Assembly: GCA_903952205.1 (NCBI GenBank) | Contig: CAJBEZ010000037.1 | Location: 124,001 to 188,000 of the forward strand | DNA length: 64,000 nucleotides | Source of the DNA: an uncultured Desulfomonile sp. | GTDB taxonomy: Bacteria > Desulfobacterota > Desulfomonilia > Desulfomonilales > Desulfomonilaceae | Direction of reading: 5' to 3' | Shown: piece after piece, positions 1 through 64,000 of the stretch | How the letters are laid out: every line of letters begins with the position of its first letter | How positions within the stretch are numbered: position 1 is the first letter of the stretch | The notes under the pieces: model-generated | Seen by the model: only the letters and a program-made list of their open reading frames with translations | Told to the model about the DNA's origin: nothing | The model's database searches: none | Made by a program: the position numbers and the translations under genes

Positions 1-1030
1 TTTCTGATGTCGAATACCCCATTTTCCCAGCCTCGAGACTTTTGATGTTTTTAGTTAGCGTCTTTACCACTGCTTCCTCAATGGATTTGGCCGCAGCTTT
101 TTCACCCAGTGTCTCAATCATCAACGCCCCAGCCAATATTCCCGCAAGTGGGTTGATCATGTTCTTGCCGGTATATTTCGGAGCAGAACCACCTATCGGT
201 TCAAACATTGAAACACCTTCCGGATTTATGTTTCCTCCGGCGGCAATCCCCATTCCTCCCTGGATCATGGCGCCAAGGTCAGTTATAATGTCCCCGAACA
301 TGTTGTCTGTGGCTATTACGTCAAACCACTCCGGATTTTTCACAAACCACATACATATAGCGTCAACATGCGCATAGTCGGTCTGAACATCGGGATATTC
401 TTTCGAGATCTCCTGAAATGTCCGCATCCAGAGATCCCATGCGTAGGTAAGCACGTTCGTCTTACCACACAGAGTAAGTTTTTTTCTTCGACCCCTGTCC
501 CTAGCCGTATCAAACGCGTACCGAAGCAAACGCTCAATTCCCTTGCGCGTATTTATAGATTCCTGAATTGCTATTTCATCCGGCGTTCCTTTTTTGAAAA
601 GTCCGCCCGACCCGACGTAAAAACCTTCCGTGTTCTCTCTAACCACTACAAAGTCAACATCTTCTGGCCCTTTGTTTTTTATGGGCGTTTCAACATTCGG
701 ATAAAGCTTAACTGGTCGCAAATTTACATATTGGTCAAGCTCAAATCTTAATCTAAGGAGAATTCCTTTCTCGAGAGTTCCAGGAGCGACATCCGGGTGC
801 CCTATAGCTCCCAGGTAAATTCCATCAAACGTTCTCAATTCCTTGATCACCGAATCGGGCAGTATCTCACCCGTCCGCAGATATCGCTCGCCACCAAGAT
901 CATAATCGACGTAATTCAGTGAAAAATCGAATTTAGGAGCCAAGGTGTCCAGGACTTTTCTGCCTTCGCGTATAACTTCCGGTCCGGTCCCATCTCCTGC
1001 AATTACGGCTATATTGTAAAAATTCGACAT
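1..1030 (-). CDS. 3-isopropylmalate/isocitrate dehydrogenase family protein, 3' end cut off by window
   Basis: Read directly from the minus strand: an ATG at 1030 opens a frame without stops to the window edge (343 codons). The product is an NAD(P)-dependent beta-decarboxylating dehydrogenase of the LeuB/Icd/tartrate dehydrogenase superfamily. Visible marks are an N-terminal GDGTGPEV, the substrate-loop motif [10 protein letters not shown], the catalytic lysine in [10 protein letters not shown], the metal-binding aspartates in [11 protein letters not shown], and [14 protein letters not shown] near the nucleotide site. LeuB (leucine synthesis) is the likeliest role, but tartrate or homoisocitrate dehydrogenases share these motifs. 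No other leucine gene is visible, and the C-terminus lies outside the window. Confidence 0.85.
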
Positions 1031-1149
1031 ATATACCCTTTCCAACTTAATATTTGTTGATTCCTGTAAAGTCTCTGAATAGTAGCCTATCAACATGCTG
1101 AGGGCAAAACAATAGCTTACCTTTTTGTAAAAAGTGTGTCGGCCGACAG

Positions 1150-2247
1150 CTATTTTAGAAAATCATGTATAGATACGGTTATCTTCTTCGCTACATCTCT
1201 ACCCAGATTTTTTACATAATCAGTGGATCGTGGAAATTTACCGGCCAGCGCTTCCTCCACCGACTTTTTAGTGAGTTTCGGGTCTCGCCCGACCAGACGG
1301 CACGATCCCTGTTCACAGTAAACCGGTCTTTCAGTATTTTCCCGGCAGACGAGGCATGGAACATCAAAAAAGCTCGCTTCAGCCTGCACTGATCCAGAAT
1401 CCGAGAGTATTATCGAACAACCCTCAAGAAGCGAAAGAAAATCTATGTATGCTTGAGGTTCCACTAACAACAGATTTTTCATCCTGTTGACCCGTTCCGT
1501 TAGACCAAATTCATCCAGCCTCTTTCTGGTTCGAGGATGAATAGGGAAAATCACCTTCTGCGGTAATGATTCAAGGATTTCTATTACCTGTTCCAGAGCG
1601 TCACGCTCATCAACATTGGACGGTCTATGTATCGTGACGAGGACATAATTCTTTGGTGTCAGGTTAAAATCAACCCAACGCCTCCTTGACTCTATACCAG
1701 GTAAAAACATACTAAGAGTCTCCAGCATGATATCGCCAACAAGGAGAGCGCCGGTCATTTGTATGCCCTCACGTTCGAGGTTTTTCATTCCAGCGGGTTC
1801 TGAGACATAAAGGAGGTTCGAGAGGCAATCCGTAAGGCGGCGGTTCCATTCTTCAGGCATGGTTTCATCAAATGACCTCAACCCGGCTTCAACATGGGCT
1901 ACGGGGATGAACAGCTTTCTTGCGACAAGAGCCGCTGCGATTGTTGAATTTACATCACCCACGACAATTACCAACTCCGGTTTGATGTCGAGACAGACCT
2001 TTTCAAATTCAATCATGACCTTTCCGGTCATCTCACCATGCCGCCCTGACCCTACACCGAGATGCCGCGCAGGCGCCGACAGGCCCAGGTCATCGAAGAA
2101 AACCCCACTCATTAAGTCATCATAATGCTGCCCAGTGTGAACAATCATATGGTTTATATCCGGGAAATCTTTAAACTGCCTTTCGAGTGGCCCCACTTTC
2201 ATGAAATTGGGCCTAGCGCCCACCACACTAATTATTGTTTTTGTCAT
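1150..2247 (-). CDS. wecB: UDP-N-acetylglucosamine 2-epimerase (non-hydrolysing)
   Basis: Interconverts UDP-GlcNAc and UDP-ManNAc in the cytoplasm, feeding surface polysaccharide synthesis. The 365 residues match the family length. Characteristic stretches are VVGARPNFMKVGPL at the N-terminus, HTGQHYDDLMSG, VAHVEAGLRSFDETMPEE with EEWNRRL, TIHRPSNVD, and the C-terminal UDP-binding SDSGSVQAEA. The ATG at 2247 follows AAAGAGTGAC, an acceptable ribosome-binding site. It is on the same strand as a YdcF-type envelope protein and near a NusG/RfaH paralogue, both often found beside glycan genes. No ManNAc dehydrogenase or glycosyltransferase is adjacent, so the polymer served is unknown. Confidence 0.9.
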   Translation of the reverse strand: MTKTIISVVGARPNFMKVGPLERQFKDFPDINHMIVHTGQHYDDLMSGVFFDDLGLSAPARHLGVGSGRHGEMTGKVMIEFEKVCLDIKPELVIVVGDVNSTIAAALVARKLFIPVAHVEAGLRSFDETMPEEWNRRLTDCLSNLLYVSEPAGMKNLEREGIQMTGALLVGDIMLETLSMFLPGIESRRRWVDFNLTPKNYVLVTIHRPSNVDERDALEQVIEILESLPQKVIFPIHPRTRKRLDEFGLTERVNRMKNLLLVEPQAYIDFLSLLEGCSIILSDSGSVQAEASFFDVPCLVCRENTERPVYCEQGSCRLVGRDPKLTKKSVEEALAGKFPRSTDYVKNLGRDVAKKITVSIHDFLK

Positions 2248-2341
2248 GTCACTCTTTCTAAGTTAGATGTTTGGCTGAAATACTGATCGAGCTAGCCCGT
2301 GAATGTCTAATTTCAAGGAAAGTCTATGAAGAAAGATGAGT

Positions 2342-3022
2342 TTAAGTATTCTTCCCAAGTAATAATCCCTTAAGCCAATAGAATAACCGTCCATAATATT
2401 CGTGTAGAGCGATTTGTGAATTCTCCAAACCTGCTGCTCCTGGAGAGAGCAATACTAAAAGTGGCAGGGTTCGTTTCACCCTAAAGTCACAAGGGCAGGG
2501 GACGGGATCCATTCCCTTGGATCTGAAAAGGCTTAGAGACCGGGGCATATGGCCCGCGGAAGTTACCAAAGCGAAGGGTTTGTCGCCAACTATGGTTTTG
2601 AACAAATTCGCCTCGTCGTCAGTATCCAGGGCCCGTGTCTCAAGGATCAACGATTCCTTAGGGATACCTAGAAACGCAGGCAATGCGCTCATAACTTCCG
2701 CAGAGCTCGGAGCGCCACCGGAGAGGACAAGTTCGGCGCGCGGTATCTCACGCCACAACCTCACGCCCTCAAGTAATCGCAGCACAGATTCGCCCCAAAC
2801 ATCCGAGGCGCTCATACCCTTCGCGAATGAAGTCCCTCCCAGCACCACAATAAATCTTATACCTTGATCCGCCAGTTTCCCTGGATCAGCGTAGGGCCCC
2901 GCCTCATCTTCCAGGGACTTCATGAGAGCAAAGCCTGTCCATCCTAGCGAAAACACAAAAAGTGTCAACACGGCCGCTATCCATAAAGTTTTTGCAGCTT
3001 TAGGCCGCTTATTCCACGCCAT
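2342..3022 (-). CDS. YdcF/SanA/ElyC family (DUF218) membrane-anchored protein
   Basis: 226 residues. One hydrophobic segment at about residues 13-33 is followed by a DUF218 domain: FIVVLGGTSFAKG, SVLRLLEGVRLWRE, ELVLSGGAPSSAEVM, a conserved acidic ALDTDDEANLF, and ALVTSAGHMPRSLSLFRSKG. Relatives such as SanA and ElyC act at the cell envelope and are linked to peptidoglycan precursor or glycan metabolism, but the chemistry is unsettled. Here it is expected to be anchored in the inner membrane with the domain outside. It lies 94 bp upstream of wecB on the same strand and may be co-transcribed with it, which suggests an envelope-glycan role. The exact function cannot be read from the sequence. 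Confidence 0.8.
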   Translation of the reverse strand: MAWNKRPKAAKTLWIAAVLTLFVFSLGWTGFALMKSLEDEAGPYADPGKLADQGIRFIVVLGGTSFAKGMSASDVWGESVLRLLEGVRLWREIPRAELVLSGGAPSSAEVMSALPAFLGIPKESLILETRALDTDDEANLFKTIVGDKPFALVTSAGHMPRSLSLFRSKGMDPVPCPCDFRVKRTLPLLVLLSPGAAGLENSQIALHEYYGRLFYWLKGLLLGKNT

Positions 3023-3201
3023 GGCAAGGCCTAGAATTACTAAAGAATAAAGTAAGGCCGACAGGATATATTGCGACGCTTAATGTTTTCTTAATAACAA
3101 ACCACAAATATTCCATTTATTTTGATTACACTTCTGTGAATAAAAGGCTCAGAATTGTGAATAACAAAATCGAGCGACTTCCTTTTTGAGTGATCCTACT
3201 A

Positions 3202-3207
3202 TATAAT
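3202..3207 (+). promoter_or_regulatory. -10 box (TATAAT) for the NusG-like gene
   Basis: A perfect TATAAT lies 32 bases before the ATG at 3239. The hexamer at 3179-3184 (TTCCTT), 17 bases further upstream, is a poor -35 match, so an activator or another -35 may be involved. The leader would be about 25 nt and shows no Shine-Dalgarno sequence. Confidence 0.35.
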
Positions 3208-3238
3208 TTAACTATACGAAATTTAATTACGTATTACT

Positions 3239-3835
3239 ATGGCCCGTGGCAGAACCATAGGGCGCGGCAATCCAATACGAATCATGGCGTCTCACGACAA
3301 CATACCATCGCGTTTCCCTGAAGGTAGACCCCTCGATCATGACACAGGATCATGGTGGATCCTTCATTGCAAGCCAAACCGGGAATGGAAGCTTGCCAAA
3401 TTCCTTCTGAAACATGAAATCAGCTATTATCTGCCCATCTATGAAAGAAAAACCAGAATCGGTTATTTTCGCCGTGAAAAAATAATACCGACCCCTCTTT
3501 TCAGGGGATATATATGCTTCGCCCTGGACAGAAACGCTCACCACCTTCTTTATGAGACCCACGATTTTGTCAGAACAATAAATGTCAATGACCAGGATAA
3601 GTTTGTCCACGAACTAGAGTTAGTCTCAAGAGCAATAGAAACCGGGCAGGACCTTTTCGTGATGCCCGGAATCAAGAAGGGTCGTCGAGTTCAGATCACA
3701 TCTGGTCCATTGAAGGGCGCTGAAGGAATAGTGGTAGGCCGTTCGAAAAAAGGCCAGTTCGCTATAACGGTTGAGATGTTCAACCGGACTGTGATTGTAA
3801 ACGTTGACCCATTCACGAACCTGGAACTCGCTTAA
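3239..3835 (+). CDS. NusG/RfaH-family transcription elongation factor paralogue
   Basis: 198 residues. A basic N-terminal extension of about 36 residues precedes an NGN domain starting at WWILHCKPNREWKLAKFL and containing YLPIYERKTR and PLFRGYICFAL. A KOW domain follows (GIKKGRRVQITSGPLKGAEG). The NGN sequence resembles specialised paralogues (RfaH, UpxY, LoaP) more than housekeeping NusG, because it has RGYICF where NusG has GY(I/V)LV. Such factors bind RNA polymerase and prevent termination in long polysaccharide operons. The gene downstream is on the opposite strand, so its target operon is not adjacent. The start is uncertain: no Shine-Dalgarno precedes 3239, and an ATG at 3284 is in frame. 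Confidence 0.8.
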   Translation: MARGRTIGRGNPIRIMASHDNIPSRFPEGRPLDHDTGSWWILHCKPNREWKLAKFLLKHEISYYLPIYERKTRIGYFRREKIIPTPLFRGYICFALDRNAHHLLYETHDFVRTINVNDQDKFVHELELVSRAIETGQDLFVMPGIKKGRRVQITSGPLKGAEGIVVGRSKKGQFAITVEMFNRTVIVNVDPFTNLELA

Positions 3836-3854
3836 TTATCGAAACACAAAAAGG

Positions 3855-5858
3855 TCAAACCTGACACGCCAATGCGAAACCGTCATCCAAAGCATTGCCT
3901 ATTTTCCCGCACCTGTTGGCGTCACCAATTATTCTTACATTGAATCCCGCTTCCTCCAGGGATTTCCCGAGCGAATTTTCCGGTCGGGAACCCATTGCAA
4001 GCACGACCGAATCACTCTTTATGGTTACGTCATTGCCATCGGCGTCAGTGTAGACCACGAAGTTCTCGCCTATTTCTTTCATCTTTGCCTGAGTTATAAG
4101 TTTGATGTGTCTCATGTCGAGTTCTTTCATGATAACCCATCTGGTAGACGCCCCTACGTCCTGCCCCATCTTGCGAGCCATCTCGATCACAGTCACATCT
4201 TTCACGCCGTTGAGCATAAGCTCTCTGAGCGTTTCGGTAGTTTCTGCCTGGTGAAGAGTCAGAAAATAGAGCTGTTCAGGAGAAAGTGTACCTTTTTCGG
4301 CCAGCCATATAGCTGTTTCAAGGCCAACGGAACCTCCTCCTACGACCACTACATCTTTCCCCGTCTGCGCCTTGCCCTTTAGAACATCCCAGGCTTGATA
4401 AACATTCGGAGCTTCAACAGCTTCTATCGGTGGTTTAAAAGGAACGGCTCCGGTCGCGACCACTACAAGGTCAGGTTTTTCCCTGCTTACAAACTCCGGG
4501 GTGACCTCAGTGTCGAGCCGGACATCTACACCAAATTTCGACAGAGCAGCTTGGTAATAGTCAAACAGATAATGAAAATCATGTTTGCCTGTAGGCTCGG
4601 CAGCCCAAAGTACCTGTCCCCCTATAGTTGATTCCCTTTCACACAGGATAACCTGGTGGCCTCTTTCTGCGGCGATAGACGCAAATTCACAACCCGCCGG
4701 GCCGGCGCCTGCTACAAGTAACTTCTTTCTTTCCACTGCCGGGCCGTATATTGTCGATTTTTCCTTGCCTGCTCTAGGATTAACCATACAGCCTACGGGC
4801 TGAAGCATAAACACATGGTCAAAACATCGCTGGTTGCAGGCTATGCAACGTCTGATCTCCGAAACTCGTCCTTCCCTCGTCTTTTTCACAAACTCAGGAT
4901 CAGCAATCAGACCTCTTGCAACTCCGACCAGATCTGCAACCCCTTCTTTTATTACTTCCTCAGCTATTATTGGGTCATTGATTCTGTTGCATCCTACAAC
5001 CGGGACGGTGACGCTTTCCCTAATTCCTCTAGCAAGATAGACATAGCCCGCCTGAGGTAAATCCATGGTAATTTGAGGCACACGACTTTCATGCCACCCA
5101 CCTGTAACATTTATGCAGTCTGCGCCCGCTTTCTCAGCCTCAGCGGCAAATATCTTTGATTCTATGTTGGTGTGGCTTCCGGGCACAAAGTCATTACCGG
5201 CCACCCTGACCAAGAGCGCGGTGTTTTTTCCAACGGCGTTGCGAACAGCGGCAATTGTTTCCAATCCAAAGCGCATCCTGTTCTCTAGGGAGCCCCCATA
5301 CTGGTCTTCTCTCTTGTTGGTTTTTGGTGAGAGAAACTGGCAGATCAAATATCCCGCGGATCCCAGGATTTCTACGGCGTCAAAACCAGCCTTTTCAGCC
5401 CTCCTGGCCGCCTGAACAAAATCATCCTGAACTTTCCGAATGTCGTCGATCGTCATGGCCTTGGTTTTTTGACGGGTGAAGTAACTTATAAATTCCGACG
5501 GAGCCAGAGCCGGCAATCCTTTGAGAGTGCAGAATGAGTATGCTCCAGCCATGTACAACTGCACAGCGACCTTGGTTTCTGTTTCATGAATCGCATCTGT
5601 AAACTTCTTCAAGCCCGGGAGAAAGGAGTCATCTTTAATACTCAGCATCAGATCAATGCCGGATGACTGATCATTTATTTCGGCGCCGCCCACAACGATA
5701 AGACCAGTCCCTCCACGGGCGCGCTCAACATAAAAATCTATGAACTGGTCGCTGACTAAACCATTTGGCGTGTAATTTAAGTGCATCGCAGTCATTACGA
5801 CGCGGTTTTTAAGTTCAACAGGACCTAGAGAAATCGGTTCCAAGAGTTTGGTTATCAA
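3855..5858 (-). CDS. NADH:flavin oxidoreductase, 2,4-dienoyl-CoA reductase (FadH) type
   Basis: 667 residues with the three-part FadH layout: an Old Yellow Enzyme TIM barrel (about 1-330), a four-cysteine iron-sulfur motif (CIACNQRCFDHVF, then GCMVNPRAG), and a C-terminal FAD/NAD(P) module with VAGAGPAGCEFA and VVVGGGSVGLETA. Known relatives reduce 2,4-dienoyl-CoA, enoates, trimethylamine or bile-acid intermediates using FMN, FAD and a 4Fe-4S cluster. The start is TTG at 5858, five bases after a strong GGAGG; the ATG just upstream runs into TGA. The upstream gene is a dienoyl-CoA-isomerase-like crotonase, which makes unsaturated acyl-CoA the likeliest substrate, although this is inferred from context. 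Confidence 0.85.
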   Translation of the reverse strand: MITKLLEPISLGPVELKNRVVMTAMHLNYTPNGLVSDQFIDFYVERARGGTGLIVVGGAEINDQSSGIDLMLSIKDDSFLPGLKKFTDAIHETETKVAVQLYMAGAYSFCTLKGLPALAPSEFISYFTRQKTKAMTIDDIRKVQDDFVQAARRAEKAGFDAVEILGSAGYLICQFLSPKTNKREDQYGGSLENRMRFGLETIAAVRNAVGKNTALLVRVAGNDFVPGSHTNIESKIFAAEAEKAGADCINVTGGWHESRVPQITMDLPQAGYVYLARGIRESVTVPVVGCNRINDPIIAEEVIKEGVADLVGVARGLIADPEFVKKTREGRVSEIRRCIACNQRCFDHVFMLQPVGCMVNPRAGKEKSTIYGPAVERKKLLVAGAGPAGCEFASIAAERGHQVILCERESTIGGQVLWAAEPTGKHDFHYLFDYYQAALSKFGVDVRLDTEVTPEFVSREKPDLVVVATGAVPFKPPIEAVEAPNVYQAWDVLKGKAQTGKDVVVVGGGSVGLETAIWLAEKGTLSPEQLYFLTLHQAETTETLRELMLNGVKDVTVIEMARKMGQDVGASTRWVIMKELDMRHIKLITQAKMKEIGENFVVYTDADGNDVTIKSDSVVLAMGSRPENSLGKSLEEAGFNVRIIGDANRCGKIGNALDDGFALACQV

Positions 5859-5916
5859 TACATCCTCCTAATTTTCTAATCGGATTTAAAAGCCGTAAAG
5901 TCTATAAGTGGAGCAT

Positions 5917-6750
5917 CTAGGCTCCCTTGAAATTTCCTTTTTTCTTTTGCATATATGCGGAGAAAGCCTCAAAAATGTCTTCTGACGGCATTATCATTGA
6001 TGATCTCGCCGCATTGAAGTCCAGAGCGCGATCAATTGGAACTCCTTGATTATAAAGGAATACGTCCTTTGCGCCTTGAACCGCCAGAGGAGGATTAGCC
6101 GCTATTTCCATGGCCATTTTCATGCCTTCAATATTCATGGTCTCCTGATCAGGGTAAACGTGATTAACCAGATTAATGGCGAGCGCATGCCGGGCTTCAA
6201 ATCTGTGACCCCTAAAAGCTATTTCCCTGGCGTGTCCCTGTCCCACCACTCTGGGTAGGCGCTGCAATCCTCCGACATCCGTAATTATCGCCAAAGTAGC
6301 TTCAGGTAGTCCAAAAACAGTCTCAGCGGAACAAATCCGGAAGTCACAACACAGCGCCAGTTCAAGGCCCGCTCCTAGACAGTGTCCATGAAGGAAAGCT
6401 ATACTCGGTTGAGAAAGTTTTTCCAGTCTGTTGTGGTACCCTTGTATACGCTTTACGACTTTGTAGAAGGCTATCTTCTGGTTTGCGGATGGGGTTCCAG
6501 TGACCATAGGTATAAGATCATTTTCCGGGCTTAGGTCGAGACCCGCACAAAAAGACTTTCCCTCTCCCCTGAGCACGACTACCCGACTTTCAGGATCTTC
6601 CTCAGCGCTGGAAATCGCCTCGTTCAAGCTGTCCCAGAGGCGCAGGCTCATGGCGTTACGTTTTTCAGCTCTATTAAGGGTTATAAAACCAACATGATCT
6701 TCTCGTTGATAGGTTACCAGGCTTTTCCCGTTTTGATTGTTTTCACCCAT
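5917..6750 (-). CDS. Crotonase-family enzyme, probable delta(3,5)-delta(2,4)-dienoyl-CoA isomerase
   Basis: 277 residues of crotonase fold. Oxyanion-hole segments are KSFCAGLDLS and HGHCLGAGLELALCCDFR. The active-site stretch reads LPEATLAIITDVGGLQRLPR: a Glu followed eight residues later by an Asp inside DVG-LQRLP. This pair and spacing is the signature of ECH1-type dienoyl-CoA isomerases; ordinary enoyl-CoA hydratases have a small residue at the Asp position. The second hydratase-type Glu (AREIAF) is also present, so hydratase activity is not excluded. The gene lies 58 bp upstream of the FadH-like reductase on the same strand. The two would form the reductase-dependent route for acyl chains with odd-position double bonds. 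Confidence 0.8.
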   Translation of the reverse strand: MGENNQNGKSLVTYQREDHVGFITLNRAEKRNAMSLRLWDSLNEAISSAEEDPESRVVVLRGEGKSFCAGLDLSPENDLIPMVTGTPSANQKIAFYKVVKRIQGYHNRLEKLSQPSIAFLHGHCLGAGLELALCCDFRICSAETVFGLPEATLAIITDVGGLQRLPRVVGQGHAREIAFRGHRFEARHALAINLVNHVYPDQETMNIEGMKMAMEIAANPPLAVQGAKDVFLYNQGVPIDRALDFNAARSSMIMPSEDIFEAFSAYMQKKKGNFKGA

Positions 6751-6895
6751 GCTTTTCTACTCCATGACAAAAGTTTTTCAGTTTAGATGAAGACTGTCCC
6801 AAGACAAAAATCCAAGGGGTATTGGAGAATTATTGATGGAACAATTACTCAATAGCCAGTTGTCGACCAATCAAGCCTCCGTGCCAACTATGCCT

Positions 6896-9283
6896 TCACT
6901 GGCCAAAACGTGATCCTCCGTGAACTATAGGTCTGGGATGACGTTTTCCCGGCTTGGGCATTGATTCCCTGTCTATTCCAGCTAGAACCTTCAAATTCAT
7001 CACATGGTCGGCAAGAGAAGAAAGGTCTGAAGATTCGGAATCGATATATTTCAGACATTCCAACATGGCTTCCTGGTAGTCTAGTTCCTGCGAGGGTGGA
7101 GCTTTCTTAAGCAGTTCATAAGCCTCTTTCGGTTTCATCAGTTTCAAGAGAATACGTACCCTCTTAAGAAGGCTCGAAGGCGCAGCGGAAGATATCGCCT
7201 CGTAATATTCAAGAGCGAGATCGTACTTGCCTGACGCCGTGAGGGTATCGGCTATGGCGTTCAATGCGTGAGGTTTTCCGCTGATCAAACTCGCCAACTC
7301 CCTTACTCTTTCAAGCTTGCCAAGTTTGGCGAACATATGCGCCAGAGCCAGAAAATGACCAGGGGTTCTTAACAGTATATGAGGATTAGCGTCTCTGAGG
7401 CAAAGATAGTAGAGAATCTCATTTTCTGTTTTGAGGAAATCCAGATCAGGAAAGTCATAGTGATTTTCGACCGACAAGGAAAGAACATCCTCAATTCTTT
7501 GAGGATGAAAGGTCTTAAAGATTTTATGGATCTTTGCGTGAATTTCAACTGTTTTCCCCTGCAACTCGACCTGATGATAATCAGCGGGAAAGCTAAACTC
7601 AAACTTGGCCTCCTGTCCAGCTTCGACTCCCAATAAACCCTTTTCAAAGGAAGGCAGCAACAAACCTCTTCCTAGAAGGATATCCCAATACTTCCCGGAT
7701 ATTCCAGTAAAGGGTACTTTACCCATATAGCTTCTGGAATCGAAAATTATTCTGTCGTCCGGCCCGGAAGGTTCATTAGTTTCATAGAAGAAGGTCAGTC
7801 CTGATACAAGTTCCCCTACTGACTCAGGATCCACCTCTAGATCCATATATCCAAGCACAAAGTCCTTCAATAGATCAAATTCCTCAATGGCGTTTGAAGC
7901 CAGGATCCCATAAACATAATATTCTGGCTCTTCAATCAGGTCCTCCCTCGAAGTCAACAGAAAGTCCAGAATTTCAAAAATTCTTTGTTTGTAATATACG
8001 TCCCGACCAAGTTGTTCGTTTGCCAGCGCCCAGAGGTTTCTAACTTTTCTGATCCCCCCAAACTTCATTTTATCGGTTTCATACTGGTCTCCCGCTGAAA
8101 GATACTTTGGCCTCCATTTTGCGATGGGGTAGAAACCATATTTTGAATGGTTTTTCTCATAGGAGGAGCCGAAATAAAGTTGCATCTGTTGTGAACCAGA
8201 ATTTGATTCGACAGGAATATTTAGTGATTTTATAAAGTTAATTGTATCTCTCGCATCATCTACCGTTTCACCCGGAAGTCCAAAGATCGTAAAGAGTTCA
8301 GTCTGAAGGTCAATTGATTGGGCATATGCTATGTTCTCCCTGACTTTTTCCAGAGATATCCCTTTGCCGGTTCTCCTGAGAACCTCCGGACTACCAGACT
8401 CCAGCCCAAAAGCTACGGTATCAGCGCCCGCCTCTTTCAAATATTTTAGAAGATCACCGTCCACCAAGTCTGAACGAGTTTGAAACCAAAACGGGGTCGA
8501 GATGCCGCGTTTAATTTTTTCCTCTAGAAGCTTAATAGTTCTGTTCCTGTTTTCGGTAAAATTCGGATCGGCGAACCAGAATCTTTGAATCCCACGCTGG
8601 CTCAGGAAATCCATTTCTTCAACCACCCGATCTGTTGAATGATACCTGATGCGGCCGTTGCATACGCTTGGAGTCATACAAAAAAGGCATGAGTGTTTGC
8701 AGCCACGTGAGGACAGTAAAATTGCAGTGTCTTTTCCCTGAAGATTCAAGATCCCAGCGAGATATGGCGAAGGATAAGTGTCCAGATCATCGGGCGGAAG
8801 CGGTCCTCCGCCATTACGCTCAATGTGCCCGTCTCTCCTATAACTCAGTCCCGATATCTCTGCCATAGAAGCATTGTTTTCAATACACCTGATGATTTCG
8901 GAGAAAACAATCTCGCCTTCGCCATGGACAAGCAAATCTATATCCGGCAGATTATCAAGGGCTTCTGAGGGCATCCCGACTACCTGTGGTCCTCCTAATG
9001 CAATAGTAATCTCAGAATGTCTTGACTTGATATACCGTGAAAGGAAACGAATTCTTTCCATAGTGCTCTGATAAGCGGTAAATCCTATTAATCCAGGTTC
9101 AGTTTTCTGGATCCACAATTCTAGGTCAGAAAAACTCAAAGGTCTGTCAAGCAAGTCGTCCAAAATTATCCCCCGGGAACCTTCTTTTTCTACGAAGGCC
9201 ATGATATATCCGAGAGAAATAGGTATGCTCTCTGAGGATTCAAATCCTACATCATGATTAACGTTAATAAGGATAAGATTCAC
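6896..9283 (-). CDS. B12-binding-domain radical SAM protein with long C-terminal repeat region
   Basis: 795 residues. An N-terminal cobalamin-binding-like Rossmann domain (about 1-150, with IALGGPQVVGMPSEAL and DLLVHGEGE) precedes a radical SAM domain whose cluster motif is RGCKHSCLFCMTP (CX3CX2C, near residue 194). LESGSPEVLRRTGKG and TELFTIFGLPGET are typical of this class. After about residue 420 the rest is helical, and its last 170 residues look like TPR repeats (FAKLGKLERVRELASL, LALEYYEAISSAAPSS). Class B enzymes often methylate unactivated carbons or rearrange lipids and cofactors. The substrate is unknown and no partner gene is adjacent. No canonical DxHxxG cobalamin motif is evident. 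Confidence 0.85.
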   Translation of the reverse strand: MNLILINVNHDVGFESSESIPISLGYIMAFVEKEGSRGIILDDLLDRPLSFSDLELWIQKTEPGLIGFTAYQSTMERIRFLSRYIKSRHSEITIALGGPQVVGMPSEALDNLPDIDLLVHGEGEIVFSEIIRCIENNASMAEISGLSYRRDGHIERNGGGPLPPDDLDTYPSPYLAGILNLQGKDTAILLSSRGCKHSCLFCMTPSVCNGRIRYHSTDRVVEEMDFLSQRGIQRFWFADPNFTENRNRTIKLLEEKIKRGISTPFWFQTRSDLVDGDLLKYLKEAGADTVAFGLESGSPEVLRRTGKGISLEKVRENIAYAQSIDLQTELFTIFGLPGETVDDARDTINFIKSLNIPVESNSGSQQMQLYFGSSYEKNHSKYGFYPIAKWRPKYLSAGDQYETDKMKFGGIRKVRNLWALANEQLGRDVYYKQRIFEILDFLLTSREDLIEEPEYYVYGILASNAIEEFDLLKDFVLGYMDLEVDPESVGELVSGLTFFYETNEPSGPDDRIIFDSRSYMGKVPFTGISGKYWDILLGRGLLLPSFEKGLLGVEAGQEAKFEFSFPADYHQVELQGKTVEIHAKIHKIFKTFHPQRIEDVLSLSVENHYDFPDLDFLKTENEILYYLCLRDANPHILLRTPGHFLALAHMFAKLGKLERVRELASLISGKPHALNAIADTLTASGKYDLALEYYEAISSAAPSSLLKRVRILLKLMKPKEAYELLKKAPPSQELDYQEAMLECLKYIDSESSDLSSLADHVMNLKVLAGIDRESMPKPGKRHPRPIVHGGSRFGQ

Positions 9284-9481
9284 TTTGGCTCCATATTTAA
9301 CAGGCGGTGAGCTTAACTCTTGGTCAATAGTAAAATTCCATCCATCAATTGCTTTGTTGACCTGAAGACCGCCAAGATTTTATATTTGTAAAACAATGAT
9401 CATGAATACCACAAGAACGTGGTCATAATTTGCAGAAAATTTGACTCTACTACAACTAAATTCCTTCGGAGGAAACGTCGA

Positions 9482-9685
9482 ATGAAAAAAATTAAGAGTC
9501 CATATTATGGCATTGTATGGATTCTTATATGGACTGCCGGCATTATCTGGTTCATTTATACCGACATATTCAGCCAGAGAGAACTGATAGGGCTTGTACT
9601 CGTGTGGCTTATACTTGTTGGTGTCACCCTATATTACGTATGGATGAATTTCAAGATGGGGAGTAAAGGCTCTAATAGGTCTTAG
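9482..9685 (+). CDS. Small two-helix membrane protein
   Basis: 67 residues from the ATG at 9482, which is preceded by GGAGGAAACGTCGA. The same frame extends upstream to 9419, but that start has no ribosome-binding site. Two hydrophobic segments (YGIVWILIWTAGIIWFIY and IGLVLVWLILVGVTLYYVW) are joined by a short polar loop, with a basic tail. No family was recognised. It converges with the next gene, 13 bp away. Such hairpin membrane proteins are often regulators or subunits, but nothing here fixes a role. Confidence 0.6.
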   Translation: MKKIKSPYYGIVWILIWTAGIIWFIYTDIFSQRELIGLVLVWLILVGVTLYYVWMNFKMGSKGSNRS

Positions 9686-9698
9686 CGGTTTGGTTTTC

Positions 9699-10259
9699 TT
9701 AACGATTTGCCCTGAGCACAGCCTCGACAGTTTGAATTACCTGGGCTTTGGCGTTTTCCATGGGAACCCCGCTCTGCATCAGACAAGTCAGGTAATATCT
9801 GGCGGTAATCTGCATCTCGGCTTCTGAACGGGCTTGAGCGATCATGACTGGATACTGTGAGCAATCGACTCGCTTAGGTTGCTGCGTCGGAACACCATGC
9901 TGCTTCGGGCCCGGGGAAGGCGGATAAGCGTCCTGACGCATCGCCGGTCTGGGTTGGGACTGGGAAGGGGGCCCTTGTTTAGTGGAAGGGGGTTTTGAAA
10001 CAATTGGATCTTCATAATCTTGAGTTGGTGGGCCAAACCCAAAATTCTTGATCGCCTCTGGGTCCAAAGGGGTGATTCTGGGGCCTATCTTCTGGTCATT
10101 ATTGGACTTGCCCGGCCCTCTTATCTGGGGACCGCCGTTATCAACTTCAGGGGCGACTGGAGCGAGAAATGGGAAGTCCTGTGATTCTACGTAATCAAAT
10201 GCGCCGACCCCCAATAGCGTTAGGAACAAAAAGATCAATACACGATAGCGTAAAATCAT
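9699..10259 (-). CDS. Secreted proline-rich protein of unknown function
   Basis: 186 residues. An N-terminal signal sequence (ILRYRVLIFLFLTLLGVGAF) precedes a disordered Pro/Gln/Gly-rich middle (about 30-130) and a compact C-terminal helical segment of about 50 residues starting at VDCSQYPVMIAQARSEAE. That segment has two cysteines (DCSQYP and YYLTCLMQSG) that could form a disulfide outside the cytoplasm. No family was recognised. It is transcribed alone, converging with the small membrane protein gene. Confidence 0.6.
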   Translation of the reverse strand: MILRYRVLIFLFLTLLGVGAFDYVESQDFPFLAPVAPEVDNGGPQIRGPGKSNNDQKIGPRITPLDPEAIKNFGFGPPTQDYEDPIVSKPPSTKQGPPSQSQPRPAMRQDAYPPSPGPKQHGVPTQQPKRVDCSQYPVMIAQARSEAEMQITARYYLTCLMQSGVPMENAKAQVIQTVEAVLRANR

Positions 10260-10682
10260 CGGCTAAGGGTCTCGCAAACTCCAGACTGAAAATCTTATAT
10301 CATAATGTTCTTGCAAAATCTATCCGGCAAAATTTTCATTACGGGTAAGCTGTCGAAACAAATCCTATCAAATGTTTTGGATTGGTGATGACAGATCATT
10401 CCAATTCATAATGGGGAAACTTCCTCTGATCGAAGGAATCATTGCTTGGGTGTCACTTGTCAAATGTTACCGATAAATATGACTGGGTTGAATCGTTATC
10501 AAACCGGGAATTAGATTCATAGGAGTCCGTATTGACCAATTTGTTGACATAATTTTATGGATTGATTACTTTTTCGCTCAGCTATTTTAATCCTCTTCAT
10601 TTTAGTTTGTTTTATTAGAGATCTCCAGGATCCTTATTGAGTTCCAAATATAGCCTTGCTTTAAAATCAACGGAGAAACCTG
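10260..10682. other. Intergenic region of 423 bp between divergent genes
   Basis: No coding frame, tRNA or strong hairpin is apparent. The right end holds a candidate promoter for the response regulator. The rest is AT-rich and shows nothing recognisable. Confidence 0.5.
10544..10572 (+). promoter_or_regulatory. Candidate sigma-70 promoter for the response-regulator operon
   Basis: TTGACA at 10544-10549, a 17-bp spacer, and TACTTT at 10567-10572 as a weak -10. The -35 is perfect. The leader would be about 100 nt and ends with GGAG at 10672, seven bases before the ATG. Confidence 0.4.
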
Positions 10683-11168
10683 ATGCTGGAAGGTGAAATC
10701 CTCAGGGAAAAAGAGTTTCTTGCTGTCGACGATGAACCCGACATTCTGGAAGTTATAGTTGAGGAGTTTCCTGAAAGTAGGGTCACTGTGGCCGGCAATT
10801 TTGAAGAGGCGTTCAATTTGATCAGAGATAGGCGTTTTGATTTGATTATTCTCGATATTATGGGGGTAAATGGCCTAGAGTTACTGGTTCATTGCAGGAA
10901 ACGGGGAATGCCTGCTACCATGCTCACTGCGCATGCGATAAACGTTGAATCACTGAACAGATCCATCCAATTAGGAGCTGTATCCTTTATACCTAAGGAC
11001 GAATTAATCAGATTGCCGGAATACATCGCCGAGATCCTTGAAGGCCTGGAACACGGCCACACCCACTGGAGACGACTTTTTGAACGTCTGGAAAGTTATT
11101 TCAAGGATAGGCTGGGAATTGTGTGGGAAGATTTGGGAAAGCCCCCTGATCCACCATATTCTTATTGA
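10683..11168 (+). CDS. Single-domain response regulator
   Basis: 161 residues, essentially one CheY-like receiver. The acidic pocket is in LAVDDEPD, the phosphoacceptor Asp in ILDIMGVNG, the switch Thr in MLTAH and the conserved Lys in IPKDEL. After the receiver there is only a helical tail of about 40 residues ending in a Pro/Tyr-rich stretch, with no DNA-binding domain. It probably acts by protein contact. No histidine kinase is adjacent; the nearest is the hybrid kinase at 25.5 kb. The downstream E1-like gene starts eight bases after its stop, so the two are likely co-transcribed. Confidence 0.85.
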   Translation: MLEGEILREKEFLAVDDEPDILEVIVEEFPESRVTVAGNFEEAFNLIRDRRFDLIILDIMGVNGLELLVHCRKRGMPATMLTAHAINVESLNRSIQLGAVSFIPKDELIRLPEYIAEILEGLEHGHTHWRRLFERLESYFKDRLGIVWEDLGKPPDPPYSY

Positions 11169-11175
11169 GGAACCA

Positions 11176-11943
11176 ATGTCGGACGAATTTGATCGGTACA
11201 GTCGCCATGCTCTCCTGAAAGTGATTGGCTCGACCGGTAATGAAAAGATTAGAAGCGCTCGTGTATTAGTGACGGGAATTGGCGCGCTTGGTTCTTTGAT
11301 ATCTATTCTATTGGCGAGAGCGGGTGTTGGGTTCCTCAGATTAGTGGACAAGGACGCTCCAGAAATGAGCAATCTTCATCGGCAAATACTGTACAATGAA
11401 AGAGACGTGTTGGTGGGCTCGCCTAAAGCCGAGGCGGCCCGGGCCAACCTACTGACCATGGCGTCAAACGTTGAGATCGACGCTGTGAATATTGAAATTG
11501 ATCGTAACAACATAGATCTCCTTCTTGATGGCGTTGATGTAGTTGTAGACGCTCTGGACAATTCCGAAACCCGCTTTATTGTTAACGACGCTATTTTGGA
11601 CAGGAAGATCCCTTACATTTTCGGGGGGGTCGTAGAAACAATGGGCAACGTGATGACCATTGTCCCAGGCAAAACCCCATGTTTGAGATGCTTGTGGCCT
11701 GATCCCTCGCACGTGTTGGGACATGCGCGAGCATCGACGGTTGGGGTGCTGTCATCGGTTGCTTCTCTAGTGGCTTCTATTCAAGTCACAGAGACTTTCA
11801 AAGTATTAATGGGGGATCTGGAAAGCATAATCCACGGCATAATGGTTGTTGACATTTGGAAAAATCAATTTCACGTCGTGCCAATAATCCCAACGCCGGA
11901 ATGTTTGTGCGCAAAAATTGCTTCACAGCCTTCCGGCGGATAA
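11176..11943 (+). CDS. ThiF/MoeB/HesA-family E1-like adenylyltransferase
   Basis: 255 residues starting MSDEFDRYSRHALL; the ATG at 11176 follows GAGG. The nucleotide-binding TGIGALGSLISILLARAG, the acidic LVDKDAPEMSNLHRQ and the Arg-finger region match MoeB/ThiF/HesA enzymes, which adenylate the C-terminal Gly-Gly of ubiquitin-like sulfur carriers. Zinc-type cysteines are CLRC and CLC near the C-terminus. The position that is usually a cysteine just before the GVLG-like stretch reads HARASTVGVLSS, so the thioester or persulfide cysteine seems absent. No ThiS/MoaD carrier gene is nearby. It sits between a response regulator and a sugar nucleotidyltransferase, an unusual setting. Confidence 0.8.
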   Translation: MSDEFDRYSRHALLKVIGSTGNEKIRSARVLVTGIGALGSLISILLARAGVGFLRLVDKDAPEMSNLHRQILYNERDVLVGSPKAEAARANLLTMASNVEIDAVNIEIDRNNIDLLLDGVDVVVDALDNSETRFIVNDAILDRKIPYIFGGVVETMGNVMTIVPGKTPCLRCLWPDPSHVLGHARASTVGVLSSVASLVASIQVTETFKVLMGDLESIIHGIMVVDIWKNQFHVVPIIPTPECLCAKIASQPSGG

Positions 11944-11958
11944 TCGGGAATTCTACTC

Positions 11959-12684
11959 ATGTCACAGGTGAAACTCAATTTTCAAACATTCATTCTGGCA
12001 GGTGGTCTTGGAAACAGGCTCCGGATGGTAGTTTCAGACAGGCCCAAACCCATGGCCGATGTGCTGGGGGTCCCCTTCCTCGAAATATTGACCAGACTTC
12101 TGGAAGGTAAGGGCGTCAGAAAATTTGTAATGCTGGTCGGTTACAAAGCGCATGCAATTGAAGAATATTTCACCAAATCAAAATTTCCAGACCTTGAGAT
12201 CAATTTTTCCTATGAACCTGAACCGCTAGGGACGGGTGGAGCTGTGAAGAACGCCCTAAAATTCGCCACTGATCCTACATTACTCGTCAATGGCGACACA
12301 TATCTAGACGCCGATATCAAAGGGCTCTATGATTTCCACCTCTCGAAAAAAGCGGACGCGACAATCTCTCTGTATAGAGTTCCCGACGTCAGCAGGTACG
12401 GTTCAATTAGTTTGAATCATAATGGTATGGTGACGCGTTTCAAGGAAAAAAGTAAGATATCAGGAAACTCCGGATTGATAAACGCTGGGGTCACACTTAT
12501 ATCCAGTTCGTTGATAAGTAAGCTTCCGGATAAGAAAACCTTCTCCATGGAGTCTGAAATATTTCCTGATTTGGTGAATTCGGGGAGAATGTTTGGACTG
12601 GAACAGAAGGGCCCCTTTTTTGACATAGGCACCCCAGAAAGTTACCATGAGTTTCAAGAGTTTGTCAGGGCCAGATCGACATGA
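11959..12684 (+). CDS. Sugar-1-phosphate nucleotidyltransferase, HddC-like
   Basis: 241 residues. The pyrophosphorylase signature ILAGGLGNRLRMVVSDRPKP is followed by GVPFLEILTRLL, the metal-site aspartate in LLVNGDTYLD, GLINAGVTLISS and FFDIGTPESYHEFQ. The pattern is closest to the D-glycero-alpha-D-manno-heptose-1-phosphate guanylyltransferase (HddC) branch, with glucose-1-phosphate thymidylyltransferases as alternatives. It would supply an NDP-sugar for S-layer, LPS or capsule synthesis. The other heptose genes (gmhA, hddA) are not nearby. The spacing of 15 bp to the E1-like gene suggests one operon. The ribosome-binding site is weak. Confidence 0.75.
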   Translation: MSQVKLNFQTFILAGGLGNRLRMVVSDRPKPMADVLGVPFLEILTRLLEGKGVRKFVMLVGYKAHAIEEYFTKSKFPDLEINFSYEPEPLGTGGAVKNALKFATDPTLLVNGDTYLDADIKGLYDFHLSKKADATISLYRVPDVSRYGSISLNHNGMVTRFKEKSKISGNSGLINAGVTLISSSLISKLPDKKTFSMESEIFPDLVNSGRMFGLEQKGPFFDIGTPESYHEFQEFVRARST

Positions 12685-12772
12685 ACAAGCGCGTCTATTG
12701 CCATAAGCCAAAATGTGAATAAATCAACTAATAGAAATGAATACGGATTGACTGCGGATCAGGAGATTAATC

Positions 12773-13081
12773 ATGTGCACCGTTAGTGTTGGGAACATCA
12801 TTTTTAAAGATGAGACGATACAGGGGTTGATGGCTCGCCCTAGCCTGGACCTCATTCACAAGCAGGTCCTCATGACCCTGTACGCGTTAGACTCCCAGAA
12901 GCGTCTTGAAGAATTTAAAGCAGTGCTTCCCATTTACCTATCCATGGACTGGGAGAATTGCGAAAAGATTCTGGTCGAGTTGGAGTCGGAGGGATTGATA
13001 ACAGTCAAACCTGGATCTATTGTTATGAATTATCCCCTGAATTTAGAAGCGAACGAAACATCCTGCGGTTGTATGGCTTAA
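12773..13081 (+). CDS. Small winged-helix-like protein with Cys-rich ends
   Basis: 102 residues; the ATG at 12773 follows CAGGAGATTAATC, a clear ribosome-binding site. The middle (about 25-90) looks like a winged helix: HKQVLMTLYALDSQKRLEEF, then the recognition-like DWENCEKILVELESEGLI and a short beta wing (TVKPGSIVMNYPL). Cysteines cluster at the ends (MCTV and SCGCMA). It could be a DNA-binding or protein-interaction domain. It is possibly the last gene of the response-regulator operon, 88 bp after the nucleotidyltransferase. No family name can be given with confidence. Confidence 0.65.
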   Translation: MCTVSVGNIIFKDETIQGLMARPSLDLIHKQVLMTLYALDSQKRLEEFKAVLPIYLSMDWENCEKILVELESEGLITVKPGSIVMNYPLNLEANETSCGCMA

Positions 13082-13140
13082 AGCAAATTTTTTCAAATAT
13101 TATGTCGCCGCATGGAACTCGACAAAAGATGAAAAGCGTT

Positions 13141-13890
13141 TCAGGTGATTGAAACTCCTGGTTTGGGATTTTCAGGCATGGAGACAGTCTTGACAGACAT
13201 TACTTCTAAGCCATCTGAAACGACTTGGCCATCCCTGATCTTTATGATTCTGTCACACGCCCGACCGATCTCATCTTCGTGTGTTACAAGTACTACAGTA
13301 AAGCCTTGACGCGCAATATTTCTGAGCTGTTCAATAACGATGTCGGTATTCTTTTGATCAAGCTGACCGGTTGGCTCATCCCCCAGTATCAGCGATGGAT
13401 TGTTTACTAGCGCTCTGGCTATGGCGGCTCTCTGGCGCTCACCTCCTGAAAGTCTGTTTGACCAGTGATCCACCCGGTGAGACAATCCAACCCTTTCGAG
13501 AGCCCTCAGAATTTTACCACGCCTGACATTTCTGTCAGTTTCACCATAAATCAAGGGGAGTTCAAGATTCTCGAACACTGTAGAGTTTGCAAGAAGATCA
13601 CAGCTTTGAAATACGAAGCCCAATTCCCTGTTGCGAAAGTGAGCCTGTTCCTCTTTGGAAAATTCCAGGATGTTCTGTCCCTTGAAAATATATTCGCCTG
13701 CAGTGGGCGGGTGAAGCAATCCTATGACGTAGAGTAAAGTTGACTTGCCTGAACCTGATGGCCCCATTATCGCAACCATTTCACCGCGAGCTATTTTTAT
13801 ATTTACGTCTCGAAGCGCATGAATAACGCGATCTCCATCAAAATAGTCTTTCCCCAGATTCCTGGTTTCGATAATAATTTCAGATTCCAT
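13141..13890 (-). CDS. ABC transporter ATPase, LolD/MacB type, without adjacent permease
   Basis: 249 residues from the ATG at 13890; an in-frame TTG at 13926 would add 12 residues, and neither has a good Shine-Dalgarno. All ATPase motifs are present: Walker A GPSGSGKS, Q-loop VFQSCDLL, signature LSGGERQRAAIARAL, Walker B LILGDEPTGQLD and the H-loop THED. The sequence belongs to the LolD/FtsE/MacB group that powers lipoprotein sorting, macrolide efflux or related mechanotransmission permeases. Neither neighbour is a permease: one side is a convergent small gene, the other a divergent unknown. The partner must be encoded elsewhere. Confidence 0.85.
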   Translation of the reverse strand: MESEIIIETRNLGKDYFDGDRVIHALRDVNIKIARGEMVAIMGPSGSGKSTLLYVIGLLHPPTAGEYIFKGQNILEFSKEEQAHFRNRELGFVFQSCDLLANSTVFENLELPLIYGETDRNVRRGKILRALERVGLSHRVDHWSNRLSGGERQRAAIARALVNNPSLILGDEPTGQLDQKNTDIVIEQLRNIARQGFTVVLVTHEDEIGRACDRIIKIRDGQVVSDGLEVMSVKTVSMPENPKPGVSIT

Positions 13891-14057
13891 TTTGTTATAA
13901 TCAATCCCTTGAAGATTTAAGTCCAATGATAAACTAAAATATCGTTGAGTTGAAGTTTAATCGAAAACGGCTTTAATCAAATCTCCACCAATGGGCCGGA
14001 GGGATTTTTAGGGCAGACAGGTTCTCCTTGATTGCGATGGTGTGTTATAGTTGAATA

Positions 14058-14258
14058 ATGTTTGAAATATTGAAACAGACAGATGGTATGAGAGGTTCTT
14101 TTGTTCGGCTCATAAGACTGGGACCGGATGATCTGACTGTTTTGGTAAGGTCTTCAGGCGACGGAAAGATACAGCACCGTTATGTGGGGCCTGATTCCAG
14201 CAAGGCTGAAGAAGTTTTTAATCTGGAGTCACAAACACTTTTACGACGAATTGATTGA
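14058..14258 (+). CDS. Hypothetical 66-residue protein
   Basis: A frame of 66 codons, 21 bp before the SNase-like gene and on the same strand. The composition is protein-like, with an alternating basic and hydrophobic pattern suggesting a small beta domain (SFVRLIRLGPDDLTVLVR, then IQHRYVGPDSSKAEE). No clear ribosome-binding site precedes the ATG and no family was recognised. It may be a co-transcribed partner of the next gene or a chance frame. Confidence 0.4.
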   Translation: MFEILKQTDGMRGSFVRLIRLGPDDLTVLVRSSGDGKIQHRYVGPDSSKAEEVFNLESQTLLRRID

Positions 14259-14279
14259 CAGGAAGAGGCTTACCGCTAA

Positions 14280-14753
14280 ATGGCCAAATTAAAATGGAAA
14301 AACGAATGGAAACTCTGGGTGGGAATCGGCCTATTGTTGCTTCTATTGGTCGGTTATCTTTATTGGGTTAGTCGACCGCCAAGTGAAAGCGGGCAGCCGC
14401 TTTGGAGGGTGACCCAAATTGTGGACGGAACCACGTTAACACTTAGAGGATCCGGAAAAATCATCGATATAAAACTCGTTGGATTAAATGTCCCACAATC
14501 ACAGGAAGCTAACGCAAAGGAATTTCTGACCAAGACACTGAACGACAAGTGGGTCAGGATCAAATTGGAAAAAGAAGTTCCAAGTGGGGTCAAAGAAGGG
14601 TTTGTCTACATTTCCGGAGAAGATGTGAGCGCGAGAATGATCCGTTTGGGTCTAGCCAACATAGATCGCGATGAAAAGAGTTTTGACATTAGGCCCTATA
14701 TAGAACTTGAGCAAGAAGCTGAAAAGTCCAAAAGAGGGCTTTGGAACAAATAG
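14280..14753 (+). CDS. Membrane-anchored SNase-fold protein lacking nuclease catalytic residues
   Basis: 157 residues. A transmembrane anchor (WVGIGLLLLLLVGYLYWV) is followed by a thermonuclease (SNase) OB-fold of full length: WRVTQIVDGTTLTLRG, IKLVGLNVPQSQEANAKEFL, FVYISGEDVSARMIRLGLA and AEKSKRGLWNK. Against staphylococcal nuclease, Asp21 is Thr (VDGTT for IDGDT), Arg35 is Lys, Asp40 is Asn, Glu43 is Gln (VPQ for TPE), and the Arg87 position in the YGRG segment reads as Glu. The calcium site and both catalytic residues are therefore gone, so it is probably a binding domain. The C-terminal signature (LGLA, RGLW) is intact, so this is not random decay. It is followed by purD, 21 bp away. Confidence 0.8.
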   Translation: MAKLKWKNEWKLWVGIGLLLLLLVGYLYWVSRPPSESGQPLWRVTQIVDGTTLTLRGSGKIIDIKLVGLNVPQSQEANAKEFLTKTLNDKWVRIKLEKEVPSGVKEGFVYISGEDVSARMIRLGLANIDRDEKSFDIRPYIELEQEAEKSKRGLWNK

Positions 14754-14774
14754 CTACATCGGGAGCCTTGCTAA

Positions 14775-16055
14775 ATGAAGATTCTGTTGATTGGATCAGG
14801 TGGACGCGAGCACGCTCTAGCCTGGAAAATGGCCCAGTCGGACTTGGTCAGTGAACTGTTGGCGGCCCCAGGGAATGTGGGCATAGATCGAGAGCCAAAA
14901 TGCAAATCCACAAGGGTTTCATCCGACGACATTTCGGGTCTTCTGGAACTGGCTTTAAGTGAAAAAGTAGACCTCACGATTGTTGGTCCCGAAGCTCCGC
15001 TGGTCGCTGGTTTGGCTGATGTTTTTGTCGCCAATGGACTGAAGGTCTTTGGTCCATCCTCTAGGGCCGCAATCCTTGAAGGCAGCAAGGTTTTCGCAAA
15101 AGACCTGATGAAGAAACATGGGATTCCATCCGCTGATTTTGAATCATTCGACGACTACGATAAAGCTGTAGGCTTTGTCAAAGCGGCCAGATTTCCTGTC
15201 GTTGTGAAAGCGGATGGACTCGCCGCAGGCAAAGGGGTTTTTGTTTGTAATCTTTTGGAACAGGCGCTGGATGCTCTGGACCAAATAATGAAACAGAAGA
15301 TTTTTGGGGTTGCGGGGGCAAGGGTCATCGTCGAAGATTTTCTTGAAGGCGAAGAAGCGTCTTTCATAGCATTTACAGATGGTGTGTCAGTGATTCCTCT
15401 TGCCAGTTCCCAGGACCATAAGGCGGTTTTTGATAATGACATAGGGCCTAACACTGGTGGGATGGGGGCTTACTCGCCGGCTCCAGTTGTGACAAAAGAG
15501 GCGCACGCCAGAATCATGAATGAGATCATGCTTCCAACGGTCAAGGCCATGGAATCAGAAGGCAGGCCATACACTGGTTTTTTATATGCGGGGCTGATGA
15601 TCAAAGATGATAAGCCAAAGGCGCTGGAATTCAATGTCAGACTCGGCGATCCTGAAGCTCAACCGTTGCTGGTCAGAATGAAGACGGACCCTATTCCTTT
15701 GATTATTGCCGCGCTGGAGGGTCGACTCGGAACTCAGTCCATAAAATGGGACGACGGAACGGCGGTTTGCGTTGTAATGGCTTCAGCCGGTTATCCGGGG
15801 CCATATTCCAGAGGCATGGTCATTTCGGGAATAGATAACGCCGAAAAAATCGAGGGGGTAAAGGTTTTCATTGCAGGCGCCGCCGACTCTCCTCATGGCG
15901 TTGTAACGTCTGGAGGAAGGGTGCTTGGGGTCACATCTCTGGCGAGAAATACACCGGAGGCCATAATCAAAGCGTATGACGCTGTTGCCCAAATTAATTG
16001 GAATGGCGCCCACTTCAGAAAAGACATCGGCAGGAAGGCCCTTTTCAGAGGTTAA
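14775..16055 (+). CDS. purD: Phosphoribosylamine--glycine ligase
   Basis: Second step of purine synthesis: joins glycine to 5-phosphoribosylamine using ATP. 426 residues, the normal length. The N-terminal domain begins MKILLIGSGGREHALAWKMA and contains VGPEAPLVAGLAD. The ATP-grasp core has PVVVKADGLAAGKGV, VEDFLEGEEAS, the PurD signature NTGGMGAYSPAP, and the metal-binding FNVRLGDPEAQPLL. The start lies 21 bp after the SNase-like gene. No other pur gene is visible. A hairpin at 16093-16123 follows but has no T-run. Confidence 0.95.
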   Translation: MKILLIGSGGREHALAWKMAQSDLVSELLAAPGNVGIDREPKCKSTRVSSDDISGLLELALSEKVDLTIVGPEAPLVAGLADVFVANGLKVFGPSSRAAILEGSKVFAKDLMKKHGIPSADFESFDDYDKAVGFVKAARFPVVVKADGLAAGKGVFVCNLLEQALDALDQIMKQKIFGVAGARVIVEDFLEGEEASFIAFTDGVSVIPLASSQDHKAVFDNDIGPNTGGMGAYSPAPVVTKEAHARIMNEIMLPTVKAMESEGRPYTGFLYAGLMIKDDKPKALEFNVRLGDPEAQPLLVRMKTDPIPLIIAALEGRLGTQSIKWDDGTAVCVVMASAGYPGPYSRGMVISGIDNAEKIEGVKVFIAGAADSPHGVVTSGGRVLGVTSLARNTPEAIIKAYDAVAQINWNGAHFRKDIGRKALFRG

Positions 16056-16299
16056 TACGAAATAAACAGGCTCGTGAGTTATCCAACGGTTAGTCCGGGG
16101 TTGAAACGATCCAACACCCGGACAAACATGTAATAGCGCTCGCCTGTTAAATGAATTATAGTGGCTTGAAGGTTGCGGTCAATGCAAACTTTATTAAAAG
16201 ATTCTCGTGGCGCCGAATTTTAACCTAAAGTAGAGCAAATAATGTTTAAGGAAAAGCTCTAAATTCAGTTTGGGACCATCACGAAATCTATCCGGCAAA

Positions 16300-16319
16300 T
16301 TGATTGACAGGTCAATCAA
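16300..16319. promoter_or_regulatory. Perfect 20-bp palindromic operator ahead of the TetR gene
   Basis: TTGATTGACAGGTCAATCAA: 9-bp arms flank a two-base centre. It ends 19 bp before the TetR start codon and contains a perfect -35 hexamer (TTGACA at 16304-16309). Size, symmetry and position are those of a TetR-family autoregulatory site; binding would block RNA polymerase. Confidence 0.75.
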
Positions 16320-16332
16320 CTAATGATAGCCT
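16304..16332 (+). promoter_or_regulatory. Candidate promoter of the TetR-SCP2 operon, probably leaderless
   Basis: TTGACA at 16304-16309, a 17-bp spacer and TAGCCT at 16327-16332 as a weak -10. Transcription would start at or within a base or two of the ATG at 16339. That fits the absence of any Shine-Dalgarno. Confidence 0.4.
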
Positions 16333-16338
16333 GTCACC

Positions 16339-16965
16339 ATGTCCTTAACTCTCCATTCCTCCGTAGATTCCCGAAAAGATAAGGAAACCGTCATCCTGGA
16401 CGCCGCCTGTAGAGTTTTCAGGGAAAAAGGATTTCACCAGGCTCGGATTACCGATATAGCGCAGGCGGCGGGTATCTCCTATGGCCTAGTCTACCACTAC
16501 TTCAAAAGTAAATCCGACCTGTTTGACGCAATCCTAAAGGAATGGTGGACAGGACTTTTCAATCTGATGGAAAAATGGGATAATGGTGAAACAAGCGTAG
16601 AAGACCAGCTTGCCGCTCTTGTCGCCTATTTTTTGGAGCAATATCAAAAGAAACCTGATCTTGTGCACATATTCATTACTGAAATATCCAGATCAGCGGC
16701 TAACCTTACTCCGGCGCGTCTTCACTGGTTCAAAATGTTCCTGTCCAGCACTGAGAAGATCATGTCCGTTGGGCAGGCAAACAAGATTCTGCGCACTGAT
16801 ATAAAAGCTCGATATTTGACATACATTTTTTTGGGCGCTATTGAGAGTTTCGTATCAGCCATGGTGCTGGAGAACCAACCGTTAAGAAGCAAAGCCCAAA
16901 AACTGCGGATAGCAGTGGGTTTGTTACAGGTGTTCATGAATGGCGCCAGGCCGGTTAAACAGTAA
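16339..16965 (+). CDS. TetR/AcrR-family transcriptional repressor
   Basis: 208 residues. The N-terminal helix-turn-helix is canonical: ILDAACRVFREKGFHQARIT, then DIAQAAGISYGLVYHYFKSK at about residues 38-57. The C-terminal helical ligand domain resembles the YsiA/FadR-like group linked to acyl-CoA metabolism. Context supports a lipid ligand: an SCP2-fold protein follows 20 bp downstream and an acyl-CoA-synthetase-like gene lies 2 kb on. A perfect palindrome overlaps its own promoter, so it very likely represses itself and the SCP2 gene. The ligand class is inferred. Confidence 0.9.
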   Translation: MSLTLHSSVDSRKDKETVILDAACRVFREKGFHQARITDIAQAAGISYGLVYHYFKSKSDLFDAILKEWWTGLFNLMEKWDNGETSVEDQLAALVAYFLEQYQKKPDLVHIFITEISRSAANLTPARLHWFKMFLSSTEKIMSVGQANKILRTDIKARYLTYIFLGAIESFVSAMVLENQPLRSKAQKLRIAVGLLQVFMNGARPVKQ

Positions 16966-16985
16966 ATTGAAAACAGGAGTGAAAA

Positions 16986-17312
16986 ATGGGCCTTACCTCA
17001 GTAAATGAAGTTTTTGAAAAAATGCCTCAGGTTTTTAATGCCGCAGCCGCATCCGGACTTAACATGGTTTTCCAGTTTCACATCACCGGAGACCAGTCTG
17101 GTGATTGGAACGTAAGCATCAAGGACCAGGCCTGTCAGGTCAACTCTGGAGTCCATGCTGAGCCAACCGTTACGCTAACGATGGATGGAGCGGACTGGCT
17201 GGACATGTGTAATGGCAAGCTCAATGGAGTGACCGCCTTCATGACGGGAAAACTGCGAGCGTCAGGGGATATAATGGCAGCGCAGCGCATCCCTTCTCTA
17301 TTCCCTATGTGA
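16986..17312 (+). CDS. SCP2 sterol-carrier-fold protein
   Basis: 108 residues, single SCP2 domain: NMVFQFHITGDQSGDWNVSI, HAEPTVTLTMDGADWLDMCN and the closing GKLRASGDIMAAQRIPSLF, where K-G-D-x-x-x-A-x-x-x-x-x-LF is the family hallmark. SCP2 domains bind long-chain acyl chains or sterols in a hydrophobic tunnel. Start at 16986 after AGGAGTGAAAA. It is co-transcribed with the TetR gene and ends at a good terminator, so the two form a closed two-gene unit, perhaps a fatty-acyl sensor with its carrier. Confidence 0.85.
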   Translation: MGLTSVNEVFEKMPQVFNAAAASGLNMVFQFHITGDQSGDWNVSIKDQACQVNSGVHAEPTVTLTMDGADWLDMCNGKLNGVTAFMTGKLRASGDIMAAQRIPSLFPM

Positions 17313-17340
17313 TTGCCAACCAACTGCCCAGTAATTTGTA

Positions 17341-17374
17341 AACCGCGGTTTTTGAAAACAGCCGCGGTTTTTTT
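17341..17374 (+). terminator. Intrinsic terminator after the SCP2 gene
   Basis: Stem AACCGCGG (17341-17348) with CCGCGGTT (17362-17369), 13-nt loop, then a T-run to 17374. It closes the TetR-SCP2 unit ahead of the convergent cobT gene. Confidence 0.8.
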
Positions 17375-17391
17375 CGCTCATAAGAAGTAAA

Positions 17392-18456
17392 TCATGTAGT
17401 CGCTTCAGAAACAGCCGCTTCCCCAAAAGTGGCCACTTCATTAAGAATTCGGGCTGCGGCTTCAACGAGGGGGAAGGCCAGAGCAGCGCCGGTACCTTCA
17501 CCCAATCTCAGGTCAAGATCAATAAGAGGTTCCTTGCCGAGGTGCGCAAGCGCAGCCTTATGGCCACGTTCAACGCTTCTATGAGCTGAGATCATGTATT
17601 CGGCCGAAATTGGGCAGACGCAATGAGCTATAAGAGCAGCGGCGGTAGAGATGAAACCATCCACTATTACCGGCTTCTTCTGTGAAGCGGCGCCTAGGAT
17701 CAAACCGGCAAGGCCGCCGATTTCATAACCTCCTACCTTGGCTAGAATATCTATACCATCTTTTGGATTTGGCTGGTTTACAGCCATGATTTTTTTTATC
17801 ACCGAGACTTTGCGCCTAAATTGAACTTCATCAATTCCTGTTCCTCTTCCGGTTACCTGATCAGGGTCCTTTGCCGTGATGACCGCAGTTATGGCGCTAC
17901 TTGCGGTAGTATTTCCGATTCCCATCTCTCCTGTGGCCAGGATATCGAATCTTTGGGACAGTTCTAGAGCCAATTCCATACCGACCTCTATGCATCGGCG
18001 GGCTTCGTCCGCAGTCATGGCGGGGCCATGTGAAATATCCCCTGTGCCCTGTCCCATTTTCCTGCCCAGAATTAGTCCCTTTTCAACAAGATCTTCCATG
18101 CATGCGTTAACTCCCATGTCAACCACGACAACGCTGGCCCTAGCCACTCTAGCCATTGCGTTGATTACAGCTCCTCCCGCTACGAAATTCCTGACCATCT
18201 GGTTCGTAACTTCCTGGGGATACTTGCTCACTCCGGAGGATACAACGCCATGATCCCCCGCCATTACTACCACAACCCTTTTCTCTACAGGCGGTTTCAT
18301 GGACCCTGAAATTCCCGCAAGGTCCAGGGCAAGATCCATCAACCTCCCCATAGCCCAGTGAGGCATGGTCAGGTTGTCGAGTCGATTTTTGGCTTTTTTC
18401 CTTGAATCCTGATCTTGAGGCGTTATCGCCTCTAATGTTTGTGAAAAAAAATCCAT
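17392..18456 (-). CDS. cobT: Nicotinate-nucleotide--dimethylbenzimidazole phosphoribosyltransferase
   Basis: Makes the alpha-ribazole phosphate used as the lower ligand of cobamides. 354 residues from the ATG at 18456, whose A overlaps the TAA of cobU (TAATG); the frame is open further upstream, but this start fits translational coupling. Signatures: VVVMAGDHGVVSSGVSKYPQ, GGAVINAMAR, the TGEMGIGNTTASSA loop and the C-terminal catalytic glutamate in LRLGEGTGAALAFP. The two genes cover lower-ligand activation and GTP attachment. cobS and cobC are not in the window. Confidence 0.95.
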   Translation of the reverse strand: MDFFSQTLEAITPQDQDSRKKAKNRLDNLTMPHWAMGRLMDLALDLAGISGSMKPPVEKRVVVVMAGDHGVVSSGVSKYPQEVTNQMVRNFVAGGAVINAMARVARASVVVVDMGVNACMEDLVEKGLILGRKMGQGTGDISHGPAMTADEARRCIEVGMELALELSQRFDILATGEMGIGNTTASSAITAVITAKDPDQVTGRGTGIDEVQFRRKVSVIKKIMAVNQPNPKDGIDILAKVGGYEIGGLAGLILGAASQKKPVIVDGFISTAAALIAHCVCPISAEYMISAHRSVERGHKAALAHLGKEPLIDLDLRLGEGTGAALAFPLVEAAARILNEVATFGEAAVSEATT

Positions 18457-19031
18457 TAAAAACTGCCTTTCTTTATTACTAAGGGTTGTCCGCAAACTAC
18501 TAACGCAACATGGTCTGCGACTCCGCACATAATTTGGTTGCAACGGCCGACCAGGTCCAGAAAGAGCCTTGCCTGTTCATTTTCCGGCACGATACCCATG
18601 CCGGTCTCATTAGTTACCATGATTATCTTTCCAGAATGCTCTCGGCAGGATCCAATCAATTCATGACATTTTTCTTGGATGAATTCTTCCGAAATTACAA
18701 CTCCAATTTGTTGATTTTGATACATAAGATTGTTAATCCACAGGGTTAGGCAATCAATTAAGATCACGCCATATCCTGACGCATTGAGGACGGAGGACGC
18801 CAGATTCAGTGGTTCTTCAATAGTGTCCCATGCGGAGGCCTTTCTTGCATCCTGATGTTTTTTAATTCGCACCGACATTTCTTCATCCAAGACCGGACAT
18901 GTCGCTATAATTACCCTCGGTCCGGGAAGTTTCTCCGCGAGAGCCTGAGCATACTCACTTTTACCACTTCGTCTTCCACCTACAACCACGCATGTGTTAC
19001 CCATTTGGGCGCCATCTCCACTATCAGCCAT
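18456..19031 (-). CDS. cobU: Adenosylcobinamide kinase / adenosylcobinamide-phosphate guanylyltransferase
   Basis: Bifunctional nucleotide-loop enzyme: phosphorylates adenosylcobinamide and then transfers GMP from GTP. 191 residues. P-loop CVVVGGRRSGKSEYAQALAE, then VIIATCPVLDEEM, the Walker-B-like VILIDCLTLWINNL and VTNETGMGIVPENEQARLF, all family-specific. An internal ATG at 19004 (MGNTCVVV) is an alternative start; 19031 is kept because AGAGG lies nine bases upstream of it. It overlaps cobT by one base. No B12-box sequence was found upstream, so no cobalamin riboswitch is called. Confidence 0.92.
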   Translation of the reverse strand: MADSGDGAQMGNTCVVVGGRRSGKSEYAQALAEKLPGPRVIIATCPVLDEEMSVRIKKHQDARKASAWDTIEEPLNLASSVLNASGYGVILIDCLTLWINNLMYQNQQIGVVISEEFIQEKCHELIGSCREHSGKIIMVTNETGMGIVPENEQARLFLDLVGRCNQIMCGVADHVALVVCGQPLVIKKGSF

Positions 19032-19282
19032 CGACCGGCGCCTCTGTTGTTATGTGGACTGGAGCGCCGCGCATCTATGGCTCTGACTTATTTTCAGGAA
19101 AGTTAAATGTCTTTAATCTTCAGTCTATACACTATCTTTGTTGTGACCTTGCTGTCACCATGAATCTTTCCAAACGGACCATTTTTGTTTTGGCTAAAGG
19201 TTGATAAAAAAAATTGCAAATGTTAATTATACAAGATTACCGAGTTTATTCCATATTCTAAAAATCCCAGTTCGGAGCCCTC

Positions 19283-20770
19283 ATGAATCTTAGTCAGATG
19301 GTGGACAAAGCCGCCAGCAGTATGCCCGATCACACCGCGTTGGTGTTTGAAGACCAGAGAATGTCATATTCAGAGCTTCTCAAGTCCGTCAACAGGCTAT
19401 CAAATGCGCTGGGAAAAGCCGGAGTGCAAAAGGGAGATCGGGTCGTGACCCTCATGGGCAATAGGCCGGAGTTTGTAATATCATATTTTGCGGCGATGCG
19501 AGTTGGAGCCATATGCGTAACTTTGAATCCAATGTCCACATCATATGAATTGAGTCATTACTTCAGTGATTGTAAACCCACTGTAATTGTCAGTGGTGGG
19601 GATTATTCCGCCAAGTTGGCAAAGGCTCTGGAACGTGCGGATTATGTGAAACTGATTATAGCTCTTGAACCCCAGGAAGGTGAGGTGAGCTTTTCAGAGA
19701 TCCAAAGTAATTTCCCGGATGATTTTGAAGCTGTTGATCTTGACGAAAACGCTCCAGCGGTAATCATCTTCACCGCTGGTTTGCTTGGTAGGGCTCTGGG
19801 AGCGACCTTGAGTCATCACAATCTGGATACAAATTCAAATTTGTTGCGAGACGTTTGTGGACGGGGCCCTGAAACCCATGGTCTAGCCCTCATACCGGCT
19901 TTTCACGCTTTTGGGGCTTCGACGAATCTACTGGGTACTATCAAGGCCGGCGGCACAGTATACCTTGTCGAAAAGGTCGATTTTCCAAAATTGATTCCCT
20001 GGCTCAAAGAGGCCCGTATTACATACACAGGGCTTGTTCCGATGGTCTATTACGGTTTGATTTATCACCCTTCCTGTAAGGATCTTGACCTTTCCAGTAT
20101 CGAAATAGCTATTAGCGGTGGAGCCCCTCTTTCCTTGGAGATTTACGAAAGGTTCTGCGACAAATACAAGATCGACATTTATCATGGTTATGGATTAACA
20201 GAGGCTTCTCCTGTAGTTTCCTGGAACAACCCTTTTTGGGCGAATAAACCTAGAACTGTTGGTCTGCCGGTTCCCGATGTCACTATCCAGGTCCATGATG
20301 ATGACGGAAGAGTCCTTCCTGTAGGCGTTGAGGGTGAAGTTGTATTGAATGGTCCTAACGTGATGCTGGGTTATTTTGGAAGGCCAAACGAAACAAAGAC
20401 CGTCATCCGTAATGGATGGCTGTATACTGGAGATTTGGGATTTCTTGATGAAGATGGTTATCTGACTTTGACCGGACTGAAAAAAGACCTGATAATAACT
20501 TCAGGATTCAACGTTTATTGCCAGGAAGTAGAAGAGATCCTTATAAGACACCCTAGCGTGTCTGACGTGGCCCTGGTTGGCGTGCCGGATCTGATGCGTG
20601 GACAGGTCATAGAGGCCATGGTAGTCCCGGAAAGTGGCGCTAAGCCGGACGAGCGCGAGATAATCAGATTTTGTAAAGAATATTTATCCAGATACAAGTG
20701 CCCTCGAAAAGTGGTCTTTGTAAATGAAATTACCAGGGACGCTCTTGGTAGGGCTTCTGGCTGGAAATGA
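19283..20770 (+). CDS. AMP-binding (acyl-CoA synthetase-like) protein with degenerate catalytic motifs
   Basis: 495 residues of the ANL superfamily. The fold markers are intact: SYSELLKSVNRLSNALGKAG, HAFGASTNLLGT, YHGYGLTEASPVVSWNNP, and YTGDLGFLDEDGYLTLTGLK with KKDLIITSGFNVY. The phosphate-binding loop near residues 162-175, normally TSGTTGxPKG, reads TAGLLGRALG, with no Ser-Gly-Thr-Thr and no lysine. The C-terminal A10 segment, normally ending in a GK dipeptide, reads DALGRASGWK and stops there, so the adenylation lysine is Arg. The protein may bind acyl groups without normal adenylation, or it may have shifted chemistry. The rest of the sequence is too well kept for a recent pseudogene. 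Confidence 0.8.
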   Translation: MNLSQMVDKAASSMPDHTALVFEDQRMSYSELLKSVNRLSNALGKAGVQKGDRVVTLMGNRPEFVISYFAAMRVGAICVTLNPMSTSYELSHYFSDCKPTVIVSGGDYSAKLAKALERADYVKLIIALEPQEGEVSFSEIQSNFPDDFEAVDLDENAPAVIIFTAGLLGRALGATLSHHNLDTNSNLLRDVCGRGPETHGLALIPAFHAFGASTNLLGTIKAGGTVYLVEKVDFPKLIPWLKEARITYTGLVPMVYYGLIYHPSCKDLDLSSIEIAISGGAPLSLEIYERFCDKYKIDIYHGYGLTEASPVVSWNNPFWANKPRTVGLPVPDVTIQVHDDDGRVLPVGVEGEVVLNGPNVMLGYFGRPNETKTVIRNGWLYTGDLGFLDEDGYLTLTGLKKDLIITSGFNVYCQEVEEILIRHPSVSDVALVGVPDLMRGQVIEAMVVPESGAKPDEREIIRFCKEYLSRYKCPRKVVFVNEITRDALGRASGWK

Positions 20771-20874
20771 AGCGCAGTCGGTTTTATGTTTGAACGTCCA
20801 ATGCTTATATCGTAATAATAACTCTATCTCGGTATGTCTTTGCTAAGCCTTCAATAGAAACGTGTGACATAACC

Positions 20875-21684
20875 TTGAAAGACTTCGCCATAATTGCATC
20901 CATCGACCTGGATAAATCCGACGCTGTTCTTGACGTTGCCTCAAAAATTGCGCCTAATATCGATGGGATCAAAATAGGCGTTCCCACATTACTGGAACGA
21001 GGCGTGAAGTTCCTCCAAAAAATTAGGGCGCTTCTTGAAGACAAGCCTATCCTGGTTGATCTCAAAATAGCGGATATTGGTTTCAGATCGTCAACCTCAT
21101 GGAACGGCACCAACGCCAAAATAATGTCAAAACTACAGGGGAGTGGAGCCACTCATGTCACAGTTCACGGCTTCCCAGGACCAGCCTCCGTGGCTGAAGC
21201 TGTAGAAATTGGGAATCATCTGGGATTGGGAATCCTATTGCTGCCCATGATGAGTCATGTAGGAGCTGAAGCATTTTTCTCGGGACACATTAAATATTCA
21301 GTCTTCGATGAATCTTGCAGGAAAAGTGGCGTAACCTTAGCGCCATCAGCCAGATCCACCGAGATGGATGTAACTGATGGTATATTGCTGATGGGTGAGG
21401 CAGCGGGAGTAGCCGGCTATATCGGGCCGGCCACAAGACCTGCAGATTTGAAACGATATCGGTCGATGACTGAAAAACCTATATGGTGTCCTGGTTTTGG
21501 GAGACAGGACCGTCAGGGAAGATCATTGGCTTCACAATTGGAGGACTGGGCAGGAATCGTTGGCCCCCGGTCAGCCGCTATTGTGGGTTCCTTGATTTAT
21601 GACGCCCGCAACCCAGTTGAGGCTGTAGAGGAAATCATTCAGATTCGGGACAGGATCAAAAAAGGCCTGCGCCCCGGTGTTTGA
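20875..21684 (+). CDS. Orotidine-5'-phosphate decarboxylase-like protein (archaeal-type)
   Basis: 269 residues of OMPDC barrel fold. The catalytic D-x-K-x-x-D set is present in ILVDLKIADIGF. Later loops resemble archaeal PyrF: ATRPADLKRYR and CPGFGRQDRQGRS. The usual QGG of the phosphate loop is missing, and the phosphate-binding Arg of the terminal VGRSIY motif is replaced (IVGSLIYDARNP). It could be a divergent PyrF or a decarboxylase for another substrate; the HPS/KGPDC branch lacks support because its glutamate is absent. The start is TTG at 20875 without a Shine-Dalgarno, and no ATG or GTG is in frame upstream. Confidence 0.65.
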   Translation: MKDFAIIASIDLDKSDAVLDVASKIAPNIDGIKIGVPTLLERGVKFLQKIRALLEDKPILVDLKIADIGFRSSTSWNGTNAKIMSKLQGSGATHVTVHGFPGPASVAEAVEIGNHLGLGILLLPMMSHVGAEAFFSGHIKYSVFDESCRKSGVTLAPSARSTEMDVTDGILLMGEAAGVAGYIGPATRPADLKRYRSMTEKPIWCPGFGRQDRQGRSLASQLEDWAGIVGPRSAAIVGSLIYDARNPVEAVEEIIQIRDRIKKGLRPGV

Positions 21685-21764
21685 ACTTAGCTCCCATAGG
21701 GCTCTTACGAGGTGTTGCTCAGGAAGTTTCCCGGATAACAGTCTTTAAGTAGAATCGTAAAATC

Positions 21765-22442
21765 TTATTCTAGGTTGCCGTGTCCGTGCCTTACAATTTC
21801 CCCCGTTACCATGTAAATAACGTCTTCAGCAATGTTGGTGGAATGATCTGAAATCCTTTCCAGGTGCCTTGAAACAAGAAATAAATGAGTCAGGGCATGA
21901 CGTCGTTCCAGTTCAGTTACCAACCTTTCTTCAAAATTGCTGTGCAATTTATGTTTCATCATGTCCACTTCATCGTCATCCGCCAACACTCTTGTAGCCA
22001 AAGCGTCATCCATGTTGACGAATGCGTCAAGAGCGTTCTTGAGCATGTTTTGGGTCTTTTCAGCCATGAAGTAATAATCTGAAGGAATGTTCAACGGTGT
22101 TTCTGAGGCAAGTAAAAGAGCAGTCTCCGCAATATTTACGGCCAGATCTCCTATGCGTTCAAGCTGGTTTATTATCTGATACACCCCCGTAATGAACCGC
22201 AGGTCCATTGCCACAGGTTGATGCAACGCAAGAATCTCAAGACAATCTTCTTCAATTTCTATTTCGATCCTGTCAATATCCTTGTCGCCGTCAATTACGC
22301 TTGCGGACAACTTCGAGTCTCTTTCCCTAATTGCTTTTACAGCAAGCTTGACACTCTCCTCAACCATGGTCGCGAGTGAGACAAGTTTGTTCTTCAGGAT
22401 TTCATTTTTTCTCTGGAGTCTTATTCTTGGGGCTCGAACCAT
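21765..22442 (-). CDS. phoU: Phosphate-transport regulatory protein PhoU
   Basis: 225 residues, all-helical, two PhoU repeats. The metal-binding E/D-rich motifs appear twice: ITGVYQIINQLERIGDLAVN (about 85-104) and LVSRHLERISDHSTNIAEDV (about 190-210). PhoU links the Pst transporter to the PhoR/PhoB system and restrains phosphate uptake. pst, phoR and phoB are not in the window, so it is a stand-alone copy. Confidence 0.92.
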   Translation of the reverse strand: MVRAPRIRLQRKNEILKNKLVSLATMVEESVKLAVKAIRERDSKLSASVIDGDKDIDRIEIEIEEDCLEILALHQPVAMDLRFITGVYQIINQLERIGDLAVNIAETALLLASETPLNIPSDYYFMAEKTQNMLKNALDAFVNMDDALATRVLADDDEVDMMKHKLHSNFEERLVTELERRHALTHLFLVSRHLERISDHSTNIAEDVIYMVTGEIVRHGHGNLE

Positions 22443-22717
22443 ATTTTTGTCCTTTAAACAATTTGTATTAGCGAACTCTAGGTTTAATCACTATGTCTGA
22501 AACCCGGTCACTTTTTTCGCGATCAGGAATTGATTCAGTTGAAGCTTATCAAAGACACGGCTACAATAATGCCAACTTTCCTAGAGAGCAAGGTATAGTC
22601 ATAATCTGGAGAGCAAAAAAAAAACGATTTCTACTGGCGCTGGGATAATCTAAGCAATTGCCCACGAAAAAACTGCGAGGTCAATATGAATGCTACGGAT
22701 TGCAAAGTGGAGGAGTC

Positions 22718-23314
22718 ATGAGCGGGTCTCCAGCAGACACAACAGATAATGGCGCCTCCGAACAATCGGATAAATTCTGGAGTATGGGCAAGATTTCCAT
22801 GGAAATTGAACACCTTGCCGAATATAAAGGATCCGTACATTTTGAAAAACACGGACATGTGAGGTCTGTTCCAGACATTGTTGGTGAACTAAATAGCCTC
22901 TTTTCAACTCAGAACCTGGCTGTTCTTGCGACGAGCGGGAAGACCGGCCCGTATGGCAATCTAGTCGCTTTCATAGCTGGCCCTGATTTGAAATATCTTG
23001 TTTTTGCAACTCAAAAGGCCACGAGAAAATTCGGCAACCTGTTGGAGAATCCCCTTGTAGCGTTTGTTATAGATAACAGATCCAACAAGATTGACGATTT
23101 TATCAACGCTGTCGCTGTGACAGCTATGGGAAAAGCATTTGAAGTGGATTCTGGAGAGAAAGAAAAATTGCTCCAGTCATTCATTGATAAACATCCTCAT
23201 CTCAAGGATTTTGTCTCTTCTCCAAGCTGCGCTCTGGTCAAGGTTGAGATCGAGAAGTATGTTTGTGTCTTCAGGTTTCAGAACGTAATAGAGTTGTACC
23301 CAAAAAATGACTGA
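22718..23314 (+). CDS. Pyridoxamine-5'-phosphate-oxidase-fold protein
   Basis: 198 residues from the ATG at 22718, which follows GTGGAGGAGTC; the frame is open upstream from a TTG at 22658 that lacks a site. A flexible N-terminus of about 35 residues precedes a split-barrel flavin-binding domain: LFSTQNLAVLATSGKTGPYG, YLVFATQKATRKFGNLLENP and VAVTAMGKAFEV. Family members bind FMN, F420 or heme. It overlaps the next gene, a PEP-synthase-like protein, by eight bases, so the two products are translationally coupled. The joint role is unknown. Confidence 0.8.
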   Translation: MSGSPADTTDNGASEQSDKFWSMGKISMEIEHLAEYKGSVHFEKHGHVRSVPDIVGELNSLFSTQNLAVLATSGKTGPYGNLVAFIAGPDLKYLVFATQKATRKFGNLLENPLVAFVIDNRSNKIDDFINAVAVTAMGKAFEVDSGEKEKLLQSFIDKHPHLKDFVSSPSCALVKVEIEKYVCVFRFQNVIELYPKND

Positions 23315-25481
23315 CCTGATGGAAATAACAAGCTCCGTCCATATTGAAATGGACAGGATGGGAGGAAAGTCAGCGGCCATAGCAAGATTGGCCAAAGCTG
23401 GTTTCAAGGTTCCGCGTTCAATCGTGATCACAAGCGATGTTTACGATTCTTTTGTAGAAGTCACTGGCTTGAGAGGTCGGATCTTGTTCGAACTTGGCAG
23501 AAAAGACATTGAAGGCATGCGGTGGGAGGAGATGTGGGACACCGCTCTTCGTATAAGAAATTTTTTTCTGACAACACCTTGGCCAAGCTCTTTGCGACGG
23601 AGACTGGAAACATTCATCACAGGATCATTTAAGGATTCTCAGGTAACAGTAAGATCTTCAGCCCCTGATGAAGATTCCACAAAAAATTCATTCGCTGGTA
23701 TTCACGAGTCTCTGGTAAACAGAAACGGTATTGACAGTGTCATGGATGCGATAAAACTGGTATGGGCTTCTCTTTGGTCTGACCGGGCAATGATGTACCG
23801 GCGTGAACTCAGACTGGATTTTACCAAGAGTTCCATGGCGGTCCTGATACAGGAGTTCATTGACGGGAAAAAGTCCGGAATATTTTTTGGCGTCTCTCCT
23901 AATAGTCAGAATTTGTCGGTAGTTGAATCGGTATACGGTTTGAACCAGGGTTTGGTCGATGGATCAGTTGAACCTGACAGGTGGACGGTCAACCGTGAGA
24001 CTGGAGCGGTTGAATCCCATTTGGCGTCGAAAAGGTCAATTAAAGTGGCGCCCTCAAAGGGCGGAGGACTAACAACAGTAGAACTCTCTGAAGACGAAAT
24101 TCTATCGCCGCCCCTGAACTCAGCGGAAGTCGAAACTGTCTTTAGGAATGGAACGGAAGCCGAAAAACTGTTCGGTCTTTCTCAAGATGTAGAATGGACA
24201 TTCAGCGGAGATGAATTCATATTTTTGCAGTCACGGCCAATTACTACCAATGCGCTCGATCCGGGAGATGAACGTTTATGGTATCGAAGCCTGAAAAGAA
24301 GCCTGACAAATCTTAGGAAACTACGAAAAAAAGTCGAAAATGACCTAATTCCGCAGATGATTAAGACAGCGGAGGAACTTGCCGATATCGGCCTGGACAG
24401 CATGTCCGATTCAGATCTTGCGGGAGAAATAACCCGTCGAACACAAATATTGAAAAACTGGACGAACATCTATTGGGCCGAATTCATTCCTTTTGCGCAT
24501 GCTGTTAGACTTTTTGGCCAGTTCTACAATGACGCTTTGAAGCCTAAAGATCCCTTTGAGTTTGTTTCGCTCCTTGTTACCAAGGACATGTTGAGTGTCC
24601 AGAGAAACCGCCTTTTGCAGGAAGCGTCCAGAAAGATATCGAATTTCCAAGCCGATGAAAGCCGAATACTTGGGATAACAGCTAGGAATGCAGAATTCAG
24701 GGAATTGATTGACGTCTATACGAGAGAATTTCAGGAATTCTCTTCAGTGGGTATGGAACTTGAAAATATTGAAGAAAACCTCTTGGAACTTTTTTCAGAA
24801 TTTTCAAAAATCCCAGATAGATCAGAAACGGGCGTCGAGACCTCTAGCAGTCTTGAAGAAGATGTCTTCTTAAGTCATTTTTCTGGACCGGCCTTAGAAG
24901 AGGCCTCGGAACTTCTTGAACTGGCACGATTCAGCTACAGGCTGCGCGATGATGACAACATCTATCTCGGACGTCTGGAAAGCCGATTGAGATCCGCTCT
25001 CAAGCTTGGAGAGAGTCGATTGGCGGCAAAAGGCGCGGCAATCAAGGGTTCCCGTTTGCCGGAAGAGATTGCTGAGGCTCTTAGGGGAAAACAGGTTGAT
25101 TGGGTATCTTCGAAAGTTGAGACTCCGGCGCCAAAAGAATCTTATCGTTCAGAGGTGAGGCAACTACGGGGTCAACCCGCCGGTGGCGGATTCAGTTCCG
25201 GTCTAGCCCGTGTGATAAACGCGTCTGAAGATCTTTTCAGTTTCAAGGTGGGTGAAATCCTGGTATGCGATGCGGTTGATCCCAACATTACTTTTATTGT
25301 CCCTCTTTGCGTAGGCATAGTAGAACGCCGGGGAGGCATGCTGATACATGGAGCCATCATAGCTAGGGAATACGGAATTCCATGTGTAACTGGGGTCGCC
25401 GACGCGGCTTCGGCCATTCACACAGGGGATTACGTAACTGTGGACGGTTTTCTCGGGATAGTGACATTGGAACGAAATTGA
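23307..25481 (+). CDS. PEP-synthase/PPDK-like phosphotransferase (rifampicin phosphotransferase-like layout)
   Basis: 724 residues. An N-terminal PPDK-type ATP-grasp domain (about 1-315) has GGKSAAIARLAKAGFKVPRS, VTVRSSAPDEDSTKNSFAG and the closing EFIFLQSRPITTN. A helical linker (about 325-610) follows, then a mobile swivelling domain with the phosphorylatable His in GGMLIHGAIIAREYGIPCVT (near residue 681). The C-terminal PEP/pyruvate TIM barrel of true PPDK and PEP synthase is absent. The same ATP-grasp, middle and His-domain order occurs in rifampicin phosphotransferases and other dikinases, where the middle part holds the acceptor. The acceptor here cannot be named. It overlaps the PNPOx-like gene by eight bases. 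Confidence 0.8.
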   Translation: MTDLMEITSSVHIEMDRMGGKSAAIARLAKAGFKVPRSIVITSDVYDSFVEVTGLRGRILFELGRKDIEGMRWEEMWDTALRIRNFFLTTPWPSSLRRRLETFITGSFKDSQVTVRSSAPDEDSTKNSFAGIHESLVNRNGIDSVMDAIKLVWASLWSDRAMMYRRELRLDFTKSSMAVLIQEFIDGKKSGIFFGVSPNSQNLSVVESVYGLNQGLVDGSVEPDRWTVNRETGAVESHLASKRSIKVAPSKGGGLTTVELSEDEILSPPLNSAEVETVFRNGTEAEKLFGLSQDVEWTFSGDEFIFLQSRPITTNALDPGDERLWYRSLKRSLTNLRKLRKKVENDLIPQMIKTAEELADIGLDSMSDSDLAGEITRRTQILKNWTNIYWAEFIPFAHAVRLFGQFYNDALKPKDPFEFVSLLVTKDMLSVQRNRLLQEASRKISNFQADESRILGITARNAEFRELIDVYTREFQEFSSVGMELENIEENLLELFSEFSKIPDRSETGVETSSSLEEDVFLSHFSGPALEEASELLELARFSYRLRDDDNIYLGRLESRLRSALKLGESRLAAKGAAIKGSRLPEEIAEALRGKQVDWVSSKVETPAPKESYRSEVRQLRGQPAGGGFSSGLARVINASEDLFSFKVGEILVCDAVDPNITFIVPLCVGIVERRGGMLIHGAIIAREYGIPCVTGVADAASAIHTGDYVTVDGFLGIVTLERN

Positions 25482-25550
25482 TCGTAAGAACCTGACAAAG
25501 TCCCATTTTGTGAAATACCGCCATCATGGGATTAAGGAGTGGATACTGTT

Positions 25551-27362
25551 ATGAACATTGTAAGTTCTACCGATGCGTCGATGGACCCGACCATCGGTTT
25601 GATGATACTGGACCAAAACGCCAAAGTCATTTACTCAAACAAAAAAGCTGAGCGATTGATGGAAATATCATTGGGCGAGACTCTGGACGTTCCCATACCC
25701 GCATCAGGGCTCACAGAGTTAAATTCTTGTGACAAGAAAGAAAAAATTCCGCTGCCTATTACAATTTATTGTGAATCCTTCGACATTCATGGGGACAATT
25801 TCAGAGTTTTGACAATTTGCCAAAAAGGACCCTTCTCTCAGTCCGAGAATAGCAGAGATTTCTCGGAGAGATCGTTGGGGTCGGTTTTTTCTGAAATGCT
25901 GGAATCGATACTGATAGTCGACTCCACTAACGGAACTATCTTGTGGAGTAACCCATACGCCGCCAGGAGTCTTAAATTCGATAGAGACGGTTTTACTGGA
26001 CGCCCCTTTTCGGATCTATTTCCTCCGGGTTCAGAAATTCAGGCTAAAAACGTTCTCAACGAGGTAGTCTGCGCCGATGGTGTGTTCGTTACGCAAACAT
26101 TTGTTAGCGGTGATGGAGGCATTTCATACATGGACCTTACTGCTTCCCTTATTCCTTGGGAAGCGGAGTCAACCGCCATACTGGTAGTTTTGAGAGAAGC
26201 TTCCGAACGAAAGCAACTGGAGGAACTCCGTCTGGAAACAGCGAGACTGAACTCATTCTCCGAACTGTCGGCCGGAGTGGCCCACCACTTCAACAACATG
26301 CTTCAGGTGATAATTGGATTCGCTGGTTTGGCGCAACTAGAATTGGAGTCAGGTAGGACCGGCCGTATAAAGCCCAAATTGGAGCAAATAATTGCCAGTT
26401 CAAACGAAGCGGCAAACGCCATAAGAAGCCTTCAGGATTTTGCGCGTTGTGGTCAGCCGATGTCATGTACGGCCCAGGAATTCGTTAATTTAAAGACGCT
26501 TGCCAAGAGAGCCGTAAACCTTGGAAGGATGTGGTGGAAGACCCAGCCGGAGGGGAGAGGGACTGCTGTCTCAATAGAAACTGACCTGAATCAGGACTGT
26601 TATGCGCGGCTAAACGAAGAACGTATACTGGAGGTAATGATAAATCTTATCAAAAACGGGGTCGAATCTATCGCCGAAAAAGGGACAGTTACCGTCGGGG
26701 TAGAGAATCGTGGTCCCGAAGTGGTGTTTTATGTCAAAGACACCGGAATGGGGATCAGAGATGAGGATCTTAGAAGAATTTTCGACCCATTCTGGACGAC
26801 AAAAGGCCCAAGAAAAAGCGGGTTGGGTTTAGCGGGCGCCTTGGGAATAGTAAAACAGAATAACGGAAAAATTAAGGTTGAGACCTCAGACGCAAGAGGG
26901 ACAGCATTCGAGGTGATATTCCAGTCGGTTGAGTTCACACCTGACACTGAAATTGCTGCACCAGTCATGGCAAGTGGAGAAATGATCTCGGTCCTGGTCA
27001 TTGACGAAGAAGAAAAAGTCCTGGAATCGATTAGCGACGGACTTGAGCTTGAAGGTTACTCAGTTCATTCCGCATCAAGCGTAAAAGAGGGTCTCAGTCT
27101 GATGGATGAGACTGATGTGGACATAATAGTTAGCGACTCAGGCTCCCATGATATCAGTGGATGGGACTTGGGCCGATTGCTTAAAGACAGATACCGGAAT
27201 TCAAATCAGGGTAAGCCTCCTTTGATATTACTCACAGCGTGGGGTTTTGGGCAGATCCAGAATGAGAAAATACTGAGGACCGGAGTTGACGCCATACTTA
27301 AGAAGCCTGTCCCGATTAGGGATTTGGTCGTAAAAATTAGGGAGATCATTTCACAGAGATGA
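25551..27362 (+). CDS. Hybrid sensor histidine kinase (PAS-PAS-HisKA-HATPase-receiver)
   Basis: 603 residues, soluble, with no membrane segment. The ATG at 25551 is chosen because AAGGAG lies 11 bases upstream; the GTG at 25539 is too close to it. Two PAS-like regions (about 10-85 and 110-220) precede the phosphoacceptor in FSELSAGVAHHFNNMLQVII, an HHFNN variant of the usual HEFNN. The ATPase N-box (MINLIKNGVESI), G1 (VKDTGMGI) and GLGLAGALGIV are intact. A C-terminal receiver (about 480-603) keeps the acidic pair (VIDEEE), the acceptor Asp in IIVSDSGSHD and the Lys in ILKKPVP. It is 69 bp after the PEP-synthase-like gene and may sense its product. Confidence 0.88.
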   Translation: MNIVSSTDASMDPTIGLMILDQNAKVIYSNKKAERLMEISLGETLDVPIPASGLTELNSCDKKEKIPLPITIYCESFDIHGDNFRVLTICQKGPFSQSENSRDFSERSLGSVFSEMLESILIVDSTNGTILWSNPYAARSLKFDRDGFTGRPFSDLFPPGSEIQAKNVLNEVVCADGVFVTQTFVSGDGGISYMDLTASLIPWEAESTAILVVLREASERKQLEELRLETARLNSFSELSAGVAHHFNNMLQVIIGFAGLAQLELESGRTGRIKPKLEQIIASSNEAANAIRSLQDFARCGQPMSCTAQEFVNLKTLAKRAVNLGRMWWKTQPEGRGTAVSIETDLNQDCYARLNEERILEVMINLIKNGVESIAEKGTVTVGVENRGPEVVFYVKDTGMGIRDEDLRRIFDPFWTTKGPRKSGLGLAGALGIVKQNNGKIKVETSDARGTAFEVIFQSVEFTPDTEIAAPVMASGEMISVLVIDEEEKVLESISDGLELEGYSVHSASSVKEGLSLMDETDVDIIVSDSGSHDISGWDLGRLLKDRYRNSNQGKPPLILLTAWGFGQIQNEKILRTGVDAILKKPVPIRDLVVKIREIISQR

Positions 27363-27413
27363 CCCGCCATTCCGTAGTGGCGCTCATTCGTTAGCGCGAC
27401 CGAGCAAGGCCGA

Positions 27414-29420
27414 TCATTTGAAGGTAATCAATATTTCATCAGTATCGACGGTCTGACCAGGCTGCGCAAAAATTCTGTCTATTTGTCCATCTCGAGGCGA
27501 TGCGACAGCGCTTTCCATTTTCATTGATTCCATCCGCAACAACTCCTGTCCCTTACGAACCTGAGCCCCTTGCTCGACAGTGACCGCAGTAATCAGGCCG
27601 GGCATCGGACATTTTAGCTCATTGTCCTCAACAGTCTTTATATCTGCAAGCATATACTGGGCAAGGCTCCATTCGAGTGGTGTATATATCTCGAACATCC
27701 GAACAATTCCGCAGAAATAAGCCTGTATATGGTTGTCGGAATAACGGAGGCGAAACATATTGGCAAGGCCATCGATGTAAAGCTTTAACCGCCGTCTGTA
27801 ATATTCAAACTCAGGAGCGACTACTTTGTACGGCTTATCATTAACTATTATATTCCATCGTCTACTTTGCTCAGAACCTTCAAGTTGAACGTCAAATACA
27901 TCGAGAGAAGATCGGACTACATATCTATGGATAGGTGGAGGAGGTTCCGCTGTTCCAACGTGAGGACTCATCGGCCTTAAAGAATCTCGAACAAGTGTCC
28001 TTCTGGTATGTGAAACTAATACAGCGGCCATCGTCATATAATGAAGGTCCTGGTCCGAAGGCGCTATCCTGCTTTGTCCATCTTCGAAATGCTCTTCAAT
28101 GAAACTCGTAGAAAGATCTCCGGCGGCAAAAGCCGGATGCGAAAGGATGGCATTTACAAAATCCACATTAGTCGTAACACCTTCAATGTGATAACCATTC
28201 AAGGCTCTCACAAGTGTCTTGCGGGCTTCCTCCCGATTTGCGCCCCATGCGGCCAACTTTGTAAGGAGGTTGTCATAATGAATCGAAATTACGCTTCCGG
28301 CGTCAATTCCACTGTCTACGCGAATGTTTTTACCGGAAGGTATCGCATACCTGGTGACCATACCGGTTGTTGGTAGAAAACCTCGGGTAGGGTCCTCAGC
28401 GCATATTCGAGCTTCAATGGCCCACCCCTTTAAGAGGGCCTCTTCCTGCTTAACGCCCAAGGGTTCCCCAGCCGCAACACGGATTTGTAACTCGACTAGG
28501 TCAAGTCCTGTAACCATTTCTGTCACCGGATGTTCGACCTGAAGACGGGTATTCATTTCAAGGAAATAAAAGTTTTTCTCAGCGTCAAGAATGAATTCCA
28601 CCGTTCCGACTCCGGTGTACGCTGCGGCTTTGGCAAGATTACAGGCGGTTTCTCCCATTTTGCCGCGGAGAGATTCATGAACCACCCTTGATGGGGTTTC
28701 TTCGATTACCTTCTGGTATCTGCGCTGTATTGAGCATTCCCTCTCTCCAAGATGAATAATATTACCATAGTTGTCCGCTATGACCTGGATTTCAATGTGG
28801 CGTGGACGTGAGATAAAGCGCTCGACGAATATCCTGTCGTCACCGAAACTTTTCAGGGTTTCTACTCGGCATGCTTCCAGCGCCGCAGGCAGTTCCGTCA
28901 TGTCATTGACAATTCTCATCCCCCTTCCTCCGCCACCAGACGCTGGTTTCAGTAGTACAGGGAGGCCGATTTCGTGAGCGGCGGCAATTGCCTCATCGAT
29001 GTCTGCGATTGGCTCCTGCCGTCCGGGAACGACTGGGACCCCAATCTTGGTTGCAAGCGCCTTTGACGCTGTTTTGTCACCGAGCAGGCTGATGGCCTCA
29101 GGTGTTGGTCCAATGAATATCAAGCCCGATTCTTGAATCACTCGGGCAAACTCCGCATTTTCGGAAAGAAAACCATAGCCGGGATGTATAGCCTGACAGC
29201 CATGAGAGATAGCCGCCCGTATGGTCTTCTCAATATTCAGGTACGATTCCCGAGCTGGAGCGGGTCCAATCAGGCAGGATTCATCAGCGGCAAGCACGTA
29301 CGGTGATCTGAAGTCTACCTCGGAATATACTGCGACGGATTTAAGTCCCATCTTCTTGCATGTCTTTATGATTCGGACTGCAATTTCACCTCTGTTGGCT
29401 ATAAGGATTTTGTCTATCAC
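27414..29420 (-). CDS. Acetyl/propionyl-CoA carboxylase, biotin carboxylase-BCCP fusion subunit
   Basis: 668 residues from a GTG at 29420, nine bases after GAGG; a TTG at 29435 is also in frame but has no site. The biotin carboxylase domain (about 1-445) has KILIANRGEIAVRII, KPASGGGGRGMRIV and FLEMNTRLQVEHPVTEMVTG. A linker follows and then a biotinyl domain with LRMESMKMESAVASP (MKM lysine) at the C-terminus. It carboxylates biotin with ATP and bicarbonate for the partner carboxyltransferase just upstream. The long linker between the two domains is typical of PccA/MccA-type alpha subunits. The CoA substrate is not certain; propionyl-CoA fits a propionate-metabolising anaerobe. Confidence 0.9.
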   Translation of the reverse strand: MIDKILIANRGEIAVRIIKTCKKMGLKSVAVYSEVDFRSPYVLAADESCLIGPAPARESYLNIEKTIRAAISHGCQAIHPGYGFLSENAEFARVIQESGLIFIGPTPEAISLLGDKTASKALATKIGVPVVPGRQEPIADIDEAIAAAHEIGLPVLLKPASGGGGRGMRIVNDMTELPAALEACRVETLKSFGDDRIFVERFISRPRHIEIQVIADNYGNIIHLGERECSIQRRYQKVIEETPSRVVHESLRGKMGETACNLAKAAAYTGVGTVEFILDAEKNFYFLEMNTRLQVEHPVTEMVTGLDLVELQIRVAAGEPLGVKQEEALLKGWAIEARICAEDPTRGFLPTTGMVTRYAIPSGKNIRVDSGIDAGSVISIHYDNLLTKLAAWGANREEARKTLVRALNGYHIEGVTTNVDFVNAILSHPAFAAGDLSTSFIEEHFEDGQSRIAPSDQDLHYMTMAAVLVSHTRRTLVRDSLRPMSPHVGTAEPPPPIHRYVVRSSLDVFDVQLEGSEQSRRWNIIVNDKPYKVVAPEFEYYRRRLKLYIDGLANMFRLRYSDNHIQAYFCGIVRMFEIYTPLEWSLAQYMLADIKTVEDNELKCPMPGLITAVTVEQGAQVRKGQELLRMESMKMESAVASPRDGQIDRIFAQPGQTVDTDEILITFK

Positions 29421-29431
29421 TCTGTTGATCC

Positions 29432-31060
29432 TCAAAGTGGAATATTGCCATGTTTGCGGGTAGGTTTTTTTACATGTTTGCCCTCAAGGAACTGCAGGCT
29501 TCTGATGAGACGACCTCTGGTGTCCTGAGGAAAAATCACATCGTCGATGTAGCCGCGTTTGGCCGCAAGGAAAGGATTGGCAAATGTTTTTCTGTAATAG
29601 TCCTCTTTTTCGGTCAGCGCTGCCATTGGATCGGCTGAACTCTGAATTTCCTTGCGGTAGATAACTTCCGCCGCGCCCCTTGGCCCAAGGACGGCAATCT
29701 CAGCGGTCGGCCAGGCGTAATTGATGTCAGCTCCAATATGCTTGGAATTCATCACTATATAGGCGCCGCCATAGGCTTTGCGCACTATAACCGTAATCCT
29801 GGGCACACTGGCTTCAATGAAGGCATAGAGGAGTTTTGCCCCATGGCGGATAATGCCGCCGTGTTCCTGTTCAGGGCCAGGCATGAATCCGGGCACATCC
29901 ACAAAACATATCAAGGGAACGTTAAAAGCGTCACAGAAACGCACAAAACGAGCGCCTTTAACAGACGCGTTACTGTCGAGCACCCCAGCCAAAACCGCAG
30001 GCTGGTTGGCAATGAGCCCGATAGTTTGTCCTCCCAATCGTCCAAACCCAACAATCAGGTTCCGTGCGAAATGAGACTGAACTTCAAGAAATTCGGCGCC
30101 GTCAAGAACGCTGTTTATTAGGACCTTCATGTCATAAGGCTGGTTAGGGTTTACCGGAACCAGATAATTCAACGCCGGATCTTTTCGGTCCAAAGGGTCC
30201 CGCAAATCGAGGAAAGGGGGTTTTTGCATGTTATTAGATGGCAGGTAGTTGATGAGCCGCCTGATTTCTCGGATGCACAAAATGTCATTGGGCAGGACAA
30301 AATGAGCTACCCCGCTTTTGGAAGAGTGAACTCCCGCTCCCCCCAGATCTTCAAAGGAGATGTCCTGATGAATAATTGTCTTGACCACGTTTGGACCTGT
30401 TACAAACATGTAGGAGGAGTTTCCGACCATGAAAGTGAAGTCCGTCATTGCAGGGCTATATACCGCTCCTCCAGCGCACGGCCCCATAATGGCTGATATT
30501 TGTGGAATAACTCCACTTGACATGACATTTCGGTTGAATATCTGCCCGTATGCCGCCAATGAATCGACGCCCTCTTGAATACGCGCGCCTCCGGAATCGT
30601 TAAGTCCAATGAATGGGGCGCCAACACGTACGGCGTGATCCATTACTTTGCCGATTTTTTCGGAGTGGGCTTCCCCAAGCGAACCGCCAATGACTGTAAA
30701 GTCCTGGCTGAAGAGAAAGATTTCTCTGCCGTCAATCGTCCCATGACCGGTTATGACTCCATCGCTGAGGTGTTCTTTCTCACCACCCAGATGCCCGCCT
30801 CTTCCAGCTTTTAGAACGTCGAATTCCTCAAATGAGCCCTCGTCGAGCAGTAGGTTGACTCTTTCCCTAGCTGTCAGTTTGCCGCGGGCGTGTTGCTGCT
30901 CAACTCGCTTAGTTCCTCCTCCGCCTCTGGCTTGATCCCGCATTTTTTGAAGGCTTACGAGGTTGTCCTGGACTGGCCATTCGAATGAAGTGGCGCCTGA
31001 GCAATCTTTTGGGGGAGATTGTGAATTGACTTGTGGGGGTTGATCTGAGGGTTTTTCCAT
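29432..31060 (-). CDS. Acyl-CoA carboxyltransferase beta subunit (propionyl-CoA carboxylase type)
   Basis: 542 residues from the ATG at 31060, preceded by GGAGACAACT; a TTG at 31072 is in frame. Tandem crotonase-like carboxyltransferase domains: ARGKLTARERVNLLLDEGSF, NDSGGARIQEGVDSLAAYG, SAIMGPCAGGAVYSPAMTDF, VDVPGFMPGPEQEHGGIIRH and RKAYGGAYIVMNSKHIGAD. The GGA-rich loops and the Asp in the second half fit the PccB/MmdA group. The stop lies 11 bp before the GTG of the biotin subunit, so the two form an operon. It may run as propionyl-CoA carboxylase or, in the decarboxylating direction, as part of a transcarboxylase. Confidence 0.9.
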   Translation of the reverse strand: MEKPSDQPPQVNSQSPPKDCSGATSFEWPVQDNLVSLQKMRDQARGGGGTKRVEQQHARGKLTARERVNLLLDEGSFEEFDVLKAGRGGHLGGEKEHLSDGVITGHGTIDGREIFLFSQDFTVIGGSLGEAHSEKIGKVMDHAVRVGAPFIGLNDSGGARIQEGVDSLAAYGQIFNRNVMSSGVIPQISAIMGPCAGGAVYSPAMTDFTFMVGNSSYMFVTGPNVVKTIIHQDISFEDLGGAGVHSSKSGVAHFVLPNDILCIREIRRLINYLPSNNMQKPPFLDLRDPLDRKDPALNYLVPVNPNQPYDMKVLINSVLDGAEFLEVQSHFARNLIVGFGRLGGQTIGLIANQPAVLAGVLDSNASVKGARFVRFCDAFNVPLICFVDVPGFMPGPEQEHGGIIRHGAKLLYAFIEASVPRITVIVRKAYGGAYIVMNSKHIGADINYAWPTAEIAVLGPRGAAEVIYRKEIQSSADPMAALTEKEDYYRKTFANPFLAAKRGYIDDVIFPQDTRGRLIRSLQFLEGKHVKKPTRKHGNIPL

Positions 31061-31377
31061 AGTTGTCTCCAAATTATAATCCTAACCTCATAGTTTCTCT
31101 ACAGATCTTATTTTTCGTCAACAAAAAAATGGGGAAAAACAGTCGATGTTCTTAGAACTGGAACTGATTACAGATCACGGTAGTTCCCAAATCGATTGCG
31201 CTCGATGAAATGCGGGAAGCGAATGATCAGCATTAGACTTAGCGAAGCAGAGGATTTTTCCGGTTTGATCCTCAAGGTGGTGGTCAATTTCATCACGCCC
31301 AAGAGCGCTCTCATTTCCTGTTTGAAATTAATATGGGATGGTTTTGATGTAATTTTGGCGCCGAATGTCTTCAGCTC
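31061..31377. other. Intergenic region of 317 bp upstream of the carboxylase operon
   Basis: It holds a plausible minus-strand promoter (TTGACG at 31121-31116, then GAAACT at 31097-31092). Two short frames, one on each strand, were not convincing as genes. Nothing else is recognisable. Confidence 0.4.
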
Positions 31378-31635
31378 TTAGTTACTATCATCATTCGACC
31401 CTTTGTTGTTTTCTCCCATTTCCTTGTCGAATTCCGCCCAGTATTTACGGTCACACTCCTGTTTGCAGTCAAAACATTCGGCTATCATGCCGACGGCGTC
31501 ACATCCACAACTCGAGTAACAGGCCTCGCGGTCGAATGTGTGAAGCACAGTCTTTTCAGCGGAACCGCAGTATGGAGCTATCAAAATGACCCCAACGACC
31601 GTTACCAGAACCAGAAAATTCTTAAATCTATCCAT
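31378..31635 (-). CDS. Small secreted cysteine-rich protein
   Basis: 85 residues. An N-terminal signal (FLVLVTVVGVILIAP) ends near a cysteine (PYCGS). The mature part of about 60 residues has a tight cysteine cluster: ACYSSCGCDAVG, then ECFDCKQECDRKYW. Six closely spaced cysteines suggest a disulfide-knotted periplasmic protein or a metal-binding one. The C-terminus is acidic and polar. The ATG at 31635 follows GAAGGAACGGTGAAC. No family was recognised. Confidence 0.6.
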   Translation of the reverse strand: MDRFKNFLVLVTVVGVILIAPYCGSAEKTVLHTFDREACYSSCGCDAVGMIAECFDCKQECDRKYWAEFDKEMGENNKGSNDDSN

Positions 31636-31819
31636 TGTTCACCGTTCCTTCCATCACGCAAAGTCTGTACCCGGAATTATAATGACATCTGTTCAATTTT
31701 CCGCATCCGCCGGTGTCAAGTTTAAACTGAGGTTCCATTTTCAAAACTCCACAGGCTACTTCATTAGAGCTTAGGAATGTTGACACTGTCAACCGACGGT
31801 CTGGGAAACGGACAATCAT
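31628..31819 (-). CDS. Possible small upstream frame (63 codons) overlapping the Cys-rich gene
   Basis: It starts directly after a GGAGG that is too close to the ATG for normal initiation. It ends eight bases inside the next gene, an overlap size seen at several real gene pairs here. The product has no recognisable domain and contains four cysteines. The same DNA also reads as a promoter with a perfect palindrome (31779-31793), so the two interpretations compete. Confidence 0.2.
   Translation of the reverse strand: MIVRFPDRRLTVSTFLSSNEVACGVLKMEPQFKLDTGGCGKLNRCHYNSGYRLCVMEGTVNNG
31763..31793 (-). promoter_or_regulatory. Promoter with palindromic operator for the Cys-rich protein gene
   Basis: On the minus strand: TTGACA (31792-31787), an 18-bp spacer and TCTAAT (31768-31763), a 5/6 match to the -10 box. 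The -35 sits inside a perfect 7-1-7 palindrome, GTTGACAGTGTCAAC (31779-31793), consistent with repressor control. Confidence 0.45.
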
Positions 31820-32039
31820 CCTCCCTTAAATATAGTCATCGGACCTACTCCTCAGCAAGCTTGTGTCCAGACAATAAACTATCCAAAGGGTTTTGGCCTT
31901 AAAAGAAATTAGGAAAGCCTGTCCCCATTTCACACGCTGCTGATATGATCGAGATTATTAGGTTTGTCGTGACAGTGACCGCCATGTGGCAGAAAACAGT
32001 CATGTATAATCGACACACTCATGGAGCCAACCTGATCGC
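31820..32039. other. Non-coding remainder of the gap between the Cys-rich gene and rsmI
   Basis: No frame, hairpin or RNA gene is recognisable. A lone TATAAT-like hexamer near 32005 has no matching -35 and no gene in a useful position. Confidence 0.4.
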
Positions 32040-32906
32040 CTAATCGGAATCACACTTAATGGCCCTGGAGAGGAATTTATTGTAGGCAAGAGTCCTGGAA
32101 ATCCCGAATCTTCTGTGAGCTTCAGCCGCTAAATTTTTTCCAGACAACCCTTCCTGGATAAGTTCCTCGATGACACCATCCTGATCAACCGCCGGCCTGT
32201 GTCCATCGGGTTCTATCACAACAACAAACTCACCCTTGATATTTTCCCTTTGGTCTAGTTTGTCATAGAGTGATTCAGGATTCCCGCAAAGTATTTCCTC
32301 AAATTTCTTAGTGAGTTCCCTGCACAACACCATCCTTCTGGACGGGATGGCTTTTCTCGCGACATCCATTGTTTTGACAATTCGGTGCGCGGTTTCCAGA
32401 AATACGATCGTTTTTTCCTCATGACTGATGTGTCCGAAAAAGTCATTCAGAGCAGAGGCCTTCTTGGGAGAGAAGCCTAAAAATACAAACGATGATCCAT
32501 CAATCCCGGACACCGATAAGGCTGCTACGACCGACGAAGGCCCGGGGATAGGAACGACGCGAAACCCGGCTTCCATTACCGACCTGACCAGCCGGTATCC
32601 AGGGTCCGATATGTTTGGAGTCCCGGCGTCAGATATCAGGGCGACACTCTGACCAGTTTCCAGGCGCTCAACGATCGTCTGTATTTTTCTGTTTTCGTTG
32701 AAGCGGTGCAGACTCATCAAAGGTGTGGAGATGTCATACCTGTTGAGCAATATGCGACTAGTCCGGGTGTCCTCACATGCTATGAGGTTCACCGACTTTA
32801 GCGTGTTGATCGCCCTCACCGTAATGTCCTCTAGGTTGCCAATCGGGGTGGCTACAATAAAAAGGACACTTGTGCCAGAAGATATTTTTTCCGGAGCTAT
32901 AACCAC
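32040..32906 (-). CDS. rsmI: 16S rRNA (cytidine-1402-2'-O)-methyltransferase
   Basis: 288 residues. Tetrapyrrole-methylase fold with the RsmI signatures LFIVATPIGNLEDITVRA, LIACEDTRTSRILL, LISDAGTPNISDPGYRLVRS and PIPGPSSVVAALSVSGI; the family C-terminal helical extension is present. It methylates the ribose of C1402 in the ribosomal P site. It starts 26 bp after the AI-2E-type permease gene and is likely the last gene of the corC-lnt-permease-rsmI operon. Confidence 0.94.
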   Translation of the reverse strand: MVIAPEKISSGTSVLFIVATPIGNLEDITVRAINTLKSVNLIACEDTRTSRILLNRYDISTPLMSLHRFNENRKIQTIVERLETGQSVALISDAGTPNISDPGYRLVRSVMEAGFRVVPIPGPSSVVAALSVSGIDGSSFVFLGFSPKKASALNDFFGHISHEEKTIVFLETAHRIVKTMDVARKAIPSRRMVLCRELTKKFEEILCGNPESLYDKLDQRENIKGEFVVVIEPDGHRPAVDQDGVIEELIQEGLSGKNLAAEAHRRFGISRTLAYNKFLSRAIKCDSD

Positions 32907-32932
32907 TTAAATGGCTCTTTCTTAAGCGGCGT

Positions 32933-34030
32933 TTACGGCTTTTGTTTCGGCTCAGCGTCGGAGTACAGATAAGATTTTCGATAGGCTTCCACTGCGGACA
33001 TAAGCAGCACGCGCGCTACCGCTGCCAAAGGAATAGCTACTAACAGTCCCACGAATCCAAAAAGGTTGGCTCCTACGATCAGCACAAGAATGTACACTAC
33101 AGGGTTAAGACCTACAGCCTGCCCAACAATCCTGGGAGTCAGGAAATAAGATTCGAACGTCTGGACGATGCCGATCCAGCCAAGGACGTAAATTACATGC
33201 AGGAGATCGCCAAATTTGACAAAAGCCATGATCGACCCCCCCACAATCGCAACTAGGGCCCCCAAATATGGGACAACCTGAAGCAGTCCCGCCACAACGC
33301 CAAGCACAAGTGACAATTCTATTCCGATAATGACGAAACCGATACTGTAGAGGACGGCCATAATTAACGCTATTGTGAGCTGCCCCCTCACGAATGCAGC
33401 GATTACACCGTCAATTTCACGAAATTTGTTCACGATAGGGTTCCTGGTGTAAGGAGGTATGAGATCAACTGCCTCATTTATGATTTTGTTAAACGAAACC
33501 ATGAGGTAATAAGCGATAATAGGAATAAGAACCATCTGAAAAAATACGGAAATAACGCTCAAAGTCGAACTGAAAATAGTCGACATGACACTTCCCGCCA
33601 CAGATGTAACCCTTGGTAAGGACTGACTTATGCGATCATAAGCCATGAGTAGAAATTCGTTCCAGTCCTGTGGAAGCTGCACTTCAAAAGATTCGAGGAG
33701 ATTCAGCCCAACCTCCTTAAGTTTCAAGAAATAACGGGGAGCTCGCCTCGAAAATTCGGAGAGTTCTGTAAAAATCGCAGGAGCTACCAAGAGAACGATC
33801 CCAGCGAAAACTGCAAAGACCAGACAGAGCGCCAGCAAAGACGCCGTAGATCTTCCTATTCCCCTTTTTTCCATTCCTGTGACAAGAGGATTCAGCGAAT
33901 AAGCCATAAAAAATGATATCAATAACGTAGTCGTTACAGATTCGAGAGCCCTCATCATCCATATTAGGAAAACAAGGAAAACGAGCCCGGCTCCCAACCT
34001 TACCAGCGTTTTTACAGTAACGGGTTTCAT
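32933..34030 (-). CDS. AI-2E/TqsA-family integral membrane transporter
   Basis: 365 residues with about eight membrane spans. Family marks: TLLISFFMAYSLNPLVTGME at the N-terminus, FVRGQLTIALIMAVLYSIGF, VLGVVAGLLQVVPYLGALVA, LTPRIVGQAVGLNPVVYILV and GLLVAIPLAAVARVLL. The family includes TqsA (autoinducer-2 export) and sodium/proton antiporters, so the substrate is open. It overlaps the upstream lnt gene by four bases (ATGA), so the two are translationally coupled. Confidence 0.88.
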   Translation of the reverse strand: MKPVTVKTLVRLGAGLVFLVFLIWMMRALESVTTTLLISFFMAYSLNPLVTGMEKRGIGRSTASLLALCLVFAVFAGIVLLVAPAIFTELSEFSRRAPRYFLKLKEVGLNLLESFEVQLPQDWNEFLLMAYDRISQSLPRVTSVAGSVMSTIFSSTLSVISVFFQMVLIPIIAYYLMVSFNKIINEAVDLIPPYTRNPIVNKFREIDGVIAAFVRGQLTIALIMAVLYSIGFVIIGIELSLVLGVVAGLLQVVPYLGALVAIVGGSIMAFVKFGDLLHVIYVLGWIGIVQTFESYFLTPRIVGQAVGLNPVVYILVLIVGANLFGFVGLLVAIPLAAVARVLLMSAVEAYRKSYLYSDAEPKQKP

Positions 34031-35568
34031 GAGTTCCTCTTCGAAAACACCTGGGATCCCACTAAACTAGTCAAAGTGAATACTATCAACAGACCAGAAA
34101 TTGTCCAGGCAAAGACGTCACCATTTCGAGTATAAAACGATCCCGCGTCCGGATTGGCGGGTATATTGTAAACCAGTTCACCCTGAACCATTAAAGGAAG
34201 CCAGGCCACTAAACGTCCTCCCGGGTCAAAGACCGCGCTTATACCTGTATTTGCCGCCCTGAACAGCCACACCCTGTTTTCAACCGCTCTGAACCCAGCC
34301 ATCGCAAGATGCTGGTATGGCGCCGCGCTATCCCCAAACCACCCATCATTGGTGATGTTGATCAGAACTTTGGCGCCGGAACTCACCGCTGACCTGGATA
34401 GGTCTGGGAATATGGCTTCATAACATATTAGAACGCTGAAAGGTGGAAATCCGCTTACATTCATCACGGTCATAACGCTTCCAGCAAAATAATCCTCTTC
34501 CCTCGCAGCTATTCCAGGCCCTAAAGGAAGTATCCACGACAACGGCATATACTCACCAAATGGAACGAGGTGAATTTTGTCATAACGGTGGGTCAATTCC
34601 CCGTTTTCTACCACGAACGCGCTGTTGAAAAACTGGATCTTATCTCCGATCCGCTTCTCGAAGGGGGCCCCTATGAGCATGGGAACATCAAGTTTCGCTG
34701 ATATGTTCGTGGCATACTTCCAGGTTATGTCTGTTCCTCCTATGACTACCGGTACGCTGGTTTCCGGCCAGATCATGAAAGTCGCCCCTTTTTTAATAGC
34801 CTTCTCGGCCAGGCTCTCGTAAGTCGAGAATGATTGAGCTCTCGACGCCGGGTCCCACTTAATGTCCTGAGGAATATTTCCCTGTAGTATGCCTCCCGCA
34901 ACGGTCGATGCGCCGACATGGTCTTTCGGGAACTGATCCAGCCTGAGTGTTCCGTAAGCGAGCGCTACCCCCAGAATCACAATCCCAATCGACAGTCTGG
35001 CAACGGATCCCCAGGTTCTGTCATGTAAAATCCTCATTAGCGCCAAAGCCGAGACATTCATCATAATTACAAGAAATGACAGACCGTATACACCCGAGAA
35101 ATCGGAAATCTGGATAAGCGTCGGCCAATGCGCCTGGGAATATCCAACGCAATCCCAGGGAAAACCCGTAAAGACATAGGTCCTGACAAATTCAAGAGTG
35201 GTCCATACCGTAGGAGCCGCAACAAGAACATCAACACCCCTGTTAAAAAGAAATGCGCAAAAAAGTGAGAATAAGGCGGGTATTAAAGCCAGGGCGCATA
35301 CCATCGACACGAAAATAATCGTGGCGTCAAAGGCCCCAAACTTAGCGTGGATAACCATGGTTTGGATAATCCATCTAAGGTCTATCAGGAAGAAGGCCAG
35401 GCCAAAAAAGAAGCCACAGGCTGAGGCCCTGGCCAATTTCTTCTCTCTCTCAAGGGCCAGCAACAAGGGAACGAATGCCAACCATGCAATAAACCCCAAG
35501 TTCCAGGGGGCAAAAGCCAAGGATAACAGCGCCCCACCAGTGAGAGACAAAATCAGAGAAACTGGCAT
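34027..35568 (-). CDS. lnt: Apolipoprotein N-acyltransferase
   Basis: 513 residues. The N-terminal half has about six membrane spans (GALLSLAFAPWNLGFIAWLA and following). The C-terminal periplasmic nitrilase domain carries the triad: Glu in FMIWPETSVP, Lys in RYDKIHLVPFGEYMP and Cys in VLICYEAIFPD; NITNDGWFGDSAAPYQHLAM is also typical. It adds the third acyl chain to lipoproteins, the last maturation step in diderms. The gene starts two bases after corC ends, an arrangement conserved in Proteobacteria, and ends in a four-base overlap with the permease gene. Confidence 0.94.
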   Translation of the reverse strand: MPVSLILSLTGGALLSLAFAPWNLGFIAWLAFVPLLLALEREKKLARASACGFFFGLAFFLIDLRWIIQTMVIHAKFGAFDATIIFVSMVCALALIPALFSLFCAFLFNRGVDVLVAAPTVWTTLEFVRTYVFTGFPWDCVGYSQAHWPTLIQISDFSGVYGLSFLVIMMNVSALALMRILHDRTWGSVARLSIGIVILGVALAYGTLRLDQFPKDHVGASTVAGGILQGNIPQDIKWDPASRAQSFSTYESLAEKAIKKGATFMIWPETSVPVVIGGTDITWKYATNISAKLDVPMLIGAPFEKRIGDKIQFFNSAFVVENGELTHRYDKIHLVPFGEYMPLSWILPLGPGIAAREEDYFAGSVMTVMNVSGFPPFSVLICYEAIFPDLSRSAVSSGAKVLINITNDGWFGDSAAPYQHLAMAGFRAVENRVWLFRAANTGISAVFDPGGRLVAWLPLMVQGELVYNIPANPDAGSFYTRNGDVFAWTISGLLIVFTLTSLVGSQVFSKRNS

Positions 35569-35570
35569 GA

Positions 35571-36431
35571 TCAGGATTCGGTCGACGCCAAACCGTCAAC
35601 TTGTTGACCGGACTTTTCAGGAGTTACCAGCACCCGGGTTATCCTCTTGGGGTCACTTACCTGAATTTTCATGCTAAGTCCCTCAAAAGTTATTTCTTCA
35701 CCTTTTTTTGGGACCTTTCCCAGCAGGTGTATGATGAATCCAGCTAAGCTATCATAGCCCTCACGCGGGACCCGGACTTTAAACACCTCTTCAAAGTCAT
35801 CCAGGTTGGCCCATCCACTGACCATGTAGGAGCCACCTTCCTGAAGAACAAAGTCGTCTTCTTCGGCGTCGTGTTCATCGCGAATTTCACCGATGATTTC
35901 TTCAACGATGTCTTCAATGGTCACCAGTCCTGATGTTCCACCATATTCGTCAACAATCACGGCAAGATGAGATTTTTTGCCTCTCAAATCGTCAAGAAGA
36001 TCCTTGATTCTCTTGGTTTCCGGAACAAAGAAAGGATCGCGTATTATTCGGGAAAGGTTAAAATCTTCAGAAGTGTTTAACCAATATGGCAGGAGGTCCT
36101 TGGAGTTCAATATACCTACTATTTGGTCTACATTTTCTTTGTATACAGGAATTCTGGAATGCCCGGATTCAATAATAGTATTTAGAACAAATTCCAGGTT
36201 TGAGTCCAATGGAACAGCGACTACATAGGTGCGAGGGATCATGATTTCACGCGCTACGGTCTGATTAAGGTCAAAAATACCCTCAATCATCTCCCCCTGT
36301 TCTACATCTATTAGACCGCGTTCTTCACTTTCATCGATGACTTGCTGAATTTCTTTGGGGATCTTATTTATCCCTATTTTGTTTTTCAGCCAACGGACCA
36401 AACCTGGTGGTTGGGACTGCGATTCGTCCAA
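35571..36431 (-). CDS. corC: CorC/HlyC-type CBS-domain protein
   Basis: 286 residues, cytoplasmic; the DUF21 membrane domain of larger relatives is absent. Layout: an N-terminal helical segment with GEMIEGIFDLNQTVAREIMI, two CBS motifs (about 70-195, with SRIPVYKENVDQIVGILNSK and HLAVIVDEYGGTSGLVTIED), then a CorC_HlyC domain (YMVSGWANLDDFEEVF, and EGLSMKIQVSDPKRI). In E. coli the equivalent sits between ybeY and lnt and is linked to divalent-cation efflux. Here it heads the corC-lnt-permease-rsmI operon. Confidence 0.88.
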   Translation of the reverse strand: MDESQSQPPGLVRWLKNKIGINKIPKEIQQVIDESEERGLIDVEQGEMIEGIFDLNQTVAREIMIPRTYVVAVPLDSNLEFVLNTIIESGHSRIPVYKENVDQIVGILNSKDLLPYWLNTSEDFNLSRIIRDPFFVPETKRIKDLLDDLRGKKSHLAVIVDEYGGTSGLVTIEDIVEEIIGEIRDEHDAEEDDFVLQEGGSYMVSGWANLDDFEEVFKVRVPREGYDSLAGFIIHLLGKVPKKGEEITFEGLSMKIQVSDPKRITRVLVTPEKSGQQVDGLASTES

Positions 36432-36519
36432 TTAGATTAACACTCACTTTCAGACAAAATTTTGTGTCGACAACATTGCCGAATAACCCCTGAGTAAAAC
36501 AAATTTGGGACTGAATCAA

Positions 36520-36548
36520 GTCTTAACAACGCGACTACGAAGTGTCAA
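36520..36548 (-). promoter_or_regulatory. Candidate promoter of the corC operon
   Basis: Minus strand: TTGACA (36548-36543), a 17-bp spacer and TAAGAC (36525-36520). The -35 is perfect and the -10 weak. It lies about 90 bp before corC and after the upstream gene, so it is well placed. Confidence 0.4.
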
Positions 36549-36611
36549 GCAAACATTAATCAAGTTATAGCAAGTCGTCCCACCACAACGACTGAAAAGT
36601 TTGAGCTGAAA

Positions 36612-37421
36612 TCAGAATTCAATGTCCTCGGGTGGAGTAGCCAAACCATGTCCGGGTATGAACGGAATCGGAGCTACCGGGAAACCACGAAGCCATCTGA
36701 ATCCACACCTAAGAACACTTCGGACAGGCGCCGCCAGTAGGAACTGTTGGGGATCAGCCGTCTGGACTTCAATTTCGAGATTTGAAGGGATTACATTTAT
36801 ACAATGACCCATGTCAGGGGTGTAGACATAAAAAGCTCTAAGGTCATAAGGGATGAACCCGGGATAATCTTCCGGATTCAACTGCCTATTGGTTTCAATC
36901 TCCGGGTTCAGGAAGCTTCTCCGGACCATAGACCACAAGGACTTCTTGGGATGATTCTCAGCGCAGAATTTAGCTACGGCCCTTTCAAACTCAATTTCCG
37001 TCCAAGACCCTGACCGATCCAGGACCCTTAACAGGGAGGCAAAAAATTTCCTGAAACCATTAGTGGTCCTCAATACCGACAGAGTCGTCCGTTCATCACA
37101 CAGATGAACCTTTAGGTATTCCTGTTTTGACATCTTTTCAAACAATGCCGGCCCATCCGGCGCATGATAGTTCCACCAAATATCGAAGATATCCTTGTCG
37201 TTGTTGTTTAATTTAAGCATTGTCAGCACAAGTAGCACTCTATTGAACTGGACGAGACCTCCGCGCTGCAGAACATCTTTCAGGAACGACACGTCCGTGC
37301 TATCTTCAATAGGGCGTGCAAAAAAACCAATCGACTGGAAGTTATCATTCATGTCCCGGTAAAGGGCTTTTATACCTTGACCCGGAAACAGACGAATGTC
37401 CTCCGAACTGTGAATTTCCAT
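36612..37421 (-). CDS. Conserved-looking protein of unknown function, 269 residues
   Basis: No signal peptide, membrane segment or known motif. The N-terminal two thirds is mixed helical (LVQFNRVLLVLTMLKLNNND, IFDIWWNYHAPDGPALFEKM, FRKFFASLLRVLDRSGSW). The C-terminal third is Pro-rich with beta character (YDLRAFYVYTPDMGHCINVI, GFPVAPIPFIPGHG). Composition and codon use look like the neighbours. It stands alone between the corC operon and the divergent argS operon; an ATG at 37421 is used, with no strong ribosome-binding site. A function cannot be proposed. Confidence 0.6.
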   Translation of the reverse strand: MEIHSSEDIRLFPGQGIKALYRDMNDNFQSIGFFARPIEDSTDVSFLKDVLQRGGLVQFNRVLLVLTMLKLNNNDKDIFDIWWNYHAPDGPALFEKMSKQEYLKVHLCDERTTLSVLRTTNGFRKFFASLLRVLDRSGSWTEIEFERAVAKFCAENHPKKSLWSMVRRSFLNPEIETNRQLNPEDYPGFIPYDLRAFYVYTPDMGHCINVIPSNLEIEVQTADPQQFLLAAPVRSVLRCGFRWLRGFPVAPIPFIPGHGLATPPEDIEF

Positions 37422-37566
37422 GCCATTATCCTCAAAAAGAACGCATAACAGATAAATGGTCAGCGGTCTATCCCCTTATCGACAAACAAATAGCTAAAGC
37501 AGAATCAAAAAGATTGACGCTAATTATATAAAATGATAAAAGAAATCTATGTCAAATGGAGTCTAA

Positions 37567-37749
37567 ATGGACAATCATAAAACTACCTGTGTGACTTGCG
37601 CATGGCGCGCAACGTGCAACAAAAAATTTCAGGTTGATGGAACAACGACGACTAGGTGCCTTGATTATACCAGAGACCTCATGTTGGGCAACCCGGAGAA
37701 AACTGAGGACCACGGGAAGGCGCCGAAGAAAGATATTAGAAATGACTGA
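37567..37749 (+). CDS. Small four-cysteine protein upstream of argS
   Basis: 60 residues; the ATG at 37567 follows TGGAGTCTAA. Three cysteines fall in an N-terminal pattern CVTCAWRATCNKKF (C-x2-C-x6-C), and a fourth follows in RCLDYTRDLML, a plausible zinc or iron-sulfur ligand set. The tail is charged and disordered. It overlaps argS by eight bases, so the two are translationally coupled. I have a sense that similar small proteins occur before argS in other Desulfobacterota, but this is memory rather than a search result. Confidence 0.65.
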   Translation: MDNHKTTCVTCAWRATCNKKFQVDGTTTTRCLDYTRDLMLGNPEKTEDHGKAPKKDIRND

Positions 37750-39424
37750 TCTGGTAAAAGATTCGATTCGACGGATCATATATGAGTCTCTAGTGAAGGT
37801 CTTTCCTGAAAGCTACAGTATAGAGGACAGGTCTTTTGAGAGAGAAATCGAAGTCTCCAGATCAAAAGACCCACGTTTTGGGGATTACGCCACAAACATT
37901 GCGCTGATTCTGTCCAAAATTCACAGTTTGAAACCCAGGGAATTGGCTGAGCGTTTACTCGGCTGTATGCCTCAGGACTCAAACATAGTTCAGGAATTTG
38001 AAATAGCCGGCCCTGGATTCATAAACTTTAAAATGTCCTTCAATTTCTGGATAGAGGCTCTGAATAGTATTCATAGTCGGAAAAAGATGTACGGTAGCTT
38101 TGAACCCATTGGCAAGCCTAGAATCCTGATTGAATTTGTGAGCGCCAACCCGACGGGGCCTTTGCATGTGGGCCATGGTCGTGGCGCTGCGGTTGGTGAT
38201 AGCCTGGCGCGTCTGTTGCGGAATCGAGGCTATACTGTGGAAACTGAATACTATGTCAATGACGCCGGGAACCAGATGAAAATTCTCGGCATGTCACTGC
38301 TCTTGAGATATTGGGAACTCATCGGCAAGTCAATTGATTTTCCGGGCGATCACTATCAGGGCGGTTATATTGTAGATATGGCTCGTGAATTGATAGGTAC
38401 TCCGCTTGGCGAGCAACTCGAAACCCTTCCGCAAAAAGAAGCCTTACCCTTGGCGTCGAATTACGCGTCCAGGAAGATCCTGGAAGGGATTCAGGAAGAT
38501 TTAAGGGTCTTTGGCGTTAGCTTCGACAGATATTTCAGTGAAAAGTGTCTATATGCCGAAGATGCAGTCAAAATAGCCTTAGACGAATTGAGGAGACGTG
38601 GCAAACTCGAGGACCGAGAAGGCGCTATCTGGTTCAAGATGGCAGGAGGAGAGGATGAAAAGGACCGGGTACTGGTGAGGGCGTCCGGAGAGCCGACATA
38701 TTTTGCCGCTGACATTGCCTACCACAAAAACAAGTTTGACAGAGGCTATGAAAACCTGGTCGATATATGGGGATCTGACCATCACGGTTATGTGCCAAGG
38801 GTCAAAGCGGGCATGGAGGCCTTGGGGTACGAGCCTGACCAAATTAGGGTAATGCTGGTACAGTTTGTGAACCTTATCCGGGATGGAAAAAAGATCTCAA
38901 TGTCAACGAGATCAGGGGAATTTGTAACTCTGCGAGACGTGTTGGATGAGGTCGGAACGGACGCCGCCAGGTTCTTCTTTCTCACAAAAAGAAGTGATAG
39001 CCACCTGGATTTTGATCTTGACCTTGCCAAGAGGCAATCACGGGATAACCCAGTTTATTATGTTCAATACGTTCATGCCAGGATCGCCGGTATTTTCAGG
39101 ATTGCAAAAGAGCGAAATGTTGACGTTGACATTTCGGGTCCCGATCTATCGGCCCTCGATCTTCCCGAAGAAAAAGAGATCATGAAGCGCCTCGGAGATT
39201 TCCCTGACATGCTGGCCGAGGCGGCTGACACAATGGAGCCTCACCGCATCACATTTTATCTCCTGGAGCTCTCAGAGCTCTTTCATGCCTATTACCATGA
39301 CAATAAGGTGCTGACGGAGGATGACCGAATCAGAAAAACCCGATTATATCTTGTTGAGGCTGTGCGGCAGGTCATAGAAAATGGACTGACCATTCTAGGA
39401 GTCACAGCGCCGGATAGGATGTGA
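37742..39424 (+). CDS. argS: Arginyl-tRNA synthetase
   Basis: 560 residues from the ATG at 37742; the frame extends upstream but would cover most of the small Cys-protein gene. Class I synthetase: an N-terminal Add-1 domain (about 1-95), the HIGH-like PTGPLHVGHGRGAAVGDSLA, ETEYYVNDAGNQM, the catalytic-core YFAADIAYHKNKFDRG and GSDHHGYVPRVKAGMEALGY. The KMSKS-equivalent reads KKISMSTRSGEFV. The anticodon-binding helical domain is at the C-terminus (about 440-560). It overlaps the SPOR protein gene by four bases. Confidence 0.95.
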   Translation: MTDLVKDSIRRIIYESLVKVFPESYSIEDRSFEREIEVSRSKDPRFGDYATNIALILSKIHSLKPRELAERLLGCMPQDSNIVQEFEIAGPGFINFKMSFNFWIEALNSIHSRKKMYGSFEPIGKPRILIEFVSANPTGPLHVGHGRGAAVGDSLARLLRNRGYTVETEYYVNDAGNQMKILGMSLLLRYWELIGKSIDFPGDHYQGGYIVDMARELIGTPLGEQLETLPQKEALPLASNYASRKILEGIQEDLRVFGVSFDRYFSEKCLYAEDAVKIALDELRRRGKLEDREGAIWFKMAGGEDEKDRVLVRASGEPTYFAADIAYHKNKFDRGYENLVDIWGSDHHGYVPRVKAGMEALGYEPDQIRVMLVQFVNLIRDGKKISMSTRSGEFVTLRDVLDEVGTDAARFFFLTKRSDSHLDFDLDLAKRQSRDNPVYYVQYVHARIAGIFRIAKERNVDVDISGPDLSALDLPEEKEIMKRLGDFPDMLAEAADTMEPHRITFYLLELSELFHAYYHDNKVLTEDDRIRKTRLYLVEAVRQVIENGLTILGVTAPDRM

Positions 39425-40206
39425 GATTCTTAATGCGTGCGCTTCTAAACTTATTGGGAAAGTCTACGGGGCGACGTCCCTCTAGAATGTCGCGCAAGCC
39501 TCTCTCCAAGCCCGAAGGGCCCAAGAGTGGATTTCTCATTCTCGGGATTATTACGACAATATTTGTAATGGCGGCGCTGACAGTCTTCAATATGAGATTA
39601 CTCAGGGAGCAGGCCCCGATGCGTTCTCTTCCGGTCAGGGACGCTCTCCCGGAACAAACACTAACCGTGATTCCTGAGATGGTGAACAGCGATTCCGACC
39701 AGGAAGCAAAGAAACATGCTCCTCCAACAGAAGTAACCTTTTATAAAAAGCTTAAAGCGCAAGAAGATAGGGTGCATCCAGAAAACTCCGGTCAGAGAGT
39801 AAAAACAGCCAATGCCGAAGTGGGCGGATCTCAAAAGGAATCTAACTGCCAGAATCCAAATTCGATAAAGGAAGATACCGGATTTTCAGTTCCAGCCCTG
39901 TCGGGAATACCAAAACCGGCCCTTTCTGAAAGCAACGTTGGTTTGCCTAAGAGTGGCGCTGGACAAAAAGTCTATTCAGTACAGGTGGGTGTTTTCAGTC
40001 ACCCAAGGATTGCTAAAGAGTGGGCTGAAAAATGGAAGTCCAAGGGATATCCTGCAACTCTGAGACCGATAGCGAGACCTAGTTCCGGGGTTCAATACAG
40101 GCTTTTCCTGGGAGAATTCAATTCGGAAAAAAATGCGGATGAGTTTGCCAAGCAATTGAAAGCCAAAGAAGGAGTTACAGGAATGACACTGGTCGTCAAG
40201 GAGTAA
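39421..40206 (+). CDS. SPOR-domain membrane protein
   Basis: 261 residues if the GTG at 39421 is used; the ATG at 39433 is a fair alternative. A basic cytoplasmic N-terminus, one membrane helix (FLILGIITTIFVMAALTVF, about 38-56), a polar low-complexity periplasmic linker, and a C-terminal SPOR domain (about 189-261: YSVQVGVFSHPRIAKEWAEK, YRLFLGEFNSEKNADEFAKQ). SPOR domains bind denuded glycan strands at the division septum, so a FtsN/DedD-like role is likely. It is co-transcribed with argS (four-base overlap) and followed by a strong terminator. Confidence 0.85.
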   Translation: MRFLMRALLNLLGKSTGRRPSRMSRKPLSKPEGPKSGFLILGIITTIFVMAALTVFNMRLLREQAPMRSLPVRDALPEQTLTVIPEMVNSDSDQEAKKHAPPTEVTFYKKLKAQEDRVHPENSGQRVKTANAEVGGSQKESNCQNPNSIKEDTGFSVPALSGIPKPALSESNVGLPKSGAGQKVYSVQVGVFSHPRIAKEWAEKWKSKGYPATLRPIARPSSGVQYRLFLGEFNSEKNADEFAKQLKAKEGVTGMTLVVKE

Positions 40207-40236
40207 AGATTCAATCCACCAATATATCACAATAAA

Positions 40237-40269
40237 AATGTTGGCGAGCCCTAATGGTTCGCCAACATT
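40237..40269. terminator. Bidirectional terminator between SPOR and PspA-like genes
   Basis: 14-bp stem (one G-T pair) closing a CTAAT loop: AATGTTGGCGAGCC pairs with GGTTCGCCAACATT. An A-run before it gives a T-run on the minus strand. It serves both convergent genes. Confidence 0.8.
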
Positions 40270-40292
40270 TCAAGTTAAGAAATCCTCAAAAA

Positions 40293-41078
40293 CTATTTTT
40301 TCTTAAGCTGGGCCAAACGCTCAGACACGGACACCGTGTTCTTGGGTGTCTCACCGGATACTTCCGACAGAGCGGCCTTGATAATTTCATCATGTCCATC
40401 ACGTTCGGTAGAAAGAAGTTTTGCTTTCATGTCAGAACCAGCCGCCTGAGCTCTAGCCTGTTCCGCCTGCCTGTTCATGGCCGCAAGCGCAACCCCCAGG
40501 CTAGAAGTTTCAGTCTTCAAGCCGGCCATTTTTTGTGATTTCTCGGCCCGTTGCTCGGCTCTTTGACGTTCAATCTCAGCTCGCTGCATATCTCTTCGGC
40601 CCTTTTCCAGCATGTCCTTGGCTTTTTTGAGTTTGTCCGCGGTTACCTGAGCCAGTTCCATAAGTTCGTCGTGATAGGCTTTTGCCTCAGAAGCTTCCTG
40701 GTTTTCCCTTTCCACTTCCGGTTTCAAGCCTTCCAATTCTTCCAGAAGTTTGTTGAGGCTGCTGTCAAGTTGATGGGCCTTGGCCTCATCGCCAGAAGTT
40801 TGGGCTTCCTCAAGTCTATTGTTTAAAAGTTCGGCGGCGGACATGAATTTGTTATAATTCTTTTGAGCCGCTTCAGCCTCAGCCTTTTCTCTGTCATACT
40901 CTGCCCTGGCTTTTCCCGCCTCTGTGGTAATTTTGTCCAAATCACGGATCATTTCTTCTATTTCTGCCTGCGAAGCGGTTTCCGGGTCCCATGCCACTAT
41001 TTTCTGTGTGATGCTCTCGCCCACTTTACCCAGCTTCTCGAAGCCAAAACTTCTTAAAAATCCAAACATTCCACCCAT
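40293..41078 (-). CDS. PspA/IM30-like coiled-coil protein
   Basis: 261 residues starting MGGMFGFLRSFGFEKLG after AGGAGGAACATTT. About residues 35-225 form a long charged helix with heptad character (ARAEYDREKAEAEAAQKNYN, LEKGRRDMQRAEIERQRAEQ); the tail is short and basic. Size and layout fit the PspA/IM30 (ESCRT-III-like) group, in particular the YjfJ branch, because the next gene upstream encodes a YjfK-type (DUF2491) protein. PspA-type proteins bind and repair inner membranes under stress. The assignment rests mainly on context and coiled-coil pattern. Confidence 0.65.
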   Translation of the reverse strand: MGGMFGFLRSFGFEKLGKVGESITQKIVAWDPETASQAEIEEMIRDLDKITTEAGKARAEYDREKAEAEAAQKNYNKFMSAAELLNNRLEEAQTSGDEAKAHQLDSSLNKLLEELEGLKPEVERENQEASEAKAYHDELMELAQVTADKLKKAKDMLEKGRRDMQRAEIERQRAEQRAEKSQKMAGLKTETSSLGVALAAMNRQAEQARAQAAGSDMKAKLLSTERDGHDEIIKAALSEVSGETPKNTVSVSERLAQLKKK

Positions 41079-41105
41079 AAATGTTCCTCCTGAACTATTT
41101 TTCGA

Positions 41106-41867
41106 TCAAATGACTTTTATTGATGGCGAGGCCAATTCCAGGCCTACCATTATCTGCACCGACGCCCCGTCCGATTCATCGACCGCCGAGATCATAAGAT
41201 ATTCGTCGACGCTTTCGTTCACATGGCGACCGTATAACATGGTTTCATAAGTTACCGTTTCTGTTTTCTCACCAAATGGGTCAAGATAAATTGTCTCCAC
41301 AAAACGCACAGGCGGTATCCTGTCTATCGTCGAGCCATCCGTATTACTTTCGACAATTCGAGTGGCTTCAGGGTTCTCCCAAACTCTAAAAAAACGAACC
41401 GAGGATTTTGTGTCAAACATGCTCAGCCCTATATACCCATCCTGTTCAGCCAGCCAAAAACCCCAATCATCAGGATATATCTCATCGTAAGGCATGAAAA
41501 GCTTGCATTCCTCAATTATTTTCTTGCTGTCGGCTACAATCTGGAGCAAGTACGGACCCTCTGACGTATCCAGATAAAAACGGTGAAGCATCGAGTCTCC
41601 CACCGGGAATTTTCCATAGGAAACCACCGAGCATGAAGACCCAGGATATTTGATTAGAAGGTCAGCGCCGGCAAGAATAAAATCAACCTCCGGAAATTCT
41701 ATAAGGCAATTGAATCTCAGACCGAGAGGCAAGTCTTTGTCAATTTTGTCTGAAAAGTTTTTCCCTGATGATTGTCTGAAGTCATCAACTTTCTTTTGCC
41801 CAATTTTTTTGAAAAGATTCCAAGTAGATGCCATTTTTGATAGTGGTACTCGCTCTTTCGAGACCAT
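41106..41867 (-). CDS. DUF2491 (YjfK-type) protein
   Basis: Up to 253 residues; a start at 41834 (MASTWNLFKK) is possible because the GGAGGA before 41867 is too close to the ATG. The domain has LGLRFNCLIEFPEVDFILAG, LLQIVADSKKIIEECKLFMP, DDWGFWLAEQDGYIGLSMFD and RIPPVRFVETIYLDPFGEKT, which I recognise as the YjfK/DUF2491 pattern. The function is unknown. In E. coli yjfK lies next to the pspA-like yjfJ; here the pair is kept, 27 bp apart and in the order DUF2491 then PspA-like. Confidence 0.7.
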   Translation of the reverse strand: MVSKERVPLSKMASTWNLFKKIGQKKVDDFRQSSGKNFSDKIDKDLPLGLRFNCLIEFPEVDFILAGADLLIKYPGSSCSVVSYGKFPVGDSMLHRFYLDTSEGPYLLQIVADSKKIIEECKLFMPYDEIYPDDWGFWLAEQDGYIGLSMFDTKSSVRFFRVWENPEATRIVESNTDGSTIDRIPPVRFVETIYLDPFGEKTETVTYETMLYGRHVNESVDEYLMISAVDESDGASVQIMVGLELASPSIKVI

Positions 41868-41931
41868 TCCTCCATATATATTTGAGATACCGTTCCTGTG
41901 AAAACAAGAAGATTAAAACTGTAAAATCAAT

Positions 41932-43779
41932 TCATTTGACTCGATTCACCAACCCCTCTATCTTTGGCCGCGCTTCATTAAGCGAGGTTGTAAGATTATC
42001 CATGGCCGTGGGGCCGAATTGAGAGGCCCACTCAGTTCTCAGAACCAGCACAGCCTGAACTGCCAATGTCTTTGTGTCATGACTAAAAATCCAGCCCTTT
42101 TCAAGATAGGGGTAGATGTTGCTTGGGATCTTGACCATTGCGTAAATGGGATTGCCGTTTGGATCCTTTTTATCTACAAGACTATTGTCATCAAGCGCCA
42201 CCAGTATGAGATTTCCAGACTTTTTGGCCATCTCTTCAGCCTTCTTCAGAAAATCACTATTCAAACCACCGACGAAAAGCATCAAAGCGTGAGGATTTTT
42301 TTCAACATCTTTCAAAGCGACCAGGTAATCTGAGTTAACACTCGGTATTTTCCTATAGTTAGGGCTTTGTTCACATAGCGCTTCCCATGTGAGCGCTGTT
42401 CCAGATCCGGAAGGACCGATGTAAACGGTGTGTTTTTTAGGGTCAAGATCCCCGATTGATTTGACGCCACCATCCCTGTTGGCGATAAGTTGAGCATATT
42501 CAAGGAAGAGAGTAGTCTGTTCTGAAATCACAGATTTGCCGGCAAGTTTTTTTTCCATGAGGGCCAGGACGTCGGACTGGACAATGGCCATGTCAGCCTG
42601 TCCATTTGCCAGCATTTTCAGGTTTTGCATTGACCCGGACGACGGCACAAGCCGCACATCAATACCAGAGGCGGACTCTTTAAATATTTTACCGAATTTA
42701 TAATACCAACCCCCTTCCTGACCTGTCGCCATTTTCAGTGTAGGTTTTTCGGGTTTCTTTGCCGCAAGCGCTCCGGCCGCAAGCGCCAACTCCGGAGGGA
42801 TGTCTTTGGGCAAATATCCTGGGTCTTTTGGCGTCCCAGCCATCGATTTTACCTGGTTGTCAAGATCGTTCAGCTTGGACTTGAGTTCTGAGTTGTCCTT
42901 GGCTAGGTTCTCGGCTTCCTCACGCCACTTCTTATATCCCGGATCGTCGGAATGATTGTGAGCCGTAGCAGCTACATTCTTGTTGCCTAAATGATCCAGC
43001 ATCCAGAAAAGGAAGAGCGTGTCGAACATTCCAAAGCTGGGGGCGGTATTGTAAGCATAAGGAGGTGGCTGATATCCTTGGGATTTGTAATAACCATCCC
43101 TGTTTCCGTAATGCGTGTTGTAGTCAAAGCCCGAATATACCTTGCCTTTTTGATAAAGAGGATTTGATTCATATTTTGATGAATCCGCATTGAAGGGAGC
43201 CGCCTTGAATTTTGATTGTTCGGCCTGATACGCTTTCAAAGATTCCTGAGAAGTTTTCTTACGCTGTTCCTGCATGACTTTTTTGTCAAATTTTGAACCA
43301 CTCGAAAAACCTGAGGAAGAGGTCGAAGGGCTGGACGGCTTTGTGTAACCGGACGAGGTCTTGCTTTCAGACCCCGCTTTTTGACCCGACGTCGAACCGT
43401 GATCAGTCAAGGAAGGTTTTGAATAGCCTGTCCCGGATGGAGCGGGGCCGGTTTGACCTTGTAACCCGGGTTTTGAATAGTTGGAGCCGGACGATGGTTC
43501 TTTCACAGATGGTTTGGAATAAGGAGCCGGGGATGTTGCAGGAGTTGAAGAAGGTTTTGAGTAACCTGAAGATGATTCCTTTCCGCCAAACAATCCACCA
43601 CCACTTCGGTTCCATGTTCCACGTGTGGATGACGACCAGGAAGAGCTTTTTCCAAAACTGGAACCACCAAAACTCCGACTCCCGGACCTTCCTGCGAGAG
43701 CAAGTGATTCACCAACAATTCCAACGCAAAAAAATAATAGAGCACCCAAACTCAGGGATTTAAGAATTCTTCCAATCAT
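41932..43779 (-). CDS. Secreted Ser/Gly-rich protein fused to a TAXI-type solute-binding domain
   Basis: 615 residues; the ATG at 43779 follows GGGAGATTTTCTG. A signal sequence is followed by a low-complexity Ser/Gly region (about 30-165) with five YSKP/YTKP repeats. A hydrophobic FDTLFLFWMLDHLG and a coiled segment (WREEAENLAKDNSELKSKLN) come next. The C-terminal part (about 345-615) matches TAXI-family TRAP receptors: MATGQEGGWYYKFGKIFKES, LPSSGSMQN-like VPSSGSMQNLKMLANGQADM and IGPSGSGTALTWEALC. No TRAP permease gene is near, so it is probably a sensor or scaffold outside the membrane. It heads a run with the DUF2491 and PspA-like genes (64 bp gap). Confidence 0.75.
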   Translation of the reverse strand: MIGRILKSLSLGALLFFCVGIVGESLALAGRSGSRSFGGSSFGKSSSWSSSTRGTWNRSGGGLFGGKESSSGYSKPSSTPATSPAPYSKPSVKEPSSGSNYSKPGLQGQTGPAPSGTGYSKPSLTDHGSTSGQKAGSESKTSSGYTKPSSPSTSSSGFSSGSKFDKKVMQEQRKKTSQESLKAYQAEQSKFKAAPFNADSSKYESNPLYQKGKVYSGFDYNTHYGNRDGYYKSQGYQPPPYAYNTAPSFGMFDTLFLFWMLDHLGNKNVAATAHNHSDDPGYKKWREEAENLAKDNSELKSKLNDLDNQVKSMAGTPKDPGYLPKDIPPELALAAGALAAKKPEKPTLKMATGQEGGWYYKFGKIFKESASGIDVRLVPSSGSMQNLKMLANGQADMAIVQSDVLALMEKKLAGKSVISEQTTLFLEYAQLIANRDGGVKSIGDLDPKKHTVYIGPSGSGTALTWEALCEQSPNYRKIPSVNSDYLVALKDVEKNPHALMLFVGGLNSDFLKKAEEMAKKSGNLILVALDDNSLVDKKDPNGNPIYAMVKIPSNIYPYLEKGWIFSHDTKTLAVQAVLVLRTEWASQFGPTAMDNLTTSLNEARPKIEGLVNRVK

Positions 43780-43877
43780 CAGAAAATCTCCCGCGTTCCA
43801 AATTCTTCAAATCTGTCTGTCACGCTATCACTCGTATGTCAAGCCGTTCGAGGAAAATTCGACGCAAAGGGGTTACT

Positions 43878-43890
43878 GTGTCTCTGACAC
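43878..43890. promoter_or_regulatory. Inverted repeat GTGTCTCTGACAC in the divergent promoter region
   Basis: Perfect 5-3-5 repeat about 25 bp upstream of the -10 box of the plus-strand gene and 100 bp upstream of the TAXI-fusion gene, so it could control either. Confidence 0.3.
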
Positions 43891-43911
43891 CTTTATTTCA
43901 AGGTTCCCCCA

Positions 43912-43920
43912 TGTTATAAT
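43912..43920 (+). promoter_or_regulatory. Extended -10 promoter for the small secreted protein gene
   Basis: TGTTATAAT (43912-43920) is a complete extended -10 element, with no good -35 upstream. Transcription would start near 43927, about 26 bases before the ATG at 43953. Confidence 0.5.
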
Positions 43921-43952
43921 TATAATAAGACAAACTGTCATGGAGGATGTTC

Positions 43953-44285
43953 ATGAAAACAGTCTTTATATTTATAAGTGTTTTGGCGCTGGCTTTCAGC
44001 ATGAGCCATGGAGTTGAATCTTCAGAGATCTACGACAGATCTTATCAGGGACCAATGAACATGTATGGACAGCCTGCTTTAATTGTACCCCCCAACCAGC
44101 CAGGGCAAAACTCGTCTTCCAGTAGCAGCCAAGGGCTTCTTCCCATGGCTGCGGACGGACTTTTGCAAGCAGGCGGATATCTCTGGAGTTATATGCCGGC
44201 CCCAGTCAGAGGCGTTCAGTCTCCATACGCCGTTCCCCCAGGGTCAGGTCAGGTAACTACGAGTTTTGTCCCTGGAACCCGTTAA
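43953..44285 (+). CDS. Small secreted protein of unknown function
   Basis: 110 residues from the ATG at 43953, six bases after GGAGG; an ATG two codons earlier overlaps that site. A signal peptide (KTVFIFISVLALAFSMSHG) precedes a Pro/Ser/Gln-rich mature part with a six-serine run and a Gly/Tyr-rich middle (LLQAGGYLWSYMPAPVRGVQ). No cysteines in the mature part and no family recognised. It is divergent from the TAXI-fusion gene, sharing Ser-rich secreted character with it, and 38 bp ahead of the thioredoxin-HEAT gene. Confidence 0.6.
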   Translation: MKTVFIFISVLALAFSMSHGVESSEIYDRSYQGPMNMYGQPALIVPPNQPGQNSSSSSSQGLLPMAADGLLQAGGYLWSYMPAPVRGVQSPYAVPPGSGQVTTSFVPGTR

Positions 44286-44323
44286 TCTTTGAAGATATAA
44301 CTTATCGAATCATTGAGGCTATT

Positions 44324-45307
44324 GTGCTTTCTGAAAATGACTTGATGCGTGTCCAGAGCGTTAGCCAGAGCATGAAGCGAACCGTGACACTTAATGTGAA
44401 TCTTACGGGGAATGGTGATTTTTTTGAAAATAACCTGGCAAACATAGCGAGGCAACTTTCAGGCGTTTCTCTGAATCGGATCGACATACAGGAGAGAGGG
44501 GAAAGCCCCTTTCCGGGAAAACCGTCATTGGGCGTTTGCGTCGAGGGCCGTTCAAATATTGCTTACATGGTTTTTCCTGAGGGCCCTCAACTCGGCCCCT
44601 TTCTGGACGCTGTTTCCTGGCTTGGTAGAGGGAGCGATCCACCCGAATTTCCCGGGAGAGACAGAGTTAGGACTCTGGACTTTCCAAGCGATATATTGAC
44701 GTTTGTGGCAACTGGATGTCCTCATTGCCCGGAAGCGGTAAGATTTATCTTGATGCTTGCGTGTGAAAACCCTCAAATAAAGGTATCAATAATCGACGCT
44801 TTGTATTTTCATGATATCGCAGGCAAATACAAAGTGAAATCAACCCCTACGCTTATAATTAATGACGGGCTCACACTGGTTGGGGGAATAAAAACCAGCG
44901 ATCTGGTGGAAAGATTATTAGGTCTGTCAAGCGAAGCGGCGATGACAGGCATACTGAGGTCCATGATCGATTCCGGTAGAGCTGAGGACGCAGCGGACCT
45001 CATGTGTGATCGGGATAGGCCGGACGCTATATTGCCGATGTTCAGATCGAATGAATTTTCACAACGTATGGGAGCCCTTCTCGTCATGGAAGAAGCCCTT
45101 GATAGAAATCCTCGGATCCTGGACCCAATTGTCACCCAATTGACGGAACTAATGCGTTCTGATGACGTTGGGCTGAGAGGCGACACGGCGTCTATTTTAG
45201 GGAGGATCGGAACAGAAGTCGCCGTATCGGCCCTGAAAATGGCTGTAGATGACCCGGATCCTGATGTGCGGGATGTTGCAGTTGAAGCTCTTGAAAACTT
45301 GCAGTAA
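44324..45307 (+). CDS. Tandem thioredoxin-fold protein fused to HEAT repeats
   Basis: 327 residues from a GTG at 44324, five bases after GAGG. The first 115 residues look like a thioredoxin fold without active-site cysteines. A second fold follows with the redox motif ATGCPHCPEAV (near residues 131-134) and the cis-Pro loop KVKSTPTLII, the arrangement of PDO/AhpF-N-type glutaredoxin-like proteins. The last 100 residues are HEAT repeats (LMRSDDVGLRGDTASILGRI, MAVDDPDPDVRDVAVEALEN). The repeats probably dock a client for thiol exchange. No signal peptide, so the cytoplasm is likely. I know of no standard name for this fusion. Confidence 0.75.
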   Translation: MLSENDLMRVQSVSQSMKRTVTLNVNLTGNGDFFENNLANIARQLSGVSLNRIDIQERGESPFPGKPSLGVCVEGRSNIAYMVFPEGPQLGPFLDAVSWLGRGSDPPEFPGRDRVRTLDFPSDILTFVATGCPHCPEAVRFILMLACENPQIKVSIIDALYFHDIAGKYKVKSTPTLIINDGLTLVGGIKTSDLVERLLGLSSEAAMTGILRSMIDSGRAEDAADLMCDRDRPDAILPMFRSNEFSQRMGALLVMEEALDRNPRILDPIVTQLTELMRSDDVGLRGDTASILGRIGTEVAVSALKMAVDDPDPDVRDVAVEALENLQ

Positions 45308-45462
45308 TCCTGATTGGCATATTCACACAGGCTCATGAGTGATGAACTCATTCTGCCGATATTATCTGCGTAGTTAATGATTCTAAACTCTATAGCCACT
45401 CTGGACCACTCTATGATGCGATTATTAGCCGGTAAAAGATCTGTTTTCTCACCACAGGAGGT

Positions 45463-46173
45463 TTGTTGACCCGGAAAACCGACAAGGGAGATAAAGGAAA
45501 GCGCCTGTGGTTCAAAATGGTCCTGTTTCTTGCGCCTCGCTTAGTGACCGGTTATTTTCGGTTAGTTGACCTGACCTCACGCAAAATCTTTCTAAATCGT
45601 GAACATGAAGATTATGTCTGCAAAAAGAGGCCATTCGCTTGCGCATGTTTCCACGGAACCATGCTGTTTCCCGTATATTACTGCCGAAAATACCCTGGTG
45701 TCGCAATGGTAAGCCGTTCATGGGATGGAGAGATTATAGACAGGTCGATTCGCAGGATGGGTTATGACACCACAAGAGGATCTTCCTCCAGAGGGGGTAA
45801 AGAGGCTCTATGGGAAATGATAGACATGATCAATGAAAATAAATATTGTTCCGGTCTCGCTGTAGACGCTCCCCGCGGCCCATCGAGAGAGGTCAAGATC
45901 GGTATAGTTGTTGTGGCAAAGGAAACCGGTCAGCCTGTAGTTCCTCTAGTGAGTTGGGCCACCAAAAAGATACAATTCCATTCATGGGATTCAATGATAC
46001 TGCCGCTTCCTTTTAGTACTATCGTTATGGCGTTTGGAAAACCTACAATGGTACCCCAAGGACTTTCCAAAGAAGAGTACGAAGATCTTAGAATTGAAAT
46101 CGAAAAGGAAATGCTGCGAATTCAGGAACAGGCTGAAGAAAAGATCAGGGAGATATCATCTGGTAAAAGCTGA
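45463..46173 (+). CDS. DUF374 lysophospholipid acyltransferase-like protein
   Basis: 236 residues. Two adjacent TTG codons (45463, 45466) follow AGGAGG; the second is better spaced. The H-x-x-x-x-(D/E)-type centre of LPLAT enzymes appears as ACFHGTMLFPVYYC. DUF374 marks follow: AMVSRSWDGEIIDRSIRRMG, TTRGSSSRGGKEALWEMIDM and GLAVDAPRGPSREVKIGIVV. Relatives act in lipid A or phospholipid acylation at the inner membrane; the true substrate is unknown. It stands alone, followed by a strong bidirectional terminator. Confidence 0.82.
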   Translation: MLTRKTDKGDKGKRLWFKMVLFLAPRLVTGYFRLVDLTSRKIFLNREHEDYVCKKRPFACACFHGTMLFPVYYCRKYPGVAMVSRSWDGEIIDRSIRRMGYDTTRGSSSRGGKEALWEMIDMINENKYCSGLAVDAPRGPSREVKIGIVVVAKETGQPVVPLVSWATKKIQFHSWDSMILPLPFSTIVMAFGKPTMVPQGLSKEEYEDLRIEIEKEMLRIQEQAEEKIREISSGKS

Positions 46174-46283
46174 TCAATCAATATCATTGCTCAAACGTCA
46201 TGGGCAGACGTCGTTAGACCATAAAAAGTTAGGTTTTCCAATGCTACGGAGATAAGGCAATAAAGGGATTGTTGGTTTCAAAA

Positions 46284-46318
46284 AAGAGAGGGCCTCAGAA
46301 AAATTGAGGCCCTCTCTT
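46284..46318. terminator. Bidirectional terminator between the DUF374 gene and lon
   Basis: 14-bp perfect stem (AAGAGAGGGCCTCA with TGAGGCCCTCTCTT) and a GAAAAAT loop. The A-run to the left gives T's on the minus strand for lon. Confidence 0.85.
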
Positions 46319-46328
46319 AGCAATCCCG

Positions 46329-48839
46329 CTATTTGGTTTGAACTGATTCCTGGGTACCGTTTGCAATTTTTTTGACGCCCTTGGCGCCCTTATTCCCGGA
46401 TGGCTTCTTAACTGAGTCCACATCATCTCCGGACGTTTTGTCGAAGTCAGGAAAATCTCTCAGGGCGATCTTCAGAACATCATCCATATGTTTGACAAAC
46501 TTGAACTCAAGTCTTCTTCGAATGTGCTTTGGTATCTCGTCCAGATCTTTCTGGTTTTGTTCCGGGGCAATAACGGTGTAAATTCTGGCCCTCAAGGCGG
46601 CCAGCGATTTTTCTCTCAATCCGCCTATTGGCAGGACCCTGCCTCGGAGTGTGATTTCGCCCGTCATGGCAACATCTGATCTCACGGGAATACCTGTGAG
46701 AGCGCTTACAAGAGCCGATGCCATAGTTACGCCGGCCGATGGCCCATCCTTGGGTATTGCTCCCGCCGGTACATGGACATGAATATCTTTTGAAGAATAG
46801 AAATTGTCTGTAAGACCGAATTTTGAGGCTCTAGACCTCAAATATGACATCGCTGCCTGGCCTGACTCTTTCATAACGTCCCCCAGTTGTCCAGTCAACA
46901 GGAGATTCCCTTTTCCTTCCATAGGAGTGGCTTCGATATGCAGAACATCACCTCCGTATGGAGTCCATGCAAGGCCTGTTGCAACCCCTACGGCATCCTT
47001 GCGGTTGTCGTGATCAGGCAGGAAACGTGGAACTCCCAGAAACTTGTTGAGGTTTTTTGCCGTAATTCTGGGGATCTTTTTTTCTCCTTCGGCTATTTTC
47101 CTCGCGATCTTGCGGCATACGTTGGCAATTTCCCGTTCAAGGTTTCTAAGTCCGGCTTCCCGGGTGTACAAGTTTATTATGTTCAAGATCGATTCATCGG
47201 TGATGTCGAGATCAGATGCCTTGATCCCATTTTCCTTGACCTGACGTGGGATGAGATACTGTCTGGCTATTTTGAGCTTTTCCTCATCAATGTATCCAGC
47301 CAGCTCAATTATTTCCATTCTGTCTTTGAGAGCCGGGATTATCGGATCAGCCACGTTGGCCGTGGCAATAAACATGACCTTGGAAAGATCGAACGGAACA
47401 TTCAGGTAATGATCACTAAAAGCATGATTCTGTTCCGGGTCTAAAACCTCCAGCAATGCGGCGGAAGGATCACCTCGGAAGTCTGCGCCGACCTTGTCTA
47501 TTTCATCAAACATGAAAACAGGATTATTGGAAGCAGCGTTTTTCAACCCCTGTATTATTCGACCTGGCAGGGCGCCAATATATGTTCGCCTGTGGCCTCT
47601 AATCTCGGCTTCATCTCGTAAGCCTCCTAAAGATATTCGTGTGAATTTCCTTCCAAGCGCACGGGCGATGGATTTACCCAGAGATGTTTTGCCTACCCCT
47701 GGAGGCCCTACAAAACATAGTATTGGGCCTTTCATCTGCTTGTTCAATTTTCGGACTCCAAGATACTCGAGAATCCTGTCTTTTATTTTTTCCAGGTCAT
47801 AATGGTCCTCATCCAGAATCTTTTTGGCCCTCTTGATATCCAGTTTGTCACGAGTGGCCTTAGACCACGGGAGTTCTACCATCCAATCCAGATAGGTCCT
47901 GATGATCGACGCCTCGGCCGCGTCCGGGTGCATCTGGCCCAAACGGCTAAGCTGCTTTTCAGCCTCTTTCTGTACCTCAGAGGGGATTTTAGCCTTGACT
48001 ATTTTAGCCCTGAATTCTTCAATTTCCTTGGTTTTTTCGTCTATTTCACCCAATTCGCTTTGGATTGCTTTGAGTTGCTCCCTCAGGAAGTACTCTCTGT
48101 GAGTCTTTCCCATTTCTTCTTTGGCCTGTGTCTGTATCTTTGCCTGCATTGCAGACAGTTCCAGTTCCTTGGATAACAGTTCATTGACCTTTTTCAAACG
48201 GGGGACAGATTCAATAATTTCCAGAATTTGCTGGGACTCCTCCACCCTGAGTTTCAAATTGGAAGCCACTAGGTCCGCCAGTCTACCCGGTTCTTCTATG
48301 GAGTCCAGAATGGCTACGGCGTCCGGAGACACTATGCCTCTTAGCTGGAGGATCTTTTCAGAATTTTCCTTTACTGTACGCATCAGGGCTTCAATTTCCA
48401 TGGTGATGGAGTCTACCGGCGGTTCCTGTATTTTCTCGATCTGAACCATGAAATAGTTTGCGGACGATAGGTAGGATACGATTCGTCCCTTAGCTACTCC
48501 CTGGACCAGTATCTTGATTCTACCATCGGGCAGCTTTAGCATCTTGACGACCATTGCCACTGTTCCCAAGGAAAAGATGTCCGAGGGACTTGGGTCTTCA
48601 TCTGACGACGATTTCTGCGTTGCCAGAAAAATGAGTCTATTGCCGGAAACCGCCTGTTCAACGGCGCGAATTGACTTCTCTCGTCCGACCATTAGCGGCA
48701 AAATCATGTATGAATATATGACAACATCCCGTACAGGAAGCATCGGCATGATGTCAGGAATGTCATCAAAATTTATTGGTTGTGCCTTGTTTTGAGCGTC
48801 ATCTTCAAAATCTTCTCGTTTTTCGATATCGTCTGTCAT
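46329..48839 (-). CDS. lon: ATP-dependent Lon protease
   Basis: 836 residues. An N-terminal LAN domain ([20 protein letters not shown]), a coiled-coil linker with [20 protein letters not shown], an AAA+ module with Walker [16 protein letters not shown] (near 376), Walker [12 protein letters not shown] and sensor segments, and a C-terminal protease domain with the catalytic Ser in [11 protein letters not shown] (near 701) and Lys in the [12 protein letters not shown] region. The C-terminal tail of about 40 residues is Lys/Ser-rich. It degrades misfolded and regulatory proteins. The upstream region holds a sigma-70-like element; no heat-shock sigma-32 site was seen. Confidence 0.96.
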
Positions 48840-48952
48840 TATTTCAATCCTTTTGACAACGAAAATAGTGTTATAGGCGCTTATGAAATCCAGAATCTTT
48901 GTTCAACATGCGTCTAAGAGGTCATTTCTTGTGAAAAAAGCTACATACTATA

Positions 48953-48979
48953 GTTATATTTACCAGTGGCCGCTGTCAA
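48953..48979 (-). promoter_or_regulatory. Candidate promoter of lon
   Basis: Minus strand: TTGACA (48979-48974) and TATAAC (48958-48953), but the spacer is only 15 bp; TAACTA two bases further gives 17. A leader of about 110 nt would result. Confidence 0.35.
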
Positions 48980-49118
48980 GCGTGAACCGGATAAACTTTA
49001 ATAATTGAATTCTAGGGAACAGGAAAATCTCGAGGCAGAACACAGGATACGCCATCCGAGGTAGCGTATCCCTTAATTCGACTGCAAATAATTGAAAATA
49101 TACGTTAGCTTGCTGCGA

Positions 49119-51755
49119 TCAGAACTGATCGAGGTCCGAACCAGCATAATCCCAGGCGGAACCGCGCAGTGGTTTTGCAAGGGCGGGAGTGGGGCCACTT
49201 CCGACTTTGAAGATCTCCTGAATGCCCTCTCCGGCTGCCATCCCGGTTTTCGGGTCAACACGCCTAAATTCCACATTTGAGGGAGGCGGAAATTCCTTCA
49301 CAGGTATGTCTTTCAAAGCCTGTTTCATAAAATATCCCCAGATTGGCGCTGCTGCCTTGCCGCCAGTTTCTCCTTCTCCAATGGTCACTTCGTCATCAAA
49401 CCCAACCCAGACCCCACAAGTGTAGTCAGGGCTAAATCCTATAAACCAAGCGTCTATATTCTCGTTTGTAGTGCCGGTTTTACCGGCTATGTCAAGTCTG
49501 CCGACTATTTTTTTCAGGTTTGTCGCTGTGCCCTCCTGAATGACACCTTGCATTAATGATGTCATGATGTACGCGGTTGACGGATCTATTCTCCGTTGAG
49601 CCTGACCTGAACTTTTTTCGGGCCGGTCCGTTTCAAGTGATACCCTCTGAACGGGCGCCTCGTTGTCCTTTACGGGGTCGTTAAGAAATACTGCCGGAAG
49701 GTTCTCTTCAAGAACTTTACCATAGCGGTTAACGATCTTTTTGACATAAATATGTGGAGCGAGATAACCCCTATTTGGAAATACTGAATAAGCCGCCAAT
49801 TGTTCTTCAAGAGAGACGCCCGTTGAGCCAAGAGCCATTGTGAGATTCTCTGTTGGGGTCGATGTGTACCCAAGTCTTCTTGCGTAATTCTTGGTATAAT
49901 CTATTCCAATTTGCTGCAGGATTTTTATCGTTGGAATGTTTCTGGACTTCACGAGACAATCCCTCAGTGTTACTGGTCCTGCAAAACCGCCCCTATAATT
50001 CTTGGGCCTCCATACTTCCCCTGTACCTGGGACAGTTAGAGCGAGAGGGGAATCGATTATGACGTCAGAAGCTGTGAAACCCTTGTCAAGCGCAGCGGCA
50101 TAGATTACTGGCTTGAATGAGGAACCGGCCTGTCTCCTTGATTGAACAGCCCGGTTATATTTTGATTCAGAATAGCTGTATCCTCCCAAAAGTACCTTTA
50201 CGAATCCTGTCCGGTTTTCCCGAAACATCAGGGCAGACTGGACCACAGGTTCCTGTTCAGGTTCAAGAAGGAAATAGGGAGATATGTCCTCAGAATATTC
50301 TTTATAATTCTTCATCTCAGGATCCGTCTTACCAAACTTTTTCAGGTAAAGCTCTCGGCGTTTGGGATTTGGATCCACGATTCGGACCTGGATGAGGTCT
50401 CCTACCTGGAAAGGAAGTTCGCCAGGTGCGAAGCTTCTAGTTCTGAGTTCTGTCCTTATGAAAGGTTGGCGCCCCCACCATTTAGGATCTGGGTCAATCT
50501 TTATCTGCCCCAAATATTCTTTTTTGACGCCATTTTTTTCGTAAGTTCCGAGCCGCACATAGACATTGTCTCGGTCCAAATGTGTGATTACGCCTTCTGT
50601 AATTGCGCCATATTTTAGAGGAGATTCCATACTCCTAGATTTTTCTTCAAGAAACTCCAAAACACCTTTAACGTTGAGCGTTTTTATAGGACCTCGGAAT
50701 CCCTGTCTCTTATCCAACTCCCTCAAACCGATGTCCATCGATTCTCTGGCCGTTTCAGTTAGGTTAAGATCAACGGTGGTATAGATCTGAAGCCCCTCTT
50801 TATAAAGAGCGTCCGAGCTGTATTTTCGCTCTACGTATCTTCTAACATGTTCAACAAAATCTGCCGCAATTCGAGCATTTGGATTACTACCCTGATGTAT
50901 TTGAGGTTCTTCCTGATTCGCTCGTTCATATTGTTCTTCATTGATGAAACCGTCCTCGAGCATACGCTTGAGGACGTAAGAACGTCTTTCCACAGCTTTT
51001 TTTAGGTTTCGTTTCGGAGAGTGGGTTGTCGGCGCTTTTGCAAGTCCAGCTAGCAAAGCGCATTCAGCGATCGTCAGATCTTTGGCATGCTTGTCGAAAT
51101 ATATCTGAGCCGCCGCTTCAACCCCGTAAGCGGAACTTCCAAGATAGATCTGGTTCAGGTACAAATAGAGAATCTGCTCCTTTGAGAGTGATTGTTCTAT
51201 TCTTGTGGACAGAATAGCTTCCTTGATCTTTCTTGTGAATTTTCTCTCGGGTGTTAAAAGAAAAGTTTTGGCCACCTGTTGGGTTATAGTGCTCGCGCCC
51301 TCTTTCAGAGAACCCGAAACAAGGTTTTTCTTTATCGCTCTAAGTATGGCTTCCTTGTCAACCCCGGAGTGTCTCCAGAAATTTTTGTCTTCAGCCGCGA
51401 CAAACGCGTCTTGAAGTTCTTTGGGAATTTGCTCCATGGGAACCAAAAACCTTTTTTGGTACGCAAATTCGCCTATCAATTCTCCTTTGTCCGCATATAC
51501 AGCACTCACTACAGGTGGTTCATATTTACGAAGTTTTTCGACATTTGGAACGCTCTGGGTAAAGTATATGTAGCCTTGAGCCGCGACCCCTGCCATCCCT
51601 GACATTACTCCAATAAGGATTAACAAACCGAAACGGGTCAATCCCCCCAACAGTGACCATCTGTTTTTGTCTTTCTTATAAGGTTTAAGCACGTCCTGAA
51701 AAGGATCCGACGGCAAAGAATTGTGTCCAGATTCACTCAAGCTGATCCTCCTCAT
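49119..51755 (-). CDS. mrcA: Class A penicillin-binding protein, PBP1A type
   Basis: 878 residues. A short cytoplasmic N-terminus, one membrane helix (FGLLILIGVMSGMAGVAAQG), then a GT51 glycosyltransferase domain (EDKNFWRHSGVDKEAILRAI, GASTITQQVAKTFLL, KIKEAILSTRIEQSLSKEQI). An OB-type insert follows, then the transpeptidase with SxxK in AGSSFKPVIYAA (near 545), SRN in VKSRNIPTIK and KTG in AGKTGTTNEN (near 758). It polymerises and cross-links peptidoglycan in the periplasm. It is followed on the minus strand by a weak inverted repeat (49045-49071) without a T-run. Confidence 0.94.
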   Translation of the reverse strand: MRRISLSESGHNSLPSDPFQDVLKPYKKDKNRWSLLGGLTRFGLLILIGVMSGMAGVAAQGYIYFTQSVPNVEKLRKYEPPVVSAVYADKGELIGEFAYQKRFLVPMEQIPKELQDAFVAAEDKNFWRHSGVDKEAILRAIKKNLVSGSLKEGASTITQQVAKTFLLTPERKFTRKIKEAILSTRIEQSLSKEQILYLYLNQIYLGSSAYGVEAAAQIYFDKHAKDLTIAECALLAGLAKAPTTHSPKRNLKKAVERRSYVLKRMLEDGFINEEQYERANQEEPQIHQGSNPNARIAADFVEHVRRYVERKYSSDALYKEGLQIYTTVDLNLTETARESMDIGLRELDKRQGFRGPIKTLNVKGVLEFLEEKSRSMESPLKYGAITEGVITHLDRDNVYVRLGTYEKNGVKKEYLGQIKIDPDPKWWGRQPFIRTELRTRSFAPGELPFQVGDLIQVRIVDPNPKRRELYLKKFGKTDPEMKNYKEYSEDISPYFLLEPEQEPVVQSALMFRENRTGFVKVLLGGYSYSESKYNRAVQSRRQAGSSFKPVIYAAALDKGFTASDVIIDSPLALTVPGTGEVWRPKNYRGGFAGPVTLRDCLVKSRNIPTIKILQQIGIDYTKNYARRLGYTSTPTENLTMALGSTGVSLEEQLAAYSVFPNRGYLAPHIYVKKIVNRYGKVLEENLPAVFLNDPVKDNEAPVQRVSLETDRPEKSSGQAQRRIDPSTAYIMTSLMQGVIQEGTATNLKKIVGRLDIAGKTGTTNENIDAWFIGFSPDYTCGVWVGFDDEVTIGEGETGGKAAAPIWGYFMKQALKDIPVKEFPPPSNVEFRRVDPKTGMAAGEGIQEIFKVGSGPTPALAKPLRGSAWDYAGSDLDQF

Positions 51756-52330
51756 GAGATTTTTGGAACGCGTGATACGCCAACCATGAGGTCCGTAAGG
51801 CTATATATGTAAATGTAGAGTTGATTTCAACATAATTTGTTCCAAAGCTGTTACTGAGACATCAAATAAAAAAATGGCGGTGTCTTGTTTAATGAAAGTT
51901 ATTGTTTAATAAAATACATTTGAGTGTCCGTTGGATCATCCCATGCATTTATTATTTATACATTATTGGTGTGTGTTCCTGTTTGGTGACTAGCCATCAT
52001 ATAAACGTTTTCTAACGAATCCTGAGTATTCTTTATTTGTCAATTGTTGAAACAAAGAACTTTTGATAATAATCCTTCACATCGAATTTTTTTAGCATAG
52101 GGCGAAATGATATCTTGGGTGAACTTGTTCAAGTTCGAGACACGAAGTTTCGAAACAGATAGCTGTTCGAAAAACAATCCCGGCATCGCGGATAAAAATG
52201 GAATCGGATTTTTGTCTTGGGAAAACCCTGTTTGACAAAAAATGTGCTAAAAAGATAATAAATTGGAAATCGCGCCAGTTTCAAAAATTGCAACAACACA
52301 CTAGTAAATTTATCTAAGGCGGCAATTCGC
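51756..52330. other. Intergenic region of 575 bp between divergent mrcA and xdhC
   Basis: AT-rich and without a convincing gene. It contains a 16-bp perfect palindrome (GAACTTGTTCAAGTTC, 52121-52136) and a good promoter for xdhC at its right end. It is the longest gene-free stretch in the window; a small RNA cannot be excluded. Confidence 0.5.
52232..52259 (+). promoter_or_regulatory. Sigma-70-type promoter of xdhC
   Basis: TTGACA (52232-52237), a 16-bp spacer and GATAAT (52254-52259, 5/6 match). It lies about 72 bp before the ATG at 52331. A palindrome sits 95 bp upstream of the -35. Confidence 0.6.
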
Positions 52331-53413
52331 ATGAGACAAATATGGGAAGCCATAGTACGCCAATTTGACGAGAAAAGAAACTTTGCTCTTGCGACTATAT
52401 TGTCTGTAGAGGGCTCGTCTCCCCGGAAGGTTGGCGCAAAGATTCTGGCTCTAGACAACGGAGAATTAGTGGGAACCATCGGTGGAGGATTATTTGAAGC
52501 GAATGTGTGTGACGTGGCCAGAGTTTGTCTGAACAGTGGCGTATCGGTCAGACGCAGGTTCGCTTTTCTTGGAAAAGATATTGAGAGCGATCAGATGATT
52601 TGCGGTGGGTCTGTTGAAGTCTTGATAGAATTCGTAAGCGCGGACTCCCAAATCAAGGAAAAGATATACAGGAAGTTGCTCGGCAGCCTTGATGCTAGAG
52701 TTTCTTCATTTCTCCTAAAAAAAATTAATCTTGCCGAGGGGGAATCGATTTCAGGAGAAATTCAGCATTTATGTGTAGATGATCGAGGGTCCCGCTTCGG
52801 AGATTTCCCTGACGCTGACGAATGTGTTGGTTCAATCCCTCCCAGACGACTCATAAAGCCGGCTCAGTTTCTTACAACGTCAGAAAAAACCCCCCCTGTA
52901 TTACTGGAATGGGTTTTCCCGAGGAACGTGGTTTATATCTTTGGCGCAGGCCATGTAGGGGCTGCATTATGCCACCTGGCTTCTTATGTTGATTTTGAAG
53001 TTGTGATGATAGACGATCGTGATGAATACGCAAACCCAGAAAATTTGCCTGATGCGAGTGAGACAATTGTCGCCAACTTCGAAAATGCATTTTCAAGTAT
53101 ATCTATAGACCAGAATAGTTATATTGTAATTGTTACCAAAGGGCACGCTCATGACAGGACAACTTTGTCTCAGGCCTTGAAAACTAAAGCATGCTACATT
53201 GGAATGATAGGATCGCAACGTAAGACAAAACTTATATTCGATTCATTAGTCAATGAAGGATTTGCAGAATCCGATCTGGAAAGAGTTCACGCTCCAATAG
53301 GTTTGGATATTGGAGGGGAAACGCCTCAAGAAATAGCCGTTTCAATCGTGGCTGAGTTGATTCAGGCACGAACAAACAAACTGAACCGAAGACGCGATCA
53401 GAAAAATGCTTAA
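52331..53413 (+). CDS. XdhC/CoxI-family molybdoenzyme maturation protein
   Basis: 360 residues. The N-terminal XdhC/CoxI segment reads FALATILSVEGSSPRKVGAK with ELVGTIGGGLFEANVCDVAR, and the conserved Cys in DQMICGGSVEVLIE. The C-terminal Rossmann domain has VVYIFGAGHVGAALCHLASY, VMIDDRDEYANPENLPDA and IVTKGHAHDRTTLSQALK, ending YIGMIGSQRKTKLIF and HAPIGLDIGGETPQEIAVSI. These proteins bind Mo cofactor and aid its sulfuration and insertion into xanthine-dehydrogenase-type enzymes. No Mo hydroxylase gene is in the window. It overlaps a glycosyltransferase gene by eight bases, an odd partnership. Confidence 0.88.
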   Translation: MRQIWEAIVRQFDEKRNFALATILSVEGSSPRKVGAKILALDNGELVGTIGGGLFEANVCDVARVCLNSGVSVRRRFAFLGKDIESDQMICGGSVEVLIEFVSADSQIKEKIYRKLLGSLDARVSSFLLKKINLAEGESISGEIQHLCVDDRGSRFGDFPDADECVGSIPPRRLIKPAQFLTTSEKTPPVLLEWVFPRNVVYIFGAGHVGAALCHLASYVDFEVVMIDDRDEYANPENLPDASETIVANFENAFSSISIDQNSYIVIVTKGHAHDRTTLSQALKTKACYIGMIGSQRKTKLIFDSLVNEGFAESDLERVHAPIGLDIGGETPQEIAVSIVAELIQARTNKLNRRRDQKNA

Positions 53414-54188
53414 CAGAAAAAAGATAGTAGTTGTACTTCCCGCGTACAACGCTGAAAAGACTCTCGAGAAGACCGTGTCAGAGTTGGACAGGGACGTGGT
53501 CGATGAAATTCTTTTAGTTGATGATTTCAGCAGAGATGAGACGATCAAGTTAGCTAGAAAAATCGGTATTAGATCGTTTCTTCATGACAGAAATTATGGG
53601 TACGGGCGAAATCAAAAGACCTGTTACTCCGAAGCCTTGAAATTGGGAGCTGACGTGATCGTGATGCTCCACCCCGATTATCAGTACTCCCCCCGATTGG
53701 TTCCAGCAATGGCTGCCATGATCGTATCAGAAGAATATGACGTTGTTCTTGGCTCGCGCATTCTGGGAGGGACAGCTAGAAAATCAGGAATGCCAATTTA
53801 TAAATATGTCTCAAATCGATTCCTTACATTCATTGAAAACCTTGCACTGGGGTCCAAGTTATCTGAATTTCACACAGGATACAGGGCTTTTTCCAGAGAA
53901 GCTCTGGAAACTCTGCCAATTCATCAAAATTCAGACGACTTCATCTTTGACAATGAAATGCTGGCCCAAGCCATATATTTTGATTTGAATGTTGGTGAAA
54001 TTTCCTGCCCCACAAAATATTTCGAGGAAGCGTCGTCGATAAACTTTCAGCGTTCGGTTGTTTATGGTTTTGGAGTTCTATGGACAGCCACCAGGTTTAA
54101 ACTCCAAAGACTTGGAGTGAAAAACTTCAGTATTTTCGATGACGTTACAGCTAAGCCTAACCTAAGCTATTATTCAGAAGTCAAATAG
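53406..54188 (+). CDS. Family 2 glycosyltransferase
   Basis: 260 residues, soluble GT-A fold. VVVLPAYNAEKTLEKTVSEL at the N-terminus and the nucleotide-binding ILLVDDFSRDETI are diagnostic; VIVMLHPDYQYSPRLV holds the metal-site Asp, and VVLGSRILGG and EFHTGYRAFSREALE are typical of the DPM1/ArnC-like group. The C-terminal membrane helices of ArnC are lacking, though the last 60 residues are amphipathic. The sugar and acceptor are unknown. Start at 53406, overlapping xdhC by eight bases. Confidence 0.85.
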   Translation: MLNRKKIVVVLPAYNAEKTLEKTVSELDRDVVDEILLVDDFSRDETIKLARKIGIRSFLHDRNYGYGRNQKTCYSEALKLGADVIVMLHPDYQYSPRLVPAMAAMIVSEEYDVVLGSRILGGTARKSGMPIYKYVSNRFLTFIENLALGSKLSEFHTGYRAFSREALETLPIHQNSDDFIFDNEMLAQAIYFDLNVGEISCPTKYFEEASSINFQRSVVYGFGVLWTATRFKLQRLGVKNFSIFDDVTAKPNLSYYSEVK

Positions 54189-54391
54189 TCTCCGGGGTCG
54201 ACAGGAGATACCCAACCCGAGAAGCTACATATAAAACAACTGTATATTGAATAGTTATCAGGCTGAATTAAAGCTAATCAACGCTACATCCCGGTCATGT
54301 CCCCAATCGTCCATCAAATCATAGCCTTTTCTCTTCCACACATAATCCACTTAAATAACAGACTATTACAGATTATTAAGGATTCTCGTTT

Positions 54392-54419
54392 ATAACGCGT
54401 AGCGAGTTCTGCGCGTTAT
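54392..54419. repeat. Inverted repeat ATAACGCG/CGCGTTAT
   Basis: Perfect 8-bp arms with a 12-bp centre, about 100 bp upstream of the outer-membrane protein promoter. It could be an operator or a weak structure after the glycosyltransferase gene; there is no T-run long enough for a clear terminator. Confidence 0.35.
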
Positions 54420-54517
54420 TTGGCCTGTTTTGGGTCTGATAGAAGACAATTCATGACTATTTCTAAACAAAATTCTAGCAAATTACGATATCAATTCGAT
54501 TTAGCATAAGTTTTTTG

Positions 54518-54545
54518 TTGACAAAATAAAAAAACCAGCTAATCT
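54518..54545 (+). promoter_or_regulatory. Candidate promoter of the outer-membrane protein gene
   Basis: TTGACA (54518-54523), a 16-bp AT-rich spacer and TAATCT (54540-54545). The leader is about 30 nt and ends in GGGAGGGTGTT before the ATG. Confidence 0.45.
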
Positions 54546-54582
54546 CCACCTTGCAATAAACAGAACCCTGAGGGAGGGTGTT

Positions 54583-55584
54583 ATGCTAAGAAGGTGTCTA
54601 AATTATTTATGTATTTTGACTGTTTTGTTGGTGGTGGGGGTCGCCGGCGCATTTGCTCAGTCTGTTCCTGGAGCGCTGGATTCTTATGCGGCAGCCAGCC
54701 TGGATGCCTCTCCCAACTTCAAAGCAATTTCCAAGGTGAAACCATCTGAGCCGGTAGCCACTAAGGTTCGTCCGGGAATCATGTCCAGGTTCGAGGGGCT
54801 GTCAACGTTAAATCCCATGCGCTGGGGAGAGGAAAGCATTCTTCCTGCGCCTGCGCCGGGGCAGTTTCTAGCAGGGCCTCGAGTTTGGTTCGGTAGAGTT
54901 TCAGGAGAAGCCAGGAGGACGATTGGAGCGACAGCCATTCATGATAGCGCTGTAAATTTCAGGGACCATTTGGGGATCGGCCAGAGTGCTTCAACAATCT
55001 GGGGCGTTGACGTTCAATATCAACTAAGACCCAGATTCGGTCTGAGATATTCCTTCACTCCAATTAAAATGGAATCCCGCTATACCACTCCGGCGTCATT
55101 TACATTCGCAAACCAGCTATTTGCAGCCGGGAGTCAGGTTCAGTCGAAGTGGGAACGCTATGAACATAGAGCGGGCGTCACGTTCAATCTCAGCAACAGT
55201 ACGAGTTCTAGAGCGAGTGTTTTTGCCGAGTGGATGTATCTACAGGACAAGCTTTCAATCGGTAGTGGGGTTGGCGCTATAACACCGCTAGTCTGGGATG
55301 ACGTTCGAAATCTGGCGGTTGTAGGCGTCGAATTTGACAAATGTCTCAAGAACTTTAGAGGCAACAGTTTGAATCTTAGCTGCAAAGCTGATGTAATGTT
55401 CCTGAATGATAGTTTTGGCTTTGACGCTGAGACGGCATTGAACTACATGATACCCATCAGAACCGGTCGATTCGGTTTTGTAAAAGGCGGATATAAGTAC
55501 TCTTATTTTCAGAAAGAAAACGACAGGGACATGTTTAACACAGCAATCGGAGGACCGTTTGTTCAAGTTGGCTTCCTCTTCTAA
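54583..55584 (+). CDS. Outer-membrane beta-barrel protein
   Basis: 333 residues. A signal peptide (LCILTVLLVVGVAGAFAQ) precedes an N-terminal linker and then many short alternating strands with aromatic ends: RVWFGRVSGEARRTIGATAI, VQYQLRPRFGLRYSFTPIKM, RAGVTFNLSNST and, at the very end, GPFVQVGFLF, whose terminal Phe is the usual sorting signal for outer-membrane barrels. It is probably a surface or porin-like protein; no specific family can be named. It has its own promoter and a terminator after the stop, so it is a single-gene unit. Confidence 0.75.
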   Translation: MLRRCLNYLCILTVLLVVGVAGAFAQSVPGALDSYAAASLDASPNFKAISKVKPSEPVATKVRPGIMSRFEGLSTLNPMRWGEESILPAPAPGQFLAGPRVWFGRVSGEARRTIGATAIHDSAVNFRDHLGIGQSASTIWGVDVQYQLRPRFGLRYSFTPIKMESRYTTPASFTFANQLFAAGSQVQSKWERYEHRAGVTFNLSNSTSSRASVFAEWMYLQDKLSIGSGVGAITPLVWDDVRNLAVVGVEFDKCLKNFRGNSLNLSCKADVMFLNDSFGFDAETALNYMIPIRTGRFGFVKGGYKYSYFQKENDRDMFNTAIGGPFVQVGFLF

Positions 55585-55653
55585 AATGTCGGTTTAGCCG
55601 CAAGCAGGTCCCAAATTCCCCCGATAAAACCTGACCAAAATTTAATGCCCTCC

Positions 55654-55684
55654 AAAGTCCGGCCCTGGGTCGGACTTTCTTTCG
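55654..55684 (+). terminator. Intrinsic terminator after the outer-membrane protein gene
   Basis: AAAGTCCG (55654-55661) pairs with CGGACTTT (55671-55678); the inner GCCC/GGGT can extend the stem. A T-rich tail follows (TTTCTTTC). Confidence 0.75.
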
Positions 55685-55719
55685 TGAATAATAAAAATTT
55701 GAAGATTTTCTGTTTAAGC

Positions 55720-57315
55720 TCAGGAAACCCATACAGTCTCAATATGGCAACTCGCCATATCAACTATCAACTTAGGCTGATTCGATAAAATATCCCATGA
55801 AACAAATACACCTGAAGGATCTGCCAAATTCTGACTTTCCATACCGACAGCCTCCTTCATTTTCTCGAAAGCTCTGGCCACTGTGCGAGTTATAATCCTT
55901 TCTATCCCAAGCTCGTTGTTGAGTTGTTTCAGAGAAGGACTAGCCTGCATCTGTTCAATAGCTTCCTCCCAATGAATGCCTGCAACCTTCTTCCTCAATA
56001 CATAACCATTACCCCTATCTCGAATTATAAGCAGTGGGGGGTTGAATCGCATCTTGGTAGTACGGAAAATTACGACAGGTTCTTTGTCGGAAGCTTTGGA
56101 CAAAAGCACTCTTTTGTTTTCCATGAAATTCAGCGTTCTCAACTGAATACGTTCAAAAATGAAATTTGCCCCGTTGAGTTCTATCTCTTTGAGTCTAGTT
56201 GGATCAAAACCTAGATCAATCATATCTCCCAGGGTTAATGGATCGTGGATCGTTTTTCCGTTTCGTTTCAACCAGAAAACAAAGCTTGGTCTGTTATAGT
56301 TTGGCAATGCTTCAATGAAACGCGCAGGGTTGGATTTCAGTTGTTCCGGTAAAAGTAGCCAAAGTTCACGGTCTCCAGAGACAAAGCAGGTCCGGCTTTT
56401 GAATTCTATTGGGCCATATGATTGGGCTGGCATGTCCCTGATCGCCGGGTCCAGAGAGATCTGTTCCATAGACTCTCCACCGGTATATCCAAGCAACTGG
56501 GAGATTCTCCTCCTGAACCCTAGGAGTTTAGTGATGTAACGTGTGAACATAAACCGCATCAGGGAATCATGATTACCGGAAGCAACCTGAGTCTGAAAAT
56601 AGGTCAGAAGCGCCTGATAGAGTTCCTTGAATTCTTCAATGGTCCTTTGAACCATGAATTCATTGTCCCTCATGTCAATGGCCGGCCGTTTTCTTTTTAT
56701 GTGATGAACCAGCTTAACAATTGAATCTTTCAAATCTTTACCACTGAAAGACGGGGGAACGTAAATCATGTAGGCGTCATCGGCTTCGTTTGAAAGGGAC
56801 GAACATTCGGAGATCTCTTTTAAGGGGACCCAGTCGAGCTTCCGATAAATTTCAAAAGTTGGATCATCTCTTGGTATTATATTGTCAAGAACCCCAATCG
56901 CCGATTTCTCAACCAAAAAGTTCCTAAACTCTTTTAAAATAAGGTTTCCAAGTCCCTTGTTTCGGAATGGGGCCCCAACCTCGACATAAACAAGATAAAA
57001 GCACGGAACAGGTTTATTCAGATATAGCATATTCATTCGACCCAGGTTCTCACCTGTTTCTGAATTGATTTCAAAGGTTTTGAAGCCCTTGGTTGACCTG
57101 TTACCTCTGAGCTTGTCAATTTTGGCCCCGGAAACAGTCGCATCCACCAAGTTCCACAGCTCTTCATAAAGATTTGACGCAACAGGGTTGTCTGTGCCTC
57201 CGTGCCGAATGCCTTCGTGAATTAAATTGATGAGCGACAACCTGTCGGTGATACTTAGTTTCCTAAGTGAACCACAGTCTGTCGAGTTTTTTTCCAAAGC
57301 AACTTTTTCCAGCAT
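55720..57315 (-). CDS. GNAT-domain protein with a long C-terminal region of unknown function
   Basis: 531 residues. The N-terminal 185 residues form an N-acetyltransferase fold: VYVEVGAPFRNKGLGNLILK gives the acetyl-CoA loop (RNKGLG, near 118), followed by NIIPRDDPTFEIYRKLDWVP. The remaining 340 residues have no motif I recognise. They include a helical, charged stretch (FMVQRTIEEFKELYQALLTY), a middle with DRELWLLLPEQLKSNPARFI and a C-terminal part with RAFEKMKEAVGME. There is no membrane segment. A Phe/Tyr-type attenuator precedes the gene, so expression may rise when charged tRNA-Phe or tRNA-Tyr is scarce. The start at 57315 has GGAA about eight bases upstream. Confidence 0.75.
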   Translation of the reverse strand: MLEKVALEKNSTDCGSLRKLSITDRLSLINLIHEGIRHGGTDNPVASNLYEELWNLVDATVSGAKIDKLRGNRSTKGFKTFEINSETGENLGRMNMLYLNKPVPCFYLVYVEVGAPFRNKGLGNLILKEFRNFLVEKSAIGVLDNIIPRDDPTFEIYRKLDWVPLKEISECSSLSNEADDAYMIYVPPSFSGKDLKDSIVKLVHHIKRKRPAIDMRDNEFMVQRTIEEFKELYQALLTYFQTQVASGNHDSLMRFMFTRYITKLLGFRRRISQLLGYTGGESMEQISLDPAIRDMPAQSYGPIEFKSRTCFVSGDRELWLLLPEQLKSNPARFIEALPNYNRPSFVFWLKRNGKTIHDPLTLGDMIDLGFDPTRLKEIELNGANFIFERIQLRTLNFMENKRVLLSKASDKEPVVIFRTTKMRFNPPLLIIRDRGNGYVLRKKVAGIHWEEAIEQMQASPSLKQLNNELGIERIITRTVARAFEKMKEAVGMESQNLADPSGVFVSWDILSNQPKLIVDMASCHIETVWVS

Positions 57316-57366
57316 TTTTGAATTCCGTTCATGTTTTTCTTAAAAAAACGGGTCTGAAAAATAAAA

Positions 57367-57390
57367 AAAGCGGAGTTTGCGCTCCGCTTT
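57367..57390 (-). terminator. Intrinsic terminator in the leader of the GNAT-domain gene (attenuator 3:4 hairpin)
   Basis: Minus strand: AAAGCGGAG, loop CGCAAA, CTCCGCTTT, then T's broken only by one A. It lies 52 bp before the start codon of the downstream gene and 26 nt after the stop codon of the leader peptide. The placement makes it a regulatory terminator rather than the end of an upstream gene. Confidence 0.75.
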
Positions 57391-57415
57391 GGTTTATCTA
57401 TTTATAATCTTGCCC

Positions 57416-57484
57416 TTAGCGAAGACGCGCCATATTCCTTCCGCAAAAATAAAAGTAAAAATATATTTTGGAAAAATTAATCAT
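57416..57484 (-). CDS. Phe/Tyr-rich leader peptide of a putative attenuator
   Basis: 22 codons, too short for routine gene finding. The ATG at 57484 lies six bases after AGGTG. Residues 8-13 are YFYFYF; Phe occurs four times and Tyr three times in the first 13 residues. The segment GCGGAAG (57444-57438) begins within codon 14, directly after the run. CTTCGC (57424-57419) forms codons 21-22 just before the TAA. The two can pair with one bulge. CTTCGC can instead pair with GCGGAG (57387-57382), and a GCG/CGC extension brings this to nine pairs. This is the classical 1:2, 2:3, 3:4 arrangement. AT-rich DNA favours Phe and Tyr codons, so chance must be weighed. Confidence 0.6.
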   Translation of the reverse strand: MINFSKIYFYFYFCGRNMARLR

Positions 57485-57504
57485 AATATTCACCTGTATA
57501 TTGT

Positions 57505-57533
57505 CTTTTACTGTCTGAATCTATTTTTGTCAA
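57505..57533 (-). promoter_or_regulatory. Promoter of the attenuator leader
   Basis: Minus strand: TTGACA (57533-57528), a 17-bp spacer and TAAAAG (57510-57505, 4/6). The transcript would begin just before the leader ribosome-binding site, as in known attenuators. Confidence 0.5.
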
Positions 57534-57684
57534 CAGTAATTGGCGGCTTATGTCGGAGTTCGCTCGCAAATCTTCCGCTTGTAACTTCCTGAGTGGATAA
57601 GGCAGGAGAAATGAATTCCAGCTATTGCGCCGATATAGAATTGTGGAATACTAATAAGAGATATCATCAAAAGAGGGGCTGAAA

Positions 57685-59019
57685 ATGCAGGGACCGGTAA
57701 ACGTGGCTGAAGAAATACTGAGAAAAAGAAAAATAGACCATTGGGAAATTTTTTTGCAGAATTCTGAAAGTTTTCGCGCTGAAACAAAGGAGCTAGAAGT
57801 TGATTTTTTGCAAAAAGCCAATCTTTCGGGGATAGCTATAAGAATAATAGATGATCAAAAATTGGGTTTTTCATTTTCATCTAACCTTACCTACCCGAGT
57901 GTAAGAAATGCTGTGGACATGGCGGAATCAATTGCAAAATACTCTTCAAAAGATCCGGATCACTGTTTTCCCGGGCCTGAGATTTTGCCTGTTGGCGCAA
58001 CAACATTTTTTGACCCCGGGATCATTGAGACTGAAGAACAGGAAAAAATACGTTTAGCCAGAGTCCTGGAAGAGACAGTATTTTCCTATGACAAAAGAAT
58101 ATCCGCAGTGCGTTCATCAGGATACTCAGATTTAGCTTTGAACATTGAAGTTAGAAATTCCAATGGGCTACGAGTAGCCGGCAGAGCGGGGTTGTCAAAA
58201 ATGTGGGTAGATGTGATGGTTCAGGAAGGAGACCATCAGGAGATGGGCTATTGGAGTGAACAGTCGAGAACCCCGAAGACTCTGGATCCAATTAAGATTG
58301 GCAGGACTGCCGCGGAGAGGGCTCTGAGTAAACTTGGAGGACAAACGATTCCATCTACCAAATGTCGCATCCTGATCGAAAATGTGGTGGCTGCAAGTTT
58401 GCTCGAAACACTTTCAAATTCGTTCTTGGCGGAGAGCCATTTCAAATCTACGGCGTCTCCCAAGGTTCAGATCGGTTTGAAATCCTTTTCTCCGCTTCTT
58501 GAGATATTTGACAATGGTCTGGACCAAAGAGGGAGTCATGCCTTTCCTTTTGATGGAGAAGGAGCCCCTTCTCAGGACACCACCTTGGTCAGATCTGGAG
58601 TAGTTCAGAGTCTGCTGGCAGATCGTTATTACGGAAAGAAGATTGGATCGGCGTCTACCGGAAATTGTCGGCGATCCGGTTTTGATAGTCCTCCTTTTAA
58701 TGGAATTACGAATCTTTTTATTGGCCCCGGGAATATTGGCAAATCCGATTTGCTGAAAGAAGTTGGATCCGGAATAATGATTACGGAAGTCATGGGATTG
58801 CACACCGCAAATCCGATAAGTGGGGACTTTTCAGTGGGAGCGTCAGGTTTCAAAATTTCGGGCGGTCGATTGAGTCATCCCGTGAGAGGGATAGCAGTGG
58901 CTGGTAACCTTATAGATCTTTTCAGACAACTTTCCGGAATAGGAAACGATCTGGAATTTTTCTGGAATGTGGGCGCTCCCTCCCTGATAGTTGAGAATCT
59001 TTCCATCAGCGGAGAATAG
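57685..59019 (+). CDS. pmbA: TldD/PmbA-family metalloprotease subunit (PmbA/TldE)
   Basis: 444 residues. The N-terminal alpha/beta part has the PmbA-type VDFLQKANLSGIAIRIIDDQ and KLGFSFSSNLTYPSVRNAVD. The C-terminal beta part has RILIENVVAASLLETLSNSF, FPFDGEGAPSQDTTLVRSGV and GHTANP-like GLHTANPISGDFSVGASGFK. The HExxxH motif of the TldD partner is absent, as expected for PmbA. With TldD it forms a protease that trims small peptides such as microcins and PQQ- or antitoxin-type precursors. tldD is not adjacent. The start follows AGAGGGGCTGAAA. Confidence 0.9.
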   Translation: MQGPVNVAEEILRKRKIDHWEIFLQNSESFRAETKELEVDFLQKANLSGIAIRIIDDQKLGFSFSSNLTYPSVRNAVDMAESIAKYSSKDPDHCFPGPEILPVGATTFFDPGIIETEEQEKIRLARVLEETVFSYDKRISAVRSSGYSDLALNIEVRNSNGLRVAGRAGLSKMWVDVMVQEGDHQEMGYWSEQSRTPKTLDPIKIGRTAAERALSKLGGQTIPSTKCRILIENVVAASLLETLSNSFLAESHFKSTASPKVQIGLKSFSPLLEIFDNGLDQRGSHAFPFDGEGAPSQDTTLVRSGVVQSLLADRYYGKKIGSASTGNCRRSGFDSPPFNGITNLFIGPGNIGKSDLLKEVGSGIMITEVMGLHTANPISGDFSVGASGFKISGGRLSHPVRGIAVAGNLIDLFRQLSGIGNDLEFFWNVGAPSLIVENLSISGE

Positions 59020-59114
59020 TTTTTTAGGTTTACTTACTGATCGGTTCATTAAACCACCAATGGTGGCGCATTGAAATGTTTTTCGACGCTATCAGCTCTT
59101 GATTACCACAGTCC

Positions 59115-59879
59115 TCAATCTGGGTTGCGATGAAATTTTGTCGGACCTCTTTTTCTAGGTTTTTCCGACACTATCGCAGCAGAGAGTTGCTGTATGATCC
59201 GGTCTATCTTTATTCTCCATTCGCGATCCGGCTCGAATTCAAGGGCCTTTAGGAGATTTTCGATCGCCGATTGATTGTTTCCCGACAAATGGTAAGCCAT
59301 TCCTAAATTCGCCCAGGCCTCATGATCTCGGGGATATCTCAATAACAATCTATTGTAATCCTGAATTGCCATTTCATAATTTTCCATGGCGGTGAACGCC
59401 AACCCTCTGCCTAGTAAGGCCGCCCTGGAATTTGGTAAAATTCTTAGCGCTCTATTATAATCCTCTACGGCTGCCTTGTGGTCCGAATTGAAATTGTTGG
59501 TGTCAGCTCTTTGAATAAAACCCTCGGGATCTTGAGGCCTAAGTTCTACATATTTGTTGAGATCCTGAAGGGCCTTCATCGGCAAACCCATCCTGTCCAA
59601 GGCTTCTCCTCTCAAAAGATATGCTTCAGCCTGTCTGGGGGACTTTTTCAATGCTTCATTCAAGTGTCGCACAGCCATTGGAAAATTGTTTTTTTCTATG
59701 TAAATCTTGGCTTTGGAAATCAAGGATCCCGCCTGGACGTTATTTGGGGTATCCGACCTGGAATCTGACTGCGCAAAACAGTAGCTGAGAGAATCGCACG
59801 AGAACAGATTGAAGGAGACAAGCGTCAACGTCAAAAAGGGGACCCAAAAATAAGTTAATGAAATTTTTAGCATACCCAT
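59115..59879 (-). CDS. Exported TPR-repeat protein
   Basis: 254 residues. The N-terminus is hydrophobic (FWVPFLTLTLVSFNLF) with cysteines nearby (SCDSLSYC), so it is a signal peptide or anchor; a lipoprotein is possible but the lipobox is imperfect. Five TPR units follow from about residue 55 (KIYIEKNNFPMAVRHLNEAL, AEAYLLRGEALDRMGLPMKA, YNRALRILPNSRAALLGRGL, AWANLGMAYHLSGNNQSAIE). The tail is basic. It is likely a periplasmic scaffold. It converges with pmbA; the start could be either of two ATGs two codons apart. Confidence 0.8.
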   Translation of the reverse strand: MGMLKISLTYFWVPFLTLTLVSFNLFSCDSLSYCFAQSDSRSDTPNNVQAGSLISKAKIYIEKNNFPMAVRHLNEALKKSPRQAEAYLLRGEALDRMGLPMKALQDLNKYVELRPQDPEGFIQRADTNNFNSDHKAAVEDYNRALRILPNSRAALLGRGLAFTAMENYEMAIQDYNRLLLRYPRDHEAWANLGMAYHLSGNNQSAIENLLKALEFEPDREWRIKIDRIIQQLSAAIVSEKPRKRGPTKFHRNPD

Positions 59880-60057
59880 CCCAATATCATGAACCGGAGC
59901 GTTGGACAGAAAGTCACGAAAAAATAATTGATTCGGTTATCCAACAATGTCAAGATCTTTAAGATAATATACCCATGTATCCAAGGTCGAAATTTCAAGA
60001 CAATGAACATTATCGGTTCGTCGGCAACCGAGAACCATCAAAAGAAGGGGATATCTT

Positions 60058-60834
60058 ATGGAGTACAAAGACATCATACTCGACTGTGCGAATTCAATTG
60101 GATCGATTACACTGAATTCTCCCAAGACAGCCAACGCGCTTTCGAAGAGCATGATTTCGGAAATTATTTCAGCCCTTAAATTTTTTCATGAAGATTCATC
60201 AGCAAAGGTCATAATAATTAAAGGCAATGGTAAACATTTCTGTTCAGGCCATGATCTCAAGGAAATGATTGATCGCGGAGTCACGGAATATAAGTCTATA
60301 TTTGAGCAATGTTCCAAGATGATGCTTTTGATTCATGAGATCCCGCAAATTGTGATTGGCAGGATTCACGGGGTTGCAACTGCCGCTGGATGCCAACTGG
60401 CAGCGCAGTGTGACCTGGTTATAGCGGCCGAGTCCGCGCGCTTTGGCACTCCGGGAGTAAAAATAGGTCTGTTTTGCACTACCCCCATGGTCCCTCTTAG
60501 CAGATGCGTGGGCAGAAAACATGCCCTGGAAATGCTGTTGACCGGTAGCCTAATTACGGCAGGGGTTGCCAAGGAATATGGTTTGGTCAACCATGTTGCG
60601 CCGGATTCTGAACTAGACGAGATTACAATTAAGATGGCCGAAACAATATCCGAGGCAAGCCCATTGACACTAGCCATAGGTAAAAAAGCCTTTTACACCC
60701 AGATCGATATGCCTGAAACCAAAGCCTACGAACATGCGGTAGAAGTAATGTCCTTGAACTTGATGACACAGGATGCTCAAAATGGCATCAAGGCCTTCCT
60801 TGAAAAGAAAGCTCCTGAGTGGAAGGGCCTTTAG
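60058..60834 (+). CDS. Crotonase-family protein, ECHDC3-like
   Basis: 258 residues with a complete crotonase fold: KHFCSGHDLKEM and HGVATAAGCQLAAQCDLVIA form the oxyanion hole. The first catalytic Glu of enoyl-CoA hydratases is Gly (FGTPGVKIGLFCTTPMVPLS), while the second (KHALEMLLTG) is kept. This TPGV-IGLFCTTP pattern is what I associate with the ECHDC3 group, whose reaction is not settled. CoA-ester binding is likely; hydration as in standard hydratases is not. The gene is alone, with a start at 60058 after a GGGGATATCTT leader. Confidence 0.82.
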   Translation: MEYKDIILDCANSIGSITLNSPKTANALSKSMISEIISALKFFHEDSSAKVIIIKGNGKHFCSGHDLKEMIDRGVTEYKSIFEQCSKMMLLIHEIPQIVIGRIHGVATAAGCQLAAQCDLVIAAESARFGTPGVKIGLFCTTPMVPLSRCVGRKHALEMLLTGSLITAGVAKEYGLVNHVAPDSELDEITIKMAETISEASPLTLAIGKKAFYTQIDMPETKAYEHAVEVMSLNLMTQDAQNGIKAFLEKKAPEWKGL

Positions 60835-60879
60835 ACCGAGCTGAGACCTGAATCATTTCAAATTCAAGAACGGGGAACA

Positions 60880-61200
60880 TCACTTGGATTCAACACGTGA
60901 AACAACTTCCTGAACCGAGCCGTAAGCAGCTATCATTGCAGGGAAACCTATTATTGTAGCGGACAACAGAGTAACTTGGGACAAGTCACCGGTAGACGCC
61001 CCGGCTTCCAGGGCCCGTCGCGCATGGGATCGGATTCCGCCCTTTGAGCCGGCTCCAATTGCTATACCCAGTTGAATCAACTGTTGGGTCTTGAAATCAA
61101 GTTCACCGCACTTAGAGCACAGTTCTCCAACTTCTCTAAATTTGTCCGCCACGTCCCCATGGTCTTCTAGAAACTGTTTGAATATTTCAGGCAGGTACAT
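60880..61200 (-). CDS. Carboxymuconolactone-decarboxylase/AhpD-like protein without the CxxC pair
   Basis: 106 residues, all-helical CMD fold: LDFKTQQLIQLGIAIGAGSK, then GGIRSHARRALEAGASTGDL and LLSATIIGFPAMIAAYGSVQ. In AhpD-type enzymes the GGIRSH region reads C-x-x-C-I-x-x-H; both cysteines are lost here and only the His is kept. Two cysteines occur earlier instead (CSKCGELD, about residues 28-31). Peroxidase-type chemistry is therefore doubtful. It converges with the crotonase gene and is divergent from trpS. Confidence 0.8.
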   Translation of the reverse strand: MYLPEIFKQFLEDHGDVADKFREVGELCSKCGELDFKTQQLIQLGIAIGAGSKGGIRSHARRALEAGASTGDLSQVTLLSATIIGFPAMIAAYGSVQEVVSRVESK

Positions 61201-61448
61201 GATAGTGTTCTCCCTTTTCAGTGATTACCAATACATGATTCTAAAACTAGATAAAAGGCAAACAAATTTTCATCAAAAATCACTTGAAAAAACAGTTGTC
61301 TCGATTCCCCCAAGCAGGAATTATGTCTATAATCATCCTGGACAGAGCTGTTGTTGACCCAAACTCACAATTATAGTACACGGCTGATAATTCAATCCCA
61401 AGATGTTTGTTCAGGTGATTGTCAGGCTTACTGAAAGGAGTTATTAAT

Positions 61449-62414
61449 TTGAGAGTCCTGTCGGGTATTCAGCCAAGTGGATCACTTCATCTGGGTAATT
61501 ACCTCGCAATGATGAAACCGATGATCTCTTATATGGATCGTAGTCAGCTTTTCGTGTTCATAGTCAATTACCATGCGATGACAAGTGTAACCGACGCGGC
61601 TAGGCTTGCGTACGGGACGTTGGAGGCTGCTTCGGATTTTCTGGCCTTAGGATTGAATCCCGACCGCGCAATCTTCTGGGTTCAATCCGACGTTCCTGAA
61701 GTTGTGGAGCTTGCGTGGATACTTACCTGCATTACCCCGATGGGGCTGTTGGAGCGTTGCCACTCGTACAAGGATAAGATCTCCAAGGGTATCTCGCCTA
61801 ATCATGGGCTGTTCGCCTACCCGGTGTTGATGGCGGCCGACATATTGCTCTATCAGGCGAATGTTGTCCCGGTTGGGAAAGATCAGAAACAGCACATTGA
61901 AGTGACCAGAGATATAGCAATTAAGTTCAACAGCGCGTACGGAGATACTTTTGTAGTTCCTGAGGGCGAAATAAATGACCAGGTTGCTACCGTCCCCGGC
62001 TTAGATGGACAGAAGATGTCCAAGTCTTATGGCAATACCATAGAGATATTTCTGGATGAAAAGAATCTTAAAAAAAAGGTCATGAGTATAAAGACGGACT
62101 CCATTGCTGTTGACGATCCGAAAGACCCTGAAACCTGCAATCTGTTCCAAATCTACAGGCAATTTGCCCCGTTGGACCGGGTCGAGGATGTTAGAAATCT
62201 GTATGTAAGTGGAGGAGCCTCTTATGGTGTCATCAAGAAAGAATTATTCGAAATATTGTGGGAAACTTTTCGTGGGCCTCGATTGGAGAGAGAAAAATTA
62301 TTAAAAGATGACGGATATCTTAGAGGCATCCTGGCAGAAGGGGCTAGGAAAGCTAGAGCCGCCGGTACTCCGACTATAGAAGATGTCAGGAAAAAAGTCG
62401 GAGTAAGATACTAA
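61449..62414 (+). CDS. trpS: Tryptophanyl-tRNA synthetase
   Basis: 321 residues from the TTG at 61449, eight bases after AAAGGAG; another TTG at 61419 is in frame but unsupported. Class Ic synthetase: SGIQPSGSLHLGNYLAMMKP contains the HIGH equivalent (HLGN), followed by FVIVNYHAMT-like FIVNYHAMTSVTDA, VGKDQKQHIEVTRDIAIKFN and the KMSKS loop in DGQKMSKSYGNTIEI (near 189). It charges tRNA-Trp. No T-box or trp leader was found upstream. The next gene is nth, 21 bp on, likely co-transcribed. Confidence 0.94.
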   Translation: MRVLSGIQPSGSLHLGNYLAMMKPMISYMDRSQLFVFIVNYHAMTSVTDAARLAYGTLEAASDFLALGLNPDRAIFWVQSDVPEVVELAWILTCITPMGLLERCHSYKDKISKGISPNHGLFAYPVLMAADILLYQANVVPVGKDQKQHIEVTRDIAIKFNSAYGDTFVVPEGEINDQVATVPGLDGQKMSKSYGNTIEIFLDEKNLKKKVMSIKTDSIAVDDPKDPETCNLFQIYRQFAPLDRVEDVRNLYVSGGASYGVIKKELFEILWETFRGPRLEREKLLKDDGYLRGILAEGARKARAAGTPTIEDVRKKVGVRY

Positions 62415-62435
62415 AAAATAAGAACATTTCTTTGC

Positions 62436-63110
62436 ATGCAAGAAGGGTCAAACCAAATCGAAATTAATATAGATGCGATTATCCAAACGTTGCGCCAATC
62501 TGTAGCCACCATGGAACTTCCAATCGTGACCGAAATTTCTCAGAATCGACGGTCGCCCTTTGAAGTCCTCATCGCTACTATTTTGTCCCTTAGGACAAAA
62601 GATGAAGTTACTCGCTTCGCTTCCAAAAGACTTCTTGAAAGGGCTCACACACCTCACCAGATGTTGAGTTTAGATGATTCAGAAATAGCTAAGCTCATAT
62701 ATCCTGTGGGTTTTTACAAGACGAAATCAAAAACAATCCTAGAAATTTCGAGAGTGCTCATAAGGGATCACGATGGACTCGTACCAGACAATCTTGATGA
62801 TCTTCTGTGTTTGAAAGGGGTGGGACGAAAAACCGCAAACCTCGTAATAACATTAGGATACGGGAAACTTGGAGTTTGTGTGGACACTCACGTTCATCGA
62901 ATCAGCAACAGACTTGGGTACGTTAAAACGAAAACACCAGAACAAACCGAAATGGCTTTGCGGGCGCAGTTGCCGAAGCAATACTGGATTCAGTATAATG
63001 ATCTTCTGGTAACCTGGGGACAAAATGTCTGTAAGCCGATATCGCCAATATGTTCGAAGTGCGACATCAGCCAGTATTGCCAAAAGGTGCGGGTAACAAG
63101 GAGTCGATAG
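62436..63110 (+). CDS. nth: Endonuclease III
   Basis: 224 residues. DNA glycosylase/AP lyase for oxidised pyrimidines. The helix-hairpin-helix with the catalytic lysine reads LKGVGRKTANLVI (near 132), and the catalytic Asp lies in VCVDTHVHRISNRLG (near 150). The C-terminal iron-sulfur loop is C-x6-C-x2-C-x5-C (CKPISPICSKCDISQYC). An N-terminal extension of about 20 residues precedes the typical ISQNRRSPFEVLIATILSL. No ribosome-binding site precedes the ATG at 62436, so the start is less sure. Confidence 0.94.
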   Translation: MQEGSNQIEINIDAIIQTLRQSVATMELPIVTEISQNRRSPFEVLIATILSLRTKDEVTRFASKRLLERAHTPHQMLSLDDSEIAKLIYPVGFYKTKSKTILEISRVLIRDHDGLVPDNLDDLLCLKGVGRKTANLVITLGYGKLGVCVDTHVHRISNRLGYVKTKTPEQTEMALRAQLPKQYWIQYNDLLVTWGQNVCKPISPICSKCDISQYCQKVRVTRSR

Positions 63111-63156
63111 GCGTTTAGTTCATAAGATGTTTATTGAGCCAGACGCAAAAACGGTT

Positions 63157-63705
63157 TTAATCTTTTCCTGTCGCTAGATCCTGTGAGGCTTCCTGCAAAA
63201 GCGTTTTCTTTTCTTGTCTGGATTTCAGAAAGCGTAGGCTAACAAAATAACTCATTAGCCCTAAGGGTATAGCTGATGCGAATGCCCCAACAAACCAACG
63301 TAAAACCACATCGCCACCCAGCGTAAGAATTTGCGCGCACGCTTCAGTGATCCCCCCCGCTTCAAAAATGGGTTTAAACAAGACCTGAAAATCTTGGAAA
63401 TTAGTTGCCGGTGGTTTTCCCAAGCATATCGAGCCTATCAGGTAAAATGTGTAATACATCGGAGCCAAAGTCAAAGGATTGTTAATCCAGGTGAAGGCAA
63501 ACGCAATAAGTACGTTGAAACGGACAAATAATCTAAAAAAAACCATAGAAGCGGTTTGCAGTCCTAGAGGAATAGCCGTTCCAATAAGCAATCCCGCCGA
63601 GACGCCTCTTGCGTCAAACCACGGAGGGTTCTGAGATTTAACGAGAGGGTCAACCGCAAGGGTTCTTATTTTATTGACAAGTCCTTTAAAAATATTGATC
63701 CCCAT
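63157..63705 (-). CDS. DUF2062 membrane protein
   Basis: 182 residues from the ATG at 63705; a TTG at 63753 in the same frame would add 16. Three or so membrane segments: AGLLIGTAIPLGLQTASMVF, VLIAFAFTWINNPLTLAPMY and FVGAFASAIPLGLMSYFVSL. The WINNPLTLAPMYY stretch with conserved Asn-Asn/Pro is the DUF2062 hallmark. The role is unknown; relatives often lie next to or fused with glycosyltransferases. The start lacks a clear Shine-Dalgarno. Confidence 0.8.
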   Translation of the reverse strand: MGINIFKGLVNKIRTLAVDPLVKSQNPPWFDARGVSAGLLIGTAIPLGLQTASMVFFRLFVRFNVLIAFAFTWINNPLTLAPMYYTFYLIGSICLGKPPATNFQDFQVLFKPIFEAGGITEACAQILTLGGDVVLRWFVGAFASAIPLGLMSYFVSLRFLKSRQEKKTLLQEASQDLATGKD

Positions 63706-63864
63706 AGAAGTAGCAGATTGATTCAGGCGTCTAGAAAAACACACAAGTATCAAAAAAAATGAACCGGAGTCCTAGAAAGAACACCGGGCCCTGTTAATAC
63801 CGCCAATCATGAGATCAGCGGCAGAGTTCAAACAGCAAACTAAAACATCAAATTGAAATATATT

Positions 63865-64000
63865 CTATTCTGTCCCCTTCTTACCCCACTGAAATTTGTT
63901 TGCAGATTCCTGGCTATCAGATTCCGTTTGGCCCCATTTCATTTTTTTGGTTGCCGGTTTGTCTAACTCCTGGTCACCTGAAGATTGAACGGCCCCAGTG
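63865..64000 (-). CDS. C-terminal end of an unidentified protein, cut by the window edge
   Basis: The last 44 or so codons of a minus-strand frame ending in TAG at 63867-63865. The visible part is hydrophilic and contains two related short units, KMKWGQTESDSQES and KFQWGKKGTE, each with a K-x-x-W-G core. It looks like a disordered tail with a repeated motif. The gene body is outside the window. Confidence 0.4.
   Translation of the reverse strand, partial: TGAVQSSGDQELDKPATKKMKWGQTESDSQESANKFQWGKKGTE

Follow-up and report, generated by a model that had tools for sequence, protein, structure and literature searches.

The DNA analysed here, a stretch of 64,000 nucleotides from an uncultured Desulfomonile sp. 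(hereafter the window), carries on its minus strand a gene for a 531-aa protein, preceded by a promoter, a short leader ORF with a run of aromatic codons and an intrinsic terminator (Table 1). The -10 hexamer of the promoter, TAAAAG, is a poor match and a gap of 20 nt separates the promoter from the leader ORF. The Shine-Dalgarno-like sequence sits 6 nt 5' of the leader ATG, and about 25 nt lie between the leader stop codon and the terminator, which is then found 5' of the 531-aa gene.

Table 1. Features of the leader region and of the gene behind it (window coordinates)
Feature	Position	Strand	Basis
Sigma-70-type promoter TTGACA-N17-TAAAAG (-35 at 57533-57528, -10 at 57510-57505)	57505..57533	-	direct reading of the sequence; relatives
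Shine-Dalgarno-like AGGTG of leader ORF	57491..57495	-	sequence; SD regions of relatives
Leader ORF MINFSKIYFYFYFCGRNMARLR, 22 codons and TAA (57418-57416), ATG at 57484	57416..57484	-	sequence; homologous leaders
Control codons Tyr-Phe x3 (YFYFYF)	57446..57463	-	sequence; aligned runs; codon use
Segment 1 GCGGAAG, partner of segment 2	57438..57444	-	duplex of -6.3 kcal/mol
Segment 2 GCGTCTTCGCT, at leader stop codon	57418..57428	-	duplexes; within- versus between-species matching
Segment 3 AGCGGAGCGC	57379..57388	-	2:3 duplex
Intrinsic terminator 3:4 AAAGCGGAGCGCAAACTCCGCTTT, T run reaching 57363	57363..57390	-	scan; -12.7 kcal/mol
Putatively regulated gene, 531-aa GNAT-domain protein (ATG at 57315)	55720..57315	-	

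Three mutually exclusive pairings can be drawn in this leader. Segments 1 and 2 form a weak duplex of 7 bp with one bulge (-6.3 kcal/mol), segments 2 and 3 pair over 9 bp with one bulge (-14.7 kcal/mol; 10 bp and -15.8 kcal/mol with one extra base of segment 3), and segments 3 and 4 form a hairpin of -12.7 kcal/mol followed by a run of seven T. A first-pass annotation of the sequence had described a TTGACA promoter leading into a 22-codon YFYFYF leader, four segments (57444-57438, 57424-57419, 57387-57382 and 57375-57370), the bulged 1:2 and 2:3 duplexes and the 3:4 terminator. All of this was confirmed, the layout by direct reading.

The 531-aa protein consisted of a GNAT domain (residues ~59-212), a helical linker and a C-terminal domain. 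Profile PF00583 matched 46 of the 47 members of set A2 at E<=1, the best at 1.5e-9; A2 combined the window with 46 of the 62 loci introduced below (L026 was left out on account of a stop codon, and others were partial or missing). The window protein was the one member without a match and displayed none in a separate domain search, while NCBIfam and solved-structure profile searches gave marginal GNAT matches only. Its predicted fold matched GNAT chains over residues 64-212 (best Z 9.4, rmsd 2.9, 116 aligned residues). The earlier assignment as a GNAT-domain gene thus held through homologue profiles and predicted fold, but not through a PF00583 match of the window protein itself; on profile and modelled fold, the regulated protein is a member of the GNAT superfamily. 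No confident relative of the C-terminal domain emerged from fold searches (best match Z 8.0, rmsd 3.7, 151 aligned residues; Foldseek E 1.9e-3). A resemblance of this domain alone (pLDDT 88) to the N-lobe of kinases and aminoglycoside phosphotransferases was rejected, lying within the stated noise of the tool.

The tree of 47 GNAT proteins (L046, L050 and L074 among those left out; midpoint root for drawing only) grouped the 25 rows displaying a GCGGAG-type leader in one clade of 35, metallo-beta-lactamase fusions included. The other clade, of 12, was composed of rows from aro operons and with other leader types. Set A4 comprised 45 loci and the window. In seven loci (L036, L037, L039, L046, L049, L050 and L051) an N-terminal metallo-beta-lactamase-fold domain was fused to the GNAT protein, giving ORFs of 853-863 aa (the Lactamase_B profile was run on L036 only). 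An aromatic leader ORF with terminator by scan preceded the fusions L039, L046, L049 and L051; fusion L050 and locus L059 displayed an aromatic ORF and no terminator by scan, and no leader was found ahead of L036 and L037.

The GNAT protein was present in 16 out of 18 genomes of the window's family and in 17 out of 60 more widely sampled relatives, own genome counted. A contig scan with one genome per species gathered 62 GNAT loci, with titles naming Desulfomonile, Desulfobacteraceae, Syntrophaceae, Desulfarculaceae and delta proteobacterium NaphS2. The leader was found directly upstream of the gene in all 16 gene-bearing family genomes, and examples of leader peptides from relatives are MTATHTFINFYFYFSGRTAMP, MSVTFRSYFYFYFQRRTTALLR and MIAISAQGFYYYFYFRRNPASS, each closed by a stop codon. 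In G006 (C4:11720-13320; L014/L018) the GNAT gene appeared as two adjoining matches, residues 1-166 and 177-531, which is a frameshift or an assembly error of the draft genome.

Taken singly, the elements of the leader are ordinary. A terminator scan of the region returned five sites against 4.8 expected, so that the hairpin alone is unremarkable; so is the promoter, which was absent from the promoter scan output because its -10 lacks the required last T. The combination was defined as an ORF of 10-40 codons with at least four of six codons aromatic and a terminator within 80 nt, and the leader was its sole match on both strands of the window. Leader and terminator were present at 40 of 57 eligible GNAT loci, as opposed to four matches in the remaining sequence of these loci (both strands counted, ~0.93 Mb). 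Eligible loci had at least 300 nt upstream, and the search covered 600 nt before the gene or, for fusions and operons, before their start; L026, L033, L038, L079 and L080 had too little upstream sequence, and the loci counted are not all independent since some share one genome. Among the 40, the leaders of L039, L046, L049, L051 and L064 lay ahead of a fused or operon start. The remaining 17, L068 and L073 among them, displayed no leader with terminator by scan.

With at least five of six aromatic codons, 34 of the 62 loci matched and only two matches occurred elsewhere in 931,298 strand-bases. The first of these is the leader of the operon in L064, in which the GNAT gene comes last, and the second is an FWWWW leader at L065. 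Among first-order Markov resamples drawn from 60 upstream regions, none of 2400 satisfied the five-of-six criterion, versus 31 of the 60 real regions.

A set of 35 leaders (alignment A3: 31 of an initial 36, plus the window, L009, L010 and L016; L047, L063, L065, L070 and L074 omitted) was used to describe conservation. L047 was rejected as a leader, its aromatic codons being the T run of the terminator itself. TTGAC and TA elements spaced by 16-18 nt occurred within 110 nt upstream of all 35 leaders, a raw count with no chance baseline. Shine-Dalgarno-like sequences were displayed in the aligned leaders, in which translatability was read from the sequence, and the terminator motifs GCGGAG and CTCCG were invariant. 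Phe or Tyr codons made up 199 of the 206 run codons, a count that is partly circular because the runs were located by their aromatic residues. Variation in the runs followed the pattern expected for Phe/Tyr, with T/A at the second and T/C at the third codon position. Aromatic codons, promoter, terminator and complementarity recurred down to ~40 % protein identity; conservation of the Phe/Tyr codons in relatives, proposed in the first-pass annotation as a check, was in this way borne out.

Synonymous codon use set the runs apart from the genes behind them. In the same 24 loci, TTT:TTC stood at 68:2 in control runs versus 193:312 in GNAT genes (Fisher p 1.9e-23), and TAT:TAC at 49:20 versus 192:197 (p 0.001). 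This bias and the recurrence of the run by a fixed criterion at 40 of 57 loci are not circular, unlike the run-codon count. They bear on a first alternative, that the region is no more than an AT-rich stretch with a few Phe/Tyr codons lying by chance beside an ordinary terminator. AT-rich DNA should indeed contain TTT and TAT codons, matches to promoter and terminator were here no commoner than in shuffles, and six successive TWY codons occurred 12 times in the own genome, as often as a reversed control pattern. Among those TWY matches examined, none except the leader itself had a terminator (L090, which overlaps L089, was left out). Yet the 24 loci average 52 % G+C and their runs depart strongly in TTT use from the genes they precede, and neither this, nor the recurrence in all 16 gene-bearing family genomes and at 40 of 57 wider loci, nor the failure of every resample, fits a chance origin, to which we assign a negligible probability.

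The alternative pairings were compared between leaders by a species-wise duplex permutation, in which own duplexes were set against cross-species pairings and kinship was ignored. Region A ran from leader start to run, region B surrounded the stop codon, reaching from 12 nt upstream to 18 nt downstream of its first base, and region C comprised the terminator loop together with the arm 5' of it. Own A:B duplexes averaged -17.4 kcal/mol versus -13.4 for all pairings of the 35 leaders, and own B:C duplexes -16.4 versus -14.1. With kinship ignored, none of 2000 permutations was as good for either A:B or B:C, as against 1160 of 2000 for the control A:C. Segment 2 accordingly fitted segments 1 and 3 of its own species better than those of other species over this wider set. 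Within groups, A:B reached 4/5000 in group I (19 leaders) and 29/5000 in the Desulfomonile group (nine leaders), and B:C 11/5000 in the latter; B:C in group I was not significant (1559/5000). Both 1:2 and 2:3 were thus backed by compensating change in the whole set of 35 and in the Desulfomonile group, whereas in group I only 1:2 was. Neither pairing was significant in the seven leaders of the window's genus plus L066 (A:B 598/5000, B:C 5000/5000). Stem pairing in relatives, likewise put forward as a check on the annotation, was hence upheld across the 35 leaders but not within the group of the window's own genus.

Taken together, the sequence displays a promoter with Shine-Dalgarno-like sequence and short ORF, a run of control codons and an intrinsic terminator. 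The promoter, the translatable ORF with its Phe/Tyr run and the exclusive pairings are evidence read from the sequence, from which we infer how ribosome and polymerase would behave. The region very probably acts as a ribosome-mediated transcription attenuator that responds to the charging of tRNA-Phe and tRNA-Tyr, the reading of the first-pass annotation, and the recurrence of the module in relatives supports it. RNA polymerase would transcribe the leader with a ribosome following. When Phe- or Tyr-tRNA is short, the ribosome would stall in codons 8-13 and mask segment 1, which lies just after the run in the window's genus and just before it in other leader groups; segment 2 would then pair with segment 3, no terminator would form and the GNAT gene would be transcribed. 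When both tRNAs are plentiful, a ribosome at the stop codon would cover segment 2 and the 3:4 hairpin would terminate transcription.

The position of segment 1 was not constant. Its placement after the run, as first annotated, applied to the window's genus but not to group I and the Desulfomonile group, in which the start of the leader ORF takes this role; in L028, for instance, GCCACACAC pairs with GUGUGUGGC at the stop codon. In the window's genus this ORF-start pairing was weak, L021 excepted (-15.6), and a post-run segment paired with the stop region instead, at -15 to -16 kcal/mol in L019, L020, L021 and L075 and more weakly in L056 (-9.8), L066 and the window (-6.3); these are energies only and lie outside the permutation test. 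The proposed logic is unchanged by the shift, because a ribosome stalled on the run would mask both positions. RNAalifold on the whole A3 alignment returned the terminator hairpin only, the probable reason being that the register of segments 1 and 2 differs from group to group. By eye and on predicted folds, L063, L064, L065, L074, L046 and L051 displayed the same order of competing hairpins with a different RNA sequence; L070 had an aromatic leader and a terminator, and an order of competing hairpins that was not clear-cut.

Related leaders were not restricted to GNAT genes. A covariance model (R1) was trained on the 35 leaders, and its matches to the 16 family leaders, all in the training set, hold by construction. 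Weaker R1 matches in the family were leaders ahead of other genes. Mostly-Phe leaders (such as MIHISCPFFFFSFRRYKRAG, followed by a stop codon) preceded a CoA-transferase family III gene in six genomes (L123, L125, L126, L127, L136 and L137; assigned by Pfam on L123 and by similar N-termini for the rest). The terminator and post-stop sequence of these leaders resembled those of GNAT leaders L022 and L024, as though a copy of the module had been placed there.

Leaders with F, Y and often W preceded DAHP synthase, which in L124 is followed by prephenate dehydrogenase, EPSP synthase and shikimate dehydrogenase. Nineteen of 24 DAHP-synthase loci displayed an aromatic leader ORF, 13 of these with a terminator by scan (L149 was not counted, L154 was unreadable and the leader of L144 was seen in a separate reading only); L148 and L156 had no aromatic leader. 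The DAHP synthase of the own genome, found by protein search, has an F/Y/W leader, MGSQINNTAKINVEFNNGVYFYFWRYYYSSVYPLPEGYRD (G000:C105, L151 ~1163-1420), of 40 codons and containing VYFYFWRYYY. In it, segment CUGUCUACCC could form a duplex with GGGUAGACAG, and a T run follows the hairpin GGCCAUGGG..CCCAUGGCC, which resembles a terminator and has a long loop (read from the sequence). R1, trained on GNAT leaders, missed this leader, and its two weak own-genome matches outside the GNAT leader displayed no aromatic leader.

Searched against 297 genomes of the phylum at E<=0.001, R1 matched 24. Of the matches, 22 were inspected: three proved to be GNAT leaders, two of which share their exact peptide with a training leader, 13 were aromatic leaders of other genes, and the remaining six (L177, L178, L179, L183, L186 and L187) displayed no aromatic leader and were set aside as chance matches. 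One of the 13, VRRNFVKSDFFYFYFFSGSGLPMG in L188 (~1480-1640), has a terminator-like hairpin and is without an assigned downstream gene. Genes behind aromatic leaders included shikimate kinase-chorismate synthase (L171 by Pfam; L175 and L189 by similarity), DAHP synthase-prephenate dehydratase (L172; L180-L182 by similarity), aminotransferases (L173 and L185), a DeoC-family aldolase-DHQ synthase II pair (L184), a CoA-ligase-like gene (L176) and a metallo-beta-lactamase-fold gene (L174) resembling the domain fused to GNAT in seven loci.

The GNAT gene itself lay directly behind pheA in L064, L068 and L073, pheA being recognised as chorismate mutase, prephenate dehydratase and ACT by Pfam in L064 and L068 and by similarity in L073. 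ADTH synthase and DHQ synthase II were found upstream in L064, chorismate synthase upstream in L068, and anthranilate synthase genes downstream in L073, neighbours being called from ORFs. The L064 set has its own leader (ending in FNFYWFYYALVYPLRLADR) and a similar one (ending in YYFYWFWYAKVYPPFLVDR) precedes the GNAT gene of L074; no leader was present in the available upstream sequence of L068 and L073. The FWWWW leader with terminator of L065, on the minus strand near 6450, is of the classical kind of Trp leader, and the gene behind it is presumably anthranilate phosphoribosyltransferase (trpD). Control codons accordingly tracked the gene: GNAT leaders had Y/F, those of CoA-transferase mostly F, those of DAHP synthase F and Y, often with W, and the leader of the trpD-like gene W. 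The putative link of the GNAT gene to aromatic amino acids, annotated from leader codons, is at the sequence level supported independently of these, because leaders akin to it stand before genes of aromatic biosynthesis and pheA immediately precedes the GNAT gene in three loci.

The leader might instead encode a small aromatic peptide with a function of its own, or else an arrest peptide, with the terminator under other control. Its ORF has a Shine-Dalgarno-like sequence and a start codon, and the aromatic run is kept, all of which would suit such a peptide. The residues flanking the run vary widely, however, and the run itself is a mixture of Y and F, to which some leaders add W; what is kept is the complementarity to the stop-codon region and the terminator, and aromatic leaders of other RNA sequence recur before aromatic genes. 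A peptide function is on these grounds very unlikely.

Group I leaders (e.g. L034, ~3420-3446) displayed a small hairpin between run and stop codon with AGG or GGG in the loop and varying arms (CUGG/CCAG, GCGG/CCGC, CAGG/CCUG and CGCG/CGCG), followed in 17 of the 19 by an in-frame AUG-X-stop. The mean z of this hairpin was -1.56 against mononucleotide shuffles, and its alignment (A5) comprised 17 of the 19 leaders, near-copies L031 and L048 being omitted. A polymerase pause hairpin or an internal Shine-Dalgarno sequence are possible roles. It was not seen in the window's genus and is for this reason excluded from the claim made here. Both the hairpin with its loop and the AUG one codon before the stop could suit a sensor of translation in general, in which the GGAGG-like post-run sequence would serve as an internal Shine-Dalgarno pause or as initiation site for a two-codon ORF, AUG-X-stop. 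Control codons that follow the downstream gene speak against general sensing, which we hold to be improbable.

If the region is the Phe/Tyr attenuator proposed, the GNAT gene would belong to an aromatic amino acid attenuation regulon of Desulfobacterota. As the arrangement is kept in dozens of related anaerobes and similar ones occur ahead of their aromatic synthesis genes, the gene is probably switched on at Phe/Tyr shortage; the model predicts that its protein would be made when Phe or Tyr run short, and the product probably serves or regulates Phe/Tyr supply. Only tentatively, and at somewhat less than even chances, do we extend this to a phylum-wide leader regulon, in which the codon mix (F; F+Y; F+Y+W; W) would set the branch and GNAT would have a hitherto unrecognised role in Phe/Tyr supply, as an enzyme or as a post-translational regulator. 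As part of that same reading, GNAT would possibly act in an acyl-CoA route to arylpyruvates, together with the products of the CoA-transferase III, CoA-ligase and aminotransferase genes that are likewise under leader control.

Rfam displayed no match at gathering score anywhere in the window. The best sub-threshold match of the leader was Phe_leader RF01859, which groups the enterobacterial pheA and pheST leaders and combines a Phe-rich leader peptide, alternative hairpins and a terminator. The window leader aligned over the whole model (positions 1-125) but reached only half the gathering score (27.5 of 55 bits), and is hence not a member. It differs from Phe_leader in its Tyr/Phe control codons (Trp in some relatives), phylum and target gene. 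Leaders of the ilv type are multivalent, several amino acids being sensed by one leader; in contrast, the mixture sensed here would consist of aromatic amino acids, F/Y or F/Y/W, and changes with the gene.

According to PMC1183508, attenuators of the trp/his type have control codons in region I, exclusive II:III and III:IV pairings and a race between ribosome and polymerase, the same logic as proposed here; sensitivity in the attenuation model depends on the choice among synonymous control codons, and pheA attenuation is already known. Relative to that description, two of the three leader groups differ in having segment 1 upstream of the control codons, group I in its separate small hairpin between run and stop, and all in the GNAT-domain target. 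Leader peptides of hisS were found through analysis of premature terminators (PMC2965389), likewise by comparative genomics, but sense His; the words "phenylalanine", "aromatic" and "deltaproteobacteria" are absent from the main text of that paper as available. The mechanism is of a known kind, whereas RNA family, phylum, mixed-aromatic control codons and GNAT target appear new within the open-access literature, where none of the titles among the matches listed concerned aromatic-mixed leaders in this phylum or a GNAT target.

With this leader, a conserved protein family gains a precise candidate physiological signal, Phe/Tyr limitation, and the data point to a family of aromatic leader attenuators in Desulfobacterota. 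Since control codons differ with the downstream gene, the codon content of leaders could help to predict the function of other uncharacterised genes.
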